From: Thiomicrorhabdus cannonii
Lineage (GTDB): Bacteria; Pseudomonadota; Gammaproteobacteria; Thiomicrospirales; Thiomicrospiraceae
Assembly: GCF_013391695.1 (NCBI RefSeq)
Contig: NZ_JACBGH010000001.1
Span: 496,001-560,000 of the forward strand
DNA: 64,000 bases
Direction of reading: 5' to 3'
Shown here one piece after another: positions 1-64,000 of the stretch. The notes below the pieces were generated by a model. It worked only from the letters and a program-made list of their open reading frames with translations. It was not told where the DNA came from and searched no databases. Both the position numbers and the translations under genes were made by a program. Positions within the stretch are counted from its first letter, which is position 1, and the number at the start of each line of letters is the position of its first letter.

Positions 1-146
1 ATCGCTCATCTTTAAGCACTCCATTTTTTGTTTAAAGCCGCCTTGAATGTATCGGTCTTTAAACGTGAAAACGCACCTTTATGCGGTTGACGTTTTCAAC
101 TGCATTCATCCAACATTCGCCGGGCTTGCCGACCAGAGGTTGAACC

Positions 147-848
147 CTAATTGTCACCTTCACTGACCAGTTTGGTCAGAAGGTCGGGGCGCCGCTGCTG
201 CGTACGCTCCCGTTTTTGCGCCTGTCGCCAGGCTTCAATTTTTGCGTGATTACCTTCAACCAGCACACTCGGCACCGCCATGCCGTCCACCACTTCGGGA
301 CGCGTATAGTGCGGACAATCCAGCAGGCCGTCGGAAAACGAGTCCTGCTCGGCCGACTGGTTATGCCCCAAGGCGCCCGGCAGGAGACGAATCATCGCAT
401 CCATCAACATCATGGCCGGCAGCTCACCGCCACTGACCACAAAATCGCCGATACTGATTTCCTCGTCCACTTGCGATTGCAGCAAACGCTCATCCACCCC
501 TTCGTAACGGCCGCATAACAGGGTTACGCAATCGTACTGCAACAGGGATTGCACCTTCGCCTGCGTGAGCGGTTCGCCCTGCGGAGAAAGATACACTACG
601 TGCGGCTTGACGGACACTTCGCTGCGAATGGCATCAATAGTATCCTTGAGCGGCTGGTACAGCATCACCATCCCCGGACCGCCGCCATAAGGCCGGTCAT
701 CGACCGTCTTATGTCTGTCAGTCGTGAACTGACGCGGATTCCAGGTTTTTAATTCATATAGACCGGTTTGCAGTGCGCGACGGCTCACGCCGGACTCCGT
801 CAATGCGCTGAACATTTCCGGAAACAGGGTGATAATGTCGAACCTCAC
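147..848 (-). CDS. trmD: tRNA (guanine-N1)-methyltransferase TrmD
   Basis: SAM-dependent SPOUT-class methyltransferase that methylates G37 next to the anticodon of several tRNAs and so helps prevent frameshifting. The 233-residue product opens with the typical [13 protein letters not shown] and carries the [13 protein letters not shown] loop and the [13 protein letters not shown] knot region that bind SAM. It is slightly shorter than the roughly 255 residues of the E. coli protein. The start overlaps the rimM stop by 4 bases, indicating translational coupling in the rpsP-rimM-trmD operon. The usual next gene, rplS, would lie past the left edge. Identification is secure. Confidence 0.97.
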
Positions 849-1381
849 TGGTCTTCTTCCAAATCCCAGTTAACCACAATCAGTTTGTGTTCGATATCGA
901 CGGAGAGAATAAATTGATCCATGACAAATGGAATCAAATCCGGATGTTCGCCTTCAACACGCAGCACGTCATGCGCGCCGGTTTCGACCAACCCGGTGAC
1001 CTCTCCGAGCAGTACGCCGTCCTGATTTTTGACCTGACAACCGATCAGATCAATCCAGTACATCTCCTCCGCCGGATTTTCCAGCTGAGAGCGGTTGATC
1101 GCGATTTCGCATCCCATGTACTCACGGGCGATATCACGATTCTCCACCTCTTCCAGCAAAGCCACCAAGGCTTTTCCGCCTTGTTGTACTTTGCCTTCCA
1201 AGAGCGTAACGGCTTGCCATTCACCTTTATGTGAACCGCTTGGGCAGCGCACCCACCAGGGTGAATAGCTGAAAATATTTTCACGCGGGTCGGTATGGGA
1301 AAAAATCTTCACCCAGCCTTTTACCCCGAAAACACCGCTAATCTGGCCGACAATGAGTTTTTCTTCAGAAGCTTCCGACAT
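845..1381 (-). CDS. rimM: Ribosome maturation factor RimM
   Basis: Assembly factor that binds S19 and helps mature the 3' (head) domain of the 30S subunit. The 178-residue protein has the N-terminal beta-barrel signature [16 protein letters not shown] and a C-terminal PRC-barrel half ([17 protein letters not shown]). Length is normal for the family. It sits between rpsP and trmD, 29 bases after rpsP and overlapping trmD by 4 bases, the conserved gammaproteobacterial order. Confidence 0.96.
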
Positions 1382-1410
1382 CGTTTGACAGCCCGATTGC
1401 GTTATTCAGA

Positions 1411-1647
1411 TTAAGCGTTTTTAAGGATGCTTTTTACGCGATCGCTCATTTGAGCGCCTTGAGCGATCCAGTGATCAACACGCGCCTGATCTACACGGAC
1501 TTTTTCTTCGTTGCCACGTGCAACCGGGTTAAAGAAACCAACTTGCTCGATGAAACGGCCAGTTGCTTTGTAACGCTGATCAGCTACAACCATTTTGTAG
1601 AAAGGACGCTTTTTAGAACCACCACGGGCTAAACGGATAACAACCAT
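1411..1647 (-). CDS. rpsP: 30S ribosomal protein S16
   Basis: Structural protein of the small ribosomal subunit. The 78-residue product begins [18 protein letters not shown] and contains GFFNPVARG, both diagnostic of S16. A good ribosome-binding site (TTGGAGAAATATA before ATG) supports the start. It is the first gene of the rpsP-rimM-trmD operon, with a strong promoter about 90 bases upstream. Confidence 0.97.
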
Positions 1648-1708
1648 TATATTTCTCCAATTAATAAATCAGGCGATGGGAAGGAATCTCCCCAACAAAT
1701 TCTTCTAA

Positions 1709-1731
1709 CCTTTCCCACTATCCGGGAAAAG
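1709..1731 (-). promoter_or_regulatory. Hairpin in the rpsP 5' leader
   Basis: On the minus strand the transcript from the rpsP promoter would begin within a few bases of an 8-bp stem, CTTTTCCC/GGGAAAGG (one G-T pair) with a 7-base loop. It lies about 60 bases before the start codon. There is no U-tract, so it is unlikely to be a terminator. It may protect the 5' end of the mRNA or bind a regulator; that is inference. Confidence 0.4.
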
Positions 1732-1735
1732 CGGA

Positions 1736-1764
1736 ATTATACATAAGAACAACACGCGGTTCAA
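1736..1764 (-). promoter_or_regulatory. Sigma-70 promoter of rpsP-rimM-trmD
   Basis: Minus-strand TTGAAC (1759-1764) and a perfect TATAAT (1736-1741) are separated by 17 bases. The position, about 90 bases upstream of rpsP, fits a housekeeping promoter of this ribosomal operon. Confidence 0.75.
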
Positions 1765-1856
1765 CCGCCTTATTGCGATGATTTATTGAAAGTTTTCAAC
1801 TTTTTAACGCGACTGCCAACCTAACAAACCGCGCAGAATTCACGCGATTACAAAAC

Positions 1857-1896
1857 AAACAGGCCGGGTATGCATCCACACCCGGCCTGTTCAGTT
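1857..1896. repeat. Facing pair of the AACTSAACAGGCCGGGT repeat, likely ffh terminator
   Basis: The right arm, 1880-1896, is an exact inverted copy of the 17-base repeat (G version). The left arm matches in its AAACAGGCCGGGT part (1857-1869). Together they form a GC-rich hairpin with a 10-base loop. It lies 28 bases after the ffh stop on the minus strand and is flanked by T-rich sequence in both directions, so it probably acts as an intrinsic terminator. Confidence 0.8.
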
Positions 1897-1923
1897 TTTT
1901 TAAACACATTTTTTAAGCGGCGA

Positions 1924-3306
1924 TTAACGCATTCCCGGCGGCAGCCCCATGCCGCCCAATCCAGGCGGCAACTTGCCTGCCAAGCCGCGCATCATATTCT
2001 TCATGCCGCCCTTGGAGACTTTCTTCATCATCTTCTGCATCTGCTCAAACTGCTTCAACAGTTTATTGACTTCCTGTACCGACGTTCCCGAACCCTCGGC
2101 AATACGGCGTTTACGCGAACCTTTGATCACCGCCGGAAAGGCGCGCTCATGCTTGGTCATGGAATGAATGATCGCCTCAAGACGCTTAAACTCCTTTTCG
2201 GCACGCTCGCTGTCCAACTGGCCTTTAAGCTGCCCCATTCCCGGTAGCTTGCCGATCAGCCCGCCGATACCGCCCATGTTCTGAATCTGCTGCAGCTGTT
2301 CCAAAAAGTCTTCCAGATCGAACTGCCCGGATTTCTGGATTTTGCTGGCGAACTTCTCGGCTTTCTGACGGTCGATCTTGGATTCCACCTCGTCGATCAG
2401 ACTGAGCACATCCCCCATGCCGAGGATACGCCCGGCCATACGGTCGGGATGAAAGGTTTCCAGCGCGTCGGTTTTCTCCCCCGCACCAATGAATTTGATC
2501 GGTTTGCCGGTGATTTCGCGAATTGAGAGCGCCGCACCGCCGCGGGCGTCACCGTCCGTCTTGGTCAGAATCACCCCGGTCAGCGGCAAGGCATCGTTAA
2601 AGGCCTTGGCGGTATTGGCGGCATCCTGACCGGTCATCGCATCGACTACAAACAGGGTTTCGGCCGGCTTGACGTGATCGTGCAGATGCTTGATCTCCTG
2701 CATCATCTCATCGTCGATATGCAGGCGGCCGGCGGTATCCAGAATCAATACATCGACAAACTGCTTGCGCGCTTCTTTATGCGCATTGCGGGCGATTTCC
2801 ACCGGATCCTGATCGGCACTGGACGGGAAGAAACTGACACCGACCTGCCCAGCCAAGGTCTCCAGCTGTTTGATCGCAGCGGGACGATAGACGTCGGCCG
2901 ACACCACCATGACTTTTTTCTTCTCGCGCTCTTTCAGCCACTTGGCCAGCTTGCCGACCGTGGTGGTCTTACCGGCACCCTGCAGACCCGCCATCATAAT
3001 GACCGCCGGCGGCTCCACATTGAAATTCAGCGGCACCGCCGCCTGCCCCATCACCTCGGTCAACTCATCGCGGACGATCTTGATGAAGGCCTGCCCCGGA
3101 TTCAAGCTGGTGGAAACCTCGGTACCGATGGCCCGATCCTGCACCTTGGTGATGAAGGATTTCACCACCGGCAGCGCGACATCGGCCTCCAGCAACGCGC
3201 GGCGCACGTCACGCAGCGCATCCTTGATATTGTTCTCTGTTAAACGACCTTGGCCGCGCAAGGTCTTAAAGGTTTTTGTTAAACGTTCCGATAGATTGTC
3301 AAACAT
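1924..3306 (-). CDS. ffh: Signal recognition particle GTPase Ffh
   Basis: Protein subunit of the signal recognition particle. It binds 4.5S RNA and signal sequences of nascent membrane proteins and delivers ribosomes to FtsY. Visible parts: N-domain helices (DNLSERLTKTFK), G-domain P-loop GLQGAGKTTT, DTAGRL and TKTDGDARGG, then the Met-rich M domain ending GLGGMGLPPGMR. I place the start at 3306 because GCAGGAG lies 6 bases upstream and homologues begin MFDNLSERL; an ATG 18 bases further upstream lacks support. About 460 residues. It is divergent from ypjD, as in E. coli. Confidence 0.97.
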   Translation of the reverse strand: MFDNLSERLTKTFKTLRGQGRLTENNIKDALRDVRRALLEADVALPVVKSFITKVQDRAIGTEVSTSLNPGQAFIKIVRDELTEVMGQAAVPLNFNVEPPAVIMMAGLQGAGKTTTVGKLAKWLKEREKKKVMVVSADVYRPAAIKQLETLAGQVGVSFFPSSADQDPVEIARNAHKEARKQFVDVLILDTAGRLHIDDEMMQEIKHLHDHVKPAETLFVVDAMTGQDAANTAKAFNDALPLTGVILTKTDGDARGGAALSIREITGKPIKFIGAGEKTDALETFHPDRMAGRILGMGDVLSLIDEVESKIDRQKAEKFASKIQKSGQFDLEDFLEQLQQIQNMGGIGGLIGKLPGMGQLKGQLDSERAEKEFKRLEAIIHSMTKHERAFPAVIKGSRKRRIAEGSGTSVQEVNKLLKQFEQMQKMMKKVSKGGMKNMMRGLAGKLPPGLGGMGLPPGMR

Positions 3307-3525
3307 GACACACTCCTGCAACAACCGCTTTCCCGATACTTGAACTCATCCGCTACTACGCGTTTATCGGCACGGTCTTCTATTCAAACTGTAATTCCGC
3401 TATTATAGCGAAAATATCGCTTCAATGGTTGCACATACCAATTAACACACGTCTTCTTGCATCATTGATGCCACCTGCATCGCAGGATACGGTTTATTCA
3501 ATTAAAATTTTCACAGGGTCTTTCC

Positions 3526-4308
3526 ATGGTTTTAAGCGGCTTCAGCGCCATCATCGCCAGTCTGTTTTATCTGTTCGCCAGCCTGTTTATCTGGAAACAA
3601 ATTCAAACCCAGCAGACCCTGCGCCATAAAATCCTACTCACCGCGGGCTTGGCCGTTATCCTGCACGCGCTCGCCCTGAGTGCCACGCTGCTCAAAGGGG
3701 CGCAAATCGAATTCGGGCTGGGCAACGGACTGTCGCTGATCGCCTGGCTGGCAAGCACCATCCTGCTGTTCACCAACCTCAACAAGCACACCGAAACACT
3801 GGGGATTTTTATTTTCCCGCTGGCGGCTTTTTCGACCCTGTTTCCGTTCGGCTTGCAGGACATTCATCCGCTGCCCTATGAGCTGGGCAGTCACGTGCTG
3901 ATTTCCATCTCCGCCTACAGCATCATGGGACTGGCTACGGCACAGGCGATCCTCTACAGCATTCAGGAGCGCCGCTTCCGCAAAAAACAGCTCGGCATCG
4001 TGCTCAAAGCCCTGCCACCACTGCAAACCATGGAAAAAACCCTGATTCAGCTGATTGTCATCGGTTTTATCTTTTTGAGTTTCGCCCTGCTCAGCGGCGC
4101 ATTTTTTATTGAGAACCTGTTCGCGCAGCACCTGGTGCATAAAACTTTCTTCGCAATCCTCGCCTGGACGGTTTACGCCCTGCTGCTGCTTGGGCACTTC
4201 CAGCGTGGCTGGCGCGGCCAAAAGGCCGCCAGATACGCGATCTGGGCCTATATTTTCCTGGTTCTAAGCTATGTCGGTACTGAAATCATTCTTTACCAAA
4301 TGGGCTAA
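3526..4308 (+). CDS. ypjD: CcsA/CcmC-like integral membrane protein YpjD
   Basis: Polytopic inner-membrane protein of 260 residues with about eight hydrophobic segments, related to the CcsA/CcmC cytochrome c assembly family. The tract HPLPYELGSHVLISISAYS resembles the haem-handling WWD-type region but lacks a clear WWD motif. The ffh-ypjD-yfjD neighbourhood is the same as in E. coli. Its biochemical role in gammaproteobacteria is unsettled; cytochrome c biogenesis is only suggested by homology. Confidence 0.85.
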   Translation: MVLSGFSAIIASLFYLFASLFIWKQIQTQQTLRHKILLTAGLAVILHALALSATLLKGAQIEFGLGNGLSLIAWLASTILLFTNLNKHTETLGIFIFPLAAFSTLFPFGLQDIHPLPYELGSHVLISISAYSIMGLATAQAILYSIQERRFRKKQLGIVLKALPPLQTMEKTLIQLIVIGFIFLSFALLSGAFFIENLFAQHLVHKTFFAILAWTVYALLLLGHFQRGWRGQKAARYAIWAYIFLVLSYVGTEIILYQMG

Positions 4309-4376
4309 ACCCCAACAACAGAATCAAATAACCATTAAAAAATAACAGGTTACAAAATTAATTCGCTGTTGCAAAC

Positions 4377-4405
4377 GGTGCTTTAAATAGCACCAACCCT
4401 TTTTT
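4377..4405 (+). terminator. Possible terminator after ypjD
   Basis: GGTGCT (4377-4382) pairs with AGCACC (4389-4394) over a 6-base loop. A run of T follows, but only after five other bases, so this is a weak candidate. Confidence 0.35.
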
Positions 4406-4460
4406 ATAGCTTCATTAACCGTTATAATTCCAGTCCGATTCATTATTTTATCGAACCCCA

Positions 4461-5732
4461 TTGAATACTTTAGACACCCCTATACTGTTTGGCATCCTGG
4501 TGCTACTCATTATTTTATCGGCGCTGTTTTCCAGTTCCGAAACCGGCATGATGGCGCTTAACCGCTACCGCCTCAAACACAAAGCCAAGTCCGGCCACAA
4601 ATCCGCCATCAAGGCGCAGAAGCTCCTTAAATCACCCGACCGTTTACTCGGTGTTATCCTGCTTGGCAACAATTTCGTCAATATCTTCGCCTCCTCGATC
4701 GCCACGATCATCGCCTTGCGACTGTTCGGCGAAGGCGGCATTGCCCTGGCAGCCGGCCTGTTGACTTTAGTCATCCTGGTATTCGCCGAAGTGGCTCCGA
4801 AGACGCTGGCGGCCATCTATCCGGAACGCATCGCCTATCCGGCGGCTTATCTGCTCGAACCTCTATTGAAACTGCTCTCGCCGATTGTCTGGCTGGTCAA
4901 TTTTTTCGCCAACGGTTTCCTGCGACTGATGGGCGCCAAACTCAAACAGAATGACGACCAACACTCGCTGAGCCATGAAGAGTTGCAGACCCTGATCGAC
5001 GAAGCGACCGGACAACTGCCGAAAGAGTATCGCAGCATGCTCACCAGTATTTTGCAGCTGGAAAGCGTCACGGTTGAAGATGTCATGATCCCCAAACAGG
5101 AGGTCTATGGCGTCAATATCGACCAACCGCTCGAAGCCATACTCAAAGCCATTCAAAAGTCGCCCTACACCCGCATTCCGCTGTATCGCGGCTCCATCGA
5201 TGACGATCTGATCGGCATCCTCAATCTGCGCCGCGCCCTGCCGACCTTGATGCGTTCCGACGTCAGCCTCAAAGACATCGTCAAGCTGACCCGGCCTGCT
5301 TACTTTGTGCCGGAAACCACTTCGCTTAATATCCAGTTGAACCGTTTCAACAAGAACAAACGCCGTATGGCGTTGATTGTGGATGAATACGGCGATATTC
5401 AAGGCTTGCTGACGATGGAAGACCTGCTTGAGGAGATTGTCGGCAAACTGTCCACCGACGCCAAATCCAAACAAGAAGAGCCGACGGTCATGAACGAAGA
5501 TGGCTCCTGGACATTCGAGGCCGGTGAATTTATCCGCGAACTCAACAAGGAATACAACTTCACCTTGCCGACGGACGGCCCCAAAACGCTGAACGGCCTG
5601 ATTCAGGAACAACTCGAATCATTACCCACCGTGGGCACTTGCATTCGCGTGGACGACTATATCCTCGAAGTACTGGACACCTCTTCCAATGCGATTGAGC
5701 GCGTCAAACTCATCGATTTATCCAAAAATTAA
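4461..5732 (+). CDS. CNNM-family membrane protein with CBS pair and CorC/HlyC domain (YfjD/CorB-like)
   Basis: Predicted inner-membrane protein of the CNNM/CorB family, linked to Mg2+ (and Co2+) efflux. The 423 residues show three or four N-terminal membrane helices with SSSETGMMALNRYRL, two CBS domains around residues 200-330 (VEDVMIPKQEVYGV; MALIVDEYGDIQGLLT) and a C-terminal CorC_HlyC domain. A TTG start gives the N-terminal length expected for the family, since the next in-frame ATG falls inside the conserved SETGMM motif. It ends 11 bases before the next gene, so the two probably share a transcript. Confidence 0.9.
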   Translation: MNTLDTPILFGILVLLIILSALFSSSETGMMALNRYRLKHKAKSGHKSAIKAQKLLKSPDRLLGVILLGNNFVNIFASSIATIIALRLFGEGGIALAAGLLTLVILVFAEVAPKTLAAIYPERIAYPAAYLLEPLLKLLSPIVWLVNFFANGFLRLMGAKLKQNDDQHSLSHEELQTLIDEATGQLPKEYRSMLTSILQLESVTVEDVMIPKQEVYGVNIDQPLEAILKAIQKSPYTRIPLYRGSIDDDLIGILNLRRALPTLMRSDVSLKDIVKLTRPAYFVPETTSLNIQLNRFNKNKRRMALIVDEYGDIQGLLTMEDLLEEIVGKLSTDAKSKQEEPTVMNEDGSWTFEAGEFIRELNKEYNFTLPTDGPKTLNGLIQEQLESLPTVGTCIRVDDYILEVLDTSSNAIERVKLIDLSKN

Positions 5733-5743
5733 GACCGTGATTT

Positions 5744-6562
5744 ATGAGCATCAACCACCCCTTTGAGAACGAATCGGCCTGGCAGCAACTCAAGCAAGGC
5801 ATCACAATCCTTGGTCAACAAGAGGTGCTGTCGCGCTTTGAAAAAGTCGGTTATGAAACCAAAGACGACGGCTCTTTGCTGACCGAAGCCGATACGCAGA
5901 TGCAACTTCACACCGCCGCTTTTTTAGAGCAGCACTGGCCGCAATTCGCTTTCTTGGGGGAAGAATCCAGCACCGAACAACAGCAAGCCGCCATGAACAG
6001 CGCAGCCGGTTGCTGGATTCTCGATCCGGTCGACGGCACCAGCAACTTTGCCAGCGGCATCCCGTTTTATGCCGTCTCCCTGGCTCTGATGATTCAGGGA
6101 AAACTCGTCGCCGGCCTGGTTTACGACCCGAGCCGCAACGAACTTTTTGCCGCGCGCCTCGGACAGGGCGCTGAATTGAACGACCAACCGTTAAAAGCCC
6201 ATACAAGCAAAACCCTGCTCAAACAGTGCAGCGGCATTATCGATTTCAAACGCCTTAAAGCCCCGTTGGCCGGCAATTTGGCAACCCACGCCCCTTACTC
6301 GTCACAACGCAGCTTCGGCTCGGTGGCGTTGGATTGGTGCTGGATTGCCGCCGGACGCGGACAACTCTACCTGCACGGCGCCCAGAATATCTGGGACTAT
6401 GCGGCCGGCTGGCTGATTCTGCATGAAGCGGGCGGACAAAGCAGCACGCTTGACGGCGAAATGGTCGTAACCCCGCAAGTCGTCAAACGCTCTGCCGTGG
6501 CTGCCACCACGCCGGAACTATTCGCCCAGTGGATTGCACATATTAAAGAAGCGTCAATGTAA
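5744..6562 (+). CDS. Inositol monophosphatase-family phosphatase
   Basis: Mg2+-dependent, Li+-sensitive-type phosphatase fold. The 272 residues carry the metal-binding signatures LGEESS (about residue 71), ILDPVDGTSNF (about 96) and WDYAAGWLILHEAGG near the C-terminus. Substrate cannot be decided from sequence: inositol-1-phosphate, histidinol phosphate, PAP and fructose-1,6-bisphosphate are all used in this superfamily. A CysQ-like role would suit a sulfur bacterium, but the gene neighbourhood does not argue for it. Separate from the his genes at 13-15 kb. Confidence 0.88.
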   Translation: MSINHPFENESAWQQLKQGITILGQQEVLSRFEKVGYETKDDGSLLTEADTQMQLHTAAFLEQHWPQFAFLGEESSTEQQQAAMNSAAGCWILDPVDGTSNFASGIPFYAVSLALMIQGKLVAGLVYDPSRNELFAARLGQGAELNDQPLKAHTSKTLLKQCSGIIDFKRLKAPLAGNLATHAPYSSQRSFGSVALDWCWIAAGRGQLYLHGAQNIWDYAAGWLILHEAGGQSSTLDGEMVVTPQVVKRSAVAATTPELFAQWIAHIKEASM

Positions 6563-6580
6563 GACGCAAACGTCAGGCAT

Positions 6581-6612
6581 AAAAAAACCGAACTTAATGT
6601 TCGGTTTTTTTG
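6581..6612. terminator. Bidirectional terminator between the phosphatase gene and fadL
   Basis: ACCGAAC/GTTCGGT stem with a TTAAT loop, flanked by seven A on the left and seven T on the right. It lies between two convergent genes and can serve both. Confidence 0.9.
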
Positions 6613-6633
6613 TTTTTGCGGCATGAAAATAAC

Positions 6634-7839
6634 TTAGTAATTCCACACCAACTGGGCGCTGACAATATCAACATCGGTTTCATATTCGCCAACCAAAGAT
6701 GTCGGCGCGGTTTTGTTGATCTTGGCCTTGTCCGCAAACAGATGGCTATAACCAAAGTCCATGCTCATTGCTGGTGTAAATTTGTAATTAAACCCAACTG
6801 AAACCCAGGTTTTATTACTATCCGGCGTGCGTGGTGAACGGCTTTCCGCATCCGGCACTGGCGTTTCATCATAAGCCAAACCGGTGCGTAACTTCCATTT
6901 ATCGTTATAGGCGTAAATCACCCCTAGAGAATAACGCATACTGTCTTTAAAGTTTTGATTGGTTTCAGACAAAGTTGCACCCGATGCAGTTTTAATCACT
7001 AACTCATCATAGGCTTTCCAGTTCGTCCAGGTCGCATCGGCTAAAAGTGTGAACTTGTCCCCCATCCCCTGCGACAAACTCAAACTCGCTGTGGCAGGCA
7101 AGGTTACATCCGAAGTGATTTTTTGCGAAGCCCCTCCACTACTAAAAGTACCTGTGGCGTTTTGCACCACCTCGGAACGATAGGCCAACCCTACCTGCCC
7201 ATTCGCTGAGAACTTGCTCAAAAAACCGACATTGTAGCCATAGCCCCAACTGTCAGCTTTAATGGTTGCTTCGGCGGTAGGCGAGGTGCCAACGGTCATT
7301 TCCAAATCAACCTGCATCGCATTCAAACCAAAACCAAATGCAGTGTTGGAGGTCAGCTGCTTGGCAACATTAGCATTCAGATTAACCGATTTCAAATCGG
7401 TTTTCAGCGCGTGATAACGCCCGGTCCAATTATCCGAATACTCCAACTTCTGACCATAAGGCACATTCACTCCAAATCCTAACGCATAATCACCATATTG
7501 GCCTTTCCAGTAAATATTGGGAACTAACCCCGTTGTAGAGGGGCTATCGCTATTACCCGTTGCACTATCGGTGTATTTTGTTTTTGGCAAAATCACATGC
7601 GCCGCCACAATCCCCTGACTACCTTGTATTTCAGTCAAGCCGGCAGCATTGAACCACATGACGCTGGCATCTTCGGCATTGGCCGCTGCACCGGCATAGG
7701 AAAGCCCTTGTCCGCTGGCGCTCTGCTCGATCAATGCAAAGCCGGACGCCTGCGCCACCGTTGCACTCAAACCACACGCCAAGGCCATTGAAAGCGTTAA
7801 ACATCCTTTCGGATTGAGTTGGAATTGTTTGACTGTCAT
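6634..7839 (-). CDS. FadL/TodX-family outer-membrane channel
   Basis: Beta-barrel outer-membrane protein for hydrophobic compounds (long-chain fatty acids in E. coli). I choose the start at 7839 because GAGGAG lies just upstream and it yields a normal signal peptide (MTVKQFQLNPKG, then a hydrophobic core, cleavage after AQA). The mature N-terminus SGFALIEQSASGQGLSYAG matches the FadL plug region with its FNAAGL motif. The C-terminus SAQLVWNY ends in an aromatic residue, as for Bam-assembled barrels. No fatty-acid degradation genes are nearby. In an autotroph its cargo may be hydrophobic sulfur species or lipids; that is speculation. Confidence 0.9.
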   Translation of the reverse strand: MTVKQFQLNPKGCLTLSMALACGLSATVAQASGFALIEQSASGQGLSYAGAAANAEDASVMWFNAAGLTEIQGSQGIVAAHVILPKTKYTDSATGNSDSPSTTGLVPNIYWKGQYGDYALGFGVNVPYGQKLEYSDNWTGRYHALKTDLKSVNLNANVAKQLTSNTAFGFGLNAMQVDLEMTVGTSPTAEATIKADSWGYGYNVGFLSKFSANGQVGLAYRSEVVQNATGTFSSGGASQKITSDVTLPATASLSLSQGMGDKFTLLADATWTNWKAYDELVIKTASGATLSETNQNFKDSMRYSLGVIYAYNDKWKLRTGLAYDETPVPDAESRSPRTPDSNKTWVSVGFNYKFTPAMSMDFGYSHLFADKAKINKTAPTSLVGEYETDVDIVSAQLVWNY

Positions 7840-7980
7840 TGCCACTCCTCTGTCTTCTCTTTTCTTATCGCACAACATGTAAATAAAAATACGTAAACAG
7901 GCCAATTGTAGCAAGGCTTAGAGATTAACTCGCATTAAAAATACTACCACGTTGATAAAGCCGCTAAATCGCTCCCACAA

Positions 7981-7997
7981 AACTCAACAGGCCGGGT
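7981..7997 (+). repeat. Exact copy of AACTCAACAGGCCGGGT
   Basis: A single exact copy on the plus strand, five bases beyond the radA stop codon (radA reads from the minus strand). It has no facing partner, so it does not form a terminator by itself. Confidence 0.9.
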
Positions 7998-8002
7998 CCA
8001 GC

Positions 8003-9361
8003 TCACAGCAAGTCCAACGCCTGCTGCAGGGTTTTTACCCCCGAGATCTGCATGCCGGGAATACCGCCTTTAGGCACATTCGCCAAAGGCACGATGGCGC
8101 GTTTAAAGCCATGCTTGGCCGCCTCGATAATCCTTTCCTGCCCGCTCGGAACGGGGCGGATTTCACCGGCCAAACCCACTTCTCCAAAGATAATCAGATC
8201 CTGCGGCAAAGGACGATTGCGCATACTCGACAAAATCGCCGATAACAGCGCCAAGTCCGCGCTGGTTTCGCCGACTTTAACGCCGCCCACCACGTTCACA
8301 TACACATCCTGATCCCCCGCCTGCACGCCGCCATGACGATGCATGACCGCCAGCAACATGGCAATGCGGTTCTGATCCAACCCCACCGTCACGCGTCGGG
8401 GAGAGCCGTATGGGGATTCGTCCACCAGTGCCTGAATCTCTACCAGCAAGGGGCGGGAACCCTCCCAGATGACCATCACCACCGAACCGGGCGCCGGCTC
8501 GTCACCGCGCGACAGAAAAATCGCCGAGGGGTTTTTAATCTGCTTCATGCCTTTTTCCGTCATGGCAAACACCCCCAATTCATTCACCGCGCCAAATCGG
8601 TTTTTAATGGCGCGTAGCGTTCTGAAACGGCTGTCGGACTGACCCTCCAGAAACAGCACCGTATCCACAATATGCTCCAGCACGCGCGGCCCGGCCACAT
8701 CACCGGATTTGGTGACATGCCCGACCAGAAACACCGCGATATTATGCTGTTTGGCAAAACGCGTCAGAAAAGCCGCGGTTTCGCGCACTTGCGACACGCC
8801 ACCGGCGGCACTGGCCACCTCCGCCAGCTGCATGGTTTGAATGGAGTCGACCACCATGACTTTGGGCTGTTCCTTAAGCGCTGCGTGAGTAATGGCCTCG
8901 ACATCGGTTTCGGTCAACAAGCGCAAATGCTCATCCGGCAACTGCATGCGTTTGGCGCGCATCGCCACCTGTTGCAGCGACTCCTCGCCGGTGACATAGA
9001 GCACTTGCATGCGCGTACTGAGTTCACACATGACCTGCAACAGAATCGAGGACTTTCCGACCCCCGGGTCACCGCCGACCAACACCACCGATCCGGGCAC
9101 AATACCGCCACCCAACACCCGATCCAATTCGCTCATCGACGAATCCAGACGCGGCACCTCGGCCAAATCCACCTCATGGATATGCTTGACCTGATTATCG
9201 CCCGCACCGGCATACCCGGCCTGTTGAGTTTTGGTTTTGCTCGTTCCGAGCTTGATCTCTTTCAGGGTGTTCCAGGCCTTGCAGGCCATGCACTGACCCT
9301 GCCATTGACTGTGCTCGGCACCGCACTCGGTGCAGACATAAGCATTCTTGATTTTGGCCAT
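8003..9361 (-). CDS. radA: DNA repair protein RadA/Sms
   Basis: RecA-like ATPase and branch-migration helicase that extends recombination intermediates. It is also needed for natural transformation in several bacteria. The 452 residues show an N-terminal four-Cys zinc finger (CTECG..CMACK), Walker A GGDPGVGKSS (about residue 95), the RadA-specific KNRFG motif and a C-terminal Lon-like domain. The linker after the zinc finger reads KTKTQQAGYAG and is encoded in part by an exact copy of the dispersed 17-base repeat. Length is normal. Confidence 0.96.
   Translation of the reverse strand: MAKIKNAYVCTECGAEHSQWQGQCMACKAWNTLKEIKLGTSKTKTQQAGYAGAGDNQVKHIHEVDLAEVPRLDSSMSELDRVLGGGIVPGSVVLVGGDPGVGKSSILLQVMCELSTRMQVLYVTGEESLQQVAMRAKRMQLPDEHLRLLTETDVEAITHAALKEQPKVMVVDSIQTMQLAEVASAAGGVSQVRETAAFLTRFAKQHNIAVFLVGHVTKSGDVAGPRVLEHIVDTVLFLEGQSDSRFRTLRAIKNRFGAVNELGVFAMTEKGMKQIKNPSAIFLSRGDEPAPGSVVMVIWEGSRPLLVEIQALVDESPYGSPRRVTVGLDQNRIAMLLAVMHRHGGVQAGDQDVYVNVVGGVKVGETSADLALLSAILSSMRNRPLPQDLIIFGEVGLAGEIRPVPSGQERIIEAAKHGFKRAIVPLANVPKGGIPGMQISGVKTLQQALDLL
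9214..9230 (-). repeat. Exact in-gene copy of AACTCAACAGGCCGGGT (within radA)
   Basis: On the minus strand this is a 17 of 17 match, read in frame by radA as the residues TQQAG with flanks K and Y. It sits in a linker likely to tolerate sequence change. Confidence 0.9.
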
Positions 9362-9410
9362 GCTCCATCCTCATTCTGACAATGGCGTTATTTTATCGCC
9401 ATAAAAACAA

Positions 9411-9434
9411 AAAACCCGCTATTTAGCGGGTTTT
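9411..9434. terminator. Terminator of the petABC operon
   Basis: AAAACCCGCT/AGCGGGTTTT with a 4-base loop, followed on the minus strand by a T-run. It lies 17 bases downstream of the petC stop. Confidence 0.9.
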
Positions 9435-9450
9435 GAAACAGGAATCTTGC

Positions 9451-10116
9451 TTAATGTTTAATATCGCGCCAATACTCTTTTTTGAGTACATAGGTCAACA
9501 ACAGCAACACCAGCAGGAAAGCGATGACTTTCCAGCCCAGATCCATGCGATCCATTTTGGCCGGTTCGCCCACATACTCCAGGAAGTTGGCGATATCACG
9601 CGCGGCTTGCGCATAGTCTTCCGAAGATGCGTGGCGCTGAATGCCTTCCAATACGTTTGGCATGGAAGTTCCTTTAAGTACGGTGTTATCCCAGTTGCCG
9701 TTCTCATCCTGATGATAGGCGCGCAGGAAAGTATAGATGTAATCCGTGCCTTTCAAGCGTGCCATCAACGACAAGTCCGGCGGCTCGGTTCCCAATACGT
9801 CCATCGCCACACCGGGCAACATACGGGTTTGCACTTCATCCACCACCTTATTCAGGCCGTGTGCCATCTGTGAAACTACCTGCTCGTCGCTCCAGCCGAT
9901 ATCCTTGGCGATACGGTTGTAGCGCATGTATTTGGCCGAGTGACACGCCATGCAGTAGTTGGAGAACAACACGGCACCACGCTGCAAGGAATCGGCATGG
10001 CGCAGATTGTTGTGTGCCGGTTCCAATTCGATGCCGGGGCCACCTGCCGCCTGGGCGGCAAATGGCAAGGCCAGCAAACTCGCTGAAAAACTCAATATCC
10101 AGATGATTTTTTTCAT
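9451..10116 (-). CDS. petC: Cytochrome c1 of the bc1 complex
   Basis: Membrane-anchored c-type cytochrome that passes electrons from the Rieske protein to soluble cytochrome c. The 221-residue precursor has a Sec signal peptide ending AQA, a haem-binding CMACH motif (about residue 55), the probable Met ligand in TSMPNVLEG, and a C-terminal membrane anchor (AFLLVLLLLTYVLKKEYW). Its ATG shares a base with the petB stop, so translation is coupled. With petA and petB it makes the complete three-subunit bacterial bc1 complex. Confidence 0.96.
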   Translation of the reverse strand: MKKIIWILSFSASLLALPFAAQAAGGPGIELEPAHNNLRHADSLQRGAVLFSNYCMACHSAKYMRYNRIAKDIGWSDEQVVSQMAHGLNKVVDEVQTRMLPGVAMDVLGTEPPDLSLMARLKGTDYIYTFLRAYHQDENGNWDNTVLKGTSMPNVLEGIQRHASSEDYAQAARDIANFLEYVGEPAKMDRMDLGWKVIAFLLVLLLLTYVLKKEYWRDIKH

Positions 10117-11354
10117 TAGTGAACCCTCTCTGGTACAGGCTTGGTCTGTTCATGCACGGAGGTGAATGGCAGAACCAGGAAGAACGCAAAATACAATACG
10201 GTAAAAATCTGCGCCAACTTAGTCAGTTCAGGCGTCGCAGGCTGCGTTCCCAAATAACCCAGTACCACAAAACTCACCACAAACATGGTCAACAGCAATT
10301 TAAAGGAGGTACCACGGTAGCGGATCGACTTCACCTTACAACGGTCCAGCCACGGCATGGCAAACAACACCGCAATCGCCGCACCCATCGCCACAACCCC
10401 CAGGAACTTGTCCGGCACCGCACGCAGGATGGCATAGTAAGGCGTGAAATACCACACAGGCGCGATATGCTCGGGCGTCTTCAACGGGTTGGCCGGTTCA
10501 AAGTTGGGCGGCTCCAGGAAGAATCCGCCGCCTTCCGGCCAGTAGAAGACAATCAACGCAAACGGAATCATAAAGAAGACCGCACCGAACGAATCTTTAA
10601 CCGAATAGTAAGGATGGAATGGAATACCGTCGATCGGCAGACCCGCTTCATTCTTGTACTTTTTGATTTCTACGCCGTCGGGATTGTTTGAACCGACCTT
10701 GTGCAGAGCCACAATGTGCATGAAGACCAGAATAATCAAGACCAGCGGCAAGGCGATAACGTGCAACGCAAAGAAACGGTTCAAGGTCGCATCGGAGATA
10801 ACGAAATCGCCGCGCACCCACAACGCCAAATCAGGCCCGATCACCGGAATCGCACCGAACAGCGAAATGATAACCTGTGCACCCCAGTAAGACATCTGCC
10901 CCCAAGGCAACAGATACCCCATAAAGGCTTCCGCCATCAACACCAGGAACAGGAACATCCCCAGAATCCACACCAGTTCACGCGGCTCCTTGTAAGAACC
11001 GTACAGCAGGCCGCGCATCATATGCAGATAGATGACAATAAAGAACGCCGACGCGCCGGTAGAATGCATATAACGGATCAACCAGCCCCACTCGACATCA
11101 CGCATGATGTATTCGATGGAGTTGAAGGCCTCCGCCGCACTCGGCTTGTAACTCATGGTCAGCCAGATGCCGGTGATAAACTGATTCACCAGTACCAACA
11201 AAGCCAAAGAGCCGAAGAAATACCAGAAGTTGAAGTTTTTAGGCGCGTAATACTCGCCGACGTGTTCGTTCCAGGTGCTGACGATCGGATAACGACGATC
11301 CAACCAGGACAGTAAAGACGCACGCTTGGTTTGTGGTTGGTCTTGATAAGACAT
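10116..11354 (-). CDS. petB: Cytochrome b of the bc1 complex
   Basis: Central quinol-oxidising subunit with two b haems. The 412 residues have eight membrane segments. Haem-ligand histidines appear in helices B and D (RYMHSTGASAFF..YLHMMRG; ALHVIALPL..FMHIVALH), and the Qo-site motif is PVWYF, a proteobacterial variant of PEWY. It contributes to proton-motive force and, in sulfur oxidisers, may also support reverse electron flow to NAD+. One-base overlaps join it to petA and petC. Confidence 0.96.
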   Translation of the reverse strand: MSYQDQPQTKRASLLSWLDRRYPIVSTWNEHVGEYYAPKNFNFWYFFGSLALLVLVNQFITGIWLTMSYKPSAAEAFNSIEYIMRDVEWGWLIRYMHSTGASAFFIVIYLHMMRGLLYGSYKEPRELVWILGMFLFLVLMAEAFMGYLLPWGQMSYWGAQVIISLFGAIPVIGPDLALWVRGDFVISDATLNRFFALHVIALPLVLIILVFMHIVALHKVGSNNPDGVEIKKYKNEAGLPIDGIPFHPYYSVKDSFGAVFFMIPFALIVFYWPEGGGFFLEPPNFEPANPLKTPEHIAPVWYFTPYYAILRAVPDKFLGVVAMGAAIAVLFAMPWLDRCKVKSIRYRGTSFKLLLTMFVVSFVVLGYLGTQPATPELTKLAQIFTVLYFAFFLVLPFTSVHEQTKPVPERVH

Positions 11355-11968
11355 TAAGCCACTCCTTCTTGTTGAGGATCTTCACCGATACGTACTAGGT
11401 GATCATTGATAAAACGATGCGGCGGGATTTCCAGATTGGTCGGTGCAGGCACCGATTGGAAAACGCGGCCGGCCAGGTCGAAACGCGAGCCGTGACACGG
11501 ACAGAAGAAACCGCCTTGCCAATCCGCCCCGACATCCGGCGAACCGATAGCCGGACGATACAAAGGTGCGCACCCCAAATGGGTACAGATTCCGACCACC
11601 ACCAAATATTCAGGGTTCACGGCACGCGTCGCATTCTGACAATAGCCGGGTTGAATCGATTCCTGAGATGCCGGATCGCGCAACTGGCCATCCAGGGATG
11701 CCAGCTTATCCAGCATCTCCGGCGTACGACGCACAACCCATACCGGCTTACCGCGCCATGAAACCGTCAACATCTGGCCAGGTTGTAAAGCCTGCAAATC
11801 AATATCGACCGGTGCGCCCGCCGCTTTGGCTTTTTCACTCGGTTGCCAAGAACTGACAAAAGGCACCGCTAAAAAGGTGGCCCCGGCCGCACCCACGACC
11901 CCTGTTGCGCCCGTTAGGATTTTCCGGCGTTTCAAATCCACGCCTGTATTCTTATCTGTTGCCGACAT
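11354..11968 (-). CDS. petA: Rieske iron-sulfur subunit of the bc1 complex
   Basis: Carries the high-potential [2Fe-2S] cluster that accepts the first electron from quinol. Cluster-binding motifs CTHLGC and CPCHGS are both intact. The N-terminus has a Tat-type segment (KRRKILTG followed by a hydrophobic stretch), as expected for a cofactor-loaded protein exported by Tat. I take the ATG at 11968, preceded by GGAAG, over an upstream in-frame ATG. About 204 residues. Confidence 0.96.
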   Translation of the reverse strand: MSATDKNTGVDLKRRKILTGATGVVGAAGATFLAVPFVSSWQPSEKAKAAGAPVDIDLQALQPGQMLTVSWRGKPVWVVRRTPEMLDKLASLDGQLRDPASQESIQPGYCQNATRAVNPEYLVVVGICTHLGCAPLYRPAIGSPDVGADWQGGFFCPCHGSRFDLAGRVFQSVPAPTNLEIPPHRFINDHLVRIGEDPQQEGVA

Positions 11969-12134
11969 AACTGTCTTCCTATTGTTCACAAGCAAATGAA
12001 CCGTATTCTACCCAACCGACGGGCAAACTTAAATCCCAATCTACTTATACCTGTAAAAATAAATTTTATCTATAAAGGGCCATTTAATTATTTAATTACT
12101 GGGTTTTTACACCCCCTATAGACCTTTTGCCAAC

Positions 12135-12875
12135 TCAAACCGGATTGGCAATATCCACAAACTCCACTTCCAAACCGAAAGTATCGGCCAAATGCTCGCC
12201 TAAGGCCTTGATTCCTACTCTTTCCGTTGCATGATGTCCTGCCGCCAGATAGTGAATAGCGCCCTCCGCCGCCAAATGCGTCGTCTGCTCCGACACCTCG
12301 CCGCTGATATAAACGTCCGCCCCCCAAGCGATGGCCTGGTCGATATAACCCTGCGCGCCGCCGCTGCACCAGGCGATGGTTTGCACCTTTTCAGGCCCGC
12401 CCGGCAAATGCAGAGCCGGCCTGTTCAAACTGGCGGAAACCGTCGCCAAAAATGTTTCTATCGGTTGCGCTTCCGGCAATTTTCCCAATCTCAACAGGCC
12501 GGGTTGCGGCGTCATATCCTCCAAGCCCCAGAGCTTGCCGAGCATGGCGTTATTGCCCAATTCCGGATGACCGTCCAACGGCAGATGATACGCCAGCAGA
12601 TTGATATCATGTACCAATAGACTCTTAATGCGCTTCTGTTTGAAGCCGACAATCTCGACCGGCTCGCTTTTCCAGAAATAACCGTGATGCACCATAATCG
12701 CATCGGCATTACGCGCCACGGCCGCGTCAATCAATGCCTGGCAGGCCGTCACACCGGTCACGATGCGTTTAATTTCGGCCTTACCCTCAACCTGCAAGCC
12801 ATTCGGGGCATAATCTTTATAATCACCCACCTGCAAAAAATCATGCAGGTAGGCGATTAAATCCTGTCGCAACAT
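12135..12875 (-). CDS. NIF3/YbgI-family dinuclear-metal protein
   Basis: Member of the NIF3 (DUF34) family, toroidal hexamers with a two-metal centre, sometimes annotated GTP cyclohydrolase I type 2. The 246 residues show the family start DLIAYLHDFLQVGDYKDYAPNG, the metal-site VHHGYFWK and H-x3-E near the C-terminus (GHHATERVG). Physiological function is unresolved; a metal-insertion or salvage role has been proposed. The gene contains one near-exact and one partial copy of the 17-base repeat, both in coding sequence. Confidence 0.9.
   Translation of the reverse strand: MLRQDLIAYLHDFLQVGDYKDYAPNGLQVEGKAEIKRIVTGVTACQALIDAAVARNADAIMVHHGYFWKSEPVEIVGFKQKRIKSLLVHDINLLAYHLPLDGHPELGNNAMLGKLWGLEDMTPQPGLLRLGKLPEAQPIETFLATVSASLNRPALHLPGGPEKVQTIAWCSGGAQGYIDQAIAWGADVYISGEVSEQTTHLAAEGAIHYLAAGHHATERVGIKALGEHLADTFGLEVEFVDIANPV
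12488..12504 (+). repeat. Near-exact in-gene copy of the 17-base repeat (NIF3 gene)
   Basis: Matches AACTCAACAGGCCGGGT at 16 of 17 bases on the plus strand. The minus-strand gene reads it as QPGLLRL. A weaker copy (CCGGCCTGTTCA) lies at 12416-12427 in the same gene. Confidence 0.8.
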
Positions 12876-12900
12876 CTCAAATCTCCTTTATTCAAGGCAA

Positions 12901-12928
12901 AAAAAACCACCAATGACGGTGGTTTTTT
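12901..12928. terminator. Terminator after hisD
   Basis: AAAAAACCACC/GGTGGTTTTTT stem with a 6-base loop, 26 bases beyond the hisD stop on the minus strand. The symmetric A and T runs make it bidirectional in form. Confidence 0.9.
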
Positions 12929-12953
12929 AACGTCTTCTCGCTAAGAAACGGAC

Positions 12954-14255
12954 TTAGCTTTTAACACGGTAACGCGCGGAAGCGGCGTGCGCCTGCAAAC
13001 CTTCGCCATCGGCCAGAATACCAGCCACCTGACCCAGCATATTGGCGCCGTCTTCCGAACACATAATCAAGCTTGAACGCTTCTGGAAGTCGTAAACACC
13101 CAGCGGTGAAGAGAAACGCGCGGTACGCGACGTCGGCAATACGTGGTTAGGGCCTGCACAGTAGTCACCCAACGCCTCCGCCGTGTAGCGCCCCATGAAA
13201 ATCGCACCCGCATGGCGGATTTTAGGCAACAACGCTTTCGGATCATCCACCGACAACTCCAAGTGCTCCGGCGCAATAACATTGATCATCTCAATCGCCT
13301 GATCTTCGTTATCCACCACAATAATCGCACCGCGATCGTCCAGCGCCTTACGAATAATCGCCTGACGCGGCATGGTTGGCAACAGACGGTTCATACTCTC
13401 ATAGACTTTCTCGGCAAAATCAGCATCCTGTGTCACCAAAATCGCCTGAGCATCTTCATCGTGCTCGGCTTGCGAGAACAGGTCCACCGCAATCCAATCC
13501 GGATTGGTTTTGCCGTCGCAATACACCAGAATCTCCGATGGGCCGGCAATCATATCGATACCGACCGTGCCGAATACCATACGCTTGGCCGTAGCCACAT
13601 AAATGTTGCCAGGACCGACAATCTTATCCACCGCCGGCACGGTTTGCGTGCCGTAGGCCAACGCCGCGACTGCTTGCGCACCACCCAATGTGAAGACACG
13701 ATCGACACCACAGATGGCCGCAGCCGCCAATACCATCTCGTTGACTTCGCCATCCGGAGTTGGCACCACCATAATCAACGTCTTGACACCGGCCACCTTG
13801 GCAGGAATCGCATTCATAATCACCGATGAAGGATAAGCGGCTTTTCCGCCTGGCACATACAAACCGACACTATCCAAAGGCGTGACCTGCTGACCCAGCA
13901 TCGTGCCGTCGGCTTCTGTGTAGCTCCAAGACTCATTAATCTGTTTTTCGTGGTAAGCCTTAACGCGCTCGGCGGACAATTCCAGCGCTTCGCGCTGATC
14001 GGCCGGGATATTTTTCAAGGCTTGCTGGATGCGTTCCATTGAAATTTCCAACTCGGCACCGCTGTTCAAGCTCATACGGTCAAAACGTGCCGTGTACTCC
14101 AACAGCGCCGCATCACCTTCAGTGCGAACTTTTTCAACCACCTCTTTAACCACATTGTTGACCGATTCATTCGATACGGTTTCCCATGCCAGAAGGGTAT
14201 CCAACTCTTTTCTAAAGCCTGCTGCGTTAGCAGATAAACGACGAATATTAAGCAT
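12954..14255 (-). CDS. hisD: Histidinol dehydrogenase
   Basis: Catalyses the last two steps of histidine synthesis, L-histidinol to L-histidine with two NAD+, using Zn2+. The 433 residues contain [36 protein letters not shown] and the catalytic region VIAPEHLEL. It overlaps hisG by 8 bases. The rest of the his pathway is not in the window. Confidence 0.97.
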
Positions 14256-14889
14256 TTTGACTCTCTATTACTGTTTGGAACTGTTTCACAATTTCATTAA
14301 TCTGTTCAAATTTGGTTTTATAGGCGTGCTGATTCACAATCAGACGCGAACTGATATCCGCAATATGCTCCATCGGCACCAATCCATTGGCACGCAGGGT
14401 ATTTCCGGTATCCACCAAATCCACAATGCGGTCTGCCAGGTCGATCAAAGGGGCGATTTCCATCGAACCGTACAATTTGATCAGGTCGACCTGCTCACCC
14501 TTTTGCGCATAATACGCCTGCGCCGACTTCAAATACTTGGTGGCAATACGCAAACGATGACCGTGCGGCTTTTCCACCTCAGGCCCGGCCACCATCAACT
14601 TGCATTTGGCGATCTGCAGATCCAGCAACTCATACAAGTTGTGTTCCGGCGCTTCCATCAACACATCCTTGCCGGCCACACCGATGTCCGCCGCGCCGTG
14701 CGCCACGTAGGTCGGCGCATCGGTGGCGCGCACAATCAACAAACGCACATGATCATGATTGGTCGGAATAATCAATTTACGGCTTTTGCTAGGATCCTCC
14801 AACGGATGAATCCCGGCCGCTTCCAATAAAGGCACGGTATCTTCGTAGATACGCCCCTTGGAGAGCGCAATCGTCAATGGCTGTTTCAT
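14248..14889 (-). CDS. hisG: ATP phosphoribosyltransferase, short form
   Basis: First enzyme of histidine synthesis, joining ATP and PRPP. At 213 residues it is the short HisG form, which lacks the C-terminal ACT-like regulatory domain and normally works with HisZ; no hisZ is visible here. Signatures include [27 protein letters not shown] and [14 protein letters not shown]. It follows murA and precedes hisD, the common gammaproteobacterial order. Confidence 0.96.
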
Positions 14890-14956
14890 AATCTACATCA
14901 ATAACTTAAAAATTAAAATTCGTAAAAGCGCGTTCCCGCTGTTCAAAAAGACGGCG

Positions 14957-16228
<1,272 letters not shown>

Positions 16229-16263
16229 TTAAAACTCAATTCTTTGCGTTGGCGTCAATCGAC

Positions 16264-16482
16264 TTATTCTACTTGGGTCTTGATTGACAAGGCGTGTAGT
16301 TCACCGCTCTCAAATTGAGCCTTAAACACATCATTCACCATTCTGTGACGCTGCAGAGGACTTTTGCCTGCAAACGACGGACTCGTCACCACCACGGCGA
16401 AATTGCAGTCCGCGCCGCTCATTTCCACGCGGCTGTCGGGAATGGTTACTTGAATCATCTCTTTGATTTTCTCTGGTGACAT
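16264..16482 (-). CDS. ibaG: BolA-family protein IbaG/YrbA
   Basis: Small BolA/YrbA-type protein, a likely partner of monothiol glutaredoxins in Fe-S trafficking and linked to acid stress in E. coli. The 72 residues include the family motif SPLQRHRMVNDVF and the preceding Cys (SGADCNFAVVV). Its place just upstream of murA is strongly conserved. Confidence 0.93.
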   Translation of the reverse strand: MSPEKIKEMIQVTIPDSRVEMSGADCNFAVVVTSPSFAGKSPLQRHRMVNDVFKAQFESGELHALSIKTQVE

Positions 16483-16500
16483 GGCACTCTTCCAAAAAAA

Positions 16501-17271
16501 TTACTTGCGTATTTTAACGCCTTTATTTAATAAAATCAGATTAATCGCCGAGATTAACGTCAGGAAGAACAAGGTGACCAGTAAACTCAACCCTATTGAT
16601 ACGTCGGATTGCTCAAAAAAGCCGTAACGGAACCCGTCAACCATATAAAAGAACGGATTCAGGTGCGACGCCTGCTGCCAGATTTCTGGCAAGGCATGGA
16701 TAGAGTAGAATACCCCACTCAAAAAAGTCAGCGGCATAATAATAAAGTTCTGGAATGCGGCCAAGTGATCATATTTATCCGAGAGGATACCAGCCAACAT
16801 ACCCAAGCCCCCCATCATGGCTGCGCTTAACACCGCAAACAGCAGAATCCACGAAGGCGAATTGAAGCTCAGATCAAACCCAAAAATACCAATCAGCAAA
16901 ATACCAACACCAACCGCCAGGCCGCGCACAACCGACGCCGCAATAAACGCCAGATAAAATTCGAACGGCGAAATCGGACTGAGCAAGGCGAAGGTCAAGT
17001 TTCCGTGCATTTTGGATTGGATCAAACTTGAAGAAGTATTGGCAAACGCATTCTGCAAAATCGCCATCATCACCAAGCCGGGAATCAGGAACTGGCTGTA
17101 TTCCAGGCCGCTGAACACTTCGATCTGGGTATCAATCACCTGTCCAAAAACCAGCAAATAAAGCAGAGTGGAAACCACCGGCGCAAAAATCGTCTGCACC
17201 GAAACCGAATAGAAACGCTTAACCTCTTTGACAAACAGCGCCCAACAACCTGCCGCATTAAAATTATTCAT
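16501..17271 (-). CDS. ABC-2 type transporter permease (YadH-like)
   Basis: Membrane subunit of an ABC exporter, 256 residues with six hydrophobic segments and the ABC-2 signature region (LSGVFYSIHALPEIWQ). It overlaps the ATPase gene by 4 bases. Resembles E. coli YadH, whose substrate is unknown. The pair lies between mlaB and ibaG, where E. coli has no insertion. Confidence 0.9.
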   Translation of the reverse strand: MNNFNAAGCWALFVKEVKRFYSVSVQTIFAPVVSTLLYLLVFGQVIDTQIEVFSGLEYSQFLIPGLVMMAILQNAFANTSSSLIQSKMHGNLTFALLSPISPFEFYLAFIAASVVRGLAVGVGILLIGIFGFDLSFNSPSWILLFAVLSAAMMGGLGMLAGILSDKYDHLAAFQNFIIMPLTFLSGVFYSIHALPEIWQQASHLNPFFYMVDGFRYGFFEQSDVSIGLSLLVTLFFLTLISAINLILLNKGVKIRK

Positions 17272-18185
17272 GCCTGCGCCGCCCCCGTTAACGCCATAAA
17301 CACCTCCTCCAGCGTCGCATCCCGCGTGCGCACATCCTTGACGGCAATACCGCTGTGGTGAAGCATCCCCAACATATCACTCATGCTCTGTTCTTTTTCC
17401 AGCCTGAACAGATAACCCGCATTATCATCCTCAACCAAACGTTTTTTCAGCTCCATGCTCAAAGGCGTGTTTCGATTTTCCACCGCCACACGCACATAGC
17501 GAAAAGGGTGTGTCGCGAGTAGCTGGCTGGTCGTATCCAGCGCCTTGACTTCGCCGCGCTGCATAATCGCCACCTTTTCGCACAACGCCTCGGCCTCTTC
17601 CAGATAGTGGGTCGTCAAAATAATCGTATGACCCTTCTGATGCAGCTCCTTGGTAAACTCCCACAGCGTATGGCGCAAATCGACATCCACACCGGCGGTC
17701 GGCTCGTCCAATACCAATACGCGGGGCTTGTGCACCAACGCCATGGCAATCAACACCCGGCGCTTCATGCCGCCCGACAACTGGTTGGTAATCGCATTCG
17801 CCTTATCCGCCAATGCCAGCCGTTCCAACAATTCATCAATCCACTGCTTTTGCTCTTTGCCCTTAATCCCGAAATAACCGGACTGCAATTCCAGCAATTG
17901 GCGAATCGTGAAAAACGGATCGGCAATCAGTTCCTGCGGCACCAACCCGAGCAAGCGTCGGGTCTGACGGTAATCCTGAATCACATCGTAACCATGCACC
18001 TTTATCATGCCGCCAGACGGCACCAACAGGCCCGACATGGCATTAATCAAGGTCGACTTGCCGGCGCCGTTAGGGCCGAGCAGACCAAAAAAAGCGCCCT
18101 CTTCAACCTCAAAGGAAATCCCCTTCAAGGCCTCGAACGAACCATACTGTTTGGTAACATGCTGAAACTCAACGGCTAAGGACAT
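17268..18185 (-). CDS. ABC transporter ATP-binding protein (YadG-like)
   Basis: ATPase partner of the ABC-2 permease. The 305 residues show Walker A GPNGAGKSTL, Q-loop LVPQEL, signature LSGGMKRR, Walker B VLVLDEPTAGVD and a C-terminal extension typical of the CcmA/DrrA group. Start at 18185 fits the usual N-terminus. Lies 21 bases after mlaB, so probably cotranscribed with the mla genes. A lipid-like export substrate is suggested only by the neighbourhood. Confidence 0.92.
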   Translation of the reverse strand: MSLAVEFQHVTKQYGSFEALKGISFEVEEGAFFGLLGPNGAGKSTLINAMSGLLVPSGGMIKVHGYDVIQDYRQTRRLLGLVPQELIADPFFTIRQLLELQSGYFGIKGKEQKQWIDELLERLALADKANAITNQLSGGMKRRVLIAMALVHKPRVLVLDEPTAGVDVDLRHTLWEFTKELHQKGHTIILTTHYLEEAEALCEKVAIMQRGEVKALDTTSQLLATHPFRYVRVAVENRNTPLSMELKKRLVEDDNAGYLFRLEKEQSMSDMLGMLHHSGIAVKDVRTRDATLEEVFMALTGAAQA

Positions 18186-18206
18186 TTTAAAAACTCTTCT
18201 CGTAAA

Positions 18207-18509
18207 CTACGCGACTGACAACACGCGTTCCAAATCATACAGCGGCAGCAGCGTTTTCAACTGATCGGGCAAAGCCACCACTTGCAATGGTTGTTTAAGC
18301 TGTGATTGCCAGCGTAGCAACAATGCCAATGCCACGCTATCCGCCTGCTGCACCCGGCTAAAATCGACGGTTACAGGCACCCTGCCGCTGCTTTCAACCC
18401 GCTGTAAAATACCCGGCACGGTGCGCACGGTCACATATTCAGGCAGTAGCAGCATAGTATCGTCGGTCCATGTCACAGCAGACGCTGTCGAGCCCGCTAA
18501 GGTTTTCAT
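18207..18509 (-). CDS. mlaB: STAS-domain protein MlaB
   Basis: Cytoplasmic STAS-domain subunit that stabilises and activates the MlaF ATPase. The 100 residues fit one STAS fold (PVTVDFSRVQQADSVALALLLRW). The pattern DSVAL matches the conserved helix start, where MlaB has a functionally important Thr/Ser. It overlaps mlaC by 4 bases. Confidence 0.88.
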   Translation of the reverse strand: MKTLAGSTASAVTWTDDTMLLLPEYVTVRTVPGILQRVESSGRVPVTVDFSRVQQADSVALALLLRWQSQLKQPLQVVALPDQLKTLLPLYDLERVLSVA

Positions 18510-19156
18510 ACGCCGTTAAACTCTTTGTTCTTCTCTTTCATTGAAGAGATCACCGCATCCACACCGATTTTGGCGAATTCCGAATCGTAGGTTTTGCGAT
18601 AGTTCAGCAACATGCTGATGCCTTCAACCATCACGTCGTAAACCATCCACTTCTTGTGTTTGTCATCCAAATAGGCGCGGTACACCACATTGCTTTTATT
18701 GCCGTCAGCCTGCAGCACTTCCGATGAAATGGTGACACGACCAGGTTTCTCTTCCACCATCGGCTGTACCGTTACACTATTGATATTCAGCTTCAACAGA
18801 CTTTGTGAATAAGAGCGCAACAGGGTTGTGGTGAACTCGTCAATAAACGCTTGCTGCTGAGCTTCCGACGTCATACGCCAATAACGTCCCATGACATAGC
18901 GCGCCATCTTTGGGGTATCCACATAAGGCAGTACATACTCGTTGGCAAACGCCTTAATTTTGGCCGGATTGCCCTCCAATTCAGCACGCTGCTCGTTCAA
19001 GGCTTTGACCACGGTTTCCGACAACTGCAAAACCATTTTTTCAGGATCGTCTTGCGTGATCTCTGCGGCACACGCACCTGCCGACAAACTCAATAAAAAC
19101 GCCGCAACCATGCCAAAAAAGACATTCAAGCGGCTCTTTTTGCGTAAAACTAACAT
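18506..19156 (-). CDS. mlaC: Periplasmic phospholipid-binding protein MlaC
   Basis: Shuttles phospholipids between the outer-membrane MlaA complex and inner-membrane MlaFEDB. The 216-residue precursor has a signal peptide (cleavage near AGACAAE) and the MlaC/Ttg2D fold signatures YVLPYVDTPKMARYVMG and VYDVMVEGISML. No mlaA is in the window. Confidence 0.93.
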   Translation of the reverse strand: MLVLRKKSRLNVFFGMVAAFLLSLSAGACAAEITQDDPEKMVLQLSETVVKALNEQRAELEGNPAKIKAFANEYVLPYVDTPKMARYVMGRYWRMTSEAQQQAFIDEFTTTLLRSYSQSLLKLNINSVTVQPMVEEKPGRVTISSEVLQADGNKSNVVYRAYLDDKHKKWMVYDVMVEGISMLLNYRKTYDSEFAKIGVDAVISSMKEKNKEFNGV

Positions 19157-19167
19157 GATCCCACCTT

Positions 19168-19629
19168 CTACTTCTCACTAAACTTCACCAAAAACTGGCC
19201 AATCAAGTCTTCCAGCACCAGAGCGGGCTGCGTCAGATCCAACTGATCGCCCTCTTTGAGAAACGTCTCTTCCGATCCCGGCACCAAACCGATATATTGG
19301 TCACCCAACAAGCCGGAAGTCAGAATCGAACCGGACGTATCTATCGGCAGATCGCTGAACTCTTTAAACACGCTCATGGTAACCCTGGCCTGGTAGGTTC
19401 TTTTATCGACACTGATATCGACTACACGACCAACCACCACGCCGCTGACCTTCACCGGTGCGCGCACTTTCAGCCCACCGATATTACTGAAAAGCCCCGA
19501 AATCTGATAACTCGGCTTATCTTTCCAGCTATTGAAATTACTCACCTGAAAAGCAATCACCACCAAGGACACCAGTGTCATCAGCACAAAGGCTCCAACC
19601 CAAATCTCCACTTTTAGCTGCCGCTTCAT
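19168..19629 (-). CDS. mlaD: MCE-domain protein MlaD
   Basis: Inner-membrane anchored MCE protein forming the hexameric ring above MlaE through which lipids pass. The 153 residues have one N-terminal membrane helix (VGAFVLMTLVSLVVIAFQV), then the MCE core (GLKVRAPVKVSGVVVGRV; LTSGLLGDQYIGL). Confidence 0.94.
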   Translation of the reverse strand: MKRQLKVEIWVGAFVLMTLVSLVVIAFQVSNFNSWKDKPSYQISGLFSNIGGLKVRAPVKVSGVVVGRVVDISVDKRTYQARVTMSVFKEFSDLPIDTSGSILTSGLLGDQYIGLVPGSEETFLKEGDQLDLTQPALVLEDLIGQFLVKFSEK

Positions 19630-19641
19630 GCCATTTCCTCT

Positions 19642-20427
19642 TTAACTAAACATCAATGTGGTCAACACAAAATCCAAACCTAACACACCCAAAGACGAAT
19701 GCACCACCGTGCGGGTAGTCGCATTACTCACGCCTTCAGACGTCGGCATCGCGTCCTCGCCTTGGAACAGCGCAATGACCGCGATCAGGGCGGCAAACGC
19801 GATGGATTTGATCACGCCATTCATCACATCTTCCTGCCAATCGACCGAATCCTGCATTTGCGACCAGAACGCCCCTTCGTCAATTCCCAGCCAGCCGACC
19901 CCTACCATATAACCGCCCAGAATACCCATAGCGATAAACAGCAGTGACAACATCGGCAAAGCGATAAACGCCGCGACAAAGCGCGGTGCAAAAATAAACT
20001 TGCGCGGATCAACCGCCATCATTTCCAGGGCGGAAAGCTGCTCGGTGGAGCGCATCAGACCAATCTCCGCCGTCAGCGCCGAACCGGCTCGCCCGGCAAA
20101 CAACAATGCCGCCACCACCGGCCCCAACTCACGCAACAACGACAGCGCCGTCATGGTGCCGACCGCCTCTTCCGAGTTGTAATCCACCAGTACATTATAC
20201 CCTTGCAAACTCAACACCATGCCCACAAACAGACCGGCGGTCAGAATAATCGGCAATGATAATACTGCCGCCACATACAGCTGTTTGACCAGCAGCTCAA
20301 AGCGTACAAAGGCATAAGGCAAAGCCGGCAGGAGGCCGGCCACAAAAAAGGCCATGCGCCCCAACCCGGCAAAAAGCGCCAAGGCGCGCGCGCCCAACAC
20401 CTCTAATTTAGCCATCATCCAATTCAT
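19642..20427 (-). CDS. mlaE: Phospholipid ABC transporter permease MlaE
   Basis: Polytopic permease of the Mla system with about five membrane helices. Family signatures [18 protein letters not shown] and [17 protein letters not shown] are intact in the 261-residue product. Overlaps mlaF by 4 bases. Confidence 0.95.
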
Positions 20428-21236
20428 AACCTTACCTCACCCGCACGCATCGCCTGCTCGTAAGTTTCCTCAGTGTAATGGAACGGCACAGGCCCATCCG
20501 GCAACCCTTTGATGAACTGCTCCACATAAGCCGACTGACTATTAAGCACCTCATCTTTGGTGCCCTGCGCAATCACGCGCCCCTCGGAAAGCACACACAC
20601 ATAATCGGCAATCGAGAGCACCTCATCCACGTCATGCGATACGACCACACTGGTCAACCCCAAACTGTCATTGAGCTTGCGGATCAGTTCCACCAGTACA
20701 CCCATGGTAATCGGGTCCTGGCCAACAAACGGCTCGTCATAAAAAATCATTTCCGGATCAAGGGCAATACCGCGCGCCAATGCTACACGCCGCGACATGC
20801 CCCCGGAAAGCTCCGACGGCATCAGATAACGCGCGCCCTGCAGCCCTACGGCCTGCAACTTCATCAACACCAGCGGGTAGATAATCGATTCAGGCAAGTC
20901 CGTATGCTCGCGCAGTGGAAAGGCCACATTATCAAAGACGTTCAAATCGGTTAACAAGGCGCCGCTTTGAAACAGCATCCCCATTTTCTGACGCAACGCA
21001 TAAAGCTTGGCGCGCTTGAGGCGATGCACATCCTCGCCCTCAACCAGAATACGGCCCGCATCCGGCTTCAACTGTCCGGCGATCAACTTTAACAGTGTCG
21101 TCTTGCCCGTGCCGCTCGGCCCCATGATCGCCGTGACCTTGCCTTTGGGTATCGCCAGATTCAAGCAATCAAAAATCTTGCGCGAACCGCGGGAAAAACT
21201 CAAATCCTGTATATCAATCAGTGTCTCGGTTTGCAT
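20424..21236 (-). CDS. mlaF: Phospholipid ABC transporter ATPase MlaF
   Basis: ATPase of the Mla lipid transporter. Walker [11 protein letters not shown], signature LSGGMSRR and Walker [13 protein letters not shown] are visible. I place the start at 21236 (ATG in [12 protein letters not shown]) because GGAG precedes it and homologues begin there; the frame stays open for 10 more codons upstream. First gene of the long minus-strand run mlaFEDCB, ABC pair, ibaG, murA, hisG, hisD. Confidence 0.95.
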
Positions 21237-21276
21237 GCAAACTCCAAACAATACACCCGTAGGCATCAGCCTTGTG

Positions 21277-21306
21277 AAAAAAAACAGGCCTGAAAACCAG
21301 GCCTGT
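21277..21306 (-). terminator. Terminator built from two cores of the dispersed repeat
   Basis: On the minus strand ACAGGCCTG pairs with CAGGCCTGT over a 5-base loop and is followed by eight T. The 5' arm is preceded by TTCA, giving TTCAACAGGCC, the core of the 17-base repeat. It lies 39 bases beyond the stop of the DUF72-like gene. Confidence 0.9.
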
Positions 21307-21344
21307 TGAATTCAGATTTATTCAAATGGCGATTTCGCGCCACC

Positions 21345-21959
21345 TCAGTAGCCGGAAACCTCTCCGACAATCTTCAAGTTTGAAACTTGGGCCATATTAA
21401 TGGATTCTCCCCCAATAAAAAAGGGGGCGCCAAGCAAGTTCTTCGGCAGGCTCTGCATAAACTCCTTCAACACGGTAGCCTGCAATTTGCCGTCAGCCGG
21501 CAACTGCTCAACATAACCGAAAGGGGCGCCCGACAAGACTCTGCCCTCCGTTTCCCACACCCATCCCGCAAGCTGTTGCTTGTTCGAAACCAGACTGACG
21601 CGCACGCCTTCCAAGCTTTCATCTGGCAACCAGCTGTCTGAAAAAACCACTACACCGCCCAACAAAACGCCAAAAATCTGTTTAATCATGCGCAGCTGCT
21701 GACGTTTCGCTTCATCCCACGTTCCGTCGACCGCCAGATAAAACCAGAAGTCTCCCACCGTATCGGCGTATTCGGCCGCCAAATCCTCGTCCCACGCCAG
21801 CCACTGCGCCTCCGGCACCAGAACGACATGCAGGGCATTACTGTAATAATCCAACTGCCACTCTTCAGGCATATCTGCCGGATAAAATGCACCCTGCCAA
21901 TCCGGATGCAACCAACCCACCGTCCCAATCTGTAAATTATTCAAGATCACCTCACGCAC
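21345..21959 (-). CDS. DUF72-like hypothetical protein
   Basis: About 200 residues. The N-terminus (IGTVGWLHPDWQGAFYP followed by DMPEEWQLDYYSNAL) resembles the start of DUF72/YecE TIM-barrel proteins, but the usual EINSTFY-like motif is replaced by HVVLVPEAQ and the protein is shorter than most of the family. Either a divergent DUF72 member or a reduced relative. The start is uncertain: the frame opens with GTG at 21959, and a TTG at 21944 has a better ribosome-binding site (GAGGTGA). Function unknown. Confidence 0.6.
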   Translation of the reverse strand: MREVILNNLQIGTVGWLHPDWQGAFYPADMPEEWQLDYYSNALHVVLVPEAQWLAWDEDLAAEYADTVGDFWFYLAVDGTWDEAKRQQLRMIKQIFGVLLGGVVVFSDSWLPDESLEGVRVSLVSNKQQLAGWVWETEGRVLSGAPFGYVEQLPADGKLQATVLKEFMQSLPKNLLGAPFFIGGESINMAQVSNLKIVGEVSGY

Positions 21960-22137
21960 GCAATGCCAATCAAAATCCGGGGCTGCGCCACAGACAAGTT
22001 TATCAAGCTATTATCGCTCAAATAGATGACGATTTTAATACACCCGGACCGACTCTTTATGCGCATAAATTTTTTTTATTATTAGAGATCACATTGGTTA
22101 TAATGCTCGATTGAATTTTTTAATAAAGAGCAGTGAC

Positions 22138-23124
22138 ATGACCTTAACTTTACTCCTGCCTTCCATCGCGCTCGTCATCGGTCTGATCATGCTGGCCTGG
22201 AGCTCGGATATTTTTATTGACGGCTCTGCCAGCACCGCCAACCATCTTTCCATCTCCCCCCTGATTATCGGGGTTGTCGTCCTCGGCTTTGGTACCTCCA
22301 TGCCGGAGATATTGGTTTCCACACTCGCCTCGCTGGACAACAGCCCCGGATTGGCCATCGGCAATGCCGTCGGCTCCAACATCGCCAATATCGGCTTGGT
22401 TTTGGGGATTACCGCTTTGATCGCACCGATCGCCGTCAAATCCTCTTTGATCCGCCGCGAACTGCCCGTGCTGTTCGCCATCAGCCTTGGGGTTTATCTG
22501 TTACTGCTAGACGGCCACCTGGGCCTGATGGATGGCACCATTTTGGCTGCCGGCCTGATTCTAGTCATGTTATGGATGATCAAGGTCAACAAAGAAGCCG
22601 ACCCAACCGACCCGCTCACAAGCGAAACCTCGCAAGAACTCGCCACCAAAGCCGACTTCACCCTGAAAAAGTCGATTTTTATGGTGATCGGCGGTCTTAT
22701 CATCCTGATGATCAGCGCCAAAATGATGGTATGGGGAGCGGTTGAAATCGCCCGCTTTCTGGAAATCGACGAAGTGATTATCGGTCTGACGATTGTCGCC
22801 ATCGGCACCAGCCTGCCTGAGCTGGCCGCCTCGATTGCCGCCGCCCGCAAGAACGAAGCGGATTTGATGATCGGCAACATCGTCGGATCCAACCTGTTCA
22901 ACATCCTCGCCGTTCTGTCGGTTCCCGCTCTGCTCGCCCCCTCCGTGCTCGAACCGGCTACGCTGTATGAAGACCTGCCGGTAATGCTGGGCTTTACACT
23001 GGCCATGCTGCTGTTTGCCTTTTCCCGTAAAGGCGATGCCGTGATTCACACAGGCAAAGGATTGCTGCTCCTGGGGGCCTTCGCAGCCTATCTTGTGCTA
23101 CTCTACTTCCGCACTCAAGCCTAA
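22138..23124 (+). CDS. yrbG: Calcium/sodium antiporter YrbG
   Basis: CaCA-superfamily cation exchanger with about ten membrane helices. The two inverted alpha-repeats are clear: GFGTSMPEILVSTLAS..GNAVGSNIANIGL and AIGTSLPELAASIAA..GNIVGSNLFNILA. The ATG at 22138 is preferred over a TTG at 22111 since homologues begin there and an AAAGAG sequence precedes it. Heads the yrbG-kdsC-lptCAB unit. The kdsD gene that lies between yrbG and kdsC in E. coli is absent. Confidence 0.93.
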   Translation: MTLTLLLPSIALVIGLIMLAWSSDIFIDGSASTANHLSISPLIIGVVVLGFGTSMPEILVSTLASLDNSPGLAIGNAVGSNIANIGLVLGITALIAPIAVKSSLIRRELPVLFAISLGVYLLLLDGHLGLMDGTILAAGLILVMLWMIKVNKEADPTDPLTSETSQELATKADFTLKKSIFMVIGGLIILMISAKMMVWGAVEIARFLEIDEVIIGLTIVAIGTSLPELAASIAAARKNEADLMIGNIVGSNLFNILAVLSVPALLAPSVLEPATLYEDLPVMLGFTLAMLLFAFSRKGDAVIHTGKGLLLLGAFAAYLVLLYFRTQA

Positions 23125-23142
23125 CAGACCGGAGAGTCACGC

Positions 23143-23682
23143 ATGTTTTCAGAAGAACTCGTAAACCGCGCCAAAAACATCAAATTGCTGCTGTTGGATG
23201 TCGACGGGGTATTGACCAACAATTACCTCTACTACAGTGATGACGGTCAGGAACACAAGTCGTTCTACACCCGCGACGGCCACGGCATGGTCATGCTGCA
23301 GAAGTCGGGCGTGGATATCGGCATTATCACCGGCAGAAAATCGCAACTGGTCAGCAACCGCATGCGCGATCTCAAGGTCAAACACGTCTACCAAGGTGTT
23401 CCCGACAAACTGCCGACCTTTCTGCAGCTTATGGGTGAACTGCAAATCGACTTTTCCGAAGTCGCCTATATCGGCGACGACATTCTCGACCTGCCGATTC
23501 TGGCCCGCGTCGGTCTCTCCGCCACGCCGGCCGACGGCGATCCGGAAGTCAAACAGCGCGTCAACCACATCTCCGCCTTCAAAGGCGGCCAGGGCTGCGT
23601 GCGCGAAATGTGCGAACTGATTATGAAAGCACAAGGCAGCTGGCAGAAACACATGGATTTTTATTTGCGCGAAAACCTCTGA
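23143..23682 (+). CDS. kdsC: KDO 8-phosphate phosphatase
   Basis: HAD-family phosphatase that makes free KDO for lipopolysaccharide. The 179 residues carry LLLDVDGVLTNN (nucleophile Asp), ITGRKS, and GDDILDLPIL (metal-binding Asp pair). It lacks a cap domain, as is normal for this tetrameric enzyme. 18 bases after yrbG. Confidence 0.95.
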   Translation: MFSEELVNRAKNIKLLLLDVDGVLTNNYLYYSDDGQEHKSFYTRDGHGMVMLQKSGVDIGIITGRKSQLVSNRMRDLKVKHVYQGVPDKLPTFLQLMGELQIDFSEVAYIGDDILDLPILARVGLSATPADGDPEVKQRVNHISAFKGGQGCVREMCELIMKAQGSWQKHMDFYLRENL

Positions 23683-23686
23683 AATA

Positions 23687-23703
23687 AACTCAACAGGCCG
23701 GGT
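23687..23703 (+). repeat. Exact copy of AACTCAACAGGCCGGGT after kdsC
   Basis: 17 of 17 match, four bases after the kdsC stop. Downstream GCCGGCC (23706-23712) is a short palindrome but there is no full facing copy and no T-run. Confidence 0.9.
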
Positions 23704-23790
23704 CTGCCGGCCGTTGCAACGATGTCTCTTTTGCATTCAAAAAATAAGCCCTATAATGGGCTTTTATTTTGACCGGACTTGCACCCTGCC

Positions 23791-24387
23791 ATGCTCAACA
23801 GCCGCTTTGTACTATTTGCGCTTCTGCTCGCCGCCCTGGCGCTGTGGTTCAGTTTCGAGCAAACCCGGCAACCCGCCGGCATACAAGACTCCAGCCTCAA
23901 AACTAGCGGCTACAGCTGGCAGCTTTTTAACGGCACCACCTGGCAATATGACAAACAGAACGAACATCGCCTGACCATCACCCAATCCAAAAGCGTTTTT
24001 TATCAGGACAGCAACAAGCAGGCCGATTTCGACTCCCCCAGGGTGACGGTCATCGAACCGCAACAAACCCTGACCCTGCACAGCGTGAAAGGCCAGAGTT
24101 TCGACGACAACCGTTTTGAACTCAACGGACAGGTCGACATCCGCCAGTTCAACCACCCTTTCAATGACATTGAAACAGACCACCCCGATAAAACCCTAAA
24201 GAGCGAACACATCGCGTATGATGTCCGCCAACAGCTTTTGTCAAGCGATGAGGACGTAACCATTACACACCAACAGGGCGTGACCAGCGGAACCGGCCTG
24301 ATGGCCGATTTGAAAACCCGCCACATCCAACTGTTATCCAATGTCCGCGGCGACTATAATCCTACAAACAGCAACATCGGCAAATAA
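23791..24387 (+). CDS. lptC: LPS export protein LptC
   Basis: Inner-membrane anchored protein that takes LPS from LptB2FG and passes it to LptA. One N-terminal membrane helix (FVLFALLLAALALWF) precedes a periplasmic beta-jellyroll with LptC features (HLTI-like strands, FDSPRVTVI, ELNGQVDIRQ). I start at the ATG at 23791, not the TTG four codons earlier. About 198 residues, close to the E. coli length. Confidence 0.88.
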   Translation: MLNSRFVLFALLLAALALWFSFEQTRQPAGIQDSSLKTSGYSWQLFNGTTWQYDKQNEHRLTITQSKSVFYQDSNKQADFDSPRVTVIEPQQTLTLHSVKGQSFDDNRFELNGQVDIRQFNHPFNDIETDHPDKTLKSEHIAYDVRQQLLSSDEDVTITHQQGVTSGTGLMADLKTRHIQLLSNVRGDYNPTNSNIGK

Positions 24388-24402
24388 GTAACGAGGCCTT
24401 TC

Positions 24403-24921
24403 ATGCTACGCACCCTCTCTTTCACCTGGCTTATGATGAGCTCTCTCCTGGCACTACCCGCTGCAGCCTCTGCCGCCGCGCCGGATGAAGAACAACCTAT
24501 CCATATCACCGCGGACGCGCTCGACATTCAGGACAATCAAGGCATCAGCGTCTATACGGGCCATGTGGAAGTCACCCAAGGCTCGCTGACCCTGTTTGGC
24601 GATAAAATCACCATCCGCCACCCCAAGCGTCAGGTCGAGTCCATCAAAGTCGTCGGCACCCCGGCCAAATTCAAGCGCTTTGATGCCGTCGAGCAGCGCT
24701 GGATCAACGGCGAAGCCAAGCAGATCGACTATCAGGCCGGCGCCAAAACCGTTCTACTGACCGGCGACGCCAAGGTGGAACAGCCCGGCAAAAACCTGAT
24801 TACCGGCCCACAACTGTTCTACGATCTGCAAAACAAAACCCTGCAGGCTCAAAGCACCCCACAGGAAAAGAAACGTATTTCGGTGACTTTGATGCCGGAA
24901 AAAGACGCCAAAAAACCGTAA
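24403..24921 (+). CDS. lptA: LPS transport periplasmic protein LptA
   Basis: Periplasmic bridge for lipopolysaccharide. The 172-residue precursor has a signal peptide (cleavage near ASAAAP) and an OstA-like domain (ITADALDIQDNQGISVYTG; VKVVGTPAKF-like strand). 15 bases after lptC and 12 before lptB. Confidence 0.93.
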   Translation: MLRTLSFTWLMMSSLLALPAAASAAAPDEEQPIHITADALDIQDNQGISVYTGHVEVTQGSLTLFGDKITIRHPKRQVESIKVVGTPAKFKRFDAVEQRWINGEAKQIDYQAGAKTVLLTGDAKVEQPGKNLITGPQLFYDLQNKTLQAQSTPQEKKRISVTLMPEKDAKKP

Positions 24922-24933
24922 CAGGAAACCATC

Positions 24934-25656
24934 GTGTCCCACTTCTACGCCCGCAACCTTGCTAAAAGCTATAAAAAACGCACCGTGGTCACCTCCGTGG
25001 ATCTGGACGTCTACGACGGTCAGGTCGTTGGCCTTCTCGGCCCCAACGGCGCCGGTAAAACCACCACCTTCTACATGATGACCGGCCTGATTGAAAACGA
25101 CGGCGGCCAGATTTATCTGGGCAATGAAGAGATCAGCCAGTTGCCCATCCACGAACGGGCCAAGCGCGGCATCGGCTATCTGCCGCAAGAAGCCTCGGTT
25201 TTCCGCAAGCTCACCGTGGCCGAAAACATTCGCGCCATTTTGGAAATGCGCCCCGAACTTTCGGAAGACCAGCGCAACCGCCTGTTCGAACATCTGGTCG
25301 ATGACCTGCAAATCGGCCATATCCTCGAACAGCCCGGCCAAGCCCTGTCCGGCGGCGAACGCCGCCGTGTCGAAATCGCCCGCGCCCTGGCAATGGAACC
25401 CAAATTCATTCTGCTTGACGAACCTTTTGCCGGTGTCGACCCGATTTCAGTCAAAGACATTCAGCACATTATTCTGCACCTCAAGCAAAAAGGCATCGGC
25501 GTGCTCATCACCGATCACAACGTACGCGAAACCCTCGGCGTCTGCGATCACGCCTATATTCTCTACTCCGGCACCATCCTCGCCTCCGGCAAACCGGACG
25601 AGGTGCTCAACCACCCGGAAGTCAAACGCGTCTACCTCGGCGAGGACTTCATTTAA
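24934..25656 (+). CDS. lptB: LPS export ABC transporter ATPase LptB
   Basis: Cytoplasmic ATPase that powers LPS extraction from the inner membrane. Walker [11 protein letters not shown], signature LSGGERRR, Walker [13 protein letters not shown] and the switch His ([10 protein letters not shown]) are intact in 240 residues. GTG start with AGGAAACC upstream. In many gammaproteobacteria rpoN follows directly; here it does not. Confidence 0.96.
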
Positions 25657-25727
25657 GCCATCCAGCCCCGGTCGTTCGGCTTTGCGCTTGATGCCGATCA
25701 ATTGCCTCGACGGTGCGCCAAATTTTG

Positions 25728-25758
25728 TTGCGGTCGCCCCGAGGGTTGGTGTTATACT
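25728..25758 (+). promoter_or_regulatory. Possible promoter of hpf
   Basis: TATACT at 25753-25758 with TTGCGG at 25728-25733, 19-base spacing. The 248-base region between lptB and hpf otherwise shows no gene, and an own promoter for hpf would fit its usual starvation control. Confidence 0.35.
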
Positions 25759-25904
25759 GGAGGCGACTTATTGAAATAGCCTTGATCCTAAAATTGCCGA
25801 GATAGCGGCATAAAAATGCAACGGAAAAGCTGCACGCAAGGAATAAAAAGCCCCTATTTCAGACCGAATTCTTGATCGCATAACAGAAGAAAAGGAGCGA
25901 CAAA

Positions 25905-26225
25905 ATGCAAATCAACATCACTGGTCATCACATCGACATCACAGATCCACTGCGTGATTACGTTACTGAAAAAATGAGCAAATTGAAGCGTCATTTTGAC
26001 CACGTTACCAACGTTCATGTTATTTTGACTGTTGAAAAACAGCTGCAAAAAGCGGAAGCCACTGTTCACGTTTCAGGTGCGGATCTGTTTGCACATCACG
26101 AATCTGATGACATGTATGCGTCAATTGACGGCCTGATCGACAAACTGGATCGTCAGATCATCAAGCACAAAGAAAAAATCAACGACCACAAGCAAAAATC
26201 CGGTGGCGTAAAAAACATGGCTTAA
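25905..26225 (+). CDS. hpf: Ribosome hibernation promoting factor, short form
   Basis: Binds the decoding region of idle 30S subunits and promotes ribosome dimers in stationary phase. The 106 residues show the HPF/YfiA fold (INITGHHIDITDPLRDYV; DLFAHHESDDMYASID). It is the short HPF type, lacking the long-form dimerisation domain. A very strong ribosome-binding site (AAAAGGAGCGACAAA) precedes the ATG. Confidence 0.94.
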   Translation: MQINITGHHIDITDPLRDYVTEKMSKLKRHFDHVTNVHVILTVEKQLQKAEATVHVSGADLFAHHESDDMYASIDGLIDKLDRQIIKHKEKINDHKQKSGGVKNMA

Positions 26226-26256
26226 TGGCATAATCATCGCGCCAGCAAGTTACCCA

Positions 26257-26281
26257 ACGCCCGCTTCTGCGGGCGTTTTTA
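26257..26281 (+). terminator. Terminator after hpf
   Basis: ACGCCCGC/GCGGGCGT stem with a TTCT loop and a following T-run, 32 bases after the hpf stop. Confidence 0.92.
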
Positions 26282-26409
26282 TTGGGTAAACTTTCACCCC
26301 AAAAAAACACCTAAATATTCCCGCCCGGCAGCGTATTTTCATTTAATCGCCACATTAGCCTGCTACAATAAACAGCGTTTATCACTCTCACCGTACGAAA
26401 GGAGGCGCC

Positions 26410-27768
26410 ATGGTTCAAAGCTCAACTGTCATTGACAAAGCCCAGCTCACCGCGCAACTCCTGGCTGCCGTACAAGAACAGAACGAAGCGCAAACCCACG
26501 AGCTTTGCGGCCAGCTATTTGCCGAAGATATTGCCGAACTGCTCGAATCCATGCCGCCCAAGGGGCGTCATTTCCTGTGGCAGCAGGTCGATGCGGAAAT
26601 CCAAGGGGAGATACTGGCGCACACCAACGACGAAGTGCGCTCCAGCCTCTTGGAGCAACTCGCTCCGCACGAAATCACCGAAATCACCGAATACCTCGAA
26701 ACCGACGATATCGCCGATATTGCCCAATCGTTGGATGAAGAAAACCAGCAAACCCTGCTGGAATCGCTGGATGAAGAGAGCCGTACCGCCGTTGAAATGG
26801 CGCTCTCCTACCCCGAAGACACCGCCGGCGGCTTGATGAGTACCGACTTTGTGGCGGTTCGCGCCGATGTCACGCTTGACGTTGTGCTGCGCTATCTGCG
26901 CAAACTCGGCGAACTGCCGCGCTCAACCGTGGCACTGTTTGTGCGCGACCGCGAAGAAAACTATGTGGGCACGCTCAAAATCGACGCCCTGTTAACGCAT
27001 GACCCCGATACCCTGGTTTCCGACCTGGTGAATCACGAAACGCCGACCATTCGCCCGTTCACCCCCAAAAAGGAAGTGGCGCACCTCTTCGAGAAACAGG
27101 ATTTGATCGCCATCGCCGTGGTCAACGACAGCCATAAGATTCTCGGCCGTATCACCATCGACGACGTCGTCGACATTATCCGTGAAGAAGGCGAACACGC
27201 CCAACTCGCCTCGGCCGGTCTGCACGAAGACGAAGATATTTTTGCGCCCGCCACACGCTCGGCCAAACGCCGCACCTTCTGGCTAGGCATCAACCTGCTC
27301 ACCGCGATTTTCGCCTCTATCGTCATCGGCCTGTTTGACGCCTCCATTGAAAAAGTGGTGGCTCTCGCCGTGCTTATGCCGATTATTGCCAGCATGGGCG
27401 GCATTGCCGGCACCCAAACCGCCACTATCGTGATTCGCGCACTGGCCACCGGCAAGCTCGGCAGCCAGAACAGCCGCTCGCTGCTCATCAAGGAAACTAC
27501 CGTCGGCGCTCTAAACGGCATGATCTGGGCCTTTTTGACCGGTATGGCCGTGCTGCTGTGGTTTCAGGACATGGCGTTAAGCCTGATCTTTGCCACGGCG
27601 ATGCTGATCAACCTGATTGCGGCGGCCCTGGCCGGCGCCTCCATCCCGCTGGTGCTGCAGCGCATGCGCATTGACCCGGCATTGGCCTCCGGCCTGATGC
27701 TGACCACCGTCACCGACTCGCTAGGCTTCTTCGTGTTTTTGGGGCTGGCAACGGTGGTACTGCTTTAA
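26410..27768 (+). CDS. mgtE: Magnesium transporter MgtE
   Basis: Mg2+ channel gated by cytoplasmic Mg2+. The 452 residues comprise the helical N domain (DIAELLESMPPKGRHFLW), a CBS pair (YPEDTAGGLMSTDFVAV; RITIDDVVDIIREE), a plug helix and five membrane helices with the selectivity region PIIASMGGIAGTQTATIV. Start supported by AAAGGAGGCGCC. Stands alone as a transcription unit. Confidence 0.96.
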   Translation: MVQSSTVIDKAQLTAQLLAAVQEQNEAQTHELCGQLFAEDIAELLESMPPKGRHFLWQQVDAEIQGEILAHTNDEVRSSLLEQLAPHEITEITEYLETDDIADIAQSLDEENQQTLLESLDEESRTAVEMALSYPEDTAGGLMSTDFVAVRADVTLDVVLRYLRKLGELPRSTVALFVRDREENYVGTLKIDALLTHDPDTLVSDLVNHETPTIRPFTPKKEVAHLFEKQDLIAIAVVNDSHKILGRITIDDVVDIIREEGEHAQLASAGLHEDEDIFAPATRSAKRRTFWLGINLLTAIFASIVIGLFDASIEKVVALAVLMPIIASMGGIAGTQTATIVIRALATGKLGSQNSRSLLIKETTVGALNGMIWAFLTGMAVLLWFQDMALSLIFATAMLINLIAAALAGASIPLVLQRMRIDPALASGLMLTTVTDSLGFFVFLGLATVVLL

Positions 27769-27810
27769 CCTCAAACACCTGCAAACATCGGCTACTGAAT
27801 TCAGATAATA

Positions 27811-27827
27811 AACCCAACAGGCCGGCT
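27811..27827 (+). repeat. Near copy (15/17) of the dispersed repeat after mgtE
   Basis: AACCCAACAGGCCGGCT compared with AACTCAACAGGCCGGGT, 42 bases after the mgtE stop. No facing partner. Confidence 0.7.
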
Positions 27828-27890
27828 TCCACAGCTCTGCGCACCCCAACGATAAACTATGCAAACAGTGTGAATCCGGCTACGGCGCAC

Positions 27891-27918
27891 TTGCATCTGC
27901 GCGACAAAGGCTTATAGT
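27891..27918 (+). promoter_or_regulatory. Probable promoter of the OmpA-family lipoprotein gene
   Basis: TTGCAT (27891-27896) and TATAGT (27913-27918) with 16-base spacing, about 60 bases before the start codon. Confidence 0.5.
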
Positions 27919-27977
27919 TAAACCTATAACGCAGGCAAACTGCCTCAACGCCAGAACCTCAATATGGAGAGCGCCAC

Positions 27978-28625
27978 ATGAATAAGAAACTGATAAACGC
28001 CCTTATCGCCACCACCGCGCTGGGCGTACTCGCGGGCTGTAGCAGCACCCCCAAAACCGGCGCGGAACGCGAGCAGGAGAAAAATATCGTGACCGCCGCC
28101 GCCGCGATCGGCGGCATACTGGCCGCCAACGCATTGGGCGTTGACAACAATGTCGGCAAAGTCGCCGTCGGCGCCATTACCGGCTTGACCGCGCGCGCCG
28201 TCTACGATGAAGTTAACAAGGAAACCGCCAGCGATCCGAATACCACCGTAGAAGCGGTTAATATCGGCGGCCAGGAATACATTCAGGTGAATGTGCAGAA
28301 CGTTAACTTCCGCTCCGGTTCGGCCGAACTGGATCCTTATGAGCTGTCGCGCCTGCAGCCGGTCATCAACGCCTTGCAGAATCACCCCAACACGGTGGTG
28401 CATGTGGAAGGCCATACCGACTCCGACGGTTCCACCGCGTTTAACCAGCAGCTCTCTGAAAACCGCGCCAAAACGGTGGCTTTGCACCTGATGAACAACG
28501 GCATCGCCAACTACCGCATTAAAACCTACGGTTACGGTGAAGACCGCCCCATCGCCTCCAACGATACCGCGGAAGGCAAACGCCAGAACCGCCGCGTGAC
28601 CTTCCTGATTAGCGAAGTGCAATAA
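27978..28625 (+). CDS. OmpA-family lipoprotein
   Basis: Outer-membrane lipoprotein that probably anchors the envelope to peptidoglycan. The 215-residue precursor has a lipobox LAGC (Cys at about residue 21), a glycine-zipper-like hydrophobic stretch (AAAIGGILAANALG; VAVGAITGLTARAV) and a C-terminal OmpA domain with the peptidoglycan-binding motif GHTDSDGS..NQQLSENRA. Resembles YiaD-type proteins. Single-gene unit ended by the paired repeat. Confidence 0.88.
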   Translation: MNKKLINALIATTALGVLAGCSSTPKTGAEREQEKNIVTAAAAIGGILAANALGVDNNVGKVAVGAITGLTARAVYDEVNKETASDPNTTVEAVNIGGQEYIQVNVQNVNFRSGSAELDPYELSRLQPVINALQNHPNTVVHVEGHTDSDGSTAFNQQLSENRAKTVALHLMNNGIANYRIKTYGYGEDRPIASNDTAEGKRQNRRVTFLISEVQ

Positions 28626-28649
28626 TCCGCACGCAAATCAGCAAAAATA

Positions 28650-28694
28650 AACTCAACAGGCCGGGTGTGGCAATCCTACCCGGCCTGTTGAGTT
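28650..28694. repeat. Perfect facing pair of AACTCAACAGGCCGGGT
   Basis: 28650-28666 and 28678-28694 are both exact 17-base copies in opposite orientation around an 11-base loop, followed by T-rich sequence. It lies 25 bases after the OmpA-lipoprotein stop and between convergent genes, so it probably doubles as a terminator. Confidence 0.93.
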
Positions 28695-28712
28695 TTTAAA
28701 GCGTCAAAAAAC

Positions 28713-28744
28713 AAAAAGCCCGAACATGATGTGTCGGGCTTTTT
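28713..28744. terminator. Bidirectional terminator upstream of the prfC stop
   Basis: AAAAAGCCCGA/TCGGGCTTTTT with a 10-base loop. Convergent genes on both sides; on the minus strand it terminates prfC. Confidence 0.9.
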
Positions 28745-28766
28745 GCTAAAAGGAAACCGCGCAGGA

Positions 28767-30350
28767 TCAGTGTTCGCGCGTCGCCACAAACTTCAGGTTC
28801 GGCCAGCGCTCCTCGGTCAACGACAGATTCACGCGAGTCGGCGCAATATACACCAGCTGGTCGGCGGCATCGTACGCGACGTTTTCATGCACCTTGTTGA
28901 GGAACTTGTCGATCTCTGCCGGCTCGCCAATCACCCAGCGTGCCGTGGTGACATTCACCGGCTCGAAAATACAGCTGACGTTGTATTCGTCTTTGAGGCG
29001 CTGCGCCACCACTTCGAATTGCAGGATACCGACCGCGCCCAGAATCAGATCATTGTTGTTGATCGGGCGGAACAACTGGGTCGCCCCCTCTTCCGAAAGC
29101 TGCGTCAGCCCTTTCTGCAAGGCTTTCATCTTCATCGGGTCTTTCAACTGCGCACGACGGAACAGCTCCGGCGCGAAGTTGGGGATACCGGTGAATTTCA
29201 AGTCCTCGCCTTGCGTAAAGGTATCGCCGATTTTGATCGTGCCGTGGTTATGCAGACCGATAATATCGCCGGCAAACGCCTCTTCGGCATGCTCGCGCTT
29301 GTTGGCCAAAAACGTGATTGCCTTGGAAATCTTGACCTCTTTGCCGGTACGCACCTGCTTGAGTTTCATGCCCGCTTCATACTTACCGGACACGATGCGC
29401 ATAAAGGCCACGCGGTCGCGGTGCGCCGGGTCCATATTCGCCTGGATTTTAAACACAAACCCCGTCATCTTGTCTTCATTGGCCTCGACAAAACGGCTTT
29501 CGGTTTCGCGGCCGTGCGGCGGCGGCGCATAAAGCGCAAAGCCGTCCAGCAGTTCCTGCAAACCAAAGTTGTTGACCGCCGAGCCGAAAAACACCGGCGT
29601 AATCTCGCCTTTCAGGAAAGCGTCCAAGTCAAACTCGTGGCTCGCGCCGCGCACCAACTCGATCTCTTCACGCAGCTCTTCCGCCTGAGCGCCTAACAGC
29701 TCGTCCAAACGCGGATTGTCCAGACCGGCAATCAACTCGCCTTCCGACGCACGCTGCCCGTCCGCCTTCTCGAACAGACGCACCGTATCGTTGTAAAGAT
29801 GGTAAATCCCTTTGAAACGCTTGCCCATGCCGATCGGCCAGGTCATCGGCGCACAGGCGATTTTCAACACGTCTTCAACTTCATCCAGCAAGTCGATCGG
29901 CTCCTTGCCTTCGCGGTCGAGTTTGTTGATAAAGGTCAAAATCGGCGTGGTACGCAGACGGCACACTTCCATCAGCTTGATAGTACGCTCCTCGACCCCT
30001 TTGGCGACGTCGATGACCATCAACGCCGAATCCACCGCCGTCAATACGCGGTAGGTGTCTTCCGAGAAATCCTCGTGACCCGGCGTATCCAGCAGGTTCA
30101 TCATCACGTCTTTGTAAGGGAACTGCATCACCGACGAGGCGACCGAGATACCGCGCTCCTGCTCCATCTTCATCCAGTCGGAGGTTGCGCCGCGATCGGT
30201 CTTGCGGCTTTTCACCGCGCCGGCCAGCTGAATGGCACCGCCGTACAGCAGCAGTTTTTCGGTGACCGTGGTTTTACCGGCATCCGGGTGCGAAATAATG
30301 GCAAAGGTGCGACGCTTGGCCACTTCCAAAAGGTTGACTGAATGAGACAT
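28767..30350 (-). CDS. prfC: Peptide chain release factor 3
   Basis: GTPase that recycles RF1/RF2 from the ribosome after peptide release. G motifs [20 protein letters not shown] and NKLDRE are present, with the RF3-specific C-terminal half. I start at 30350 ([16 protein letters not shown]), the position of homologues; the frame is open for 18 more codons without support. 527 residues. Confidence 0.96.
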
Positions 30351-30671
30351 GAAACTTAATCTTCTTGGTAACGTGCGCCACCGCCTAACGGGACTGGCAG
30401 ACACACTCTATGAACGCGTTTAAAATGGGGGAATATTTTCGCCGAATTTCCCTTTAGAAACAATCAAAAGTCGGATAAATTGTCGGCATCGTCCGCTTAT
30501 CTGAAAATACCGCAGCGGATTTGACATGAATCAGGCAAAAGTGCGCCGACTCAACGCCGAAATCATGCTATAGTTTAAGCTGCAAACCTGCCATATAAAT
30601 AGACAGCTATTCGCCGAACAGCCATCGTGCGGATACCACCTGAAATGCTGCAACGGGACTTGTCGAGTTAC
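30351..30671. other. Intergenic region between divergent prfC and the PhnD-like gene
   Basis: No gene seen. It must hold divergent promoters. A TATAGT at about 30570 could be a -10 for the rightward cluster but has no convincing -35 partner. The AT content is higher than in the flanking genes. Confidence 0.5.
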
Positions 30672-31526
30672 ATGATTTTACGCCGTTTAATCCTTACGTT
30701 TTTGCTGCTGGCTCAACTTGCTCCAAGTCAGGCCGAAGACAAAATCCGTTTTGCCCCCTTGCCGATGGAAAGCCTGGAAACCATGACGCGGGAATACCTG
30801 CCGTTTATGGACTATCTGGAAAAAGGCATGCAACGTCCTTTTGAAATGGTCTACCACAAATCCTATGAGGCGCTGCTCGAAGGCTTTATGGCAGGCAAAA
30901 TCGATATCGCTTATCTCGGGCCGCTGCCCTACGTGGCGTTAAAAAGCAAATATGACGCAACCAAGCCCATTGTTGAATTCCTCGACGAAAACGCGCAGAC
31001 CAGCTATACCTGCGCGCTGGTTAAATTTGCCGGAGACCCGCTCGATTTAAACGCCCCCGCAACCAAAAAGGTTGCCCTCACCCAAGCGCTGTCAACCTGC
31101 GGTTACCTGTCGGTGGAAAGCCTGCTGCAGAACCATCATCAATCTTTGGAATCCCCCAGTTTCAGCTACGACTATGTGGACAGTCACGACAAGGTGGCCT
31201 TAAAAGTCATTTTGGGAGAGTACCGGATAGGCGGCTTGAAAACCCAAATCGCCAAAAAATACCAGCATCTCGGCCTGCGCATTATAGAAGAGACCGGTCC
31301 CATGCCTGGTTTCCTGTTAGTGGGCAACAGTAAAACGCTCGACGAGGCGACACTGCAAAAAATCCGCGACCTGATCCTGCGGATGAATCCGCAATCGAAT
31401 CCGCAAGCCAAGGAAATCACCAAAAGCTGGGGGCCTAAAATCAAAAACGGGGCCATCCCAGCACAAGACAGCGACTACGACAGCGTAAGAGAAAAATGCC
31501 AAGCTACCAAGATAAAGCTCCTGTAA
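30672..31526 (+). CDS. PhnD-like periplasmic binding protein
   Basis: Periplasmic solute-binding protein of the phosphate/phosphite/phosphonate (PhnD) family, about 284 residues. Signal peptide (LILTFLLLAQLAPSQA) and the family pattern KIRFAPLPMES, then YEALLEGFMAGKIDIAYLGP. No permease or ATPase gene is adjacent. The gene instead overlaps a sensor kinase by 31 bases, which suggests it presents a ligand to the kinase rather than to a transporter. The start at 30672 is preferred since it gives a clean signal peptide; an ATG at 30642 is also possible. Confidence 0.8.
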   Translation: MILRRLILTFLLLAQLAPSQAEDKIRFAPLPMESLETMTREYLPFMDYLEKGMQRPFEMVYHKSYEALLEGFMAGKIDIAYLGPLPYVALKSKYDATKPIVEFLDENAQTSYTCALVKFAGDPLDLNAPATKKVALTQALSTCGYLSVESLLQNHHQSLESPSFSYDYVDSHDKVALKVILGEYRIGGLKTQIAKKYQHLGLRIIEETGPMPGFLLVGNSKTLDEATLQKIRDLILRMNPQSNPQAKEITKSWGPKIKNGAIPAQDSDYDSVREKCQATKIKLL

Positions 31527-34500
31527 GCCTGTTTAAACGCCGTTTATTCCGTCTAACCCTGCTTGTATTTGTGGTGTTGTCGGGCACGGCCATTTTTGCG
31601 GTCAACTTTTTTGTCGGACACGAACTGGAAGAGCAGTTGGAGTCCAAATTGAAGCAGCAGGACGTGGCCTATCACGCCGTCATCAAAGGCCTCTACCAAT
31701 CCACCGAAACGCTCTTTGAAGAGACCCTCAACAAGCCGGATATTCTTGCGCTGTTTGCCGACGGGCTTTCCTGCTACGGCGAAGAACAGGATATTGCCCG
31801 GGGCTTGCTGCTGCGCGCGCTCTATCCCTCTTACGAACGTCTTTCCCAAAAAGGCATCCGCCAGCTGCACTTCCACACCGCCGAAGGAATCAGTTATCTG
31901 CGCTTTCACAGCCCGACCAAGTTCGGCGACCCGCTTTTCGAAGCCAGGGACTCTGTTAGGCTTGCCAATACAGAGCATCGTCCCGTCATGGGATTTGAAT
32001 CGGGCCGCCTGTTTCATGGCTTTCGTTTTGTCTATCCATTATTTCTCAACGAGAAACATCTAGGCAGCGTTGAAACCAGCGTCGGTTTTCACACCATCGA
32101 GAAAAACCTCAACGAACTCGTTAAGGAAGAGCACTTTATTTTCGTGCTGCACAAGCAGTCCACTTTCTCAAAACTCTATCCCAGCGAGCGCTCCATCTAT
32201 AAGGACTTTTCACTCAATAGTGATTTTGTGATTGAAGACGTCGGCGCCAAACTGGGCAACCCCGCACCGGTACCCGAAATTCAGCAAAAACTCGAAAAGG
32301 TGCTGCTCTCCCAAAGCGCCCAAATTCGCAGTAAAATGCTGCGAAGCGAAAGCTTTGGCATCAACGACAAAATAGACGGCAAAACCTATTCAGTCCTGTT
32401 TTTGCCGGTTGAAAACGTCAGTAAAAAAGTCGAAGCCTACATCATCGCCTACACGGCCGCCCCCGAAGCGGACGCCTTTGAGCTGGTTGGCAATATCATC
32501 CAAATCATCCTCGTCGCGCTGATCGGCATTCTGATGCTGGCATTTTATAAAAAGCGCGATAATGAACAGCTCATCTCCGAAGAGCGTCAAAAACTCAAAG
32601 CCATCACCCAAACCATGGCGGAAGGGATGTTTGTGCAGGATGCGGACGGTTACATTACCTTTATCAACGCGGCGGCCGAGCAAATGCTGCAGCTAAAACC
32701 CGGCGAAGCGCTCGGCAAAATCGCTCACGACCTGATTCATGTGCACTATAGTGCCGACGGCCATGCTGTGACCAAGGAGGAGTGCCCCATCCGCGTACAA
32801 ACCCAGCAAGGCCGGGTGTACCATAGTGAAAACGAGTTTTTCCGCACCCGCAATGACCAACTGATACCGGTACAGGTCACCAGTGCCGCATTTCAAGTGA
32901 ACGGCGGCGAACGTGGTTCCGTCACCATTTTCCGCGACATCACCCAGCGCAAAGCGGACGAACAGGAACTCAAACTGGCGGCCAACGTCTTTGAAAACAG
33001 TCTCTCCGGGATTGTGATTACCGACATCAATCTGACCATTTTGACCGTCAACCAGGCTTTTACAGCCATTACCGGCTTCGGCAAAGAAGAGGTCATCGGC
33101 CAAAATATCCGCGTGTTAAAGTCCGGACAGCATAGCAGAGAGTTCTACAAACAAATGTGGGATGACATCACCCAAAAAGGCCACTGGGAAGGTGAAATCT
33201 GGGATCGCCGCAAAAACGGTGAGATCTACCCGCAAATGCAGACCATCAGTGCCGTCTACGACGACCACCACAAAATATCGCACTATGTCGCCACCTTCAG
33301 CGACTTTACCGAGCGCAAACGCTACGAAGAAGACCTGCAACTGGCGCGCATCGAAGCACTGGAAAGCGCCCAGGCCAAATCCGAATTCCTGGCCAATATG
33401 AGCCATGAAATCCGCACACCGATGAATGGCGTGCTCGGCATGCTCGAACTGGCACTGGAAACCGACCTGACCGAAGAGCAGCGCGAACTGCTGCGCATTG
33501 CACATAGTTCGGGGGGAACCCTGCTGGCGCTGCTCAACAGCATTCTCGATCTGGCCAAAATCGAAGCCGGCAAAATCGAGCTGGAAACCCTGGATTTTGC
33601 CCCGCGCCAGGTGCTCGAGGATATCGTTAAATTGTTTGCGGCACAGGCACAGAGCAAATCGCTGGAGTTGGCCCTATTAGTGGACGAACACGTCCCTGAC
33701 TACCTCAACGGCGACCCTACCCGCCTGCGGCAGATTGTATCCAACCTGCTCGGCAACGCCATTAAATTCACCGAAGAGGGTGAAGTCAGCGTCCGCGTTA
33801 AAACCCTTTCGCAAGAGGACGGTTGCCTGTTGCAGATTGCCGTCAAAGACAGCGGCATCGGCATTTCCGAAAGTGCGCAGCAACGTATTTTTGAAGCCTT
33901 CAGCCAGGCGGACGGCTCCACCACACGCAAATACGGCGGCACGGGACTGGGCCTGACCCTGAGCAAACAGATCGTCGAAACCATGGGCGGCGAAATCGGG
34001 GTTGAATCGGTTCCCGGTGAAGGCAGCACTTTCTGGTTCACCATCCGCTTAAGCCCTCCGCAGGAGGTGCATAGCGCATTCAATCACAACCCCGAACTGT
34101 CGGGACTGCGAGCCCTGATTGTCGATGACAATGCGACCAACCGCCTCATACTGGAACGTTACTGCGACATGTGGAAAATCTACCATCGCAGTGTCGACAA
34201 TGGACTGACCGCATTGGAAGAATTGAAGCAAGCCGAACACAAAGGTCGCGCTTACGACCTGTTATTGAGCGATATGATGATGCCGGGCATCGACGGGCTG
34301 CAGCTGGCGCGTGAAATCCGCAAAATCCCCGCTTTGGACTCACTCAAAATGGTGCTGTTGACCTCCTATGCCGGCCGCACCTTGCGCGTGGATGCGATGG
34401 AAGCGCATTTTGACCTGCTTATCCCCAAACCCATCGGCATGCTGGAACTGCATGACGGTCTGGCACGGATTCTGACGACCTCCAAGCAAATGGTCAAAGC

Positions 34501-35302
34501 GCCTTCCCAGCAAGCCAAAGAGGCCGACCTGTCGGTTCTGCAAAACAAACGCGTCCTGCTGGCCGAGGACAACGAGGTCAACCGCAAGGTCGCCATTGCC
34601 AATCTCACCAAATTAGGGCTCAAGGTAGACTATGCCGAAAACGGCCTGCAGGCGGTTGAGGCCTACGAGAACAGCGATTACGACCTGATCCTGATGGATT
34701 GCCAGATGCCGATTATGGACGGTTCCAAAGCCACACGCGAAATTCGTAAATTTGAACAACAAACCCGGCACCGCCGCACCCCGATTATCGCCCTGACCGC
34801 GTTTGTGACCCCCAACGAAATCGATCACTGTATGAAGGCCGGCATGGACGGTCATCTGGGCAAACCTTTCACCCGCGATGCCCTGATTAATACACTGATG
34901 ACCCATATCACACCGCAAACCGCCACAACCGACACCACACAGGCACCCACGGAGGAAGAGATGAACAGCCCTGCAACACTCGATACGACAGTACTAGACG
35001 GCCTTAAAGAGTTGCTGGACGGTGACTTAAGTGTCATATTGGAGCCGTTTATGGAGCAGCTGCCGACCATTATGAATGACATTCAAATGGGTCTGCACAA
35101 AGCCGATGTGCAACAGGTTTATCGCGCCGCGCATACACTCAAGAGCAGCGCCGCCAATGTCGGCGGGCTACAGGTTTCGGAAATCAGCAAACAGCTTGAG
35201 GCGCTGGCCAAACAGAACCAGCTGCCTCAGGTACAGGCGGAACTCGGCAAATTGGAGCACGCCATCAAGAACCTCACGCGCGCCTTAGAGCCTTATCTAT
35301 GA
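31496..35302 (+). CDS. Hybrid sensor histidine kinase (Cache-like, PAS-PAS, HisKA-HATPase, REC-REC, Hpt)
   Basis: Large membrane-bound phosphorelay kinase, 1268 residues. In order: membrane helix (about 18-40); periplasmic double-Cache-like sensor (LHFHTAEGISYLRFHSPTKFGD); second helix (about 335-358); two PAS domains (about 365-620); HisKA with phospho-His in NMSHEIRTPMNG (about 636); HATPase with N box (about 750) and GGTGLGLTLSK; REC1 with Asp in LLLSDMMMPG; REC2 with LILMDCQMPIMDG; and a C-terminal Hpt with RAAHTLKSS. All relay residues look intact, as in BarA/TorS-type kinases. It overlaps the PhnD-like gene and precedes a REC-GGDEF-EAL gene by 25 bases. Confidence 0.93.
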   Translation: MPSYQDKAPVSLFKRRLFRLTLLVFVVLSGTAIFAVNFFVGHELEEQLESKLKQQDVAYHAVIKGLYQSTETLFEETLNKPDILALFADGLSCYGEEQDIARGLLLRALYPSYERLSQKGIRQLHFHTAEGISYLRFHSPTKFGDPLFEARDSVRLANTEHRPVMGFESGRLFHGFRFVYPLFLNEKHLGSVETSVGFHTIEKNLNELVKEEHFIFVLHKQSTFSKLYPSERSIYKDFSLNSDFVIEDVGAKLGNPAPVPEIQQKLEKVLLSQSAQIRSKMLRSESFGINDKIDGKTYSVLFLPVENVSKKVEAYIIAYTAAPEADAFELVGNIIQIILVALIGILMLAFYKKRDNEQLISEERQKLKAITQTMAEGMFVQDADGYITFINAAAEQMLQLKPGEALGKIAHDLIHVHYSADGHAVTKEECPIRVQTQQGRVYHSENEFFRTRNDQLIPVQVTSAAFQVNGGERGSVTIFRDITQRKADEQELKLAANVFENSLSGIVITDINLTILTVNQAFTAITGFGKEEVIGQNIRVLKSGQHSREFYKQMWDDITQKGHWEGEIWDRRKNGEIYPQMQTISAVYDDHHKISHYVATFSDFTERKRYEEDLQLARIEALESAQAKSEFLANMSHEIRTPMNGVLGMLELALETDLTEEQRELLRIAHSSGGTLLALLNSILDLAKIEAGKIELETLDFAPRQVLEDIVKLFAAQAQSKSLELALLVDEHVPDYLNGDPTRLRQIVSNLLGNAIKFTEEGEVSVRVKTLSQEDGCLLQIAVKDSGIGISESAQQRIFEAFSQADGSTTRKYGGTGLGLTLSKQIVETMGGEIGVESVPGEGSTFWFTIRLSPPQEVHSAFNHNPELSGLRALIVDDNATNRLILERYCDMWKIYHRSVDNGLTALEELKQAEHKGRAYDLLLSDMMMPGIDGLQLAREIRKIPALDSLKMVLLTSYAGRTLRVDAMEAHFDLLIPKPIGMLELHDGLARILTTSKQMVKAPSQQAKEADLSVLQNKRVLLAEDNEVNRKVAIANLTKLGLKVDYAENGLQAVEAYENSDYDLILMDCQMPIMDGSKATREIRKFEQQTRHRRTPIIALTAFVTPNEIDHCMKAGMDGHLGKPFTRDALINTLMTHITPQTATTDTTQAPTEEEMNSPATLDTTVLDGLKELLDGDLSVILEPFMEQLPTIMNDIQMGLHKADVQQVYRAAHTLKSSAANVGGLQVSEISKQLEALAKQNQLPQVQAELGKLEHAIKNLTRALEPYL

Positions 35303-35327
35303 GTGTTGAGAAAACAAGGACACCTGC

Positions 35328-37421
35328 ATGGTTATGAACCAGCCCAACCTGCCAATGGACACCGATCAACCGACGGCGCATCCCATCAGAATCCTGGTGG
35401 TTGACGATGATATGAGCACGCGCCTGACGCTGGTCAAAATCCTGCAAAAATCCGGCTATGCGGTTGAACAGGCAGCCAATGGCGAAGCCGGCTTGGACTG
35501 CTTTAAACGCTTTAAGCCCGACCTGGTGCTGCTTGACGTTGTCATGCCGATTATGGACGGCTATGAAACCTGCCAGGCCATTCGCCAACTGCCCGGACAG
35601 GCCGCTACCCCGGTTTTGATGCTGACCGGACTGGATGATGTTGAAGCCATCGACAGCGCCTTTGCCGCCGGAGCGACCGACTTTATCACCAAACCGATAA
35701 ACTGGCCGTTGTTGATCAGACGGGTGCGCTATGCTTTGCGTACCTTTGCAACCGCGCAGGCCCTGAATCGTGCGCAGCTCAGACAGCATCAGGCGCAAGA
35801 GATCGCCCGCCTCGGCTTCTGGGAGTGGCAGGTTGATGATGATCGCCTCTACTGGTCCAGCGAACTGCTCAAAATGTTCGGACTCCCGCCCAGCCCGCAG
35901 GAGGGGCATCTAAGCAATTACCTGGGGTTTATTCCGCAACACGAACATGCACGCATTACCGCCATCCTCAATGAGGTCTATAGCGGCAAACAAGCGCGGG
36001 CCGTTTTCCAGCACCCCTTCATGGTCGGTAAAAACGCCTTTATGTTGCGCGTTATCGCCGAACGCGATGGCAAAGAGACCGTTTTCGGCGTTATTCAGGA
36101 CATTACCGACGTTTATGAAACCAAACGTAAACTCGAGTTCCAGCACTACCACGACGCGCTCACCAACCTTGCCAACCGCCGCATGTTTACCGAACAGCTG
36201 GAAGATGTGCTGGCACGCAACGAAGCCTTTGCGGTCATCTCGCTGGATATCGACCGCTTCAGCCTGATTAACGATACGCTCGGCCACAAGGAGGGCGACA
36301 AGCTGTTGCAGATGAGCGCTTCGCGCATCAGCGGCGCGCTTGAGGGGCAAGGTTTGGCGGCGCGCATGGGCACCGACGAATTCAGCATCCTCATCCCGCA
36401 ACAAAACGACAGCACCCAGATCAGCCAGATCATTACCCAGGTTCAAGCGGCGCTGGCGCAGCCCTTCCGTCTGGGCGACCAGCAGATCCACATTGAAACC
36501 AGTGCCGGCATTGCGCTGGCCCCGCAGGACGGTCAAAGCGTAGCCGATCTGCTCAATGCCGCCGTCAAGGCCCGCCTCAACGCCAAAAAAATCGGCGGGA
36601 TCCGTTTTGTGTTCTTCGATCCCGAACAGCAGCAGGACAACTCGCAGCGCCTCTATCTGGAAAGCGAATTGCGCAAGGCCTTGGGACTCAACCAGTTCCG
36701 TCTGTTCTATCAACCGCAGGTCGATGTGCAAAGCAATCGCATCATCGGCGTGGAGGCGCTGATCCGCTGGCTGCACCCGGAAATGGGCATGGTGCCGCCG
36801 GACCGCTTCATTCCGATTGTCGAGGAGCTCGAACTGGTACATGAGATCGGCGACTGGATCGCCGAAGAAGCGGTGCGCCAGGCCAAGGAGTGGCATGACA
36901 AAGGGCTCAATATCCGCGTCGGCGCGAATCTCTCGGCGCAACAGTTCACCAAAAACAATCTGGCGCAGACCCTGCACAACATCATTCTCAAGCACGAGCT
37001 GCCGCCCAGCTGCCTGGATTTGGAAATTACCGAAAGCATCGCCATGCAAAACCCGGAATCGGCATTGAGCACCCTCAACCAGCTCAAGAGCACCGGCGCC
37101 TCGCTGGCGATTGACGATTTCGGCACCGGCTACTCCTCGTTGGAATACCTGCAGAAGTTCCCGGTCGATCTCATCAAGATCGACCGCGCTTTCATCAAGA
37201 ACATCCTTGTCAATCCGTCCGACCAGGCGATCGTGCGCGCCATTCTGGGGATTGCCGAAAGCATGGGCATGCGTGTCATTGCCGAAGGCGTTGAACAGGC
37301 CGAGGAGATGGCTTTGTTAAAGGAACTCGGCTGCCACGAAGTGCAAGGCTACTTTGTTTCGCGCCCTCTGGATGCCGAGGCGGCGGAAGCCTTTATTGTC
37401 GCCTATAACAACGCCCAATAA
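35328..37421 (+). CDS. Response regulator with PAS, GGDEF and EAL domains
   Basis: Probable output protein of the preceding kinase, controlling cyclic-di-GMP. The 697 residues comprise REC (about 19-135, Asp in VLLDVVMPIMDG), PAS-like (about 165-265), GGDEF (about 275-435) and EAL (about 455-690). The cyclase signature reads GTDEF rather than GGDEF, so synthesis may be lost. EAL residues look complete (EALIRW, GANLSAQQF, EITES, DDFGTGYSS, KIDRAFI), so it is more likely a phosphodiesterase. Start supported by AAGGA 8 bases upstream. Confidence 0.93.
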   Translation: MVMNQPNLPMDTDQPTAHPIRILVVDDDMSTRLTLVKILQKSGYAVEQAANGEAGLDCFKRFKPDLVLLDVVMPIMDGYETCQAIRQLPGQAATPVLMLTGLDDVEAIDSAFAAGATDFITKPINWPLLIRRVRYALRTFATAQALNRAQLRQHQAQEIARLGFWEWQVDDDRLYWSSELLKMFGLPPSPQEGHLSNYLGFIPQHEHARITAILNEVYSGKQARAVFQHPFMVGKNAFMLRVIAERDGKETVFGVIQDITDVYETKRKLEFQHYHDALTNLANRRMFTEQLEDVLARNEAFAVISLDIDRFSLINDTLGHKEGDKLLQMSASRISGALEGQGLAARMGTDEFSILIPQQNDSTQISQIITQVQAALAQPFRLGDQQIHIETSAGIALAPQDGQSVADLLNAAVKARLNAKKIGGIRFVFFDPEQQQDNSQRLYLESELRKALGLNQFRLFYQPQVDVQSNRIIGVEALIRWLHPEMGMVPPDRFIPIVEELELVHEIGDWIAEEAVRQAKEWHDKGLNIRVGANLSAQQFTKNNLAQTLHNIILKHELPPSCLDLEITESIAMQNPESALSTLNQLKSTGASLAIDDFGTGYSSLEYLQKFPVDLIKIDRAFIKNILVNPSDQAIVRAILGIAESMGMRVIAEGVEQAEEMALLKELGCHEVQGYFVSRPLDAEAAEAFIVAYNNAQ

Positions 37422-37465
37422 AGCCCAATAAGCGAGATACAACAACCAACCGTTCTTCTGCCCAT

Positions 37466-37506
37466 AAAAAAACCGCGTTTGTCTGTAAAAACAAACGCGG
37501 TTTTTT
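37466..37506. terminator. Terminator after the REC-GGDEF-EAL gene
   Basis: AAAAACCGCGTTTGT pairs with ACAAACGCGGTTTTT over a short loop. A and T runs on either side make it effective in both directions. Confidence 0.93.
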
Positions 37507-37517
37507 GTGCTTTTCAA

Positions 37518-37555
37518 AACTGAACAGGCCGGGTACATACCCGGCCTGTTCAGTT
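37518..37555. repeat. Perfect facing pair of AACTGAACAGGCCGGGT
   Basis: 37518-37534 and 37539-37555 are exact 17-base copies (G version) in opposite orientation around a 4-base loop, 12 bases before the secF stop. Forms a very stable hairpin that could end secF transcription, next to the separate terminator at 37466. Confidence 0.93.
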
Positions 37556-37567
37556 TGACAAACTCGA

Positions 37568-38632
37568 TCAGTCTGGCGAGTTCTGCGCTTCTTTCTGGGC
37601 GTGCTTGCTGGCCTGGGCGCGTTCTCGCGCCTCACGCTTGCTCTCCTGCTCCAGGAAAATCCGCTGCAGTTCCGCCTCTTCGGCTTCGCGATCCGGCCCC
37701 TCTTTCGGCGCTTTCATCAAGTCCTCCTTGGAGACGCCCATGTACAGCGCCACCGCACTGGCCACATAGGTAGAAGAGTAAGTCCCCACAACAACCCCCA
37801 CAATCAAGGCCATCGCAAAACCGTGGATGATCTCCCCGCCGAGGAAGAACAGGGCGATCAACACCAGCAACGTCGTCAGCGAGGTCATAATGGTACGCGC
37901 CAGCATATCGTTGACCGCGTCGTTGACCACCTTGACCGGCGTGCCTTCACGCATGATGCGGAAGTTCTCGCGCACGCGGTCGAACACCACGATGGTATCG
38001 TTCAGCGAGTAACCGATGACGGCCAGTATCGCCGCCAGTACGGTCAGGTCAAACTGCGTCTGCGTCCAGGCAAACACCCCGATGGTGATCACCACGTCAT
38101 GGATCAGCGCCACCACCGAACCGACCGCAAAGCGCCATTCAAAGCGCAAAGCCACATAGATCAGAATCCCGATCAAGGCATACACTACCGCCAAAGCGCC
38201 GTCCTCGGTCAGCTCGCTGCCCACCTGCGGGCCCACGAACTCGACACGGCGCAGGGTGATGTCACCCGCCGCACCGGCGTGCAAAGCCTCCATCACCTGA
38301 TTGCTCAACTGCGCGGAGTTCATCCCCTCGCGCGGCGCAATGCGGATCAAGACATCGGTGGCCGAACCGAAGTGCTGCGCCACCGCTTCGTCATAACCGG
38401 CGCTCGCCAGCTGGCTACGCACCTCACCCAGATCCACCGCCTGCGGATAGGAGACCTCGATGATCGTCCCGCCGGTAAAGTCGATACCGAAGTTCAACCC
38501 TTTGACCCACAGCCCCAGCAGCGAGGCGACAATCATCAGAATCGAAAACGCCACCGCCAGATGGCGTTTACCCATGAAATCAATCTGTTTCGGCATGGCG
38601 GCCTGTTCAGTTTGCATTGTCATTTCACTCAT
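37568..38632 (-). CDS. secF: Protein translocase subunit SecF
   Basis: Works with SecD and YajC to draw preproteins through SecYEG using proton-motive force. The 354 residues have six membrane helices, GLNFGIDFTGGTIIEV near the start and the GYSLNDTIVVFDRVREN motif. AGGAG precedes the ATG. The N-terminal TEQAAM is encoded by a partial copy of the dispersed repeat. The C-terminal tail (REARERAQASKHAQKEAQ) is charged and longer than in E. coli. Confidence 0.96.
   Translation of the reverse strand: MSEMTMQTEQAAMPKQIDFMGKRHLAVAFSILMIVASLLGLWVKGLNFGIDFTGGTIIEVSYPQAVDLGEVRSQLASAGYDEAVAQHFGSATDVLIRIAPREGMNSAQLSNQVMEALHAGAAGDITLRRVEFVGPQVGSELTEDGALAVVYALIGILIYVALRFEWRFAVGSVVALIHDVVITIGVFAWTQTQFDLTVLAAILAVIGYSLNDTIVVFDRVRENFRIMREGTPVKVVNDAVNDMLARTIMTSLTTLLVLIALFFLGGEIIHGFAMALIVGVVVGTYSSTYVASAVALYMGVSKEDLMKAPKEGPDREAEEAELQRIFLEQESKREARERAQASKHAQKEAQNSPD
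38596..38612 (-). repeat. In-gene partial copy (14/17) of the dispersed repeat (secF)
   Basis: Minus strand AACTGAACAGGCC is exact, then diverges. It is read as TEQA in the cytoplasmic N-terminus of SecF, before the first membrane helix. Confidence 0.6.
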
Positions 38633-38644
38633 TGCGCCATACTC

Positions 38645-40528
38645 CTAAATAGACAGTTTTTCGACACGCTTGTTGCCGTACATCAGGTTGATGATGGCGC
38701 GCGTGCCCAAAATCGCGGTAAACATCGACGTGGCGATACCGATCGACAAGGTGATCGCAAAGCCTTTAATCGCGCCGGTTCCAAAACTGAACAGTACAAT
38801 CGCCGCCAGCAAGGTCGTGATATTGGCATCGGCAATGGTCACAAACGCCTTTTCATAACCGGCGTAGATGGCGCTTTGCACCGAACTGGTTTTCAGCTCC
38901 TCGCGGATACGCTCAAAAATCAGCACGTTGGCATCGACCGCCATCCCCACGGTAAGGACGATACCGGCAATCCCCGGCAACGTCAGTGTGGCCTGCAGCA
39001 TCGAGAGCACCGCAACAATAATCACCAGGTTCAACGCCAAGGCCAAATTGGCCACCATGCCAAAGGTTTTGTAACGCCAGGCCATCAGCACCAATACCAG
39101 CAGGAAGCCGACCACCACCGACATAAAGCCCTGGTCAATATTATCCTGACCGAGACTCGGCCCGACGGTGCGCTCCTCGACAATCTCCATCGGTGCGGCC
39201 AAGGCACCGGCACGCAGCAACAGCGCCAAATCCTGCGCTTCCTGCGGCGAATCCAGACCGGTGATCTGGAAGCGGTTGGCAAACTGGCCACGAATCACCG
39301 CCGCGTTGATGACATCGCGGGTGGTGATGCGTTTCTTGACCTTCTCGCCGTTGACTTCAACGGTTTCCACGCGGTTCTCGATATAGACCACCGCCATGCG
39401 GTTGCCGACATTCTCTTTGGTGGTCGCCAGCATCTTGCGTCCGCCCGCGCCGTCCAGCGTCACGCTCACCATCGACGAGCCCTGCTGCGGGTCGATGCCC
39501 GACTGCGCGTTGATGACGTTCTCACCGCTGACAATCACACTGCGCTGCAGCAGAATCGGCGTGCCGTCACGGAAGTGGTACAACTTGGCGCCGTGTGGCG
39601 CATAACCGGTTTTCTCGGCCTGCAGCGCATCGCCGCGCTCTTCCACCAAACGGAATTCCAGCGTGGCGGTCGCCCCCAGAATCTCCTTGGCACGGGCCGT
39701 ATCCTGCACACCCGGCAACTGCACCACAATTCGGCGCTCACCCTGCTGCTGGATCACCGGCTCGGCAACCCCCAGCTCGTTGATACGGTTACGCAAGGTG
39801 GTGATGTTCTGCTGCAACGCAAACTTCTTGGTATCGGCAATCGCCTTGGGCGACAACGTCATCGCCAGCATCGGCGCGGCGCTTTCGGTATTGGGGAGAA
39901 TGTTCAGATCTTCGCCAAAATTTTCGCTGAGAACGCCCTGCGCCTGCTGCATGGATTCAACATCGCGGAATTTAACCAACAGCTCTTCCGACTCGTACTC
40001 CACGCCCAGATAACGTACCTTGCTTTCACGCAGACGGCCTTTGATCTCGTCGACATAACGCAGATACGCTTTTTCGACCGCCGCGTCCATATCGACGTCC
40101 ATCAAAAAGTGCACCCCGCCGCGCAAATCCAGGCCCAGATACATCGGCTGGGCGCCCAGATCACTCAGAAAGGCCGGTGTCGCCGGCGCCAGGTTCAACG
40201 CCACCACCGCCGAACGGCCCAGCGCATCCTTCAGCAGCGACTTGGCCTTGAGCTGGTCTTCGGTGTTGTCAAAACGGATGAGGAAACGGCCGTTCTCAAA
40301 TTCCGTGGATTTAACCGCCAACTGGGCTTCACTGAGGATTTTATTCACCTCCTGCTCGGTCGCCGTATTGAAAGTCACCGACTTGGCCGGCGAAATCTGC
40401 ACCGCCGGATCATCACCGAACAGATTCGGCGCGGCGTAGATCAGACCAATCACCGTGACCACCACCAACAACAGGTATTTCCAGGCGGGATAACGGTTTG
40501 CTATCACTTTTTGTTGTGTTTGAAACAT
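38645..40528 (-). CDS. secD: Protein translocase subunit SecD
   Basis: Partner of SecF in proton-driven preprotein export. The start at 40528 (MFQTQQKVIANRYPAWKYL) gives the family N-terminus with the first membrane helix; the open frame extends 24 codons further without a ribosome-binding site. Periplasmic P1 domain with GLDLRGGVHFLMDVD, then five C-terminal helices with GMAVDANVLIFERIREE. About 627 residues. Confidence 0.95.
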   Translation of the reverse strand: MFQTQQKVIANRYPAWKYLLLVVVTVIGLIYAAPNLFGDDPAVQISPAKSVTFNTATEQEVNKILSEAQLAVKSTEFENGRFLIRFDNTEDQLKAKSLLKDALGRSAVVALNLAPATPAFLSDLGAQPMYLGLDLRGGVHFLMDVDMDAAVEKAYLRYVDEIKGRLRESKVRYLGVEYESEELLVKFRDVESMQQAQGVLSENFGEDLNILPNTESAAPMLAMTLSPKAIADTKKFALQQNITTLRNRINELGVAEPVIQQQGERRIVVQLPGVQDTARAKEILGATATLEFRLVEERGDALQAEKTGYAPHGAKLYHFRDGTPILLQRSVIVSGENVINAQSGIDPQQGSSMVSVTLDGAGGRKMLATTKENVGNRMAVVYIENRVETVEVNGEKVKKRITTRDVINAAVIRGQFANRFQITGLDSPQEAQDLALLLRAGALAAPMEIVEERTVGPSLGQDNIDQGFMSVVVGFLLVLVLMAWRYKTFGMVANLALALNLVIIVAVLSMLQATLTLPGIAGIVLTVGMAVDANVLIFERIREELKTSSVQSAIYAGYEKAFVTIADANITTLLAAIVLFSFGTGAIKGFAITLSIGIATSMFTAILGTRAIINLMYGNKRVEKLSI

Positions 40529-40621
40529 AGTTGCATGTCCATTTCTAGGAAGACCCCGGGAAACCTCTTTTGTAAAAGCCGCAAACACTTTTAGGGTCAT
40601 TACACAGGGTATTTAAACAAC

Positions 40622-40646
40622 AAAAGGGGCAAAAGCCCCTTTTATT
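40622..40646. terminator. Hairpin between yajC and secD
   Basis: AAAAGGGGC/GCCCCTTTT with an AAAA loop, flanked by A- and T-rich sequence, 13 bases beyond the yajC stop. Looks like an intrinsic terminator or attenuator between yajC and secDF. Confidence 0.8.
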
Positions 40647-40658
40647 AACGTTTGACGA

Positions 40659-40988
40659 TCATTCGCCTTTTAGCGTGCCTTTTGGCAACAAGCGCGCAAT
40701 GTTCTGACGCTCGATTTTCACCACGACGTTATCGGCGATTTCCACATCGCAGAAAGTGTCGCTCAAGTCGCGGATTTTTCCGCCCATACCGCCGTAAGTC
40801 ACGACTTCATCGCCTTTTTTCAAGGCTTCAACCAGGGCTTTGTGTTCTTTGACCTTTTTCTGTTGTGGGCGAATCAACAAGAAGTAGAACACCACAAACA
40901 ACAGGATCAACGGAATCAATCCTTCCCATCCGCCGCCTTGGGCCGCTGCAGTTCCTTCTGCCATTGCATCGCTGATAAAAAAGCTCAT
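40659..40988 (-). CDS. yajC: Preprotein translocase subunit YajC
   Basis: Small single-helix accessory protein of the SecDF complex. The 109 residues include LIPLILLFVVFYFLLIRPQQKK, then the conserved cytoplasmic portion with GDEVVTYGGMGGKI. TAGGAGAAAACT precedes the ATG. Conserved position between tgt and secD. Confidence 0.94.
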   Translation of the reverse strand: MSFFISDAMAEGTAAAQGGGWEGLIPLILLFVVFYFLLIRPQQKKVKEHKALVEALKKGDEVVTYGGMGGKIRDLSDTFCDVEIADNVVVKIERQNIARLLPKGTLKGE

Positions 40989-41080
40989 AGTTTTCTCCTA
41001 ATCGTATAAAACGTGTCTATTAAATCCCGCCTATTGTGGCACAGCTTTTGGCAAAAATCTGCTAAAAATGCCGCAAAAAA

Positions 41081-41097
41081 ATCTCAACAGGCCACCC
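41081..41097 (+). repeat. Partial copy (12/17) of the dispersed repeat after tgt
   Basis: ATCTCAACAGGCC matches the 5' part of the repeat; the GGGT end is replaced. 22 bases beyond the tgt stop. Confidence 0.5.
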
Positions 41098-41118
41098 CTG
41101 CCAGGGCTTTAGGCGCCG

Positions 41119-42246
<1,128 letters not shown>

Positions 42247-42276
42247 TTAAGGGCGTTTGCAGACCGGCGCTTATGC

Positions 42277-42293
42277 ACCCGGCCTGCTGAGTT
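42277..42293 (-). repeat. Near-exact copy (16/17) of the dispersed repeat between queA and tgt
   Basis: Minus strand AACTCAGCAGGCCGGGT, immediately adjacent to the queA stop codon at 42294. Confidence 0.8.
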
Positions 42294-43349
42294 TTAATCG
42301 GGCTGTTTCGGCAAAATCAACATGGCATCGCCGTAACTGAAAAAACGGTACTCTTGGGCCACGGCGTGGGCATAAGCGTGCATGGTGTGCTCGTAACCCG
42401 CCAGCGCGGACACCAGCATAATCAGCGTCGATTCCGGCAGGTGGAAGTTGGTGATCAGCCCGTCCACTTCCTTGAACTGATAGCCCGGCGTGATAAAAAT
42501 GTCGGTTTCCCCCTGATAGGGTTCAATTTCGCCGGAAGCGCTGAAGCTGGCAGCACTCTCCAGACAGCGCACACTGGTGGTGCCCACGGCAAATACGCGT
42601 CCACCTTTGGCACGCGTCTGTCTGATCTGCTCCACCACTTCGGCGCTGACTTCCAGATATTCGGAGTGCATTTTGTGTGCGGCGATATCGTCCACCTGTA
42701 CCGGCTTGAAGGTGCCGGCGCCGACATGCAAGGTCACAAAACCGAGCGTAACCCCTTTGGCCTTGATCTCGTCCAGCAAGGCTTCATCAAAATGCAGTCC
42801 GGCGGTCGGCGCGGCGACCGCACCGGGCTTGGCAGAATAGACCGTCTGGTAGCGTTCCATGTCCTCCGCCTGGTCTTCGGCGCGTTCAATATAAGGCGGC
42901 AACGGCATGTGGCCGTATTGCTCGATCAGACTCAAAGCGGGCGTATCGCTTAGCACCTTGAGCACAAACAGCGCGTCTTCCCGTCCGAGCACTTCCACCT
43001 CAAAGGCATCCTCGATCCTCAGCACGGCACCCGCCTTGGGCGACTTGCTCGAACGCACATGGCTTAACAGCGTATGTTCGTCGAGCACGCGCTCGATCAG
43101 CAGCTCGACCTTGCCGCCGGTCGCCTTCTGCCCGAACAGGCGCGCCGGAATGACCTTGGTATTGTTAAACACCAGCATATCGTTGGGCTGCAGGTAATCC
43201 AGCAGATCGGGAAACTGGCGATCGTTGAGGCTTTGAGGGAGAGGCAGGTTCGGATCGAGCACCAGCAAACGGCTGCCGCGTCGCTGAGCGGTGGGCTGCT
43301 GGGCAATCAGATGTTCGGGTAGATCAAAGAAAAAGTCTTGTCGTTTCAC
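42294..43349 (-). CDS. queA: S-adenosylmethionine:tRNA ribosyltransferase-isomerase
   Basis: Converts preQ1 in tRNA to epoxyqueuosine using the ribosyl group of SAM. I assign a GTG start at 43349 because it gives the family N-terminus [19 protein letters not shown]; an ATG 48 bases upstream would add unsupported residues, and neither has a strong ribosome-binding site. [13 protein letters not shown] and TAGLHFD are characteristic. About 351 residues. Confidence 0.95.
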
Positions 43350-43496
43350 GCGGAAGCAGCGCCAGGGACTGCAAAACTGCAATCCGAAAGCGTCCATACA
43401 ATAAAACGCGCTATTTTCGCTTAAAAAGCACTTGCATTCAAGCGCTTAGACAAAGGGAATAAAGAGAGCATCGCGCCGATGAAAACGGCAGCGGCG

Positions 43497-45425
43497 CTAT
43501 TGCAGGCAGGCCCCGTTGGGAATACAACTGCCGGCTCCGAGTTTTGACAACGAAATATGTTCCGGCCCAACCGGACGGCTGAAAAGGTAGCCTTGGCCGA
43601 TATCGCACCCCAAGTCCATCAACAACTGACGCTGCTCTTCGGTTTCGATGCCTTCCGCCACCACCACCAAATCCAGATCGTGCGCCAGGTTGATAATGGA
43701 TTTGGCAATCGCATACTGACGTGAATCCTCCAGAATATTGACCACAAACGCACGGTCGACCTTGATGGTATCCAGCGGGAACATCGTCAGATAGTGCAAC
43801 GAGGCAAAGCCCGTGCCGAAATCGTCCAACGCAATCGAAAAACCTTCCGCCTTGAGGAGTTGAATCTTTTCGATACTGCGTTCGATATTGTTCAACAGCA
43901 CCGTTTCGGTCAGTTCGATCTGCACAGAAGCCGGGTTGACCCCCAAGCGTTTGAACTGGTTGATGGCCTGGTCGCAGAAGTTATCGTCCGCGAACTGGCG
44001 CGCCGACACATTGATGGAGTATTTCAGTTCAATCCCTTGGTGCTGCCATTTGGCGATTTGTCGTCCTGCCTGCGAAATCATGGATTCACTCAACATCCAG
44101 ATCAGCCCGGTTTCTTCGGAAACCGGAATAAACACCGCCGGAGACGGCGCCAATTCGCCATCCGGCGAAATCCAGCGGGCCAATACCTCCAGGCCGATTG
44201 TCTGGCCGCTCTTCAAATCCACCAGCGGCTGATAGTGCGGCTGAATCAAACCGTCATGCAAGGCGTGTTTGAGCCTAGTCTGCAACCCGATCATCTGCGA
44301 GGCATGATCGGCCATCTCCTGAGAGAAAAATTTGAAATTCAACCCCTGATTTTTCGCCTGAAACATCGCCGCATCGGCGCTCTTGATCAAGGTTTCCGGT
44401 TCAAGCCCATCTTGAGGATAAATCGCAACTCCGGCACTGACGCCTACACTCAAATGGTGCCCGCTAACCACAAACGGCTCCTCCAGCAAGCGGTTAAACT
44501 GGGACACGCATCCCTGAATGGCTGCGGCTGAAACATCGCCCTTTTTAACAATGACAAACTCATCCCCGCCAAAACGGCTGATAAGGCCCTTGCTACTGTC
44601 CAAACAACTTTGCTGAAAACGCAGCGCCACCTGTCTGAGCAACTCATCCCCCATGGTATGGCCGTAGGCATCGTTGACATATTTGAAGCGGTTTAAATCC
44701 AAAAACATCACCGCAAACTTCTGCCCCCCTTCAGCGCCGCGATCCTTTTCAATCAGCTCATTCATATAATCGGCGATATAGCGGCGATTCGGCAATTCGG
44801 TCAGCGGGTCGTAAAACCCCATTTTTTTCAGTTTGTCCTCGGTCAAATGACGTTCAGTCACATCGATATTGGTGGAGCGCACCCCGATGATCTGCCCTTT
44901 TTCATCGTGGATAGGGCCGCATAAATGTTGCAGCCAGCGCACCGACCCCGATTTGGTGACAATGCGAAACTCAATATGCTCCGGATGACCGTTGCCGTTA
45001 ACGTGGTGCAAATGCCCGTTCCATAACTCACGATCATCCGGATGAATAATACGATCCATAAAATTCGGCTGTGCATAGAACACGTCCGGTTCATAACCGG
45101 TCATTTCGAGCACCGCCGGCGAGACATACTCGTACTGCCCGGAAATGCTGCGGATGTAGGTGAACTCCAATGCAAAATCGACCGCCGCCTTGAAAAGCGA
45201 ACTGTCACGCGCGGCCTTCGCCTTAAGCAGGTTAAGCTTGGTCAATAAAAAAGCCACCAAAAGGGCCGCCAACGCAGGCATGACAAAATACGAAAGCTTC
45301 ATGTCGGCCTGCACCTGGCTGAACTGGATATAGGCAAATGGCATAATCAACAACAAACCGATGGCCACGGACTTTAAATAGATCAGCCACTTGTCTTTTG
45401 GATTAATGGTTTTGAATACGACCAC
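43497..45425 (-). CDS. Membrane-anchored PAS-GGDEF-EAL protein
   Basis: Cyclic-di-GMP turnover protein, 642 residues. Two N-terminal membrane helices (about 17-32 and 46-62), a PAS/PAC domain (about 85-205), a GGDEF domain with intact RFGGDEF (about 215-375) and an EAL domain with EVLARW, NVSARQF, ELTET and DDFGTGFASL. Both activities could be present, and the stronger cannot be told from sequence. The last 15 residues (GAGSCIPNGACLQ) contain two Cys and are unusual. It stands alone, left of the tRNA genes. Confidence 0.9.
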   Translation of the reverse strand: MVVFKTINPKDKWLIYLKSVAIGLLLIMPFAYIQFSQVQADMKLSYFVMPALAALLVAFLLTKLNLLKAKAARDSSLFKAAVDFALEFTYIRSISGQYEYVSPAVLEMTGYEPDVFYAQPNFMDRIIHPDDRELWNGHLHHVNGNGHPEHIEFRIVTKSGSVRWLQHLCGPIHDEKGQIIGVRSTNIDVTERHLTEDKLKKMGFYDPLTELPNRRYIADYMNELIEKDRGAEGGQKFAVMFLDLNRFKYVNDAYGHTMGDELLRQVALRFQQSCLDSSKGLISRFGGDEFVIVKKGDVSAAAIQGCVSQFNRLLEEPFVVSGHHLSVGVSAGVAIYPQDGLEPETLIKSADAAMFQAKNQGLNFKFFSQEMADHASQMIGLQTRLKHALHDGLIQPHYQPLVDLKSGQTIGLEVLARWISPDGELAPSPAVFIPVSEETGLIWMLSESMISQAGRQIAKWQHQGIELKYSINVSARQFADDNFCDQAINQFKRLGVNPASVQIELTETVLLNNIERSIEKIQLLKAEGFSIALDDFGTGFASLHYLTMFPLDTIKVDRAFVVNILEDSRQYAIAKSIINLAHDLDLVVVAEGIETEEQRQLLMDLGCDIGQGYLFSRPVGPEHISLSKLGAGSCIPNGACLQ

Positions 45426-45618
45426 TTATTACCCCTTGCTAGTGTTTCTTATTATCGGTCATAAAATTTTTAGAACTCGCATTATTAACAATTCCTATAA
45501 ATGCGTCAAAACACTTAATTTTATCTGCACCCTAATTTTGTAAATACCGTGGTTGCGCGCCCAACGCAATAACAGATGACTATTTTGGGATTTTTTTAAA
45601 TCAAATTGCATAAGCCGC

Positions 45619-45647
45619 TTGACACTTCCTAAAACCCTCTCTATAAT
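45619..45647 (+). promoter_or_regulatory. Consensus sigma-70 promoter for the tRNA pair
   Basis: TTGACA (45619-45624) and TATAAT (45642-45647) with exactly 17 bases between them. The tRNA-Leu gene begins 18 bases after the -10. Confidence 0.9.
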
Positions 45648-45664
45648 CCGCATCCACAAACAGT

Positions 45665-45751
45665 GCCAGTGTGGTGAAATTGGTAGACACGACGGATTCA
45701 AAATCCGTTGCCCTTAAAAGCGTGGCGGTTCGAGTCCGCCCACTGGTACCA
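45665..45751 (+). tRNA. tRNA-Leu (anticodon CAA)
   Basis: 87 bases including an encoded CCA. The acceptor GCCAGTG pairs with CACTGGT. The anticodon stem ACGGA/TCCGT closes a loop TTCAAAA, giving CAA and UUG decoding. A long variable arm (TTGCCCTTAAAAGCGTGGC region) and TTCGAGTCC T-loop confirm a class II leucine tRNA. Confidence 0.96.
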
Positions 45752-45791
45752 TCCTTTAAGCTCCGCTTAATTGACACCCAACCCCTTATAT

Positions 45792-45868
45792 ACGACCGTA
45801 GCTCAGCTGGTTAGAGCATCACCTTGACATGGTGGGGGTCGGTGGTTCGAGTCCACTCGGTCGTACCA
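45792..45868 (+). tRNA. tRNA-Val (anticodon GAC)
   Basis: 77 bases including an encoded CCA. Acceptor ACGACCG pairs with CGGTCGT. Anticodon stem CACC/GGTG closes the loop TTGACAT, giving GAC. TAGCTCAGCTGG D-arm and GGTTCGAGTCC T-arm are canonical. It is the last core gene before the AT-rich island, so its 3' end is a plausible integration site, but no duplicate of that end was found. Confidence 0.96.
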
Positions 45869-46097
45869 ATTTTTACTTCAAAATCAATAAGTTACAAACT
45901 TGTTAATTCTCTTGATTCATAGCATACTCGACCTAGGAACCTGTATAAAAATAGGTTAGTAGCTCATATCCTCTTACATACTATCTTCTAAATATTTTTC
46001 AAAATCACAAAGCACTGGCTTATTACTCGAAAATTCGTCAGCCTCAGTTGAGACTACAGACCTTTTTGAATTTTTTATTGAGACCTGAAAACATATT

Positions 46098-46529
46098 CAT
46101 CAGCGGTGTTGTGGATATTCAAGTCCCTTATCCAAACTTGAGGCAGCTTCAACGGGTTTTGCCCCCTTAAACTCTTTAGACCCCTTTGTAAGAATCCTCT
46201 TAATAAGATTTTGGAGGCCAACTCCAATTCCATTCGGTTGCCCCCCACAGAACTTATTCCCAGCGTTACTCCCACGTTTAGCTGTACGTAAGATCATAGG
46301 CTACCGCACTTAGGACAACTAGGAGAAATGTTTATAGGCTCTTCTTGCCTTACAACCCTCAGATTCTCGACATATTCTCTAGTCGTCTGCAATGAGCGCT
46401 CAAGCTTCCCTGACCCTATCGCCCCTGTGATTCTTCTAATGTCCTATTCAGACAGCACAGGCGTTTTCTTTGATTTGAGATATCTTACATAGCCCATGCC
46501 GTAAATCACATTAGGAGGCATATCAGTCA
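46098..46529 (-). pseudogene. Remnant of a NERD-type/zinc-ribbon protein
   Basis: Reading the minus strand, the frame gives MPPNVIYGMGYVRYLKSKK, a stop, IRRITGAIGSGKLERSLQT, SPSCPKCGSL, a stop, then ILRTAKRGSNAGNKFCGG. The last two pieces together are a topoisomerase-type C4 zinc ribbon (CPKCG..LRTAKRGSNAGNKF), seen at the C-terminus of nuclease-related-domain (NERD) or restriction-like proteins. In-frame stops at about 46446 and 46302 and loss of the second Cys pair show it is broken. The N-terminal half is missing, replaced by an IS3 fragment. Confidence 0.65.
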
Positions 46530-46654
46530 CCTATATGCACCTTTCGTTTAATCCGCCATCGCTTGAGAAGTTGAGAGAAGCACTCAGCGATTGAATTGTC
46601 ATTACAAGTGCTACAACTACTCATACTAACTTCTAGTCCATGATGTTTTAAGCG
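46526..46654 (-). pseudogene. IS3-family transposase (OrfB) C-terminal fragment
   Basis: The minus strand encodes LKHHGLEVSMSSC, then STCNDNSIAECFSQLLKRW. This matches the end of the rve/DDE core of IS3-family OrfB, where HG..SMS..G.C.DNA..E.FF..LK is diagnostic and the E in AECF corresponds to the catalytic Glu. Only about 40 codons remain, with stops on both sides. It adjoins the NERD remnant, suggesting an old insertion that truncated that gene. Confidence 0.65.
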
Positions 46655-46770
46655 TTAGTTTTTATATACGTACAACAAACAATTAGATAAGATTGTTGGC
46701 CATAAAATCATTGCAGTGAGTGCCCTTGGATAAGGTGCCTTGTATTTTTTATTTTTTATACGGGTTGTGT

Positions 46771-49131
46771 ATGGCGTTATTAAAAACAGCGGTATTTTTA
46801 GCATCAAGATTTTCAGAGTTTGAGTCCTTACGGTCAAAGTTGAATTTACTAATAACTAATTACCCCCATTTGCAGATGACTGCGTTAGATTTAAATAATG
46901 GAAGTGTTAGCCATCGTCCGCCATTAAAAGAGTGTTTAGGCTATGTGAAACAATCTGAGTTTATGATCTTGCTGATTGGAGACTCTTACGGAACCTTAGC
47001 ACCAGACTCTAATGAATCATTTACCCATCTTGAATATCTTGAAGCAATTAAGGAAGAAAATAACACGCGTGTATTGGTATTCGGAATCGGGAGTTGCTAT
47101 TCCGGTAACCGCATGCATTATTCGGATGATCCAAAGTTAGCCGCATGGCAAAGGCAAGTTGAAGAAAATCACACTATTGGCTTTTTTGAGCAAGGTATTT
47201 GCGAGAATGAAATCGCAGAAGAAATATTCAGAAAACTATTGGCCGCCATATATGAAAAACATTTTGGAGCACTCAGTTTAGCTGAAACAAGTGGCGAGTT
47301 TTCTTCTTTAGATGAGGACTTGGCTGAGTTTGTTTTGGACGATGCCGATATTGAGAAATTGGAAGAACGAAATTTTATAGAACCTCTTCTTGTAGATGAT
47401 CCAATAGAGTTAAGGGATACTTTATCGGCAATCTCAAATCCTGCTTACGTCACTGCAATTGAGCAGAGAAAAGAGGCAAAAAATGCTATGGATATTGGAG
47501 AGTATGCTATAGCCGTTAAACACTTGAAAAAGGCACTAGATGTAAGGCCTTTAGACTTAATTTCTAATTATTGGTTGGCACAGTTATACATTGCTATGGA
47601 TAAAAAATCTTTGGCAAATGAGTCAATAGACCTATCTCTTCGTGCGGCCAAAATTGCTAATCAAAATAACTTGCCATATAGAGCATCTGCATCATATATG
47701 GTTGCAGCTAAGGCAGCCAACTTAGCGGGACGTAACCAAGATGCAATTGAATTTGCTAAATCCGCTGTTGAGGTGGCGCCTAAGTTTTCTAGGGCTTACA
47801 TAGGTCTAGCGAGGCAATATGTTTTGTCTGGGGCTTTCAATGAGGCCGTAGATAGCATTAAAAAAGCATTTGACATTTACCCCAGAAGCTTATCTGAGGC
47901 CAGCGGAGATCCTGTTTTCCAGCTGATTCGACCTCAAATCAAACAAATGGTTGAATCATTAAAAGAAAGACTTGGTTCTGATTTGATTAGTCTAAATCAA
48001 GTTGGAAAGCAATTAGCTGGGATTGAAAACTCTAAATGGGCTGAGCAACGTTCTGGTTCCAGCTCATTACCTTCCATTATCCGAGCCTGTAAAAATACAA
48101 TAAAAGCACAACAGGAAATCGTTAAGAGACTTGCTGTCAAAGCTAATCGAGATCTTGCTGCTGTGGATGAAACGGCACAAGAACTACCTATTGAGCATGA
48201 GAAATTTGTCTTCCACAGTGTTAAAGCTGAGGCCTATATTTCAGAATGGTATATTCATGAAGGAGATGTCGTAAGACCAGGAGATAAAATTTGTACCATC
48301 TCATTTGTTCGATCCACAAAAAAAATCGATTGGTTCCATCGAGGAAGGGACAGTAGAAGGGTCATTAAATTAGCAGGGAGGGAGGATAAGCTCTCTGTTG
48401 CATCTCCAACGATTTATTCATTTGTACCTGCTAAATTACAAATAAAACCATTGTCAGGTGTTTTGAATTTTGAAAAAAAAATACAAGAAATTAATGGAAA
48501 GATATCTCAATTGCAGAGAGATAAAGAACAAATTCTTCAGAAAAAAGAAAATATTCCACAGAACATATTCTTGACCCTTCCTCCTTTACTATGGTTTGTG
48601 TTGTTAGGCGTAGTTTTGATTATCAGCATGAAATATGGGGTGTTTGGGTCGATTATATTCACCATTCTTATTATTGTTACCCTTATTGGGGTCGGTAAGC
48701 ACTTAGACGGTAAAAGGGAAGAACGCATTGGGAAACAATTAAGCCCGCTGAATGAAGAAGAACGAATGCTTAGACTCGAAGTAATCGGCTATGAGAACCA
48801 GATTGTTGCACTGCATAATCAGGCAGAAATTTCGGCACAAAATGCTCAGAAAGCTTTAAAGATTTTTGAAACTACTTCACTTGCAAAACAATTTAATCTG
48901 AGTCCATTCAAAAGCTTGGCTAGTGGAGAGGCAGGGGATGTAATTCGACTGTTCAAAAAAACCTCCCAAAGCTTGAGTGATATTAAACTTCGTGAAGTTA
49001 TTATTGTAGAGGATTTACCAGCATGGTTACGATACAGAGGATATGAGCAGAGCTTAACACATTTGTACAAAATTGAAAAAGTTGAAGGACGGAAAGTATT
49101 TTTATCACCTTTGGCTGTATATATCGATTAA
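46771..49131 (+). CDS. DUF4062-TPR protein with lipoyl-like and membrane segments
   Basis: 786 residues, start at 46771 (MALLKTAVFLASRFSEF). Residues about 1-165 fit DUF4062, a Rossmann/TIR-like sensor or effector domain (VFLASRFSEFESLRSKL; ILLIGDSYGTL; SFTHLEYLEAI; VLVFGIG). About 235-400 is TPR-like (AIAVKHLKKALDVRPLDLIS; DAIEFAKSAVEVAPKFSRA). About 485-520 resembles half of a biotinyl-lipoyl fold (AEAYISEWYIHEGDVVRPGD). A coiled coil (about 565-605) flanks two membrane helices (PPLLWFVLLGVVLII; SIIFTILIIVTLIGVG). It ends 17 bases before the next gene. AT-rich relative to the flanks. DUF4062 is frequent in bacterial conflict proteins; function here is inferred. Confidence 0.75.
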   Translation: MALLKTAVFLASRFSEFESLRSKLNLLITNYPHLQMTALDLNNGSVSHRPPLKECLGYVKQSEFMILLIGDSYGTLAPDSNESFTHLEYLEAIKEENNTRVLVFGIGSCYSGNRMHYSDDPKLAAWQRQVEENHTIGFFEQGICENEIAEEIFRKLLAAIYEKHFGALSLAETSGEFSSLDEDLAEFVLDDADIEKLEERNFIEPLLVDDPIELRDTLSAISNPAYVTAIEQRKEAKNAMDIGEYAIAVKHLKKALDVRPLDLISNYWLAQLYIAMDKKSLANESIDLSLRAAKIANQNNLPYRASASYMVAAKAANLAGRNQDAIEFAKSAVEVAPKFSRAYIGLARQYVLSGAFNEAVDSIKKAFDIYPRSLSEASGDPVFQLIRPQIKQMVESLKERLGSDLISLNQVGKQLAGIENSKWAEQRSGSSSLPSIIRACKNTIKAQQEIVKRLAVKANRDLAAVDETAQELPIEHEKFVFHSVKAEAYISEWYIHEGDVVRPGDKICTISFVRSTKKIDWFHRGRDSRRVIKLAGREDKLSVASPTIYSFVPAKLQIKPLSGVLNFEKKIQEINGKISQLQRDKEQILQKKENIPQNIFLTLPPLLWFVLLGVVLIISMKYGVFGSIIFTILIIVTLIGVGKHLDGKREERIGKQLSPLNEEERMLRLEVIGYENQIVALHNQAEISAQNAQKALKIFETTSLAKQFNLSPFKSLASGEAGDVIRLFKKTSQSLSDIKLREVIIVEDLPAWLRYRGYEQSLTHLYKIEKVEGRKVFLSPLAVYID

Positions 49132-49148
49132 TCAGAGGTGAAACTTTA

Positions 49149-50669
49149 ATGGCAATCCCACTACTTGTTGGTGTCGTTGGACATCGAAAGGTTTTGAAGG
49201 AATATCAGGGGCCAATCAAACAAGAGATATCAACTCAAATTGATCAATTGGTCGAGTTGGCCTCAAAACAGCATACTGAGGTTTTCATTGTTACTTCTTT
49301 AGCTGAGGGTTCTGATCGTTTAGCTGCAGAACTAGCGATAGAAAAAAAATTGAAGCTAGTGGTTCCGCTTCCAAAAGATGAGCACGATTACAAGAGAGAT
49401 TTTCCATCTTCTGTTGAGGAGTATGAGTTCCTTGCCAGTGCTTCTATAAAAAAGTTTGTGACAGAAGGGAGTGGAGTGAATTCTTATGACAACTCCTCTC
49501 GCTGGATAGCAAAGCATTGTCAAATTGTCATTGCTGTTTGGGATGGCTCTTTTGATGATGTTAAACCAGGAGGTACTAGCCATACCGTAGACTTAAGAGT
49601 GAGTTTAAATAAACAAGAACATTCTCTTGAAAATATTGCTGGTTATTTGGGGCCTGTACTGCATATTTCATGCCCTAAACAATCAGGTGAAGTTTTGCAA
49701 AAAACAGTCTGGATATGGCCTGAAGGCGCATCTAAACTATCTATTTCTGAATATTTGCAACCCGTTTTTTATTTCAATACAGGCGTGTTGAATCTTGATA
49801 GTGAGAAGCTAATTACGTCTTTAAATTATTTGTCTGTAGAGAATCATCTTAATTCTATGATTGCAACTACATTCGCTCAAGCCGATGTGTATGCAATGGA
49901 CTTACAGAAAAAATATATTGTTAATTTGGCATTAACTATTTTGACTGCTTTAAGTGGATATGCAATTCAGCAAACTGTTTCAAATTGGGTTGGTGCATTG
50001 TCTTCTTCACTATTAATAACGTTTGCATTAGTAATGATCGTATTTGCAAATAGAAGACGGTATCTGACAACGTATTTGGAATATCGCGGTCTCGCGGAAG
50101 TTTTAAGAATTTCTTATTTTTGGAAAGTATCAGGAATTAAGCATGTTCCGACGGATCGATTCTTGAATCATCATTGGGGTCACCTGTCATGGATCAGAAA
50201 CACAATTAATGCACTTTGGATAGATGATAATATTCGGAATGACATAGAGTTGGCTAAAAAAGACTGGATTGATGATCAGCTGAATTACTATCAAGAACAA
50301 CAAAGCAAGCTGCAGGAAACTGCAGGAAAGTGGAACACTTTTTCACTTATTATGTTCATAGCAAGTATGTTTTTAGCTTGGTTAAGTTTCCTTATTCCTA
50401 ATTATTCCGATAGTCTTATTAGCTGGTCTGGAGTGTTTCTTCTTTTGTCGGCAGCAGTGAATCATTACGTACATGTCAGGGCTTTTGAAGCGCACGCTTT
50501 AAGATACAAAGCGATAACAACACCATTTCGGTGGGCAAAAGACATGTGGAACTATTCATCTTATCAGGAGAAGCAAAAAATAGTTAACGAACTTGGAAGT
50601 GAAGCGGCGGCAGAAATTTCAAACTGGTTAGAAACACACCGGACACGTCCGAATAAGTTACTTCGTTAA
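49149..50669 (+). CDS. SLOG-like domain protein with C-terminal membrane module
   Basis: 506 residues. The N-terminal 200 fit a SLOG-type Rossmannoid nucleotide-binding domain: LLVGVVGHRKVL, VTSLAEGSDRLAAELA, VPLPKDEHDYKRDF, CQIVIAVWDG, GGTSHTVDLR. Four hydrophobic segments follow, in two pairs (about 255-298 and 395-440), separated by a helical cytoplasmic stretch. The C-terminal part (GSEAAAEISNWLETHR) resembles SLATT/DUF4231 membrane effectors. SLOG domains are proposed to sense or process nucleotide signals that gate a pore-forming partner; here both would be in one chain. ATG preceded by AGAGGTGAAACTTTA. Confidence 0.75.
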   Translation: MAIPLLVGVVGHRKVLKEYQGPIKQEISTQIDQLVELASKQHTEVFIVTSLAEGSDRLAAELAIEKKLKLVVPLPKDEHDYKRDFPSSVEEYEFLASASIKKFVTEGSGVNSYDNSSRWIAKHCQIVIAVWDGSFDDVKPGGTSHTVDLRVSLNKQEHSLENIAGYLGPVLHISCPKQSGEVLQKTVWIWPEGASKLSISEYLQPVFYFNTGVLNLDSEKLITSLNYLSVENHLNSMIATTFAQADVYAMDLQKKYIVNLALTILTALSGYAIQQTVSNWVGALSSSLLITFALVMIVFANRRRYLTTYLEYRGLAEVLRISYFWKVSGIKHVPTDRFLNHHWGHLSWIRNTINALWIDDNIRNDIELAKKDWIDDQLNYYQEQQSKLQETAGKWNTFSLIMFIASMFLAWLSFLIPNYSDSLISWSGVFLLLSAAVNHYVHVRAFEAHALRYKAITTPFRWAKDMWNYSSYQEKQKIVNELGSEAAAEISNWLETHRTRPNKLLR

Positions 50670-51004
50670 TTTTTCTCTAATCACTAACGTGGAAATAAAA
50701 TATCGTAAGTTTTAACTGAAAAAGTCACGACTTAATCTGATACTGCTCTTGGAAAGGAACGCATTCCTCGTTTTGATAATAGGTGTGAATTGAAGTGGTA
50801 AACAGCTTCACATCGCATCTAATTCGTCGATGCCGATTTATTAGGAAAAAGATCACGGAACCTCAGCATCCCGTCATTGCAAAAGACTTTGCCTCTCCCT
50901 GTATTAAGGCGCTAAAATGAAAAAATTGACGCGGGTGTACTTTATTCTTTTTTTTGTAAAAGCACCGGATAATAAATTGCGCGATTTATTGAGGAGATTG
51001 GGCA
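50670..51004. other. Intergenic region after the SLOG gene
   Basis: 335 bases. Apart from a 60-codon open frame (50917-51099) that overlaps the next gene and has no recognisable features, nothing is seen. No clear terminator hairpin follows the SLOG gene. Base composition changes back toward that of the flanking core genes here, so the right edge of the island probably lies in this stretch. Confidence 0.5.
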
Positions 51005-51319
51005 ATGAGATTTTACATCGATCAATTTGGCAAGCCGTATATCCTGCAAGACAATCAATCCCACCTTGCCCTTCCCCACTGGGAGGAAATCACCTATGAA
51101 AGATGGGAGTTGGTTTATAAAAAAGGCAAGCCCAATAATTCCACAGCGTCCAAAACGGCAGAAGCCATAATAGATCGACTCAATCAGATCGATCACGAAT
51201 CCATTCGGCCATTACGCGCTGTGGTTCTTAATCGAGCATCAGAAGAGGATTATCAAAAACTTGAGGCGCTTGATAATGAACGGACAAACCTAGTTGAAGA
51301 ACTGGGAAGGCTTCTATAA
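51005..51319 (+). CDS. Small phage-tail-assembly-like protein, orphan
   Basis: 104 residues with GAGGAG upstream of the ATG. The C-terminal half, IIDRLNQIDHESIRPLRAV then KLEALDNERTNLVEEL, has the pattern found in small phage or prophage tail-region proteins (helix, short turn, D.ESIRPLRA, coiled coil). No other phage gene is next to it. Either a leftover of an excised prophage or a domesticated gene. The function is unknown. Confidence 0.55.
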   Translation: MRFYIDQFGKPYILQDNQSHLALPHWEEITYERWELVYKKGKPNNSTASKTAEAIIDRLNQIDHESIRPLRAVVLNRASEEDYQKLEALDNERTNLVEELGRLL

Positions 51320-51625
51320 CCGCCATTCATTCTTTCTGGCAACAGCCACGGCTCTCATCTAACAGCTTTACCAAACCGTTAGCAAAACCACCGGAACTTG
51401 CCCGCTTACCTCTGCTCCCTGCCAGCCTTTGCATCCCCGTCCGACTTGCACCTCTTGTTGCAATCATTCTTCATAGTCTATGGGTTGTATTCGATTTCCC
51501 AATTTTTCATCAATAACAACATCTCCTAATATTGAATCAGTTTTTCAGCCGGCGTTTTAATCGCGCATACAGCGATTCAACAGAGCGCTGCGTCGAAATC
51601 AAATATCAGATAAAAGGAGTTTAGT
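51320..51625. promoter_or_regulatory. Upstream region of dabBA
   Basis: 306 bases without a gene. TTGAAT (51532-51537) and TTTAAT (51556-51561) with 18-base spacing make a plausible promoter for dabB, about 65 bases before its ATG. AT-rich stretches at 51480-51540 might hold LysR-type operator sites (T-N11-A), but I cannot assign one. Confidence 0.4.
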
Positions 51626-53182
51626 ATGAGCTTGCAATGGATCATACCCCTAATGGCATGGTTTATCCCATTCAGCTTATTTTTTGCCGCTATCACCAAT
51701 GAAAGACGTGCCAGCTGGGGGGTTGCCAGAGGGGTCACCTTACTGGGCTTTGTTCTCGCAGTATTACTGGGACTGGGCCTCTCTTTAGATTGGTTAACGC
51801 TCGACAAAGAAGCGCGTTGGACATTGGCATCGGAAGCCAGCGCGATTATTCTCGGCCTGGTGACATTTATAGGCTTTATCAATGTCGGTTTTTCGCGGAG
51901 TTACATGTCCGGCAACAGCGAAGATGAAAAGCGCTATTTACGTTGGCTATTGGTCACCCTGGGCAGTGTTGCGATCGTGATTGCAACCAACCATATGCTG
52001 ATTTTGGTATTGGGTTGGCTTGCGATTACGTTAAGCCTGCATCGCTTGTTGATTTTTTATCCGAACCGCCCCCGAGCAGTGTTGGCAGCCTACAAAAAAT
52101 TCATCTTCGCCAAATTTGCCGAAGTCTGTCTATTAAGTGCTGTTCTGATTCTGCACTACGTACATGACACTTGGTTTATCAGTGAAATCTATCAACAAGT
52201 GAAGGCATCGGAAAGCCTTAATAGCTGGGAACAGCTGGCCGCTTTGCTATTGGCTTTGGCTGCATTGGTTAAATGCGCCCAGCTACCGCTGCATGGCTGG
52301 TTAATCCAGGTGGTAGAGGCGCCCACACCGGTTTCGGCCTTATTGCATGCAGGGATTATCAACCTTGGCGGCTATCTTTTGATCGTGTTCGCTCCGTTGA
52401 TTGTGATGTCCGATATTGCACAGTGGATGCTGTTAGTGGTGGGCGGAATCACCACTGTTCTGGCGGCGCTGGTCATGATGACACGTGCATCGGTCAAGGT
52501 TCGTCTGGCCTGGTCGACCATGTCGCAAATGGGACTGTTGATGGTCGAATGCGGCCTGGGGCTGTTCGAATTGGCGCTGCTGCACCTGATTGCCCACTCC
52601 TGTTACAAGGCTTATGCATTCCTGAACTCTGGATCGGAGGTCGAGTCCAGCATTAGCCGAAGACTCTCTCAAGCCGAAGCGCCCAGAAAATCAGACTGGC
52701 TCATTGCAGGCACCTTTTCTCTCTCTTTGGTAGGAGGAATGGTGTGGCTGTTTGACGCCACACCGCCTTACAGCCCCTGGTTGCTTTTTGCAATCGCTTT
52801 GACGCTGTTAGTGGCTGAAAGACGCGGACGTTTGTCGGTAACGGGGATGTCTGAAATGGTATGGCTGAGTGCTTTTTTACTCATCGTATACAGCCTGCAA
52901 AAATCCGGTTTAGGTCTGGTTATCGACAATCAACAAACCAGCGTAGGCTGGCCTGGAGACCTTTGGATCAGCCTGTTATTGCTGCTGTTGATGACCGGCT
53001 ACCTGCTGCTGCGTTATCACCATAATCTACCTTGGATGATGAAAGTCAGACGGGTTTTTTATGCGGGATTTTATTTGGATGAACTGGTCACCCGTTTGAA
53101 CTTGAGAGTCTATCCAACCCGTTTACCTATCCGATTCAAGCCGAAAAAATTACAGATTCCCAAAGAGGAGTTGTACCAATGA
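51626..53182 (+). CDS. dabB: DabB, proton-conducting subunit of the DAB inorganic-carbon pump
   Basis: Membrane subunit related to NuoL/MrpA antiporter-like proteins. It is thought to pass H+ or Na+ so that DabA can hydrate CO2 to bicarbonate in one direction. The 518 residues have 12-13 membrane helices and the family signature CAQLPLHGWLIQVVEAPTP then SALLHAG, with the conserved Lys before CAQLP. AAAGGAGTTTAGT precedes the ATG. Overlaps dabA by 4 bases. The pairing with DUF2309 separates it from true NADH dehydrogenase subunits. Confidence 0.93.
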   Translation: MSLQWIIPLMAWFIPFSLFFAAITNERRASWGVARGVTLLGFVLAVLLGLGLSLDWLTLDKEARWTLASEASAIILGLVTFIGFINVGFSRSYMSGNSEDEKRYLRWLLVTLGSVAIVIATNHMLILVLGWLAITLSLHRLLIFYPNRPRAVLAAYKKFIFAKFAEVCLLSAVLILHYVHDTWFISEIYQQVKASESLNSWEQLAALLLALAALVKCAQLPLHGWLIQVVEAPTPVSALLHAGIINLGGYLLIVFAPLIVMSDIAQWMLLVVGGITTVLAALVMMTRASVKVRLAWSTMSQMGLLMVECGLGLFELALLHLIAHSCYKAYAFLNSGSEVESSISRRLSQAEAPRKSDWLIAGTFSLSLVGGMVWLFDATPPYSPWLLFAIALTLLVAERRGRLSVTGMSEMVWLSAFLLIVYSLQKSGLGLVIDNQQTSVGWPGDLWISLLLLLLMTGYLLLRYHHNLPWMMKVRRVFYAGFYLDELVTRLNLRVYPTRLPIRFKPKKLQIPKEELYQ

Positions 53183-55650
53183 TGAGATCAACACAAAAAT
53201 CATCAGCGAGCCTGGCCTCCATTCAGGCTCAGCCATTGGCGCCAAATTTATCTGAAATCCAGAGGGAAAAGCTCTCGGCCGCGTGCGCCAGAATTGCCCC
53301 TACCTGGCCTTTGGATGAGTTGGTTGCGGTGAATCCCTGGTGGGAAATGCGTGATGAACACTTTTCAACGGTTTCAGCAAAACTCACCGCGCTCAGTCAG
53401 GCTCAATGCCTGATGCCCAAGTCCTATTTTCAGGAAATCTGGATTGAAAATCTTTCGCCCAAGCATTTGCAGCAGGCCATCGACGAGTCTGGGACGGAAT
53501 TTACGATAGAAAACCTTGAGCGTTTCCTTATCGAAGATGACGAGCATACTCATTGGCACAATATCAGCGATTTTGTGGATAGCGGAAGGGATCGCAAATA
53601 CAAGATGGCCTGGCGTGACGAAATCACCCATCAAATCAGCCAGTTCTGCGCGGACTTTTTTCGTTTCCGCGAACATAAGTCCTCGTACGCCGAAACCTAC
53701 CAGGGACTATACAGCGAATGGCTCGCCACAACCCGTCAGGACAAAGGGATCGAGATTCTGATGGCCGAAGACGGCTTGACAGAGCAGTTTATGAGCTTGC
53801 CCGAATCGGCAGAAGGTCTGCTGGCGGAAGCCTTGACGGTATTGCGGGTAACCGAAGAGCGGATTAGCGATTATGCCCATGCGCTGCTGCTGGACATCAA
53901 TGGCTGGGCTTCCTGGGTGGCCTACCTGCGTTGGCAGGATAAATTGGATGGGGTTGAAAATCATCTGATGCTCGACCTGCTGGCCATCCGCATCGCCTGG
54001 GAACGGGTCTTGTGGCGCCATCAGAAATTCCACGACAGAGCGGTATTCAATGAGCTGAAGGTGATGTGGCGCCATCAGATGAATATTCTTCCGGAACTGA
54101 TTGAAACGCATCGAGCAGCCCAGGCCAAACGATGGATTTGGCAAAGAGCAGCGGAGATCGCCCATCAATCGGCAACCCATCAGCAGTTAAAACACGCCCA
54201 TGAAATGAATACCGGCAAAGAACAGATACAGCCGAAACTTCAGGCGGCATTCTGCATCGATGTGCGTTCGGAGGTCATACGTCGTGCCCTTGAAGCCCAA
54301 GACCCCGGCATTGAAACCATCGGTTTTGCAGGGTTCTTCGGCTTGCCGATTGAATACCAGCCGATCGGCACCGAGTTTACCCGTCCTCAGCTGCCGGCCC
54401 TGCTAAAACCGCAGATGCGGGTCAAGGCGATTCCATCCTGCAAGCAGGACGCTGTCACTCAGAAAGCGCTTAACAAAAAAGCCCGCTGGATCGAGTGGGG
54501 CAATGCCGCTCCGGCGACGTTCAGCATGGTTGAGGCAACCGGTTTGATATATGCGTTCAAAATGCTACGCAACAGTCTGTTCCCGCACGAGCATCAACAC
54601 CCGATCAACCATCTGCCAACCACAGATGAATTTGAGTTGCTGCAAAATGAATCACCGTTGACGCTCGCACAAAAAGCAGATCTGGCAGCGGGAATTCTGC
54701 ACGGCATGGGGCTTGAACGAAATATCGCCGAGACCGTCATACTTATCGGTCATGGCAGCAGCAGTTGCAACAATCCGCATGCGGCAAGCTACGACTGCGG
54801 TGCCTGCGGCGGTCAAACCGGTGAAATCAATGTCCGCGTGTTGAGTTTCCTGCTGAATGACAGCGAGGTACGTGAGGCTCTGCATGAACGCGGCATCAAC
54901 ATCCCCAAAAGCACGCTTTTTGTCGCGGCCATGCACAACACCACCACCGACGCCTTTACCTTTTATGGCCCCGAAGTACTGGATGAGCAAATCAAAAACT
55001 GGTTCTTCCGGGCTTCGGAGCTGGCCATGCAGGAACGGGCGATGCGGTTGGGACTTGAACATTTGCAGGGCAAGGAGGTGTATGCGTCGATTCAGCGTCG
55101 CGCCAAAGACTGGTCTCAGGTCAGACCCGAATGGGGGCTTTCCGGCAACTCCTCGTTTATCGTTGCGCAGCGCAAACGCACGCGTGGACAACATTTTGAT
55201 GGCCGGGCCTTTCTGCATGATTACGATTGGCAGCAGGACCCGGACGTATCGCTACTCACGCTGATTATGACCGCCCCCATGGTCGTCACCAACTGGATCA
55301 ATCTGCAATACTACGCCTCGGTATGCGATAACCATGTTTATGGCAGCGGCAACAAGGTACTGCATAATGTCGTTGACGGCTCCATCGGCGTCTTCGAGGG
55401 CAATGGCGGTGATCTGAGAATCGGCCTGCCGTTGCAGTCGCTGCATGACGGCAATCAATGGATGCATGAACCTCTAAGGCTCAGTGTGTATATCGATGCA
55501 CCAAGAAACTACATCGAAAAAGTCGTTAACGAGCAAGAGGTCGTACGGCAGCTGATCGACAACGAATGGCTCTACTGTTTCCGCTGGGATCGGGACGGCT
55601 CGCTGGAACGTTTCCTCAAACAAGAGTGGATCGATCAAACCGCCATTTAA
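53179..55650 (+). CDS. dabA: DabA (DUF2309), carbonic-anhydrase-like subunit of the DAB pump
   Basis: Cytoplasmic beta-carbonic-anhydrase-like subunit that binds DabB and converts incoming CO2 to HCO3-. The 823-residue product shows the zinc and catalytic motifs: FCIDVRSE (Cys about 358, Asp about 360) and GHGSSSCNNPHAASYDCGAC (His about 525, Cys about 540). These correspond to the C351/D353/H524/C539 set reported in Halothiobacillus. Also GFFGLPIEY and the C-terminal VYIDAPRNYI. With dabB it should supply cytoplasmic bicarbonate to the nearby carboxysome. Confidence 0.95.
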   Translation: MMRSTQKSSASLASIQAQPLAPNLSEIQREKLSAACARIAPTWPLDELVAVNPWWEMRDEHFSTVSAKLTALSQAQCLMPKSYFQEIWIENLSPKHLQQAIDESGTEFTIENLERFLIEDDEHTHWHNISDFVDSGRDRKYKMAWRDEITHQISQFCADFFRFREHKSSYAETYQGLYSEWLATTRQDKGIEILMAEDGLTEQFMSLPESAEGLLAEALTVLRVTEERISDYAHALLLDINGWASWVAYLRWQDKLDGVENHLMLDLLAIRIAWERVLWRHQKFHDRAVFNELKVMWRHQMNILPELIETHRAAQAKRWIWQRAAEIAHQSATHQQLKHAHEMNTGKEQIQPKLQAAFCIDVRSEVIRRALEAQDPGIETIGFAGFFGLPIEYQPIGTEFTRPQLPALLKPQMRVKAIPSCKQDAVTQKALNKKARWIEWGNAAPATFSMVEATGLIYAFKMLRNSLFPHEHQHPINHLPTTDEFELLQNESPLTLAQKADLAAGILHGMGLERNIAETVILIGHGSSSCNNPHAASYDCGACGGQTGEINVRVLSFLLNDSEVREALHERGINIPKSTLFVAAMHNTTTDAFTFYGPEVLDEQIKNWFFRASELAMQERAMRLGLEHLQGKEVYASIQRRAKDWSQVRPEWGLSGNSSFIVAQRKRTRGQHFDGRAFLHDYDWQQDPDVSLLTLIMTAPMVVTNWINLQYYASVCDNHVYGSGNKVLHNVVDGSIGVFEGNGGDLRIGLPLQSLHDGNQWMHEPLRLSVYIDAPRNYIEKVVNEQEVVRQLIDNEWLYCFRWDRDGSLERFLKQEWIDQTAI

Positions 55651-55654
55651 GCAG

Positions 55655-55693
55655 CGGGAAAAGAAACCGTAGGGTTTCTTTTCCCGTTTTTAT
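55655..55693 (+). terminator. Terminator after dabA
   Basis: A 14-bp perfect stem CGGGAAAAGAAACC/GGTTTCTTTTCCCG with a 4-base loop, followed by TTTTTAT. Five bases after the dabA stop. Confidence 0.95.
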
Positions 55694-55762
55694 CACGCAA
55701 ACGTATACTTTTAATCACGATATCCTCAGCGGATAACCGTAAGGAATGAATAGGAGAAAAGG

Positions 55763-56062
55763 ATGGTACAGACATACGAAGACCTGCATGAACAGGTGTC
55801 ATCTGTTTTAGGTCGATTTTTAGCGTCTGACAACCAGGCCGCCATTACGTTTAATATCGAAGAGAGCGGATTGTGCGCGCTGAAAAACCAAAGCAACGGC
55901 AATCAATTCAAGTTTATGTTGGCCCGCTTTGGCGACGAATATAAGGTTGGATTTGCCTTTTTCGAGGCACATCAACCCCAGCCCGTCTGGATTGACGATG
56001 TGCTGAACGCCAACTTCGATGAAGGGTTTATCAACACCCTCATTACAGAGCATCTGATCTAG
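55763..56062 (+). CDS. Hypothetical protein downstream of dabA
   Basis: 99 residues, acidic, without signal peptide or membrane segment. ATAGGAGAAAAGG before the ATG is a strong ribosome-binding site. I recognise no family. Predicted mixed alpha/beta (ITFNIEESGLCALKN; FKFMLARFGDEYKVGFAFF). It has its own likely transcript, since a strong terminator separates it from dabA, and lies between the converging dab and cso units. Confidence 0.7.
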   Translation: MVQTYEDLHEQVSSVLGRFLASDNQAAITFNIEESGLCALKNQSNGNQFKFMLARFGDEYKVGFAFFEAHQPQPVWIDDVLNANFDEGFINTLITEHLI

Positions 56063-56085
56063 GTAAGCTGGCTGAAATTCAGCCT

Positions 56086-56116
56086 AAAAAAAAGCCAAAA
56101 CCGGAAAGTTTTGGCT
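56086..56116 (-). terminator. Terminator of the lysR/csoS1D unit
   Basis: On the minus strand AGCCAAAAC pairs with GTTTTGGCT over a 6-base loop and is followed by eight T. 60 bases beyond the LysR stop. Confidence 0.9.
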
Positions 56117-56175
56117 AATCTAGACATTCTAAATGGTCAAAATAACAGGCCTATCTAAGGGAATTATTCAGGGAA

Positions 56176-57120
56176 TTATGGCAATTGGATATAATCCGTT
56201 CCCTTCTCTTTCAGGAAAGCTAAAAATTCTCTTGCCAGCAACGAGAGTTCTTTTCCGGCCGGAAAAACGATATTCCACTCCTTTTCAATCGGAAACCCTT
56301 CAACCTCCAGTTCGACGATCGGCCCCTCTTTCTGCTCCAGATAAAGCGCGTGTTTTGAAACGCAGGCAACGCCAAGCTCCCCGACCACGCAGTGCTTAAT
56401 GGCCTCATTGGTCGCCAACGTCAAACGTTCGTTAACGCTTAACCCCTGTTCCTGAAAAAGCTGTTCCACCGCCATACGGATACCCGAACCCTCCTCGCGC
56501 ATAATGAAAGGTTCTTTGGCAAGGCGTTTCAGACTGACTTTTTTGCCCACCAGGGGATGATTGCGGTTTGCGATCATCACCAGCGGATTGGGCACAAAAG
56601 GGTGGATGTCCAAGGCATAGTTGCTATTCGGGATTTGCCCGACAATATAGATGTCATCCATATTGTGCTCAATACGTTTCAATAATCCTTCACGATTGGT
56701 GATGGTCAAGCCCAGATCGATGTCCGGATATTTTTTGCAGAACTTGCCCAGGGCAATCGGCATGAAATATTTTGCCGTGGATATCACCGCCACTCTTAAC
56801 TTCCCGCGTTTCATACCGCGGAAATCGTCCAACATGATTTCCAAATTGGAAAAGTGATTCAAAACCTCGCGGCAGCTGCACGCCACCTGCTCTCCGACTT
56901 CGGTGAGGTAAATACTCCGGCCGATCTGTTCGTACAAAGGCATCTCAATCGCTTCAACCAGACTTTTTACCTGAGCCGAAACGGTCGGCTGCGTCAGATG
57001 CAGCTCTTCCGCTGCCCGCGTAAAACTCAAATTGCGCGCGACCGATTCAAAAACCTGAATCTGTCGCAAAGTGGCATGCCGGATTAAAAAGTTTTTCTGT
57101 AGCGGCAAAGCATCGCTCAT
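56176..57120 (-). CDS. LysR-family regulator, CbbR-like
   Basis: Transcriptional regulator, about 314 residues. N-terminal winged helix (LRQIQVFESVARNLSFTRA; AEELHLTQPTVSAQVK), then a periplasmic-binding-protein-like effector domain of the CbbR type (FCKKYPDIDLGLTI; MREEGSGIRMAVEQLF). The ATG at 57120 is preferred over 57132 because GGAGG lies 5 bases upstream. Encoded last in the csoS1D unit, 13 bases after it, and facing dabBA. It likely controls the cso and/or dab genes in response to inorganic carbon; which one is not visible. Confidence 0.88.
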   Translation of the reverse strand: MSDALPLQKNFLIRHATLRQIQVFESVARNLSFTRAAEELHLTQPTVSAQVKSLVEAIEMPLYEQIGRSIYLTEVGEQVACSCREVLNHFSNLEIMLDDFRGMKRGKLRVAVISTAKYFMPIALGKFCKKYPDIDLGLTITNREGLLKRIEHNMDDIYIVGQIPNSNYALDIHPFVPNPLVMIANRNHPLVGKKVSLKRLAKEPFIMREEGSGIRMAVEQLFQEQGLSVNERLTLATNEAIKHCVVGELGVACVSKHALYLEQKEGPIVELEVEGFPIEKEWNIVFPAGKELSLLAREFLAFLKEKGTDYIQLP

Positions 57121-57133
57121 AAAAGCCTCCATT

Positions 57134-57757
57134 TTACTGGTTTCCTCGGCAGGTCAATTTTGACAACGCCGCATTGGCAGCTCTGGCTGCTTCATTAATA
57201 TCGTCTTCTTTCCCGCTCATCAGCAGACGTCCGTAAGCACCGACCGCACGGGCTTCCACCAAGGTGACATTGGCCGCTTTCTCGGCCTCATTGGCGGCAT
57301 AAATGATGTATCCCGCCGGCTCGGTTTCCATAATAAACATACTTTGCCCCGGCATAATCATCGAACCTTTGCGGTTGTCGCGATTAATCAGGGTAGCATG
57401 GTCGGCCGTCACCCCCCTAATCACCTCACTCCACATCACCACACATTGCTGGCGATCAAATTCATGGGTATTGAGATGTTTGAGAATATGCCGACCGCTT
57501 TCCAAAACATCACTCTGATCGCGGTGATGAATCACGGTTGAACCGTAGGCGCGCTCAACAATCTGCTGCGCCAAACGCACATTAGACGCCTTCAGCGCAA
57601 TATCCGACAAGCGATGAACCGCCATCCCCGGGGCCACCTCAACCCACAGGCAAGAATCCCCCGGAACGGGCAAGAAACCCATCGAGGCGGTAGCCATATA
57701 GGAAGCCAGCTGCGGCTGCAGCGAATCCAGAAACACATAGGTTCGCAACTCAATCAT
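57134..57757 (-). CDS. csoS1D: Carboxysome shell protein CsoS1D (tandem BMC, BMC-T)
   Basis: Pseudohexameric shell trimer whose stacked rings have a large gated pore, suited to RuBP and 3-PGA passage. The 207 residues hold two BMC domains: about 1-100 ([42 protein letters not shown]) and about 105-205 ([41 protein letters not shown]). Shorter at the N-terminus than cyanobacterial CsoS1D. Overlaps rdgB by 4 bases. It is separated from the main cso operon by a terminator. Confidence 0.88.
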
Positions 57758-58359
57758 AACGACACCCTCTGTTGTAACTGATTCAAGACAGACTGTACAG
57801 CCTGTGCCCGGTGGCTAATTTTGTTTTTAACCTCTGGCGGAATCTCAGAAACCGCTTTGACCAATCTTGGAATCCACATAACGTCATCATAACCGATCCC
57901 CTGACCGGTCCTTCTTTCCATTAAAACTTCACCATACAGATGCCCAACGCCAACCAGCGGCATGGGATCCTCGGCGTGCTCCACATACACCACCGCACAC
58001 GAATAACGGGCCTGACGCTGCGAATAGGGAACCCCCCGCAGATCGGCGAGCAATTTCTGCAGGTTGCGCTCGTCGGAGGTACCGCCAGCGCTGCCCGCGG
58101 CATAACGCGCCGAAAAGATGCCCGGCTTGCCTGCCAGCGCAGAAACCTCGATGCCGGAATCATCCGCCAGCGCCGGCAAGCCCGTTCTCTGGCTGGCAAA
58201 GCGGGCCTTTTTGAGCGCATTTTCAATAAAACTCAAACCGTCCTCCACCGCCTCTTCCTTGAAAAAGCGCGTTTGTGGTACCGCCTCTAAACCGGCGCGC
58301 GCCAGAATCGGCGCAATTTCTGCCATCTTGTTGGGGTTGGCTGTTGCTAAAACGATCAT
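57754..58359 (-). CDS. RdgB/Ham1-family nucleotide pyrophosphatase
   Basis: NTP pyrophosphatase of the ITPase/XTPase family that removes deaminated purine nucleotides. Motifs: [48 protein letters not shown] (positions about 60-84), SHRAQAV. The usual GFGYDP loop reads [11 protein letters not shown], a change that could alter substrate choice. I start at 58359, which has ACAGG upstream and matches homologues, not at 58374. About 201 residues. Located inside a carboxysome gene cluster, so a dedicated role is possible. Confidence 0.88.
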
Positions 58360-58363
58360 GCGA

Positions 58364-58771
58364 TTACCTGTCATTTAACGGATTGTCTACATCGCCAGCT
58401 GACGAAAACATCAGCACCGCGATGCCGTCTTCACTGAACTCGTTGATCTTTTTTTTCAGCAAGGCATGCTCATCCTCGTTTACCGACACCATCAACATCA
58501 TATTCTTTTCCAGTAACGGCTGAATCATCTCAAAGTCGGGCGAACTATCGCCAATCACCTCGCTGAGAGGACTGACCTTGAGTCCGAGTTTTTTCAACTC
58601 CAGCAGGACTTCGCGCTCCATTAACCGGCTGGCCAGTATTTGAATCATTTTGTCCGGGCCGTGTGATTGAGCCGTATCGTTTATGCGCTGCAATAAAGAG
58701 AGATCGGGGAGAACAACATCCCTATTAAAACTCCAGCTTTCCGTTTCGCTATTGTCTTCAATCCATTCCAT
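58364..58771 (-). CDS. Unknown protein in the csoS1D-lysR unit
   Basis: About 135 residues, acidic, no signal or membrane segment. Start at 58771 is chosen for GGAAGGGA upstream; an ATG 15 bases further up is possible. No family recognised. Visible features: an acidic N-terminus (MEWIEDNSETESW), a helical centre (MIQILASRLMEREVLLELKK) and a C-terminal part (MLMVSVNEDEHALLKKKINE; IAVLMF) that could form a ferredoxin-like alpha/beta fold. First gene of the unit with rdgB, csoS1D and lysR, four bases from rdgB. Confidence 0.75.
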   Translation of the reverse strand: MEWIEDNSETESWSFNRDVVLPDLSLLQRINDTAQSHGPDKMIQILASRLMEREVLLELKKLGLKVSPLSEVIGDSSPDFEMIQPLLEKNMMLMVSVNEDEHALLKKKINEFSEDGIAVLMFSSAGDVDNPLNDR

Positions 58772-58930
58772 AGCGTTCCCTTCCATGTGCTCTATCTATA
58801 ACCTGTCAACCATCATATTGAATTTACAGATATTTTATAAATTGAAATTTCTGGCAACTTCTATAGATTCAAGTGAATGGATCAAAACAGATTCAATCTC
58901 CACTGCATCAGGCAAACAAAACACACAGAT

Positions 58931-58961
58931 AAAAAAAAGGGGCAGAACCGGTACTACCCCT
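58931..58961 (-). terminator. Terminator of the main cso operon
   Basis: On the minus strand AGGGGTAG pairs with CTGCCCCT (one G-T) over an 8-base loop, followed by eight T. It lies 54 bases beyond the McdB-like stop and separates the main cso operon from the csoS1D unit. Confidence 0.9.
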
Positions 58962-59014
58962 AATTGGCTAAGACTATTTTCCGGTTAACGGCCTCTTTGC
59001 AGGCAGATCAATCA

Positions 59015-59362
59015 CTAATCAGGCCACACTCTTCTTCGGGGAAAGACTTTGATCTGATCGGCGATATGATCGGAAACAGGCTCCATTTTCGGCTCCATGA
59101 CTTTGTTATTGCCAACAGAGCTCGGCGCGCCGGTTTTCTGCGCCGCGCCGCTAGTTTCTGCCGCCGGCTTGCTAGCGGTTTTAGCCGCAGGCTTAACCGT
59201 AGTTTTAACCGCTTCTGGCGCGGCCGTTTTTTCTGCTATGGCCTCGCTGGCTGGCCCTTCACCGGCCTGTTCAGTTTTGGCCGTGTCCGCTTTGGCCGTG
59301 CTGTTCGCAACGGCTTTTGGCGCCGCCATACCCGGCCTGTTTGAATTTTTGGACGTCGTCAT
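59015..59362 (-). CDS. McdB-like carboxysome positioning protein (candidate)
   Basis: 115 residues, very rich in Ala, Lys, Pro, Thr and Glu and predicted disordered. It has a short N-terminal basic motif (KNSNRPGMAAPKA), a long low-complexity centre (VKTTVKPAAKTASKPAAET) and the C-terminal end FPRRRVWPD. A near-terminal invariant Trp within RVWPD is the hallmark I associate with alpha-carboxysome McdB, which links carboxysomes to the ParA-type ATPase McdA. AAGGAGCACAGC precedes the chosen ATG. Two copies of the dispersed DNA repeat lie inside the gene. No McdA/ParA gene is in the window. Confidence 0.7.
   Translation of the reverse strand: MTTSKNSNRPGMAAPKAVANSTAKADTAKTEQAGEGPASEAIAEKTAAPEAVKTTVKPAAKTASKPAAETSGAAQKTGAPSSVGNNKVMEPKMEPVSDHIADQIKVFPRRRVWPD
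59260..59276 (-). repeat. In-gene copy (15/17) of the dispersed repeat (McdB-like gene, first)
   Basis: Minus strand AACTGAACAGGCCGG is exact and is read as TEQAG. Confidence 0.7.
59330..59347 (-). repeat. In-gene partial copy of the dispersed repeat (McdB-like gene, second)
   Basis: Minus strand AACAGGCCGGGT is exact (12 bases), preceded by a diverged AATTCA instead of AACTC. It encodes NRPGM in the N-terminal motif. Confidence 0.55.
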
Positions 59363-59372
59363 GCTGTGCTCC

Positions 59373-59633
59373 TTATGGCTGCTGAGTGACACGCTGGAAA
59401 CTCTTATCAATCCCGTCAGCCAGGTCAAAATCACTCTTTCCGAGCGTGCCTGTTTTGGCGTAAATAATCACCGCCACATGCTCTCTGCCAAAGCTGATAT
59501 TGGCATGGTGGTCCAAGCGTTCTGACTCCTCGGCAATCTGGTCTAAAAAGCTTCTCAGCTTCTCAAAACTGTCAAATTCAAAGCGGGATTCCAGACTGCC
59601 CGGTTTATCCTTTTGTTTCCATCGTTCATTCAT
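59373..59633 (-). CDS. Pterin-dehydratase-like RuBisCO assembly factor (acRAF)
   Basis: 86 residues with the pterin-4a-carbinolamine dehydratase fold. The double His of the active site is kept (ERLDHHANISFG), but the later TH pair appears as AK (VIIYAKTG), in line with reports that carboxysomal members are RuBisCO chaperones and not active dehydratases. Overlaps the ferritin-like gene by 4 bases and precedes the McdB-like gene by 10. Confidence 0.85.
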   Translation of the reverse strand: MNERWKQKDKPGSLESRFEFDSFEKLRSFLDQIAEESERLDHHANISFGREHVAVIIYAKTGTLGKSDFDLADGIDKSFQRVTQQP

Positions 59634-60178
59634 ATAAAGCTCCTAGCTGGCTGATACGCCTGTGTCAGGTTATGGAAATACTCCTCCAACCAAGACTGTA
59701 CCCTCATCAACTGAGACTGCTCTTCCTCCAACAGACGGCTGAAAAGCGCATGGTCTTCATAGGCACTGAAATTGGCACAATATTGCGCCGCTTCGGAATA
59801 CAGCTGAATCAACGCGATTTCACGTTCTTCGCAACTTCTCAAGGCTTCGGCAATATTCGTCGCCGGACCGGCCGGACGTAAAACACTCCCGGCAGGCAAA
59901 GCGCCCTGCGCCACCATACGATCGGTGATCAGGTTCGCATGCTGGAACTCTTCATTAGCCAAGGTGACAAAGGCTTCCGCATACGGAATCTCCTGACGGA
60001 ATTTTGCCAACGAAGCCTGTGCGAGATAATGCTGACCGGCTGAAAACTCCAGGCTCAATGCCCGTCCCAAATACCCCAGAATCTGACTATTTGCAGTCGC
60101 GGTCTGTGCTTGCGGTACTTGAGGATAAGAACCAAAACCCGGCATTACACTGCCCGGCATTCGTCCAGAATAGCGCAT
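59630..60178 (-). CDS. Bacterioferritin-like protein of the cso operon
   Basis: 182 residues, four-helix ferritin-like fold. Start at 60178 is set by GAGGAGAAAGAC upstream. The first 35 residues (MRYSGRMPGSVMPGFGSYP and on) are Gly/Pro-rich and lie before the first helix, longer than in ordinary bacterioferritin. First-helix-pair iron ligands look present (SLEFSAGQHY; ANEEFQHAN, E-x2-H), but the last E-x2-H of bacterioferritin appears as EEEQSQ, so the di-iron site may be incomplete. Conserved in alpha-carboxysome operons, role unknown. Confidence 0.83.
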   Translation of the reverse strand: MRYSGRMPGSVMPGFGSYPQVPQAQTATANSQILGYLGRALSLEFSAGQHYLAQASLAKFRQEIPYAEAFVTLANEEFQHANLITDRMVAQGALPAGSVLRPAGPATNIAEALRSCEEREIALIQLYSEAAQYCANFSAYEDHALFSRLLEEEQSQLMRVQSWLEEYFHNLTQAYQPARSFI

Positions 60179-60243
60179 GTCTTTCTCCTCACATCTCAAA
60201 TCGGAGGCCAATAATGCATCAGCCTCCGGACCTTAATCATCGG

Positions 60244-60549
60244 TTAGCTGCGACTGGCGGAATTGCCGTTTGCAACCAAAACCGGCTCAACCTCTTTATG
60301 CGGACGGGCGATGATGTGCGCGGCCACCAGACCGTCGCCGACGCGTTCACACGCATCCGCTCCGGCACGTACCGCCGCATTCACCGCACCGGTTTCACCA
60401 CGCACCATGACCGTAACGTAACCGCCGCCTACAAATTCGCGGCTCACCAGACGTACTTCCGCCGCTTTTGTCATTGCATCCGCCGCTTCAATCGCAGGCA
60501 CCAAACCGCGGGTTTCGATCATACCCAACGCAATACCGTATTCACTCAT
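60244..60549 (-). CDS. csoS1B: Carboxysome shell hexamer CsoS1B
   Basis: BMC-H shell protein that tiles the carboxysome facets. The 101 residues contain GMIETRGLVPAIEAAD, KAAEVRLVSREFVGGGYV and the BMC helix GAVNAAVRAGADACERVG. It ends in a tail VANGNSASRS longer than in the two paralogues, as in CsoS1B of other species. ATG at 60549 with AAGGAG upstream; a GTG codon directly before it is ignored. Confidence 0.93.
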   Translation of the reverse strand: MSEYGIALGMIETRGLVPAIEAADAMTKAAEVRLVSREFVGGGYVTVMVRGETGAVNAAVRAGADACERVGDGLVAAHIIARPHKEVEPVLVANGNSASRS

Positions 60550-60614
60550 CACTTTCTCCTTAATACCAATCAGAATGCATTTTGCTGCCCCAGCTCACTG
60601 AGGCAGGCATTGAA

Positions 60615-60908
60615 TTACTTTTGTTCAACGGTTAAAACCGGCTCGACTTCCTTGTGCGGGCGAGCGATGATGTGCGCGGCCACCAGACCGTCACCCACGC
60701 GTTCACACGCATCCGCGCCAGCACGCACCGCTGCGTTGACCGCACCGGTTTCGCCGCGCACCATGACGGTGACATAACCGCCACCCACAAATTCACGGCT
60801 GATCAAGCGTACTTCCGCTGCTTTTGTCATCGCATCCGCGGCCTCAATGGCCGGTACCAAACCGCGCGTTTCAATCATTCCCAATGCAATACCATATTCC
60901 GTACTCAT
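60615..60908 (-). CDS. csoS1A: Carboxysome shell hexamer CsoS1A
   Basis: 97-residue BMC-H protein, nearly identical to its neighbours across the core. It differs at the N-terminus (MSTEYGI, one extra residue), in one position of the second strand (RLIS for RLVS) and at the C-terminus (VLTVEQK). Assignment as A and not C rests on position in the usual C-A-B order. Confidence 0.92.
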   Translation of the reverse strand: MSTEYGIALGMIETRGLVPAIEAADAMTKAAEVRLISREFVGGGYVTVMVRGETGAVNAAVRAGADACERVGDGLVAAHIIARPHKEVEPVLTVEQK

Positions 60909-60934
60909 TTCCTTTCTCCTTGTCAGTCACTCAA

Positions 60935-61225
60935 TTACTTCTGCTCAATTGCCAAAACGGGTTCAACTTCTTTGTGCGGGCGGGCAATGATGTGCGCCGC
61001 CACCAGACCGTCACCGACGCGTTCACACGCATCCGCGCCGGCACGTACCGCTGCGTTGACCGCCCCGGTTTCGCCACGCACCATGACCGTGACATAACCG
61101 CCGCCGACAAACTCCCGGCTCACCAGGCGCACCTCGGCTGCTTTTGTCATCGCATCCGCCGCTTCAATAGCTGGTACCAAACCACGAGTCTCGATCATGC
61201 CTAATGCAATACCGTATTCACTCAT
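60935..61225 (-). CDS. csoS1C: Carboxysome shell hexamer CsoS1C
   Basis: 96-residue BMC-H protein, first of three tandem copies. Only the last few residues (VLAIEQK) and silent sites set it apart from CsoS1A. Hexamers form flat layers with small central pores that pass bicarbonate and other anions. GGAGAGC-type ribosome-binding site upstream. Confidence 0.92.
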   Translation of the reverse strand: MSEYGIALGMIETRGLVPAIEAADAMTKAAEVRLVSREFVGGGYVTVMVRGETGAVNAAVRAGADACERVGDGLVAAHIIARPHKEVEPVLAIEQK

Positions 61226-61256
61226 AACGCTCTCCTTTCAGTTGCTTACTTAAAAC

Positions 61257-61511
61257 TTACTTCTGTTCCGGCTGCCAGTCATCAATAATGCCGCCAACCG
61301 TCAAATCCGTTAATAACCGCGGGTCACCTGCCGCATCCCTGGCCGCTGAATTGGCGATGGTAAACACCCAATCGCCCGTTTTCGTGCCAATCGGATCCAT
61401 CGCTACAAAGAGCTCGCCCGATTCTGCTGCCAGCGCCTTCAGGGGTAAATGACCTAATCCTTCCAGGCGGCAAGTCAGAACCAACTGCTTTTTAACTTGT
61501 AGTATCTGCAT
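61257..61511 (-). CDS. csoS4B: Carboxysome vertex pentamer CsoS4B
   Basis: 84-residue EutN/CcmL-type (BMC-P) protein that caps the twelve vertices. Signatures: VAMDPIGTKTGDWVF and NSAARDAAGDPRLL. Its start at 61511 (MQILQVKKQLVLTCRL) lies inside csoS4A, giving a 20-base overlap; a longer frame opens upstream but does not fit the family length. Confidence 0.92.
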   Translation of the reverse strand: MQILQVKKQLVLTCRLEGLGHLPLKALAAESGELFVAMDPIGTKTGDWVFTIANSAARDAAGDPRLLTDLTVGGIIDDWQPEQK

Positions 61512-61764
61512 CCTGTGGTACTTCCCATTTGTCGATAATGCCAACGATCGTCAAATCGCTGGGGTAACCCTTAACGCCGGTCGCATCGCGTGCCGCCGAA
61601 CTGCCACAACACAACACCCAGTCCCCCGGTTTGCACCCTACCGGATCCACCGCCACCTGAGGGCTTCCGCCCTCCTTCTCTCTGACGACCAGCAAAGGCT
61701 TATGCTCCATCGTCGGAATGCGGCTTGTCGAAACGAGGGTTTTATCGACTCTATACACTTTCAT
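61492..61764 (-). CDS. csoS4A: Carboxysome vertex pentamer CsoS4A
   Basis: 90-residue BMC-P protein with VAVDPVGCKPGDWVLCCG and SSAARDATGVKGYPSDL, ending IIDKWEVPQDADTTS. AAAGGAGGTGACGA before the ATG is close to the ideal ribosome-binding site. 13 bases after csoSCA. Confidence 0.93.
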   Translation of the reverse strand: MKVYRVDKTLVSTSRIPTMEHKPLLVVREKEGGSPQVAVDPVGCKPGDWVLCCGSSAARDATGVKGYPSDLTIVGIIDKWEVPQDADTTS

Positions 61765-61777
61765 TCGTCACCTCCTT

Positions 61778-63361
61778 TCATGCACTTTTAAAGGCAGCCG
61801 GTGTATCCGCCAGACCGGCTAATCTTTCAGCAGGCCGGCAACCGGTATAATCCCTGAGCGTCGGCATGGTCTGTAGCAACCCTGCCGCGGCCAACTCCTG
61901 ATAACGGTTATGCAAGGCCTTTTCGATACGTAACGCCTTGGCTTGTGCACGCTCTCTGGACTCCGGCACTCGGCCATCGTAATCACAGCGGATAATGATC
62001 GGGATCGGCAAGCCCTGTTTCACATTCAGGCCCTTGAAAATCTTGATGCCGACATCCACGTCATTCACCCCTTCCTCAACCGTATCGAGAAAGCTGTAAT
62101 AACTCAGGTTACGCAGCTGCACCTCTTCAAAACCATTGCCGACGCCGATAAAGCGTTCTGCATGTCCAATATCGCTGTAGCAGCCGTTCTCGTAACGGTT
62201 CACATAAGCAATCTGCGAAAAATTATTCGCAATCAACCAACCGAGCAGCGTCACCATTTCTTCCTGTGGCGCTGTCGCCCCCTTGTCCTGATTGCAGCTA
62301 TTCAACGCCGCCGCCAGAGTTTGCTTCGCCTCGTTCTCAGGCAAGTTCAAGGTCGCCTGATAGAGCTGTGCGGTCTCCACATAACGGCTTAAGCACACCT
62401 CGCCTCTGCCATTCGGAACATGTACCTTCAGACTGTCGTCATCCGTATTCAATCCGAGCAGCAGCGTTTGTACCGTCGAGCCGCAACCGAAGCGGTTCTC
62501 GATCGCCTGTTTAAAATCGTTGAGTTTCTGTAAAGCCGCTTGCGCCGCTTTCTGGTCATCACTGCCATGTGCCGCACAGCCCTGATGGGACGGATCGGCT
62601 TTTGAAAAGTGATAGACCGCAATTTTCAGATAACGTGTCGGTTCATCTGCCGCATTGGGCTTACCTTCACGAAATCGTGTGTGTTCTATAAATACCCAAT
62701 TACGCACGCTTTCACTCACGTCGAACAGTGCGCCGGCGTGTGCCTTGCGTCTTGCCAGGGCATAAGGCAAGCGCAGCACGTAACTTAGAATGTGCGCCAA
62801 ACGTCCGTCTGCACAAGGAGCAACCCCCACGGCGTGGAACCCGGCCTGTCTAAAAATACGTTCCGCCTCATGTTTTTTCTGACCCTCCAACGGGTCTTTA
62901 ATAAAAAACTCTTCCGACATTCTCATAAACTGGGCAAAGAGGGTCTTTGCATACAGAACCTGAAAACCTATCTGCGACGGCATCTTCAATGCCGATAGCC
63001 AATCCTGTTCCGCCAAGCGCACACCCAACTTTGCAAACAGCTGTTGGTTAGCCCAACCGACAAAACCGCTCTGACTCTGCTGGGATAAAATCGCCTTCAA
63101 AACCGGTCCGATATCATCAAAACGCGATTTGACGGCCACTTCATACTGGCGCAGCCATTCGTTCTGTCGTTCATTCACCAAAACATGGGTGCCGGTCATT
63201 GACCAAGCCGTCTGCATGCTTTGCATTCCACCGTTCGCATCCACGTCCGCAGCGCCAGCCTGACTTCCATGAGCAGTTGAATCCTGCTGCCACTGCGGTT
63301 TGAACTCGATCGGCTTCCAAAACAATGACTTTTGACGATAATTACTTTTTGAACGATTCAT
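61778..63361 (-). CDS. csoSCA: Carboxysomal carbonic anhydrase CsoSCA (CsoS3)
   Basis: Beta-class carbonic anhydrase inside the shell that turns bicarbonate to CO2 next to RuBisCO. About 527 residues. Zinc and catalytic residues are visible as PCADGRLAH (Cys ligand, catalytic Asp and Arg), GCAAHG (His ligand) and RFGCGSTVQ (Cys ligand). The N-terminal approximately 60 residues (KSNYRQKSLFWKP and on) are polar and probably unstructured, where RuBisCO binding has been reported in relatives. ATG at 63361 is chosen over a TTG 12 bases upstream. Confidence 0.94.
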   Translation of the reverse strand: MNRSKSNYRQKSLFWKPIEFKPQWQQDSTAHGSQAGAADVDANGGMQSMQTAWSMTGTHVLVNERQNEWLRQYEVAVKSRFDDIGPVLKAILSQQSQSGFVGWANQQLFAKLGVRLAEQDWLSALKMPSQIGFQVLYAKTLFAQFMRMSEEFFIKDPLEGQKKHEAERIFRQAGFHAVGVAPCADGRLAHILSYVLRLPYALARRKAHAGALFDVSESVRNWVFIEHTRFREGKPNAADEPTRYLKIAVYHFSKADPSHQGCAAHGSDDQKAAQAALQKLNDFKQAIENRFGCGSTVQTLLLGLNTDDDSLKVHVPNGRGEVCLSRYVETAQLYQATLNLPENEAKQTLAAALNSCNQDKGATAPQEEMVTLLGWLIANNFSQIAYVNRYENGCYSDIGHAERFIGVGNGFEEVQLRNLSYYSFLDTVEEGVNDVDVGIKIFKGLNVKQGLPIPIIIRCDYDGRVPESRERAQAKALRIEKALHNRYQELAAAGLLQTMPTLRDYTGCRPAERLAGLADTPAAFKSA

Positions 63362-63389
63362 CAAAACACCCAATTATTCAGTTACTTGT

Positions 63390-64000
63390 TTACGCTCTCG
63401 CGCCACCGGACAGAGTGACTTTCGCCCCCGTATCCGTGTTGCCGGATGACCCCGTAATCGGACTCATCGGCAATTCAAAATTGGCGCGTTTGAACTGACC
63501 GGCTCCCATCGGGGCCTGTCCTTTAGCGCCTCTGATCGAGGCGTTGCGCTGTGCCGCCCAAGGGCCGTCCGTACCGGTGACTTTGGAACCGCGATCCCAT
63601 CCGTCACCGGTAATTTTTGCTCCCTGATCCGCCACCGCTTCGGTCATGGCCACCGGCATCGTCGCTTGTCCGATGAGCGTCGGAAAATCCGACTCCCCCG
63701 GCATCGCGGCATTGCCCGTTTCACACACCATGGCCGTCTGGTCCGCACCCAGGTAAGGGTTGCCCGTTACCAGTTTGCAAGCGCCTTTCTGCGCACCGGT
63801 CAAGCCTTGCAGCCCCGGTTGAACCCCCGATATCGCAGGGTTTGCGCCTTGACGGCGACGTTGCTGCATTTCCGCTTGTCGCGGCGCGCTGCAACTTGCT
63901 GCCTGCTCAACCCCCACATAGGGCGTGCCCGTGACCGTCTGACAGGAACCAGCCTGACCGCCCGTCATATTCGACGTGCCGCCGCTGCGGTCACCGGTGA
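63390..64000 (-). CDS. csoS2: Carboxysome scaffold CsoS2, C-terminal part (cut by window edge)
   Basis: Disordered scaffold that joins RuBisCO to the shell. Only the last about 200 residues are here; the frame runs off the right end (TGDRSGGTSN before the first Met). The region has M-type repeats with the CsoS2 pattern: GSCQTVTGTPYVGVEQ and GACKLVTGNPYLGADQ, with Cys pairs. The C-terminal part (TGDGWDRGSKVTGTDGPWA; SIRGAKG) is the shell-anchoring segment. RuBisCO genes cbbLS are expected just beyond the window. Confidence 0.93.
   Translation of the reverse strand, partial: TGDRSGGTSNMTGGQAGSCQTVTGTPYVGVEQAASCSAPRQAEMQQRRRQGANPAISGVQPGLQGLTGAQKGACKLVTGNPYLGADQTAMVCETGNAAMPGESDFPTLIGQATMPVAMTEAVADQGAKITGDGWDRGSKVTGTDGPWAAQRNASIRGAKGQAPMGAGQFKRANFELPMSPITGSSGNTDTGAKVTLSGGARA

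What the first reader, a model, noticed from the sequence alone, without database searches (positions are those of the whole stretch)
59015..59362. McdB-like protein without a neighbouring McdA
Seen: a low-complexity 115-residue protein at the end of the cso operon with a terminal RVWPD. Known: alpha-carboxysome McdB proteins are disordered and end in an invariant Trp, and normally pair with a ParA-type McdA often encoded nearby. No ParA-like gene is in this window. The strain may have an unlinked McdA or an McdA-independent use of McdB.
Basis: partly seen in the sequence, partly recalled or inferred. Interest (0 to 1): 0.58.

Follow-up and report, generated by a model that had tools for sequence, protein, structure and literature searches.

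The report
Carboxysome-tail protein without its motor
The gene encodes a small disordered protein that should stick to the bacterium's carbon-fixing organelles, and it has been kept although this genome appears to lack the positioning ATPase that such proteins normally work with, which suggests a second, unknown job.

Summary
The ORF is real: minus strand, 59362..59015, 115 aa, Shine-Dalgarno AAGGAG, last gene of the cso cluster, followed by a terminator. It is an alpha-McdB. It ends exactly in the published R(V/I)WPD tail and is disordered. It matches the published 'orphaned alpha-McdB type 2': in the cso operon, no mcdA beside it, no McdA-binding N-terminal helix motif. What goes beyond that description is that the genome (99.98% complete) shows no McdA at all. 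Its ParA/MinD proteins are Soj, MinD, FlhG, Mrp and CpaE, and no second ORF of more than 17 codons ends in [V/I]WPD. One relative's mcdAB site is found in this genome without mcdAB. On a tree of cso proteins the window nests among McdA-positive relatives, so loss is likelier than never having it. The same state occurs in single-contig genomes of relatives (G025, G031, G061) and in other families of the class. All 11 scorable McdA-less genomes in two surveys keep the orphan, and this window's 17-residue tail equals the family consensus. Best reading: a shell-docking protein whose retained function does not need McdA. What it does on the shell is not shown. Known kind, new context; interest moderate.

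The parts
59015..59362 (-). orphan alpha-McdB (type 2), 115 aa, tail HIADQIKVFPRRRVWPD
   Evidence: SD AAGGAG 8 nt before ATG
59015..59068 (-). conserved tail codons and stop: HIADQIKVFPRRRVWPD*
   Evidence: column consensus of 30 orphans equals this tail; RVWPD 30 of 30; pN 0.07 against pS 0.64 versus G047
58930..58961 (-). intrinsic-terminator-like hairpin and T run closing the cso transcription unit
59373..59633 (-). acRAF (pterin-dehydratase-like Rubisco assembly factor)
   Evidence: Pterin_4a E 5e-11
59630..60211 (-). ferritin-like gene of the cso operon
   Evidence: PF00210 E 5.2e-9
60244..61225 (-). three csoS1 shell genes
   Evidence: ORFs; blast matches among relatives
61257..61764 (-). 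csoS4B and csoS4A vertex proteins
61778..63373 (-). csoSCA
   Evidence: name recalled from the operon order
63390..64000 (-). csoS2 (continues past the window edge; cbbS and cbbL follow)
58364..58786 (-). CPII/SbtB-like PII protein with an N-terminal acidic-Trp tag, in the next transcription unit
57754..58374 (-). HAM1/RdgB-family gene
   Evidence: PF01725 E 5.1e-49
57134..57757 (-). csoS1D-like tandem-BMC shell protein
   Evidence: BMC domain E 8.5e-11; CcmP model E 2e-68, below its cut-off

Best explanation
The gene encodes an alpha-McdB of the orphan (type 2) kind: a disordered protein that docks on the alpha-carboxysome through its C-terminal RVWPD tail. Shown by others for H. neapolitanus McdB: its last 10 residues are enough for carboxysome association, and its first 20 residues are needed for McdA. 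Shown here: this protein has the tail, lacks the McdA-binding helix motif, and sits in a genome in which no McdA is detected. Inferred: it coats or decorates the shell without any ATPase. Of the jobs it could do there, I think the most likely is keeping carboxysomes apart or tuning their surface (a surfactant or adaptor role), with the extra HIADQIKxF segment as a second contact. The genome probably once had mcdAB and lost it while this gene stayed.
For: Tail identical to the published R(V/I)WPD consensus. AlphaFold model almost entirely coil, mean pLDDT 60.5. In-operon place after acRAF or the ferritin-like gene, shared by 30 family genomes. HIAD tail in 26 of 30 orphans and 0 of 37 McdA-paired McdB rows (34 distinct genes); type-1 helix motif in 27 of 37 paired and 1 of 30 orphans, this one lacking it. 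Genome-wide McdA search negative with strong positive controls. Only one ORF longer than 17 codons ends in [V/I]WPD in the genome. On a cso-protein tree the nearest relatives (G047, G046, G005) all have McdA. The place that carries mcdAB in G047 (nitroreductase and GGDEF genes on one side, another GGDEF gene on the other) is found at C2:21001-41000 without mcdAB and without an mcdA remnant. The tail equals the column consensus and its changes are mostly synonymous. All 11 scorable McdA-less genomes keep the orphan: G000, G025, G031, G061, G017, G057 and G185, G189, G268, G270, G303.
Against: The window genome is a 59-contig draft, so a small unassembled mcdAB cannot be ruled out. mcdAB sits in different places in different relatives, so one empty site is not proof, and that site is not a clean gap: a permease gene lies there. 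Retention in 11 of 11 McdA-less genomes is weak as statistics, because 24 of 34 scorable McdA-positive family genomes also have the orphan. Time since the loss is unknown, so conservation could partly predate it. The window's N-terminus is not uncharged (3 K/R, 0 D/E in 20 residues). The coat, surfactant or adaptor role has no direct evidence.
Confidence: 0.68

Rival explanations
1. A normal McdAB system exists: McdA is encoded elsewhere and missed, or lies in an assembly gap, and the orphan is the usual second McdB copy.
For: 14 of 19 in-operon solo McdBs in the class sample, and 24 of 30 in the family, do have McdA elsewhere. The genome is a 59-contig draft.
Against: Completeness 99.98%. The McdA profile finds McdA at E <= 1e-76 in 40 of 62 family genomes and at E <= 1.5e-47 in 57 of 66 others, but nothing beyond Soj here. 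Relatives assembled in one contig (G025, G031, G061) show the same absence. There is no second [V/I]WPD ORF.
Confidence: 0.08
2. A leftover: the orphan only modulated McdB type 1 on the shell and has lost its purpose with McdA, but has not yet decayed.
For: Losses look recent in some pairs (G031 beside G049). Retention by chance cannot be excluded for young losses.
Against: Intact frame, SD and exact consensus tail. Retained in McdA-less lineages of several genera and families.
Confidence: 0.15
3. The orphan recruits another positioning ATPase of this cell (Soj, MinD or FlhG) and still positions carboxysomes.
For: All three are present.
Against: No conserved N-terminal helix of the partner-protein kind is in the orphans. 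Work in H. neapolitanus suggests each ATPase has its own partner (PMC10241942, passages only).
Confidence: 0.07

Closest known systems
alpha-McdB type 2 ('orphaned' McdB in the cso operon; PMC8262871 section 6, citing MacCready et al. 2021)
   Same: In the cso operon, no mcdA beside it, no McdA-binding N-terminal motif, disordered, R(V/I)WPD tail.
   Different: The review describes type 2 in genomes whose mcdAB lies away from the cso operon; here no mcdAB is found anywhere. The N-terminus carries three basic residues. A longer HIADQIKxF tail block is shared within the family. The 2021 source paper itself was not available.
alpha-McdB type 1 (H. neapolitanus McdB and the pairs in relatives)
   Same: RVWPD tail, disorder, A/K/T/P-rich composition.
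   Different: Type 1 is encoded directly after mcdA and mostly has a KLxxSVRRAK-like N-terminal helix motif; here both are missing.
beta-McdB
   Same: Disorder and a C-terminal Trp.
   Different: Beta-McdB has a coiled coil and a different tail; none is predicted here.

Membership tests
alpha-McdB | C-terminal R(V/I)WPD | tested here: met
   RVWPD at the exact C-terminus; consensus in PMC11321042
alpha-McdB | almost complete disorder, no coiled coil | tested here: met
   AlphaFold mean pLDDT 60.5, only one 4-residue helix; biased composition
alpha-McdB | encoded with alpha-carboxysome genes | tested here: met
   10 nt after acRAF in the cso cluster
alpha-McdB | localises to carboxysomes through the Trp tail | not testable with these tools
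   needs microscopy
alpha-McdB type 1 | gene directly downstream of mcdA | tested here: not met
   acRAF is upstream; no McdA found in the genome
alpha-McdB type 1 | N-terminal McdA-binding helix (KLxxSVRxxK-like in this family) | tested here: not met
   motif in 27 of 37 paired McdB rows, not in this protein
alpha-McdB type 2 | in the cso operon without neighbouring mcdA | tested here: met
alpha-McdB type 2 | lacks a charged N-terminus | tested here: inconclusive
   3 K/R and 0 D/E in 20 residues; means 2.3 K/R in 30 orphans and 4.3 in 19 paired
alpha-McdB type 2 | a type-1 mcdAB pair elsewhere in the genome | tested here: not met
   this is the context in which the review describes type 2, perhaps not a strict requirement
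CPII/SbtB (neighbour 58364..58786) | PII-like fold and sequence | tested here: met
   profile hits TTHA0516 1.7e-6 and SbtB 9e-4; Foldseek TTHA0516, CPII and SbtB
CPII/SbtB (neighbour 58364..58786) | binds adenine nucleotides or bicarbonate | not testable with these tools
   needs binding assays

The most novel reading that the evidence does not exclude
Positioning is an optional add-on, and an RVWPD-tailed disordered protein is itself a core part of proteobacterial alpha-carboxysomes: McdA is lost repeatedly, but a protein with this tail is always kept. In this family the tail protein also exchanges a second handle, an acidic Trp tag, with the PII-like regulator CPII beside it, which would tie the shell surface to inorganic-carbon signalling.
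Probability: 0.25. Interest if true: 0.75.

Novelty: new variant of a known kind. Interest (0 to 1): 0.48.

Why it matters
The review that describes type-2 McdB leaves open why a cell needs an McdB that presumably does not interact with McdA (PMC8262871). Genomes that have lost McdA but kept this protein are natural McdA knockouts: whatever the protein still does there cannot be McdA-driven positioning. That makes the question testable, and it matters for attempts to move carboxysomes into other hosts, where clumping is a known problem (PMC8262871 passages).

Tried and rejected
Profile libraries do not know McdB: no hit in Pfam at E <= 10, only weak composition-driven hits in NCBIfam, none in PADLOC. 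A PF01656 search in the own genome gave seven hits, read here as Soj with ParB beside it, CobQ, MinD, FlhG, Mrp, Ffh and a helicase-like ATPase (names from sequence reading and recall). PF13614 added one, a CpaE-like protein beside CpaF-like and secretin-like genes. None is a McdA.

A first in-genome pattern search gave seven matches. Three have TGG instead of a stop, and three others are frames of 4 to 17 codons; only the window gene is an ORF. The pattern required CGN for arginine and therefore misses AGA/AGG tails, including the window's own; it was not used for counting.

Chance or mis-called ORF was rejected. A clean mcdAB deletion scar was looked for and not shown: a permease gene lies where G047 has mcdAB. 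The weaker ParA hits (about 1e-24 to 1e-36) were not taken as McdA. Those beside which I looked (Lamprocystis, Thiothrix, one MAG) have no WPD protein next to them; most were not looked at. G365 was set aside because its WPD protein has a type-1 N-terminus at a contig end. The AlphaFold model of the orphan gave no fold to search.

Rows dropped or limited: of 47 cso-bearing family genomes, 7 could not be scored for the orphan because contigs end (G010, G018, G028, G038, G039, G043, G045). Of 66 class genomes outside the family, regions were fetched for 60 and 4 of these end too early (G143, G149, G221, G279). The 37 paired McdB rows include 3 duplicates and one ORF with unread bases. Over-extended starts of several orphans were trimmed by eye.

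Full report
OBSERVATION. The ORF at 59362..59015 (minus) is real. It is 115 aa from an ATG with AAGGAG 8 nt upstream, starts 10 nt after the acRAF stop, and ends ...SDHIADQIKVFPRRRVWPD. A terminator-like hairpin follows at 58961..58930. The gene order is cbbL-cbbS-csoS2-csoSCA-csoS4A-csoS4B-csoS1x3-ferritin-like-acRAF-orphan, then a PII-like gene, HAM1, csoS1D and cbbR. The 30 kb beyond the cbbL end of the window hold no ParA-like gene (ORF lists).

IDENTITY. PMC11321042 (passages seen) gives the alpha-McdB tail as R(V/I)WPD, with WPD invariant, and reports that the last 10 residues of H. neapolitanus McdB suffice for carboxysome association. PMC12204374, a preprint (passages), reports that its first 20 residues are necessary and sufficient for McdA interaction. 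PMC8262871 section 6 (read whole) describes an orphaned alpha-McdB type 2 in the cso operon, without neighbouring mcdA and without a charged N-terminus, in genomes whose mcdAB lies away from the cso operon. The window protein fits that description by position, tail and disorder (AlphaFold mean pLDDT 60.5, one 4-residue helix). It fits less well by charge (3 K/R, 0 D/E in the first 20).

RELATIVES IN THE FAMILY. Of 62 genomes including the own, 47 have CsoS4A. The cso regions were fetched. Thirty genomes have the orphan, directly after acRAF or the ferritin-like gene; 10 do not; 7 cannot be scored. RVWPD is present in 30 of 30. The column consensus of the last 17 residues is HIADQIKVFPRRRVWPD, which is exactly the window's tail. 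In McdBs encoded next to McdA the HIAD block is absent (0 of 37 rows, 34 distinct genes) and a KLxxSVRR-like N-terminal motif is present in 27 of 37. In orphans the figures are 26 of 30 and 1 of 30. Contig lengths and titles identify G024 as Thiomicrorhabdus heinhorstiae HH1 and G042 and G046 as other Thiomicrorhabdus, so the window's genus is Thiomicrorhabdus.

NO McdA. A profile of eight McdAs finds McdA at E <= 1e-76 in 40 of 62 family genomes (weakest 1.2e-76); in the own genome its best hit is Soj at 4.8e-15. PF01656 and PF13614 list only Soj, MinD, FlhG, Mrp, CpaE-like and unrelated ATPases. The profile works outside the family (E <= 9e-55 in the three control genomes; E <= 1.5e-47 in 57 of 66 class genomes). 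Six family genomes have the orphan and no McdA: G000, G025, G031, G061, G017 and G057. G025, G031 and G061 are single contigs; G057 is only 83% complete. G018 also lacks McdA, but its contig ends inside what looks like the orphan.

LOSS RATHER THAN NEVER THERE. On a tree of concatenated cso proteins the own genome groups with G047, G046 and G005, all with McdA, and G031 is sister to G049, which has it (some nodes have low support, and the operon tree need not be the species tree). In G047 mcdAB lies between a nitroreductase plus GGDEF gene and another GGDEF gene. The own genome has these three genes at C2:21001-41000 with a permease gene in place of mcdAB, and no mcdA remnant by tblastn; G031 likewise lacks mcdAB beside its nitroreductase. 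mcdAB positions differ among relatives, so this is supporting, not conclusive.

BEYOND THE FAMILY. In an even sample of 369 class genomes, 70 have CsoS4A, 66 of them outside the family. Of 60 fetched regions 56 reach past acRAF, and all 56 contain an ORF ending WPD: 19 regions have one without McdA beside it, the other 37 only paired ones. Of the 19, 14 genomes have McdA elsewhere and 5 do not: G185, G189, G268, G270, G303. G268 and G270 each have a same-genus relative with McdA (G139, G143). G270 carries the related tail HIADQIKELPSKRVWPD; G185 ends KVWPD and is 94% complete. Among named loci, Lamprocystis purpurea, Thiothrix caldifontis and two MAGs also have a solo WPD protein and no convincing McdA, though completeness was not given. 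Together, 11 of 11 scorable McdA-less genomes in the two surveys keep the orphan. This is not statistically strong, because most McdA-positive relatives in the family have it too (24 of 34 scorable).

SELECTION. Over the last 17 codons the window gene differs from G047 at 7 synonymous and 3 non-synonymous positions (pS 0.64, pN 0.07); G031 against G049 gives pS 1.00 and pN 0.05. The samples are tiny and the time of McdA loss is unknown, but there is no sign of decay.

MECHANISM. Shown by others for related proteins: tail docking, and the McdA requirement for positioning. Shown here: tail kept, McdA-binding motif missing, McdA not detected. Inferred: the protein sits on the shell and acts without an ATPase. 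I favour a surface role, keeping carboxysomes from sticking together or linking the shell to another partner through the HIADQIKxF segment, but no data here decide it.

NOVELTY. Orphan alpha-McdBs are in print. Their occurrence in genomes without any McdA was not found in the listings of the paper searches or in the passages read of PMC12918739, PMC12204374, PMC10241942 and PMC13052382. The primary 2021 survey is not held, so it may already say so.

Noticed in passing
window 58364..58786 (-): A PII-like protein (CPII/SbtB fold) with an N-terminal extension carrying an acidic-Trp tag, EWIEDNSETESWSF. Orthologues with the tag follow the orphan McdB in relatives that have no SbtA-like gene there; untagged ones seen sit in loci with an SbtA-like gene where I looked.
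   Followed up: partly
L067 9648..9944, L069 9703..9981, L070 6134..6535, L071 9367..9669: In four Thiomicrorhabdus genomes (G023, G049, G025, G031) the same kind of acidic-Trp tag is at the N-terminus of the orphan McdB instead; where a CPII gene was found in these loci (L067, L071) it is untagged.
   Followed up: partly
window 55763..56062 (+): A 99-aa protein of unknown family, 54% identical to one encoded directly upstream of mcdAB in G005. A family of similar proteins also lies beside mcdAB in G046 and G047. Here it follows dabA. No Pfam or NCBIfam match.
   Followed up: partly
L082, L084, L086, L088-L092: cso loci of genus g6 (Thiomicrospira) have no CsoSCA match; an unrecognised protein of about 250-332 aa lies between csoS2 and csoS4A.
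   Followed up: no
L098, L099: cso loci of G001 and G021 show csoS2 followed by csoS4 genes with no CsoSCA match, and carry mcdAB inside the operon.
   Followed up: no
tree: Genomes of genus g3 (Hydrogenovibrio: G005, G010, G015) group among Thiomicrorhabdus on the cso-protein tree, which suggests operon transfer between genera.
   Followed up: no
PMC12918739 section 17 against PMC8262871 section 6: The 2026 review says the extra McdB without McdA is removed from the cso locus; the 2021 review says it is in the cso operon. The loci seen here agree with the 2021 review.
   Followed up: yes
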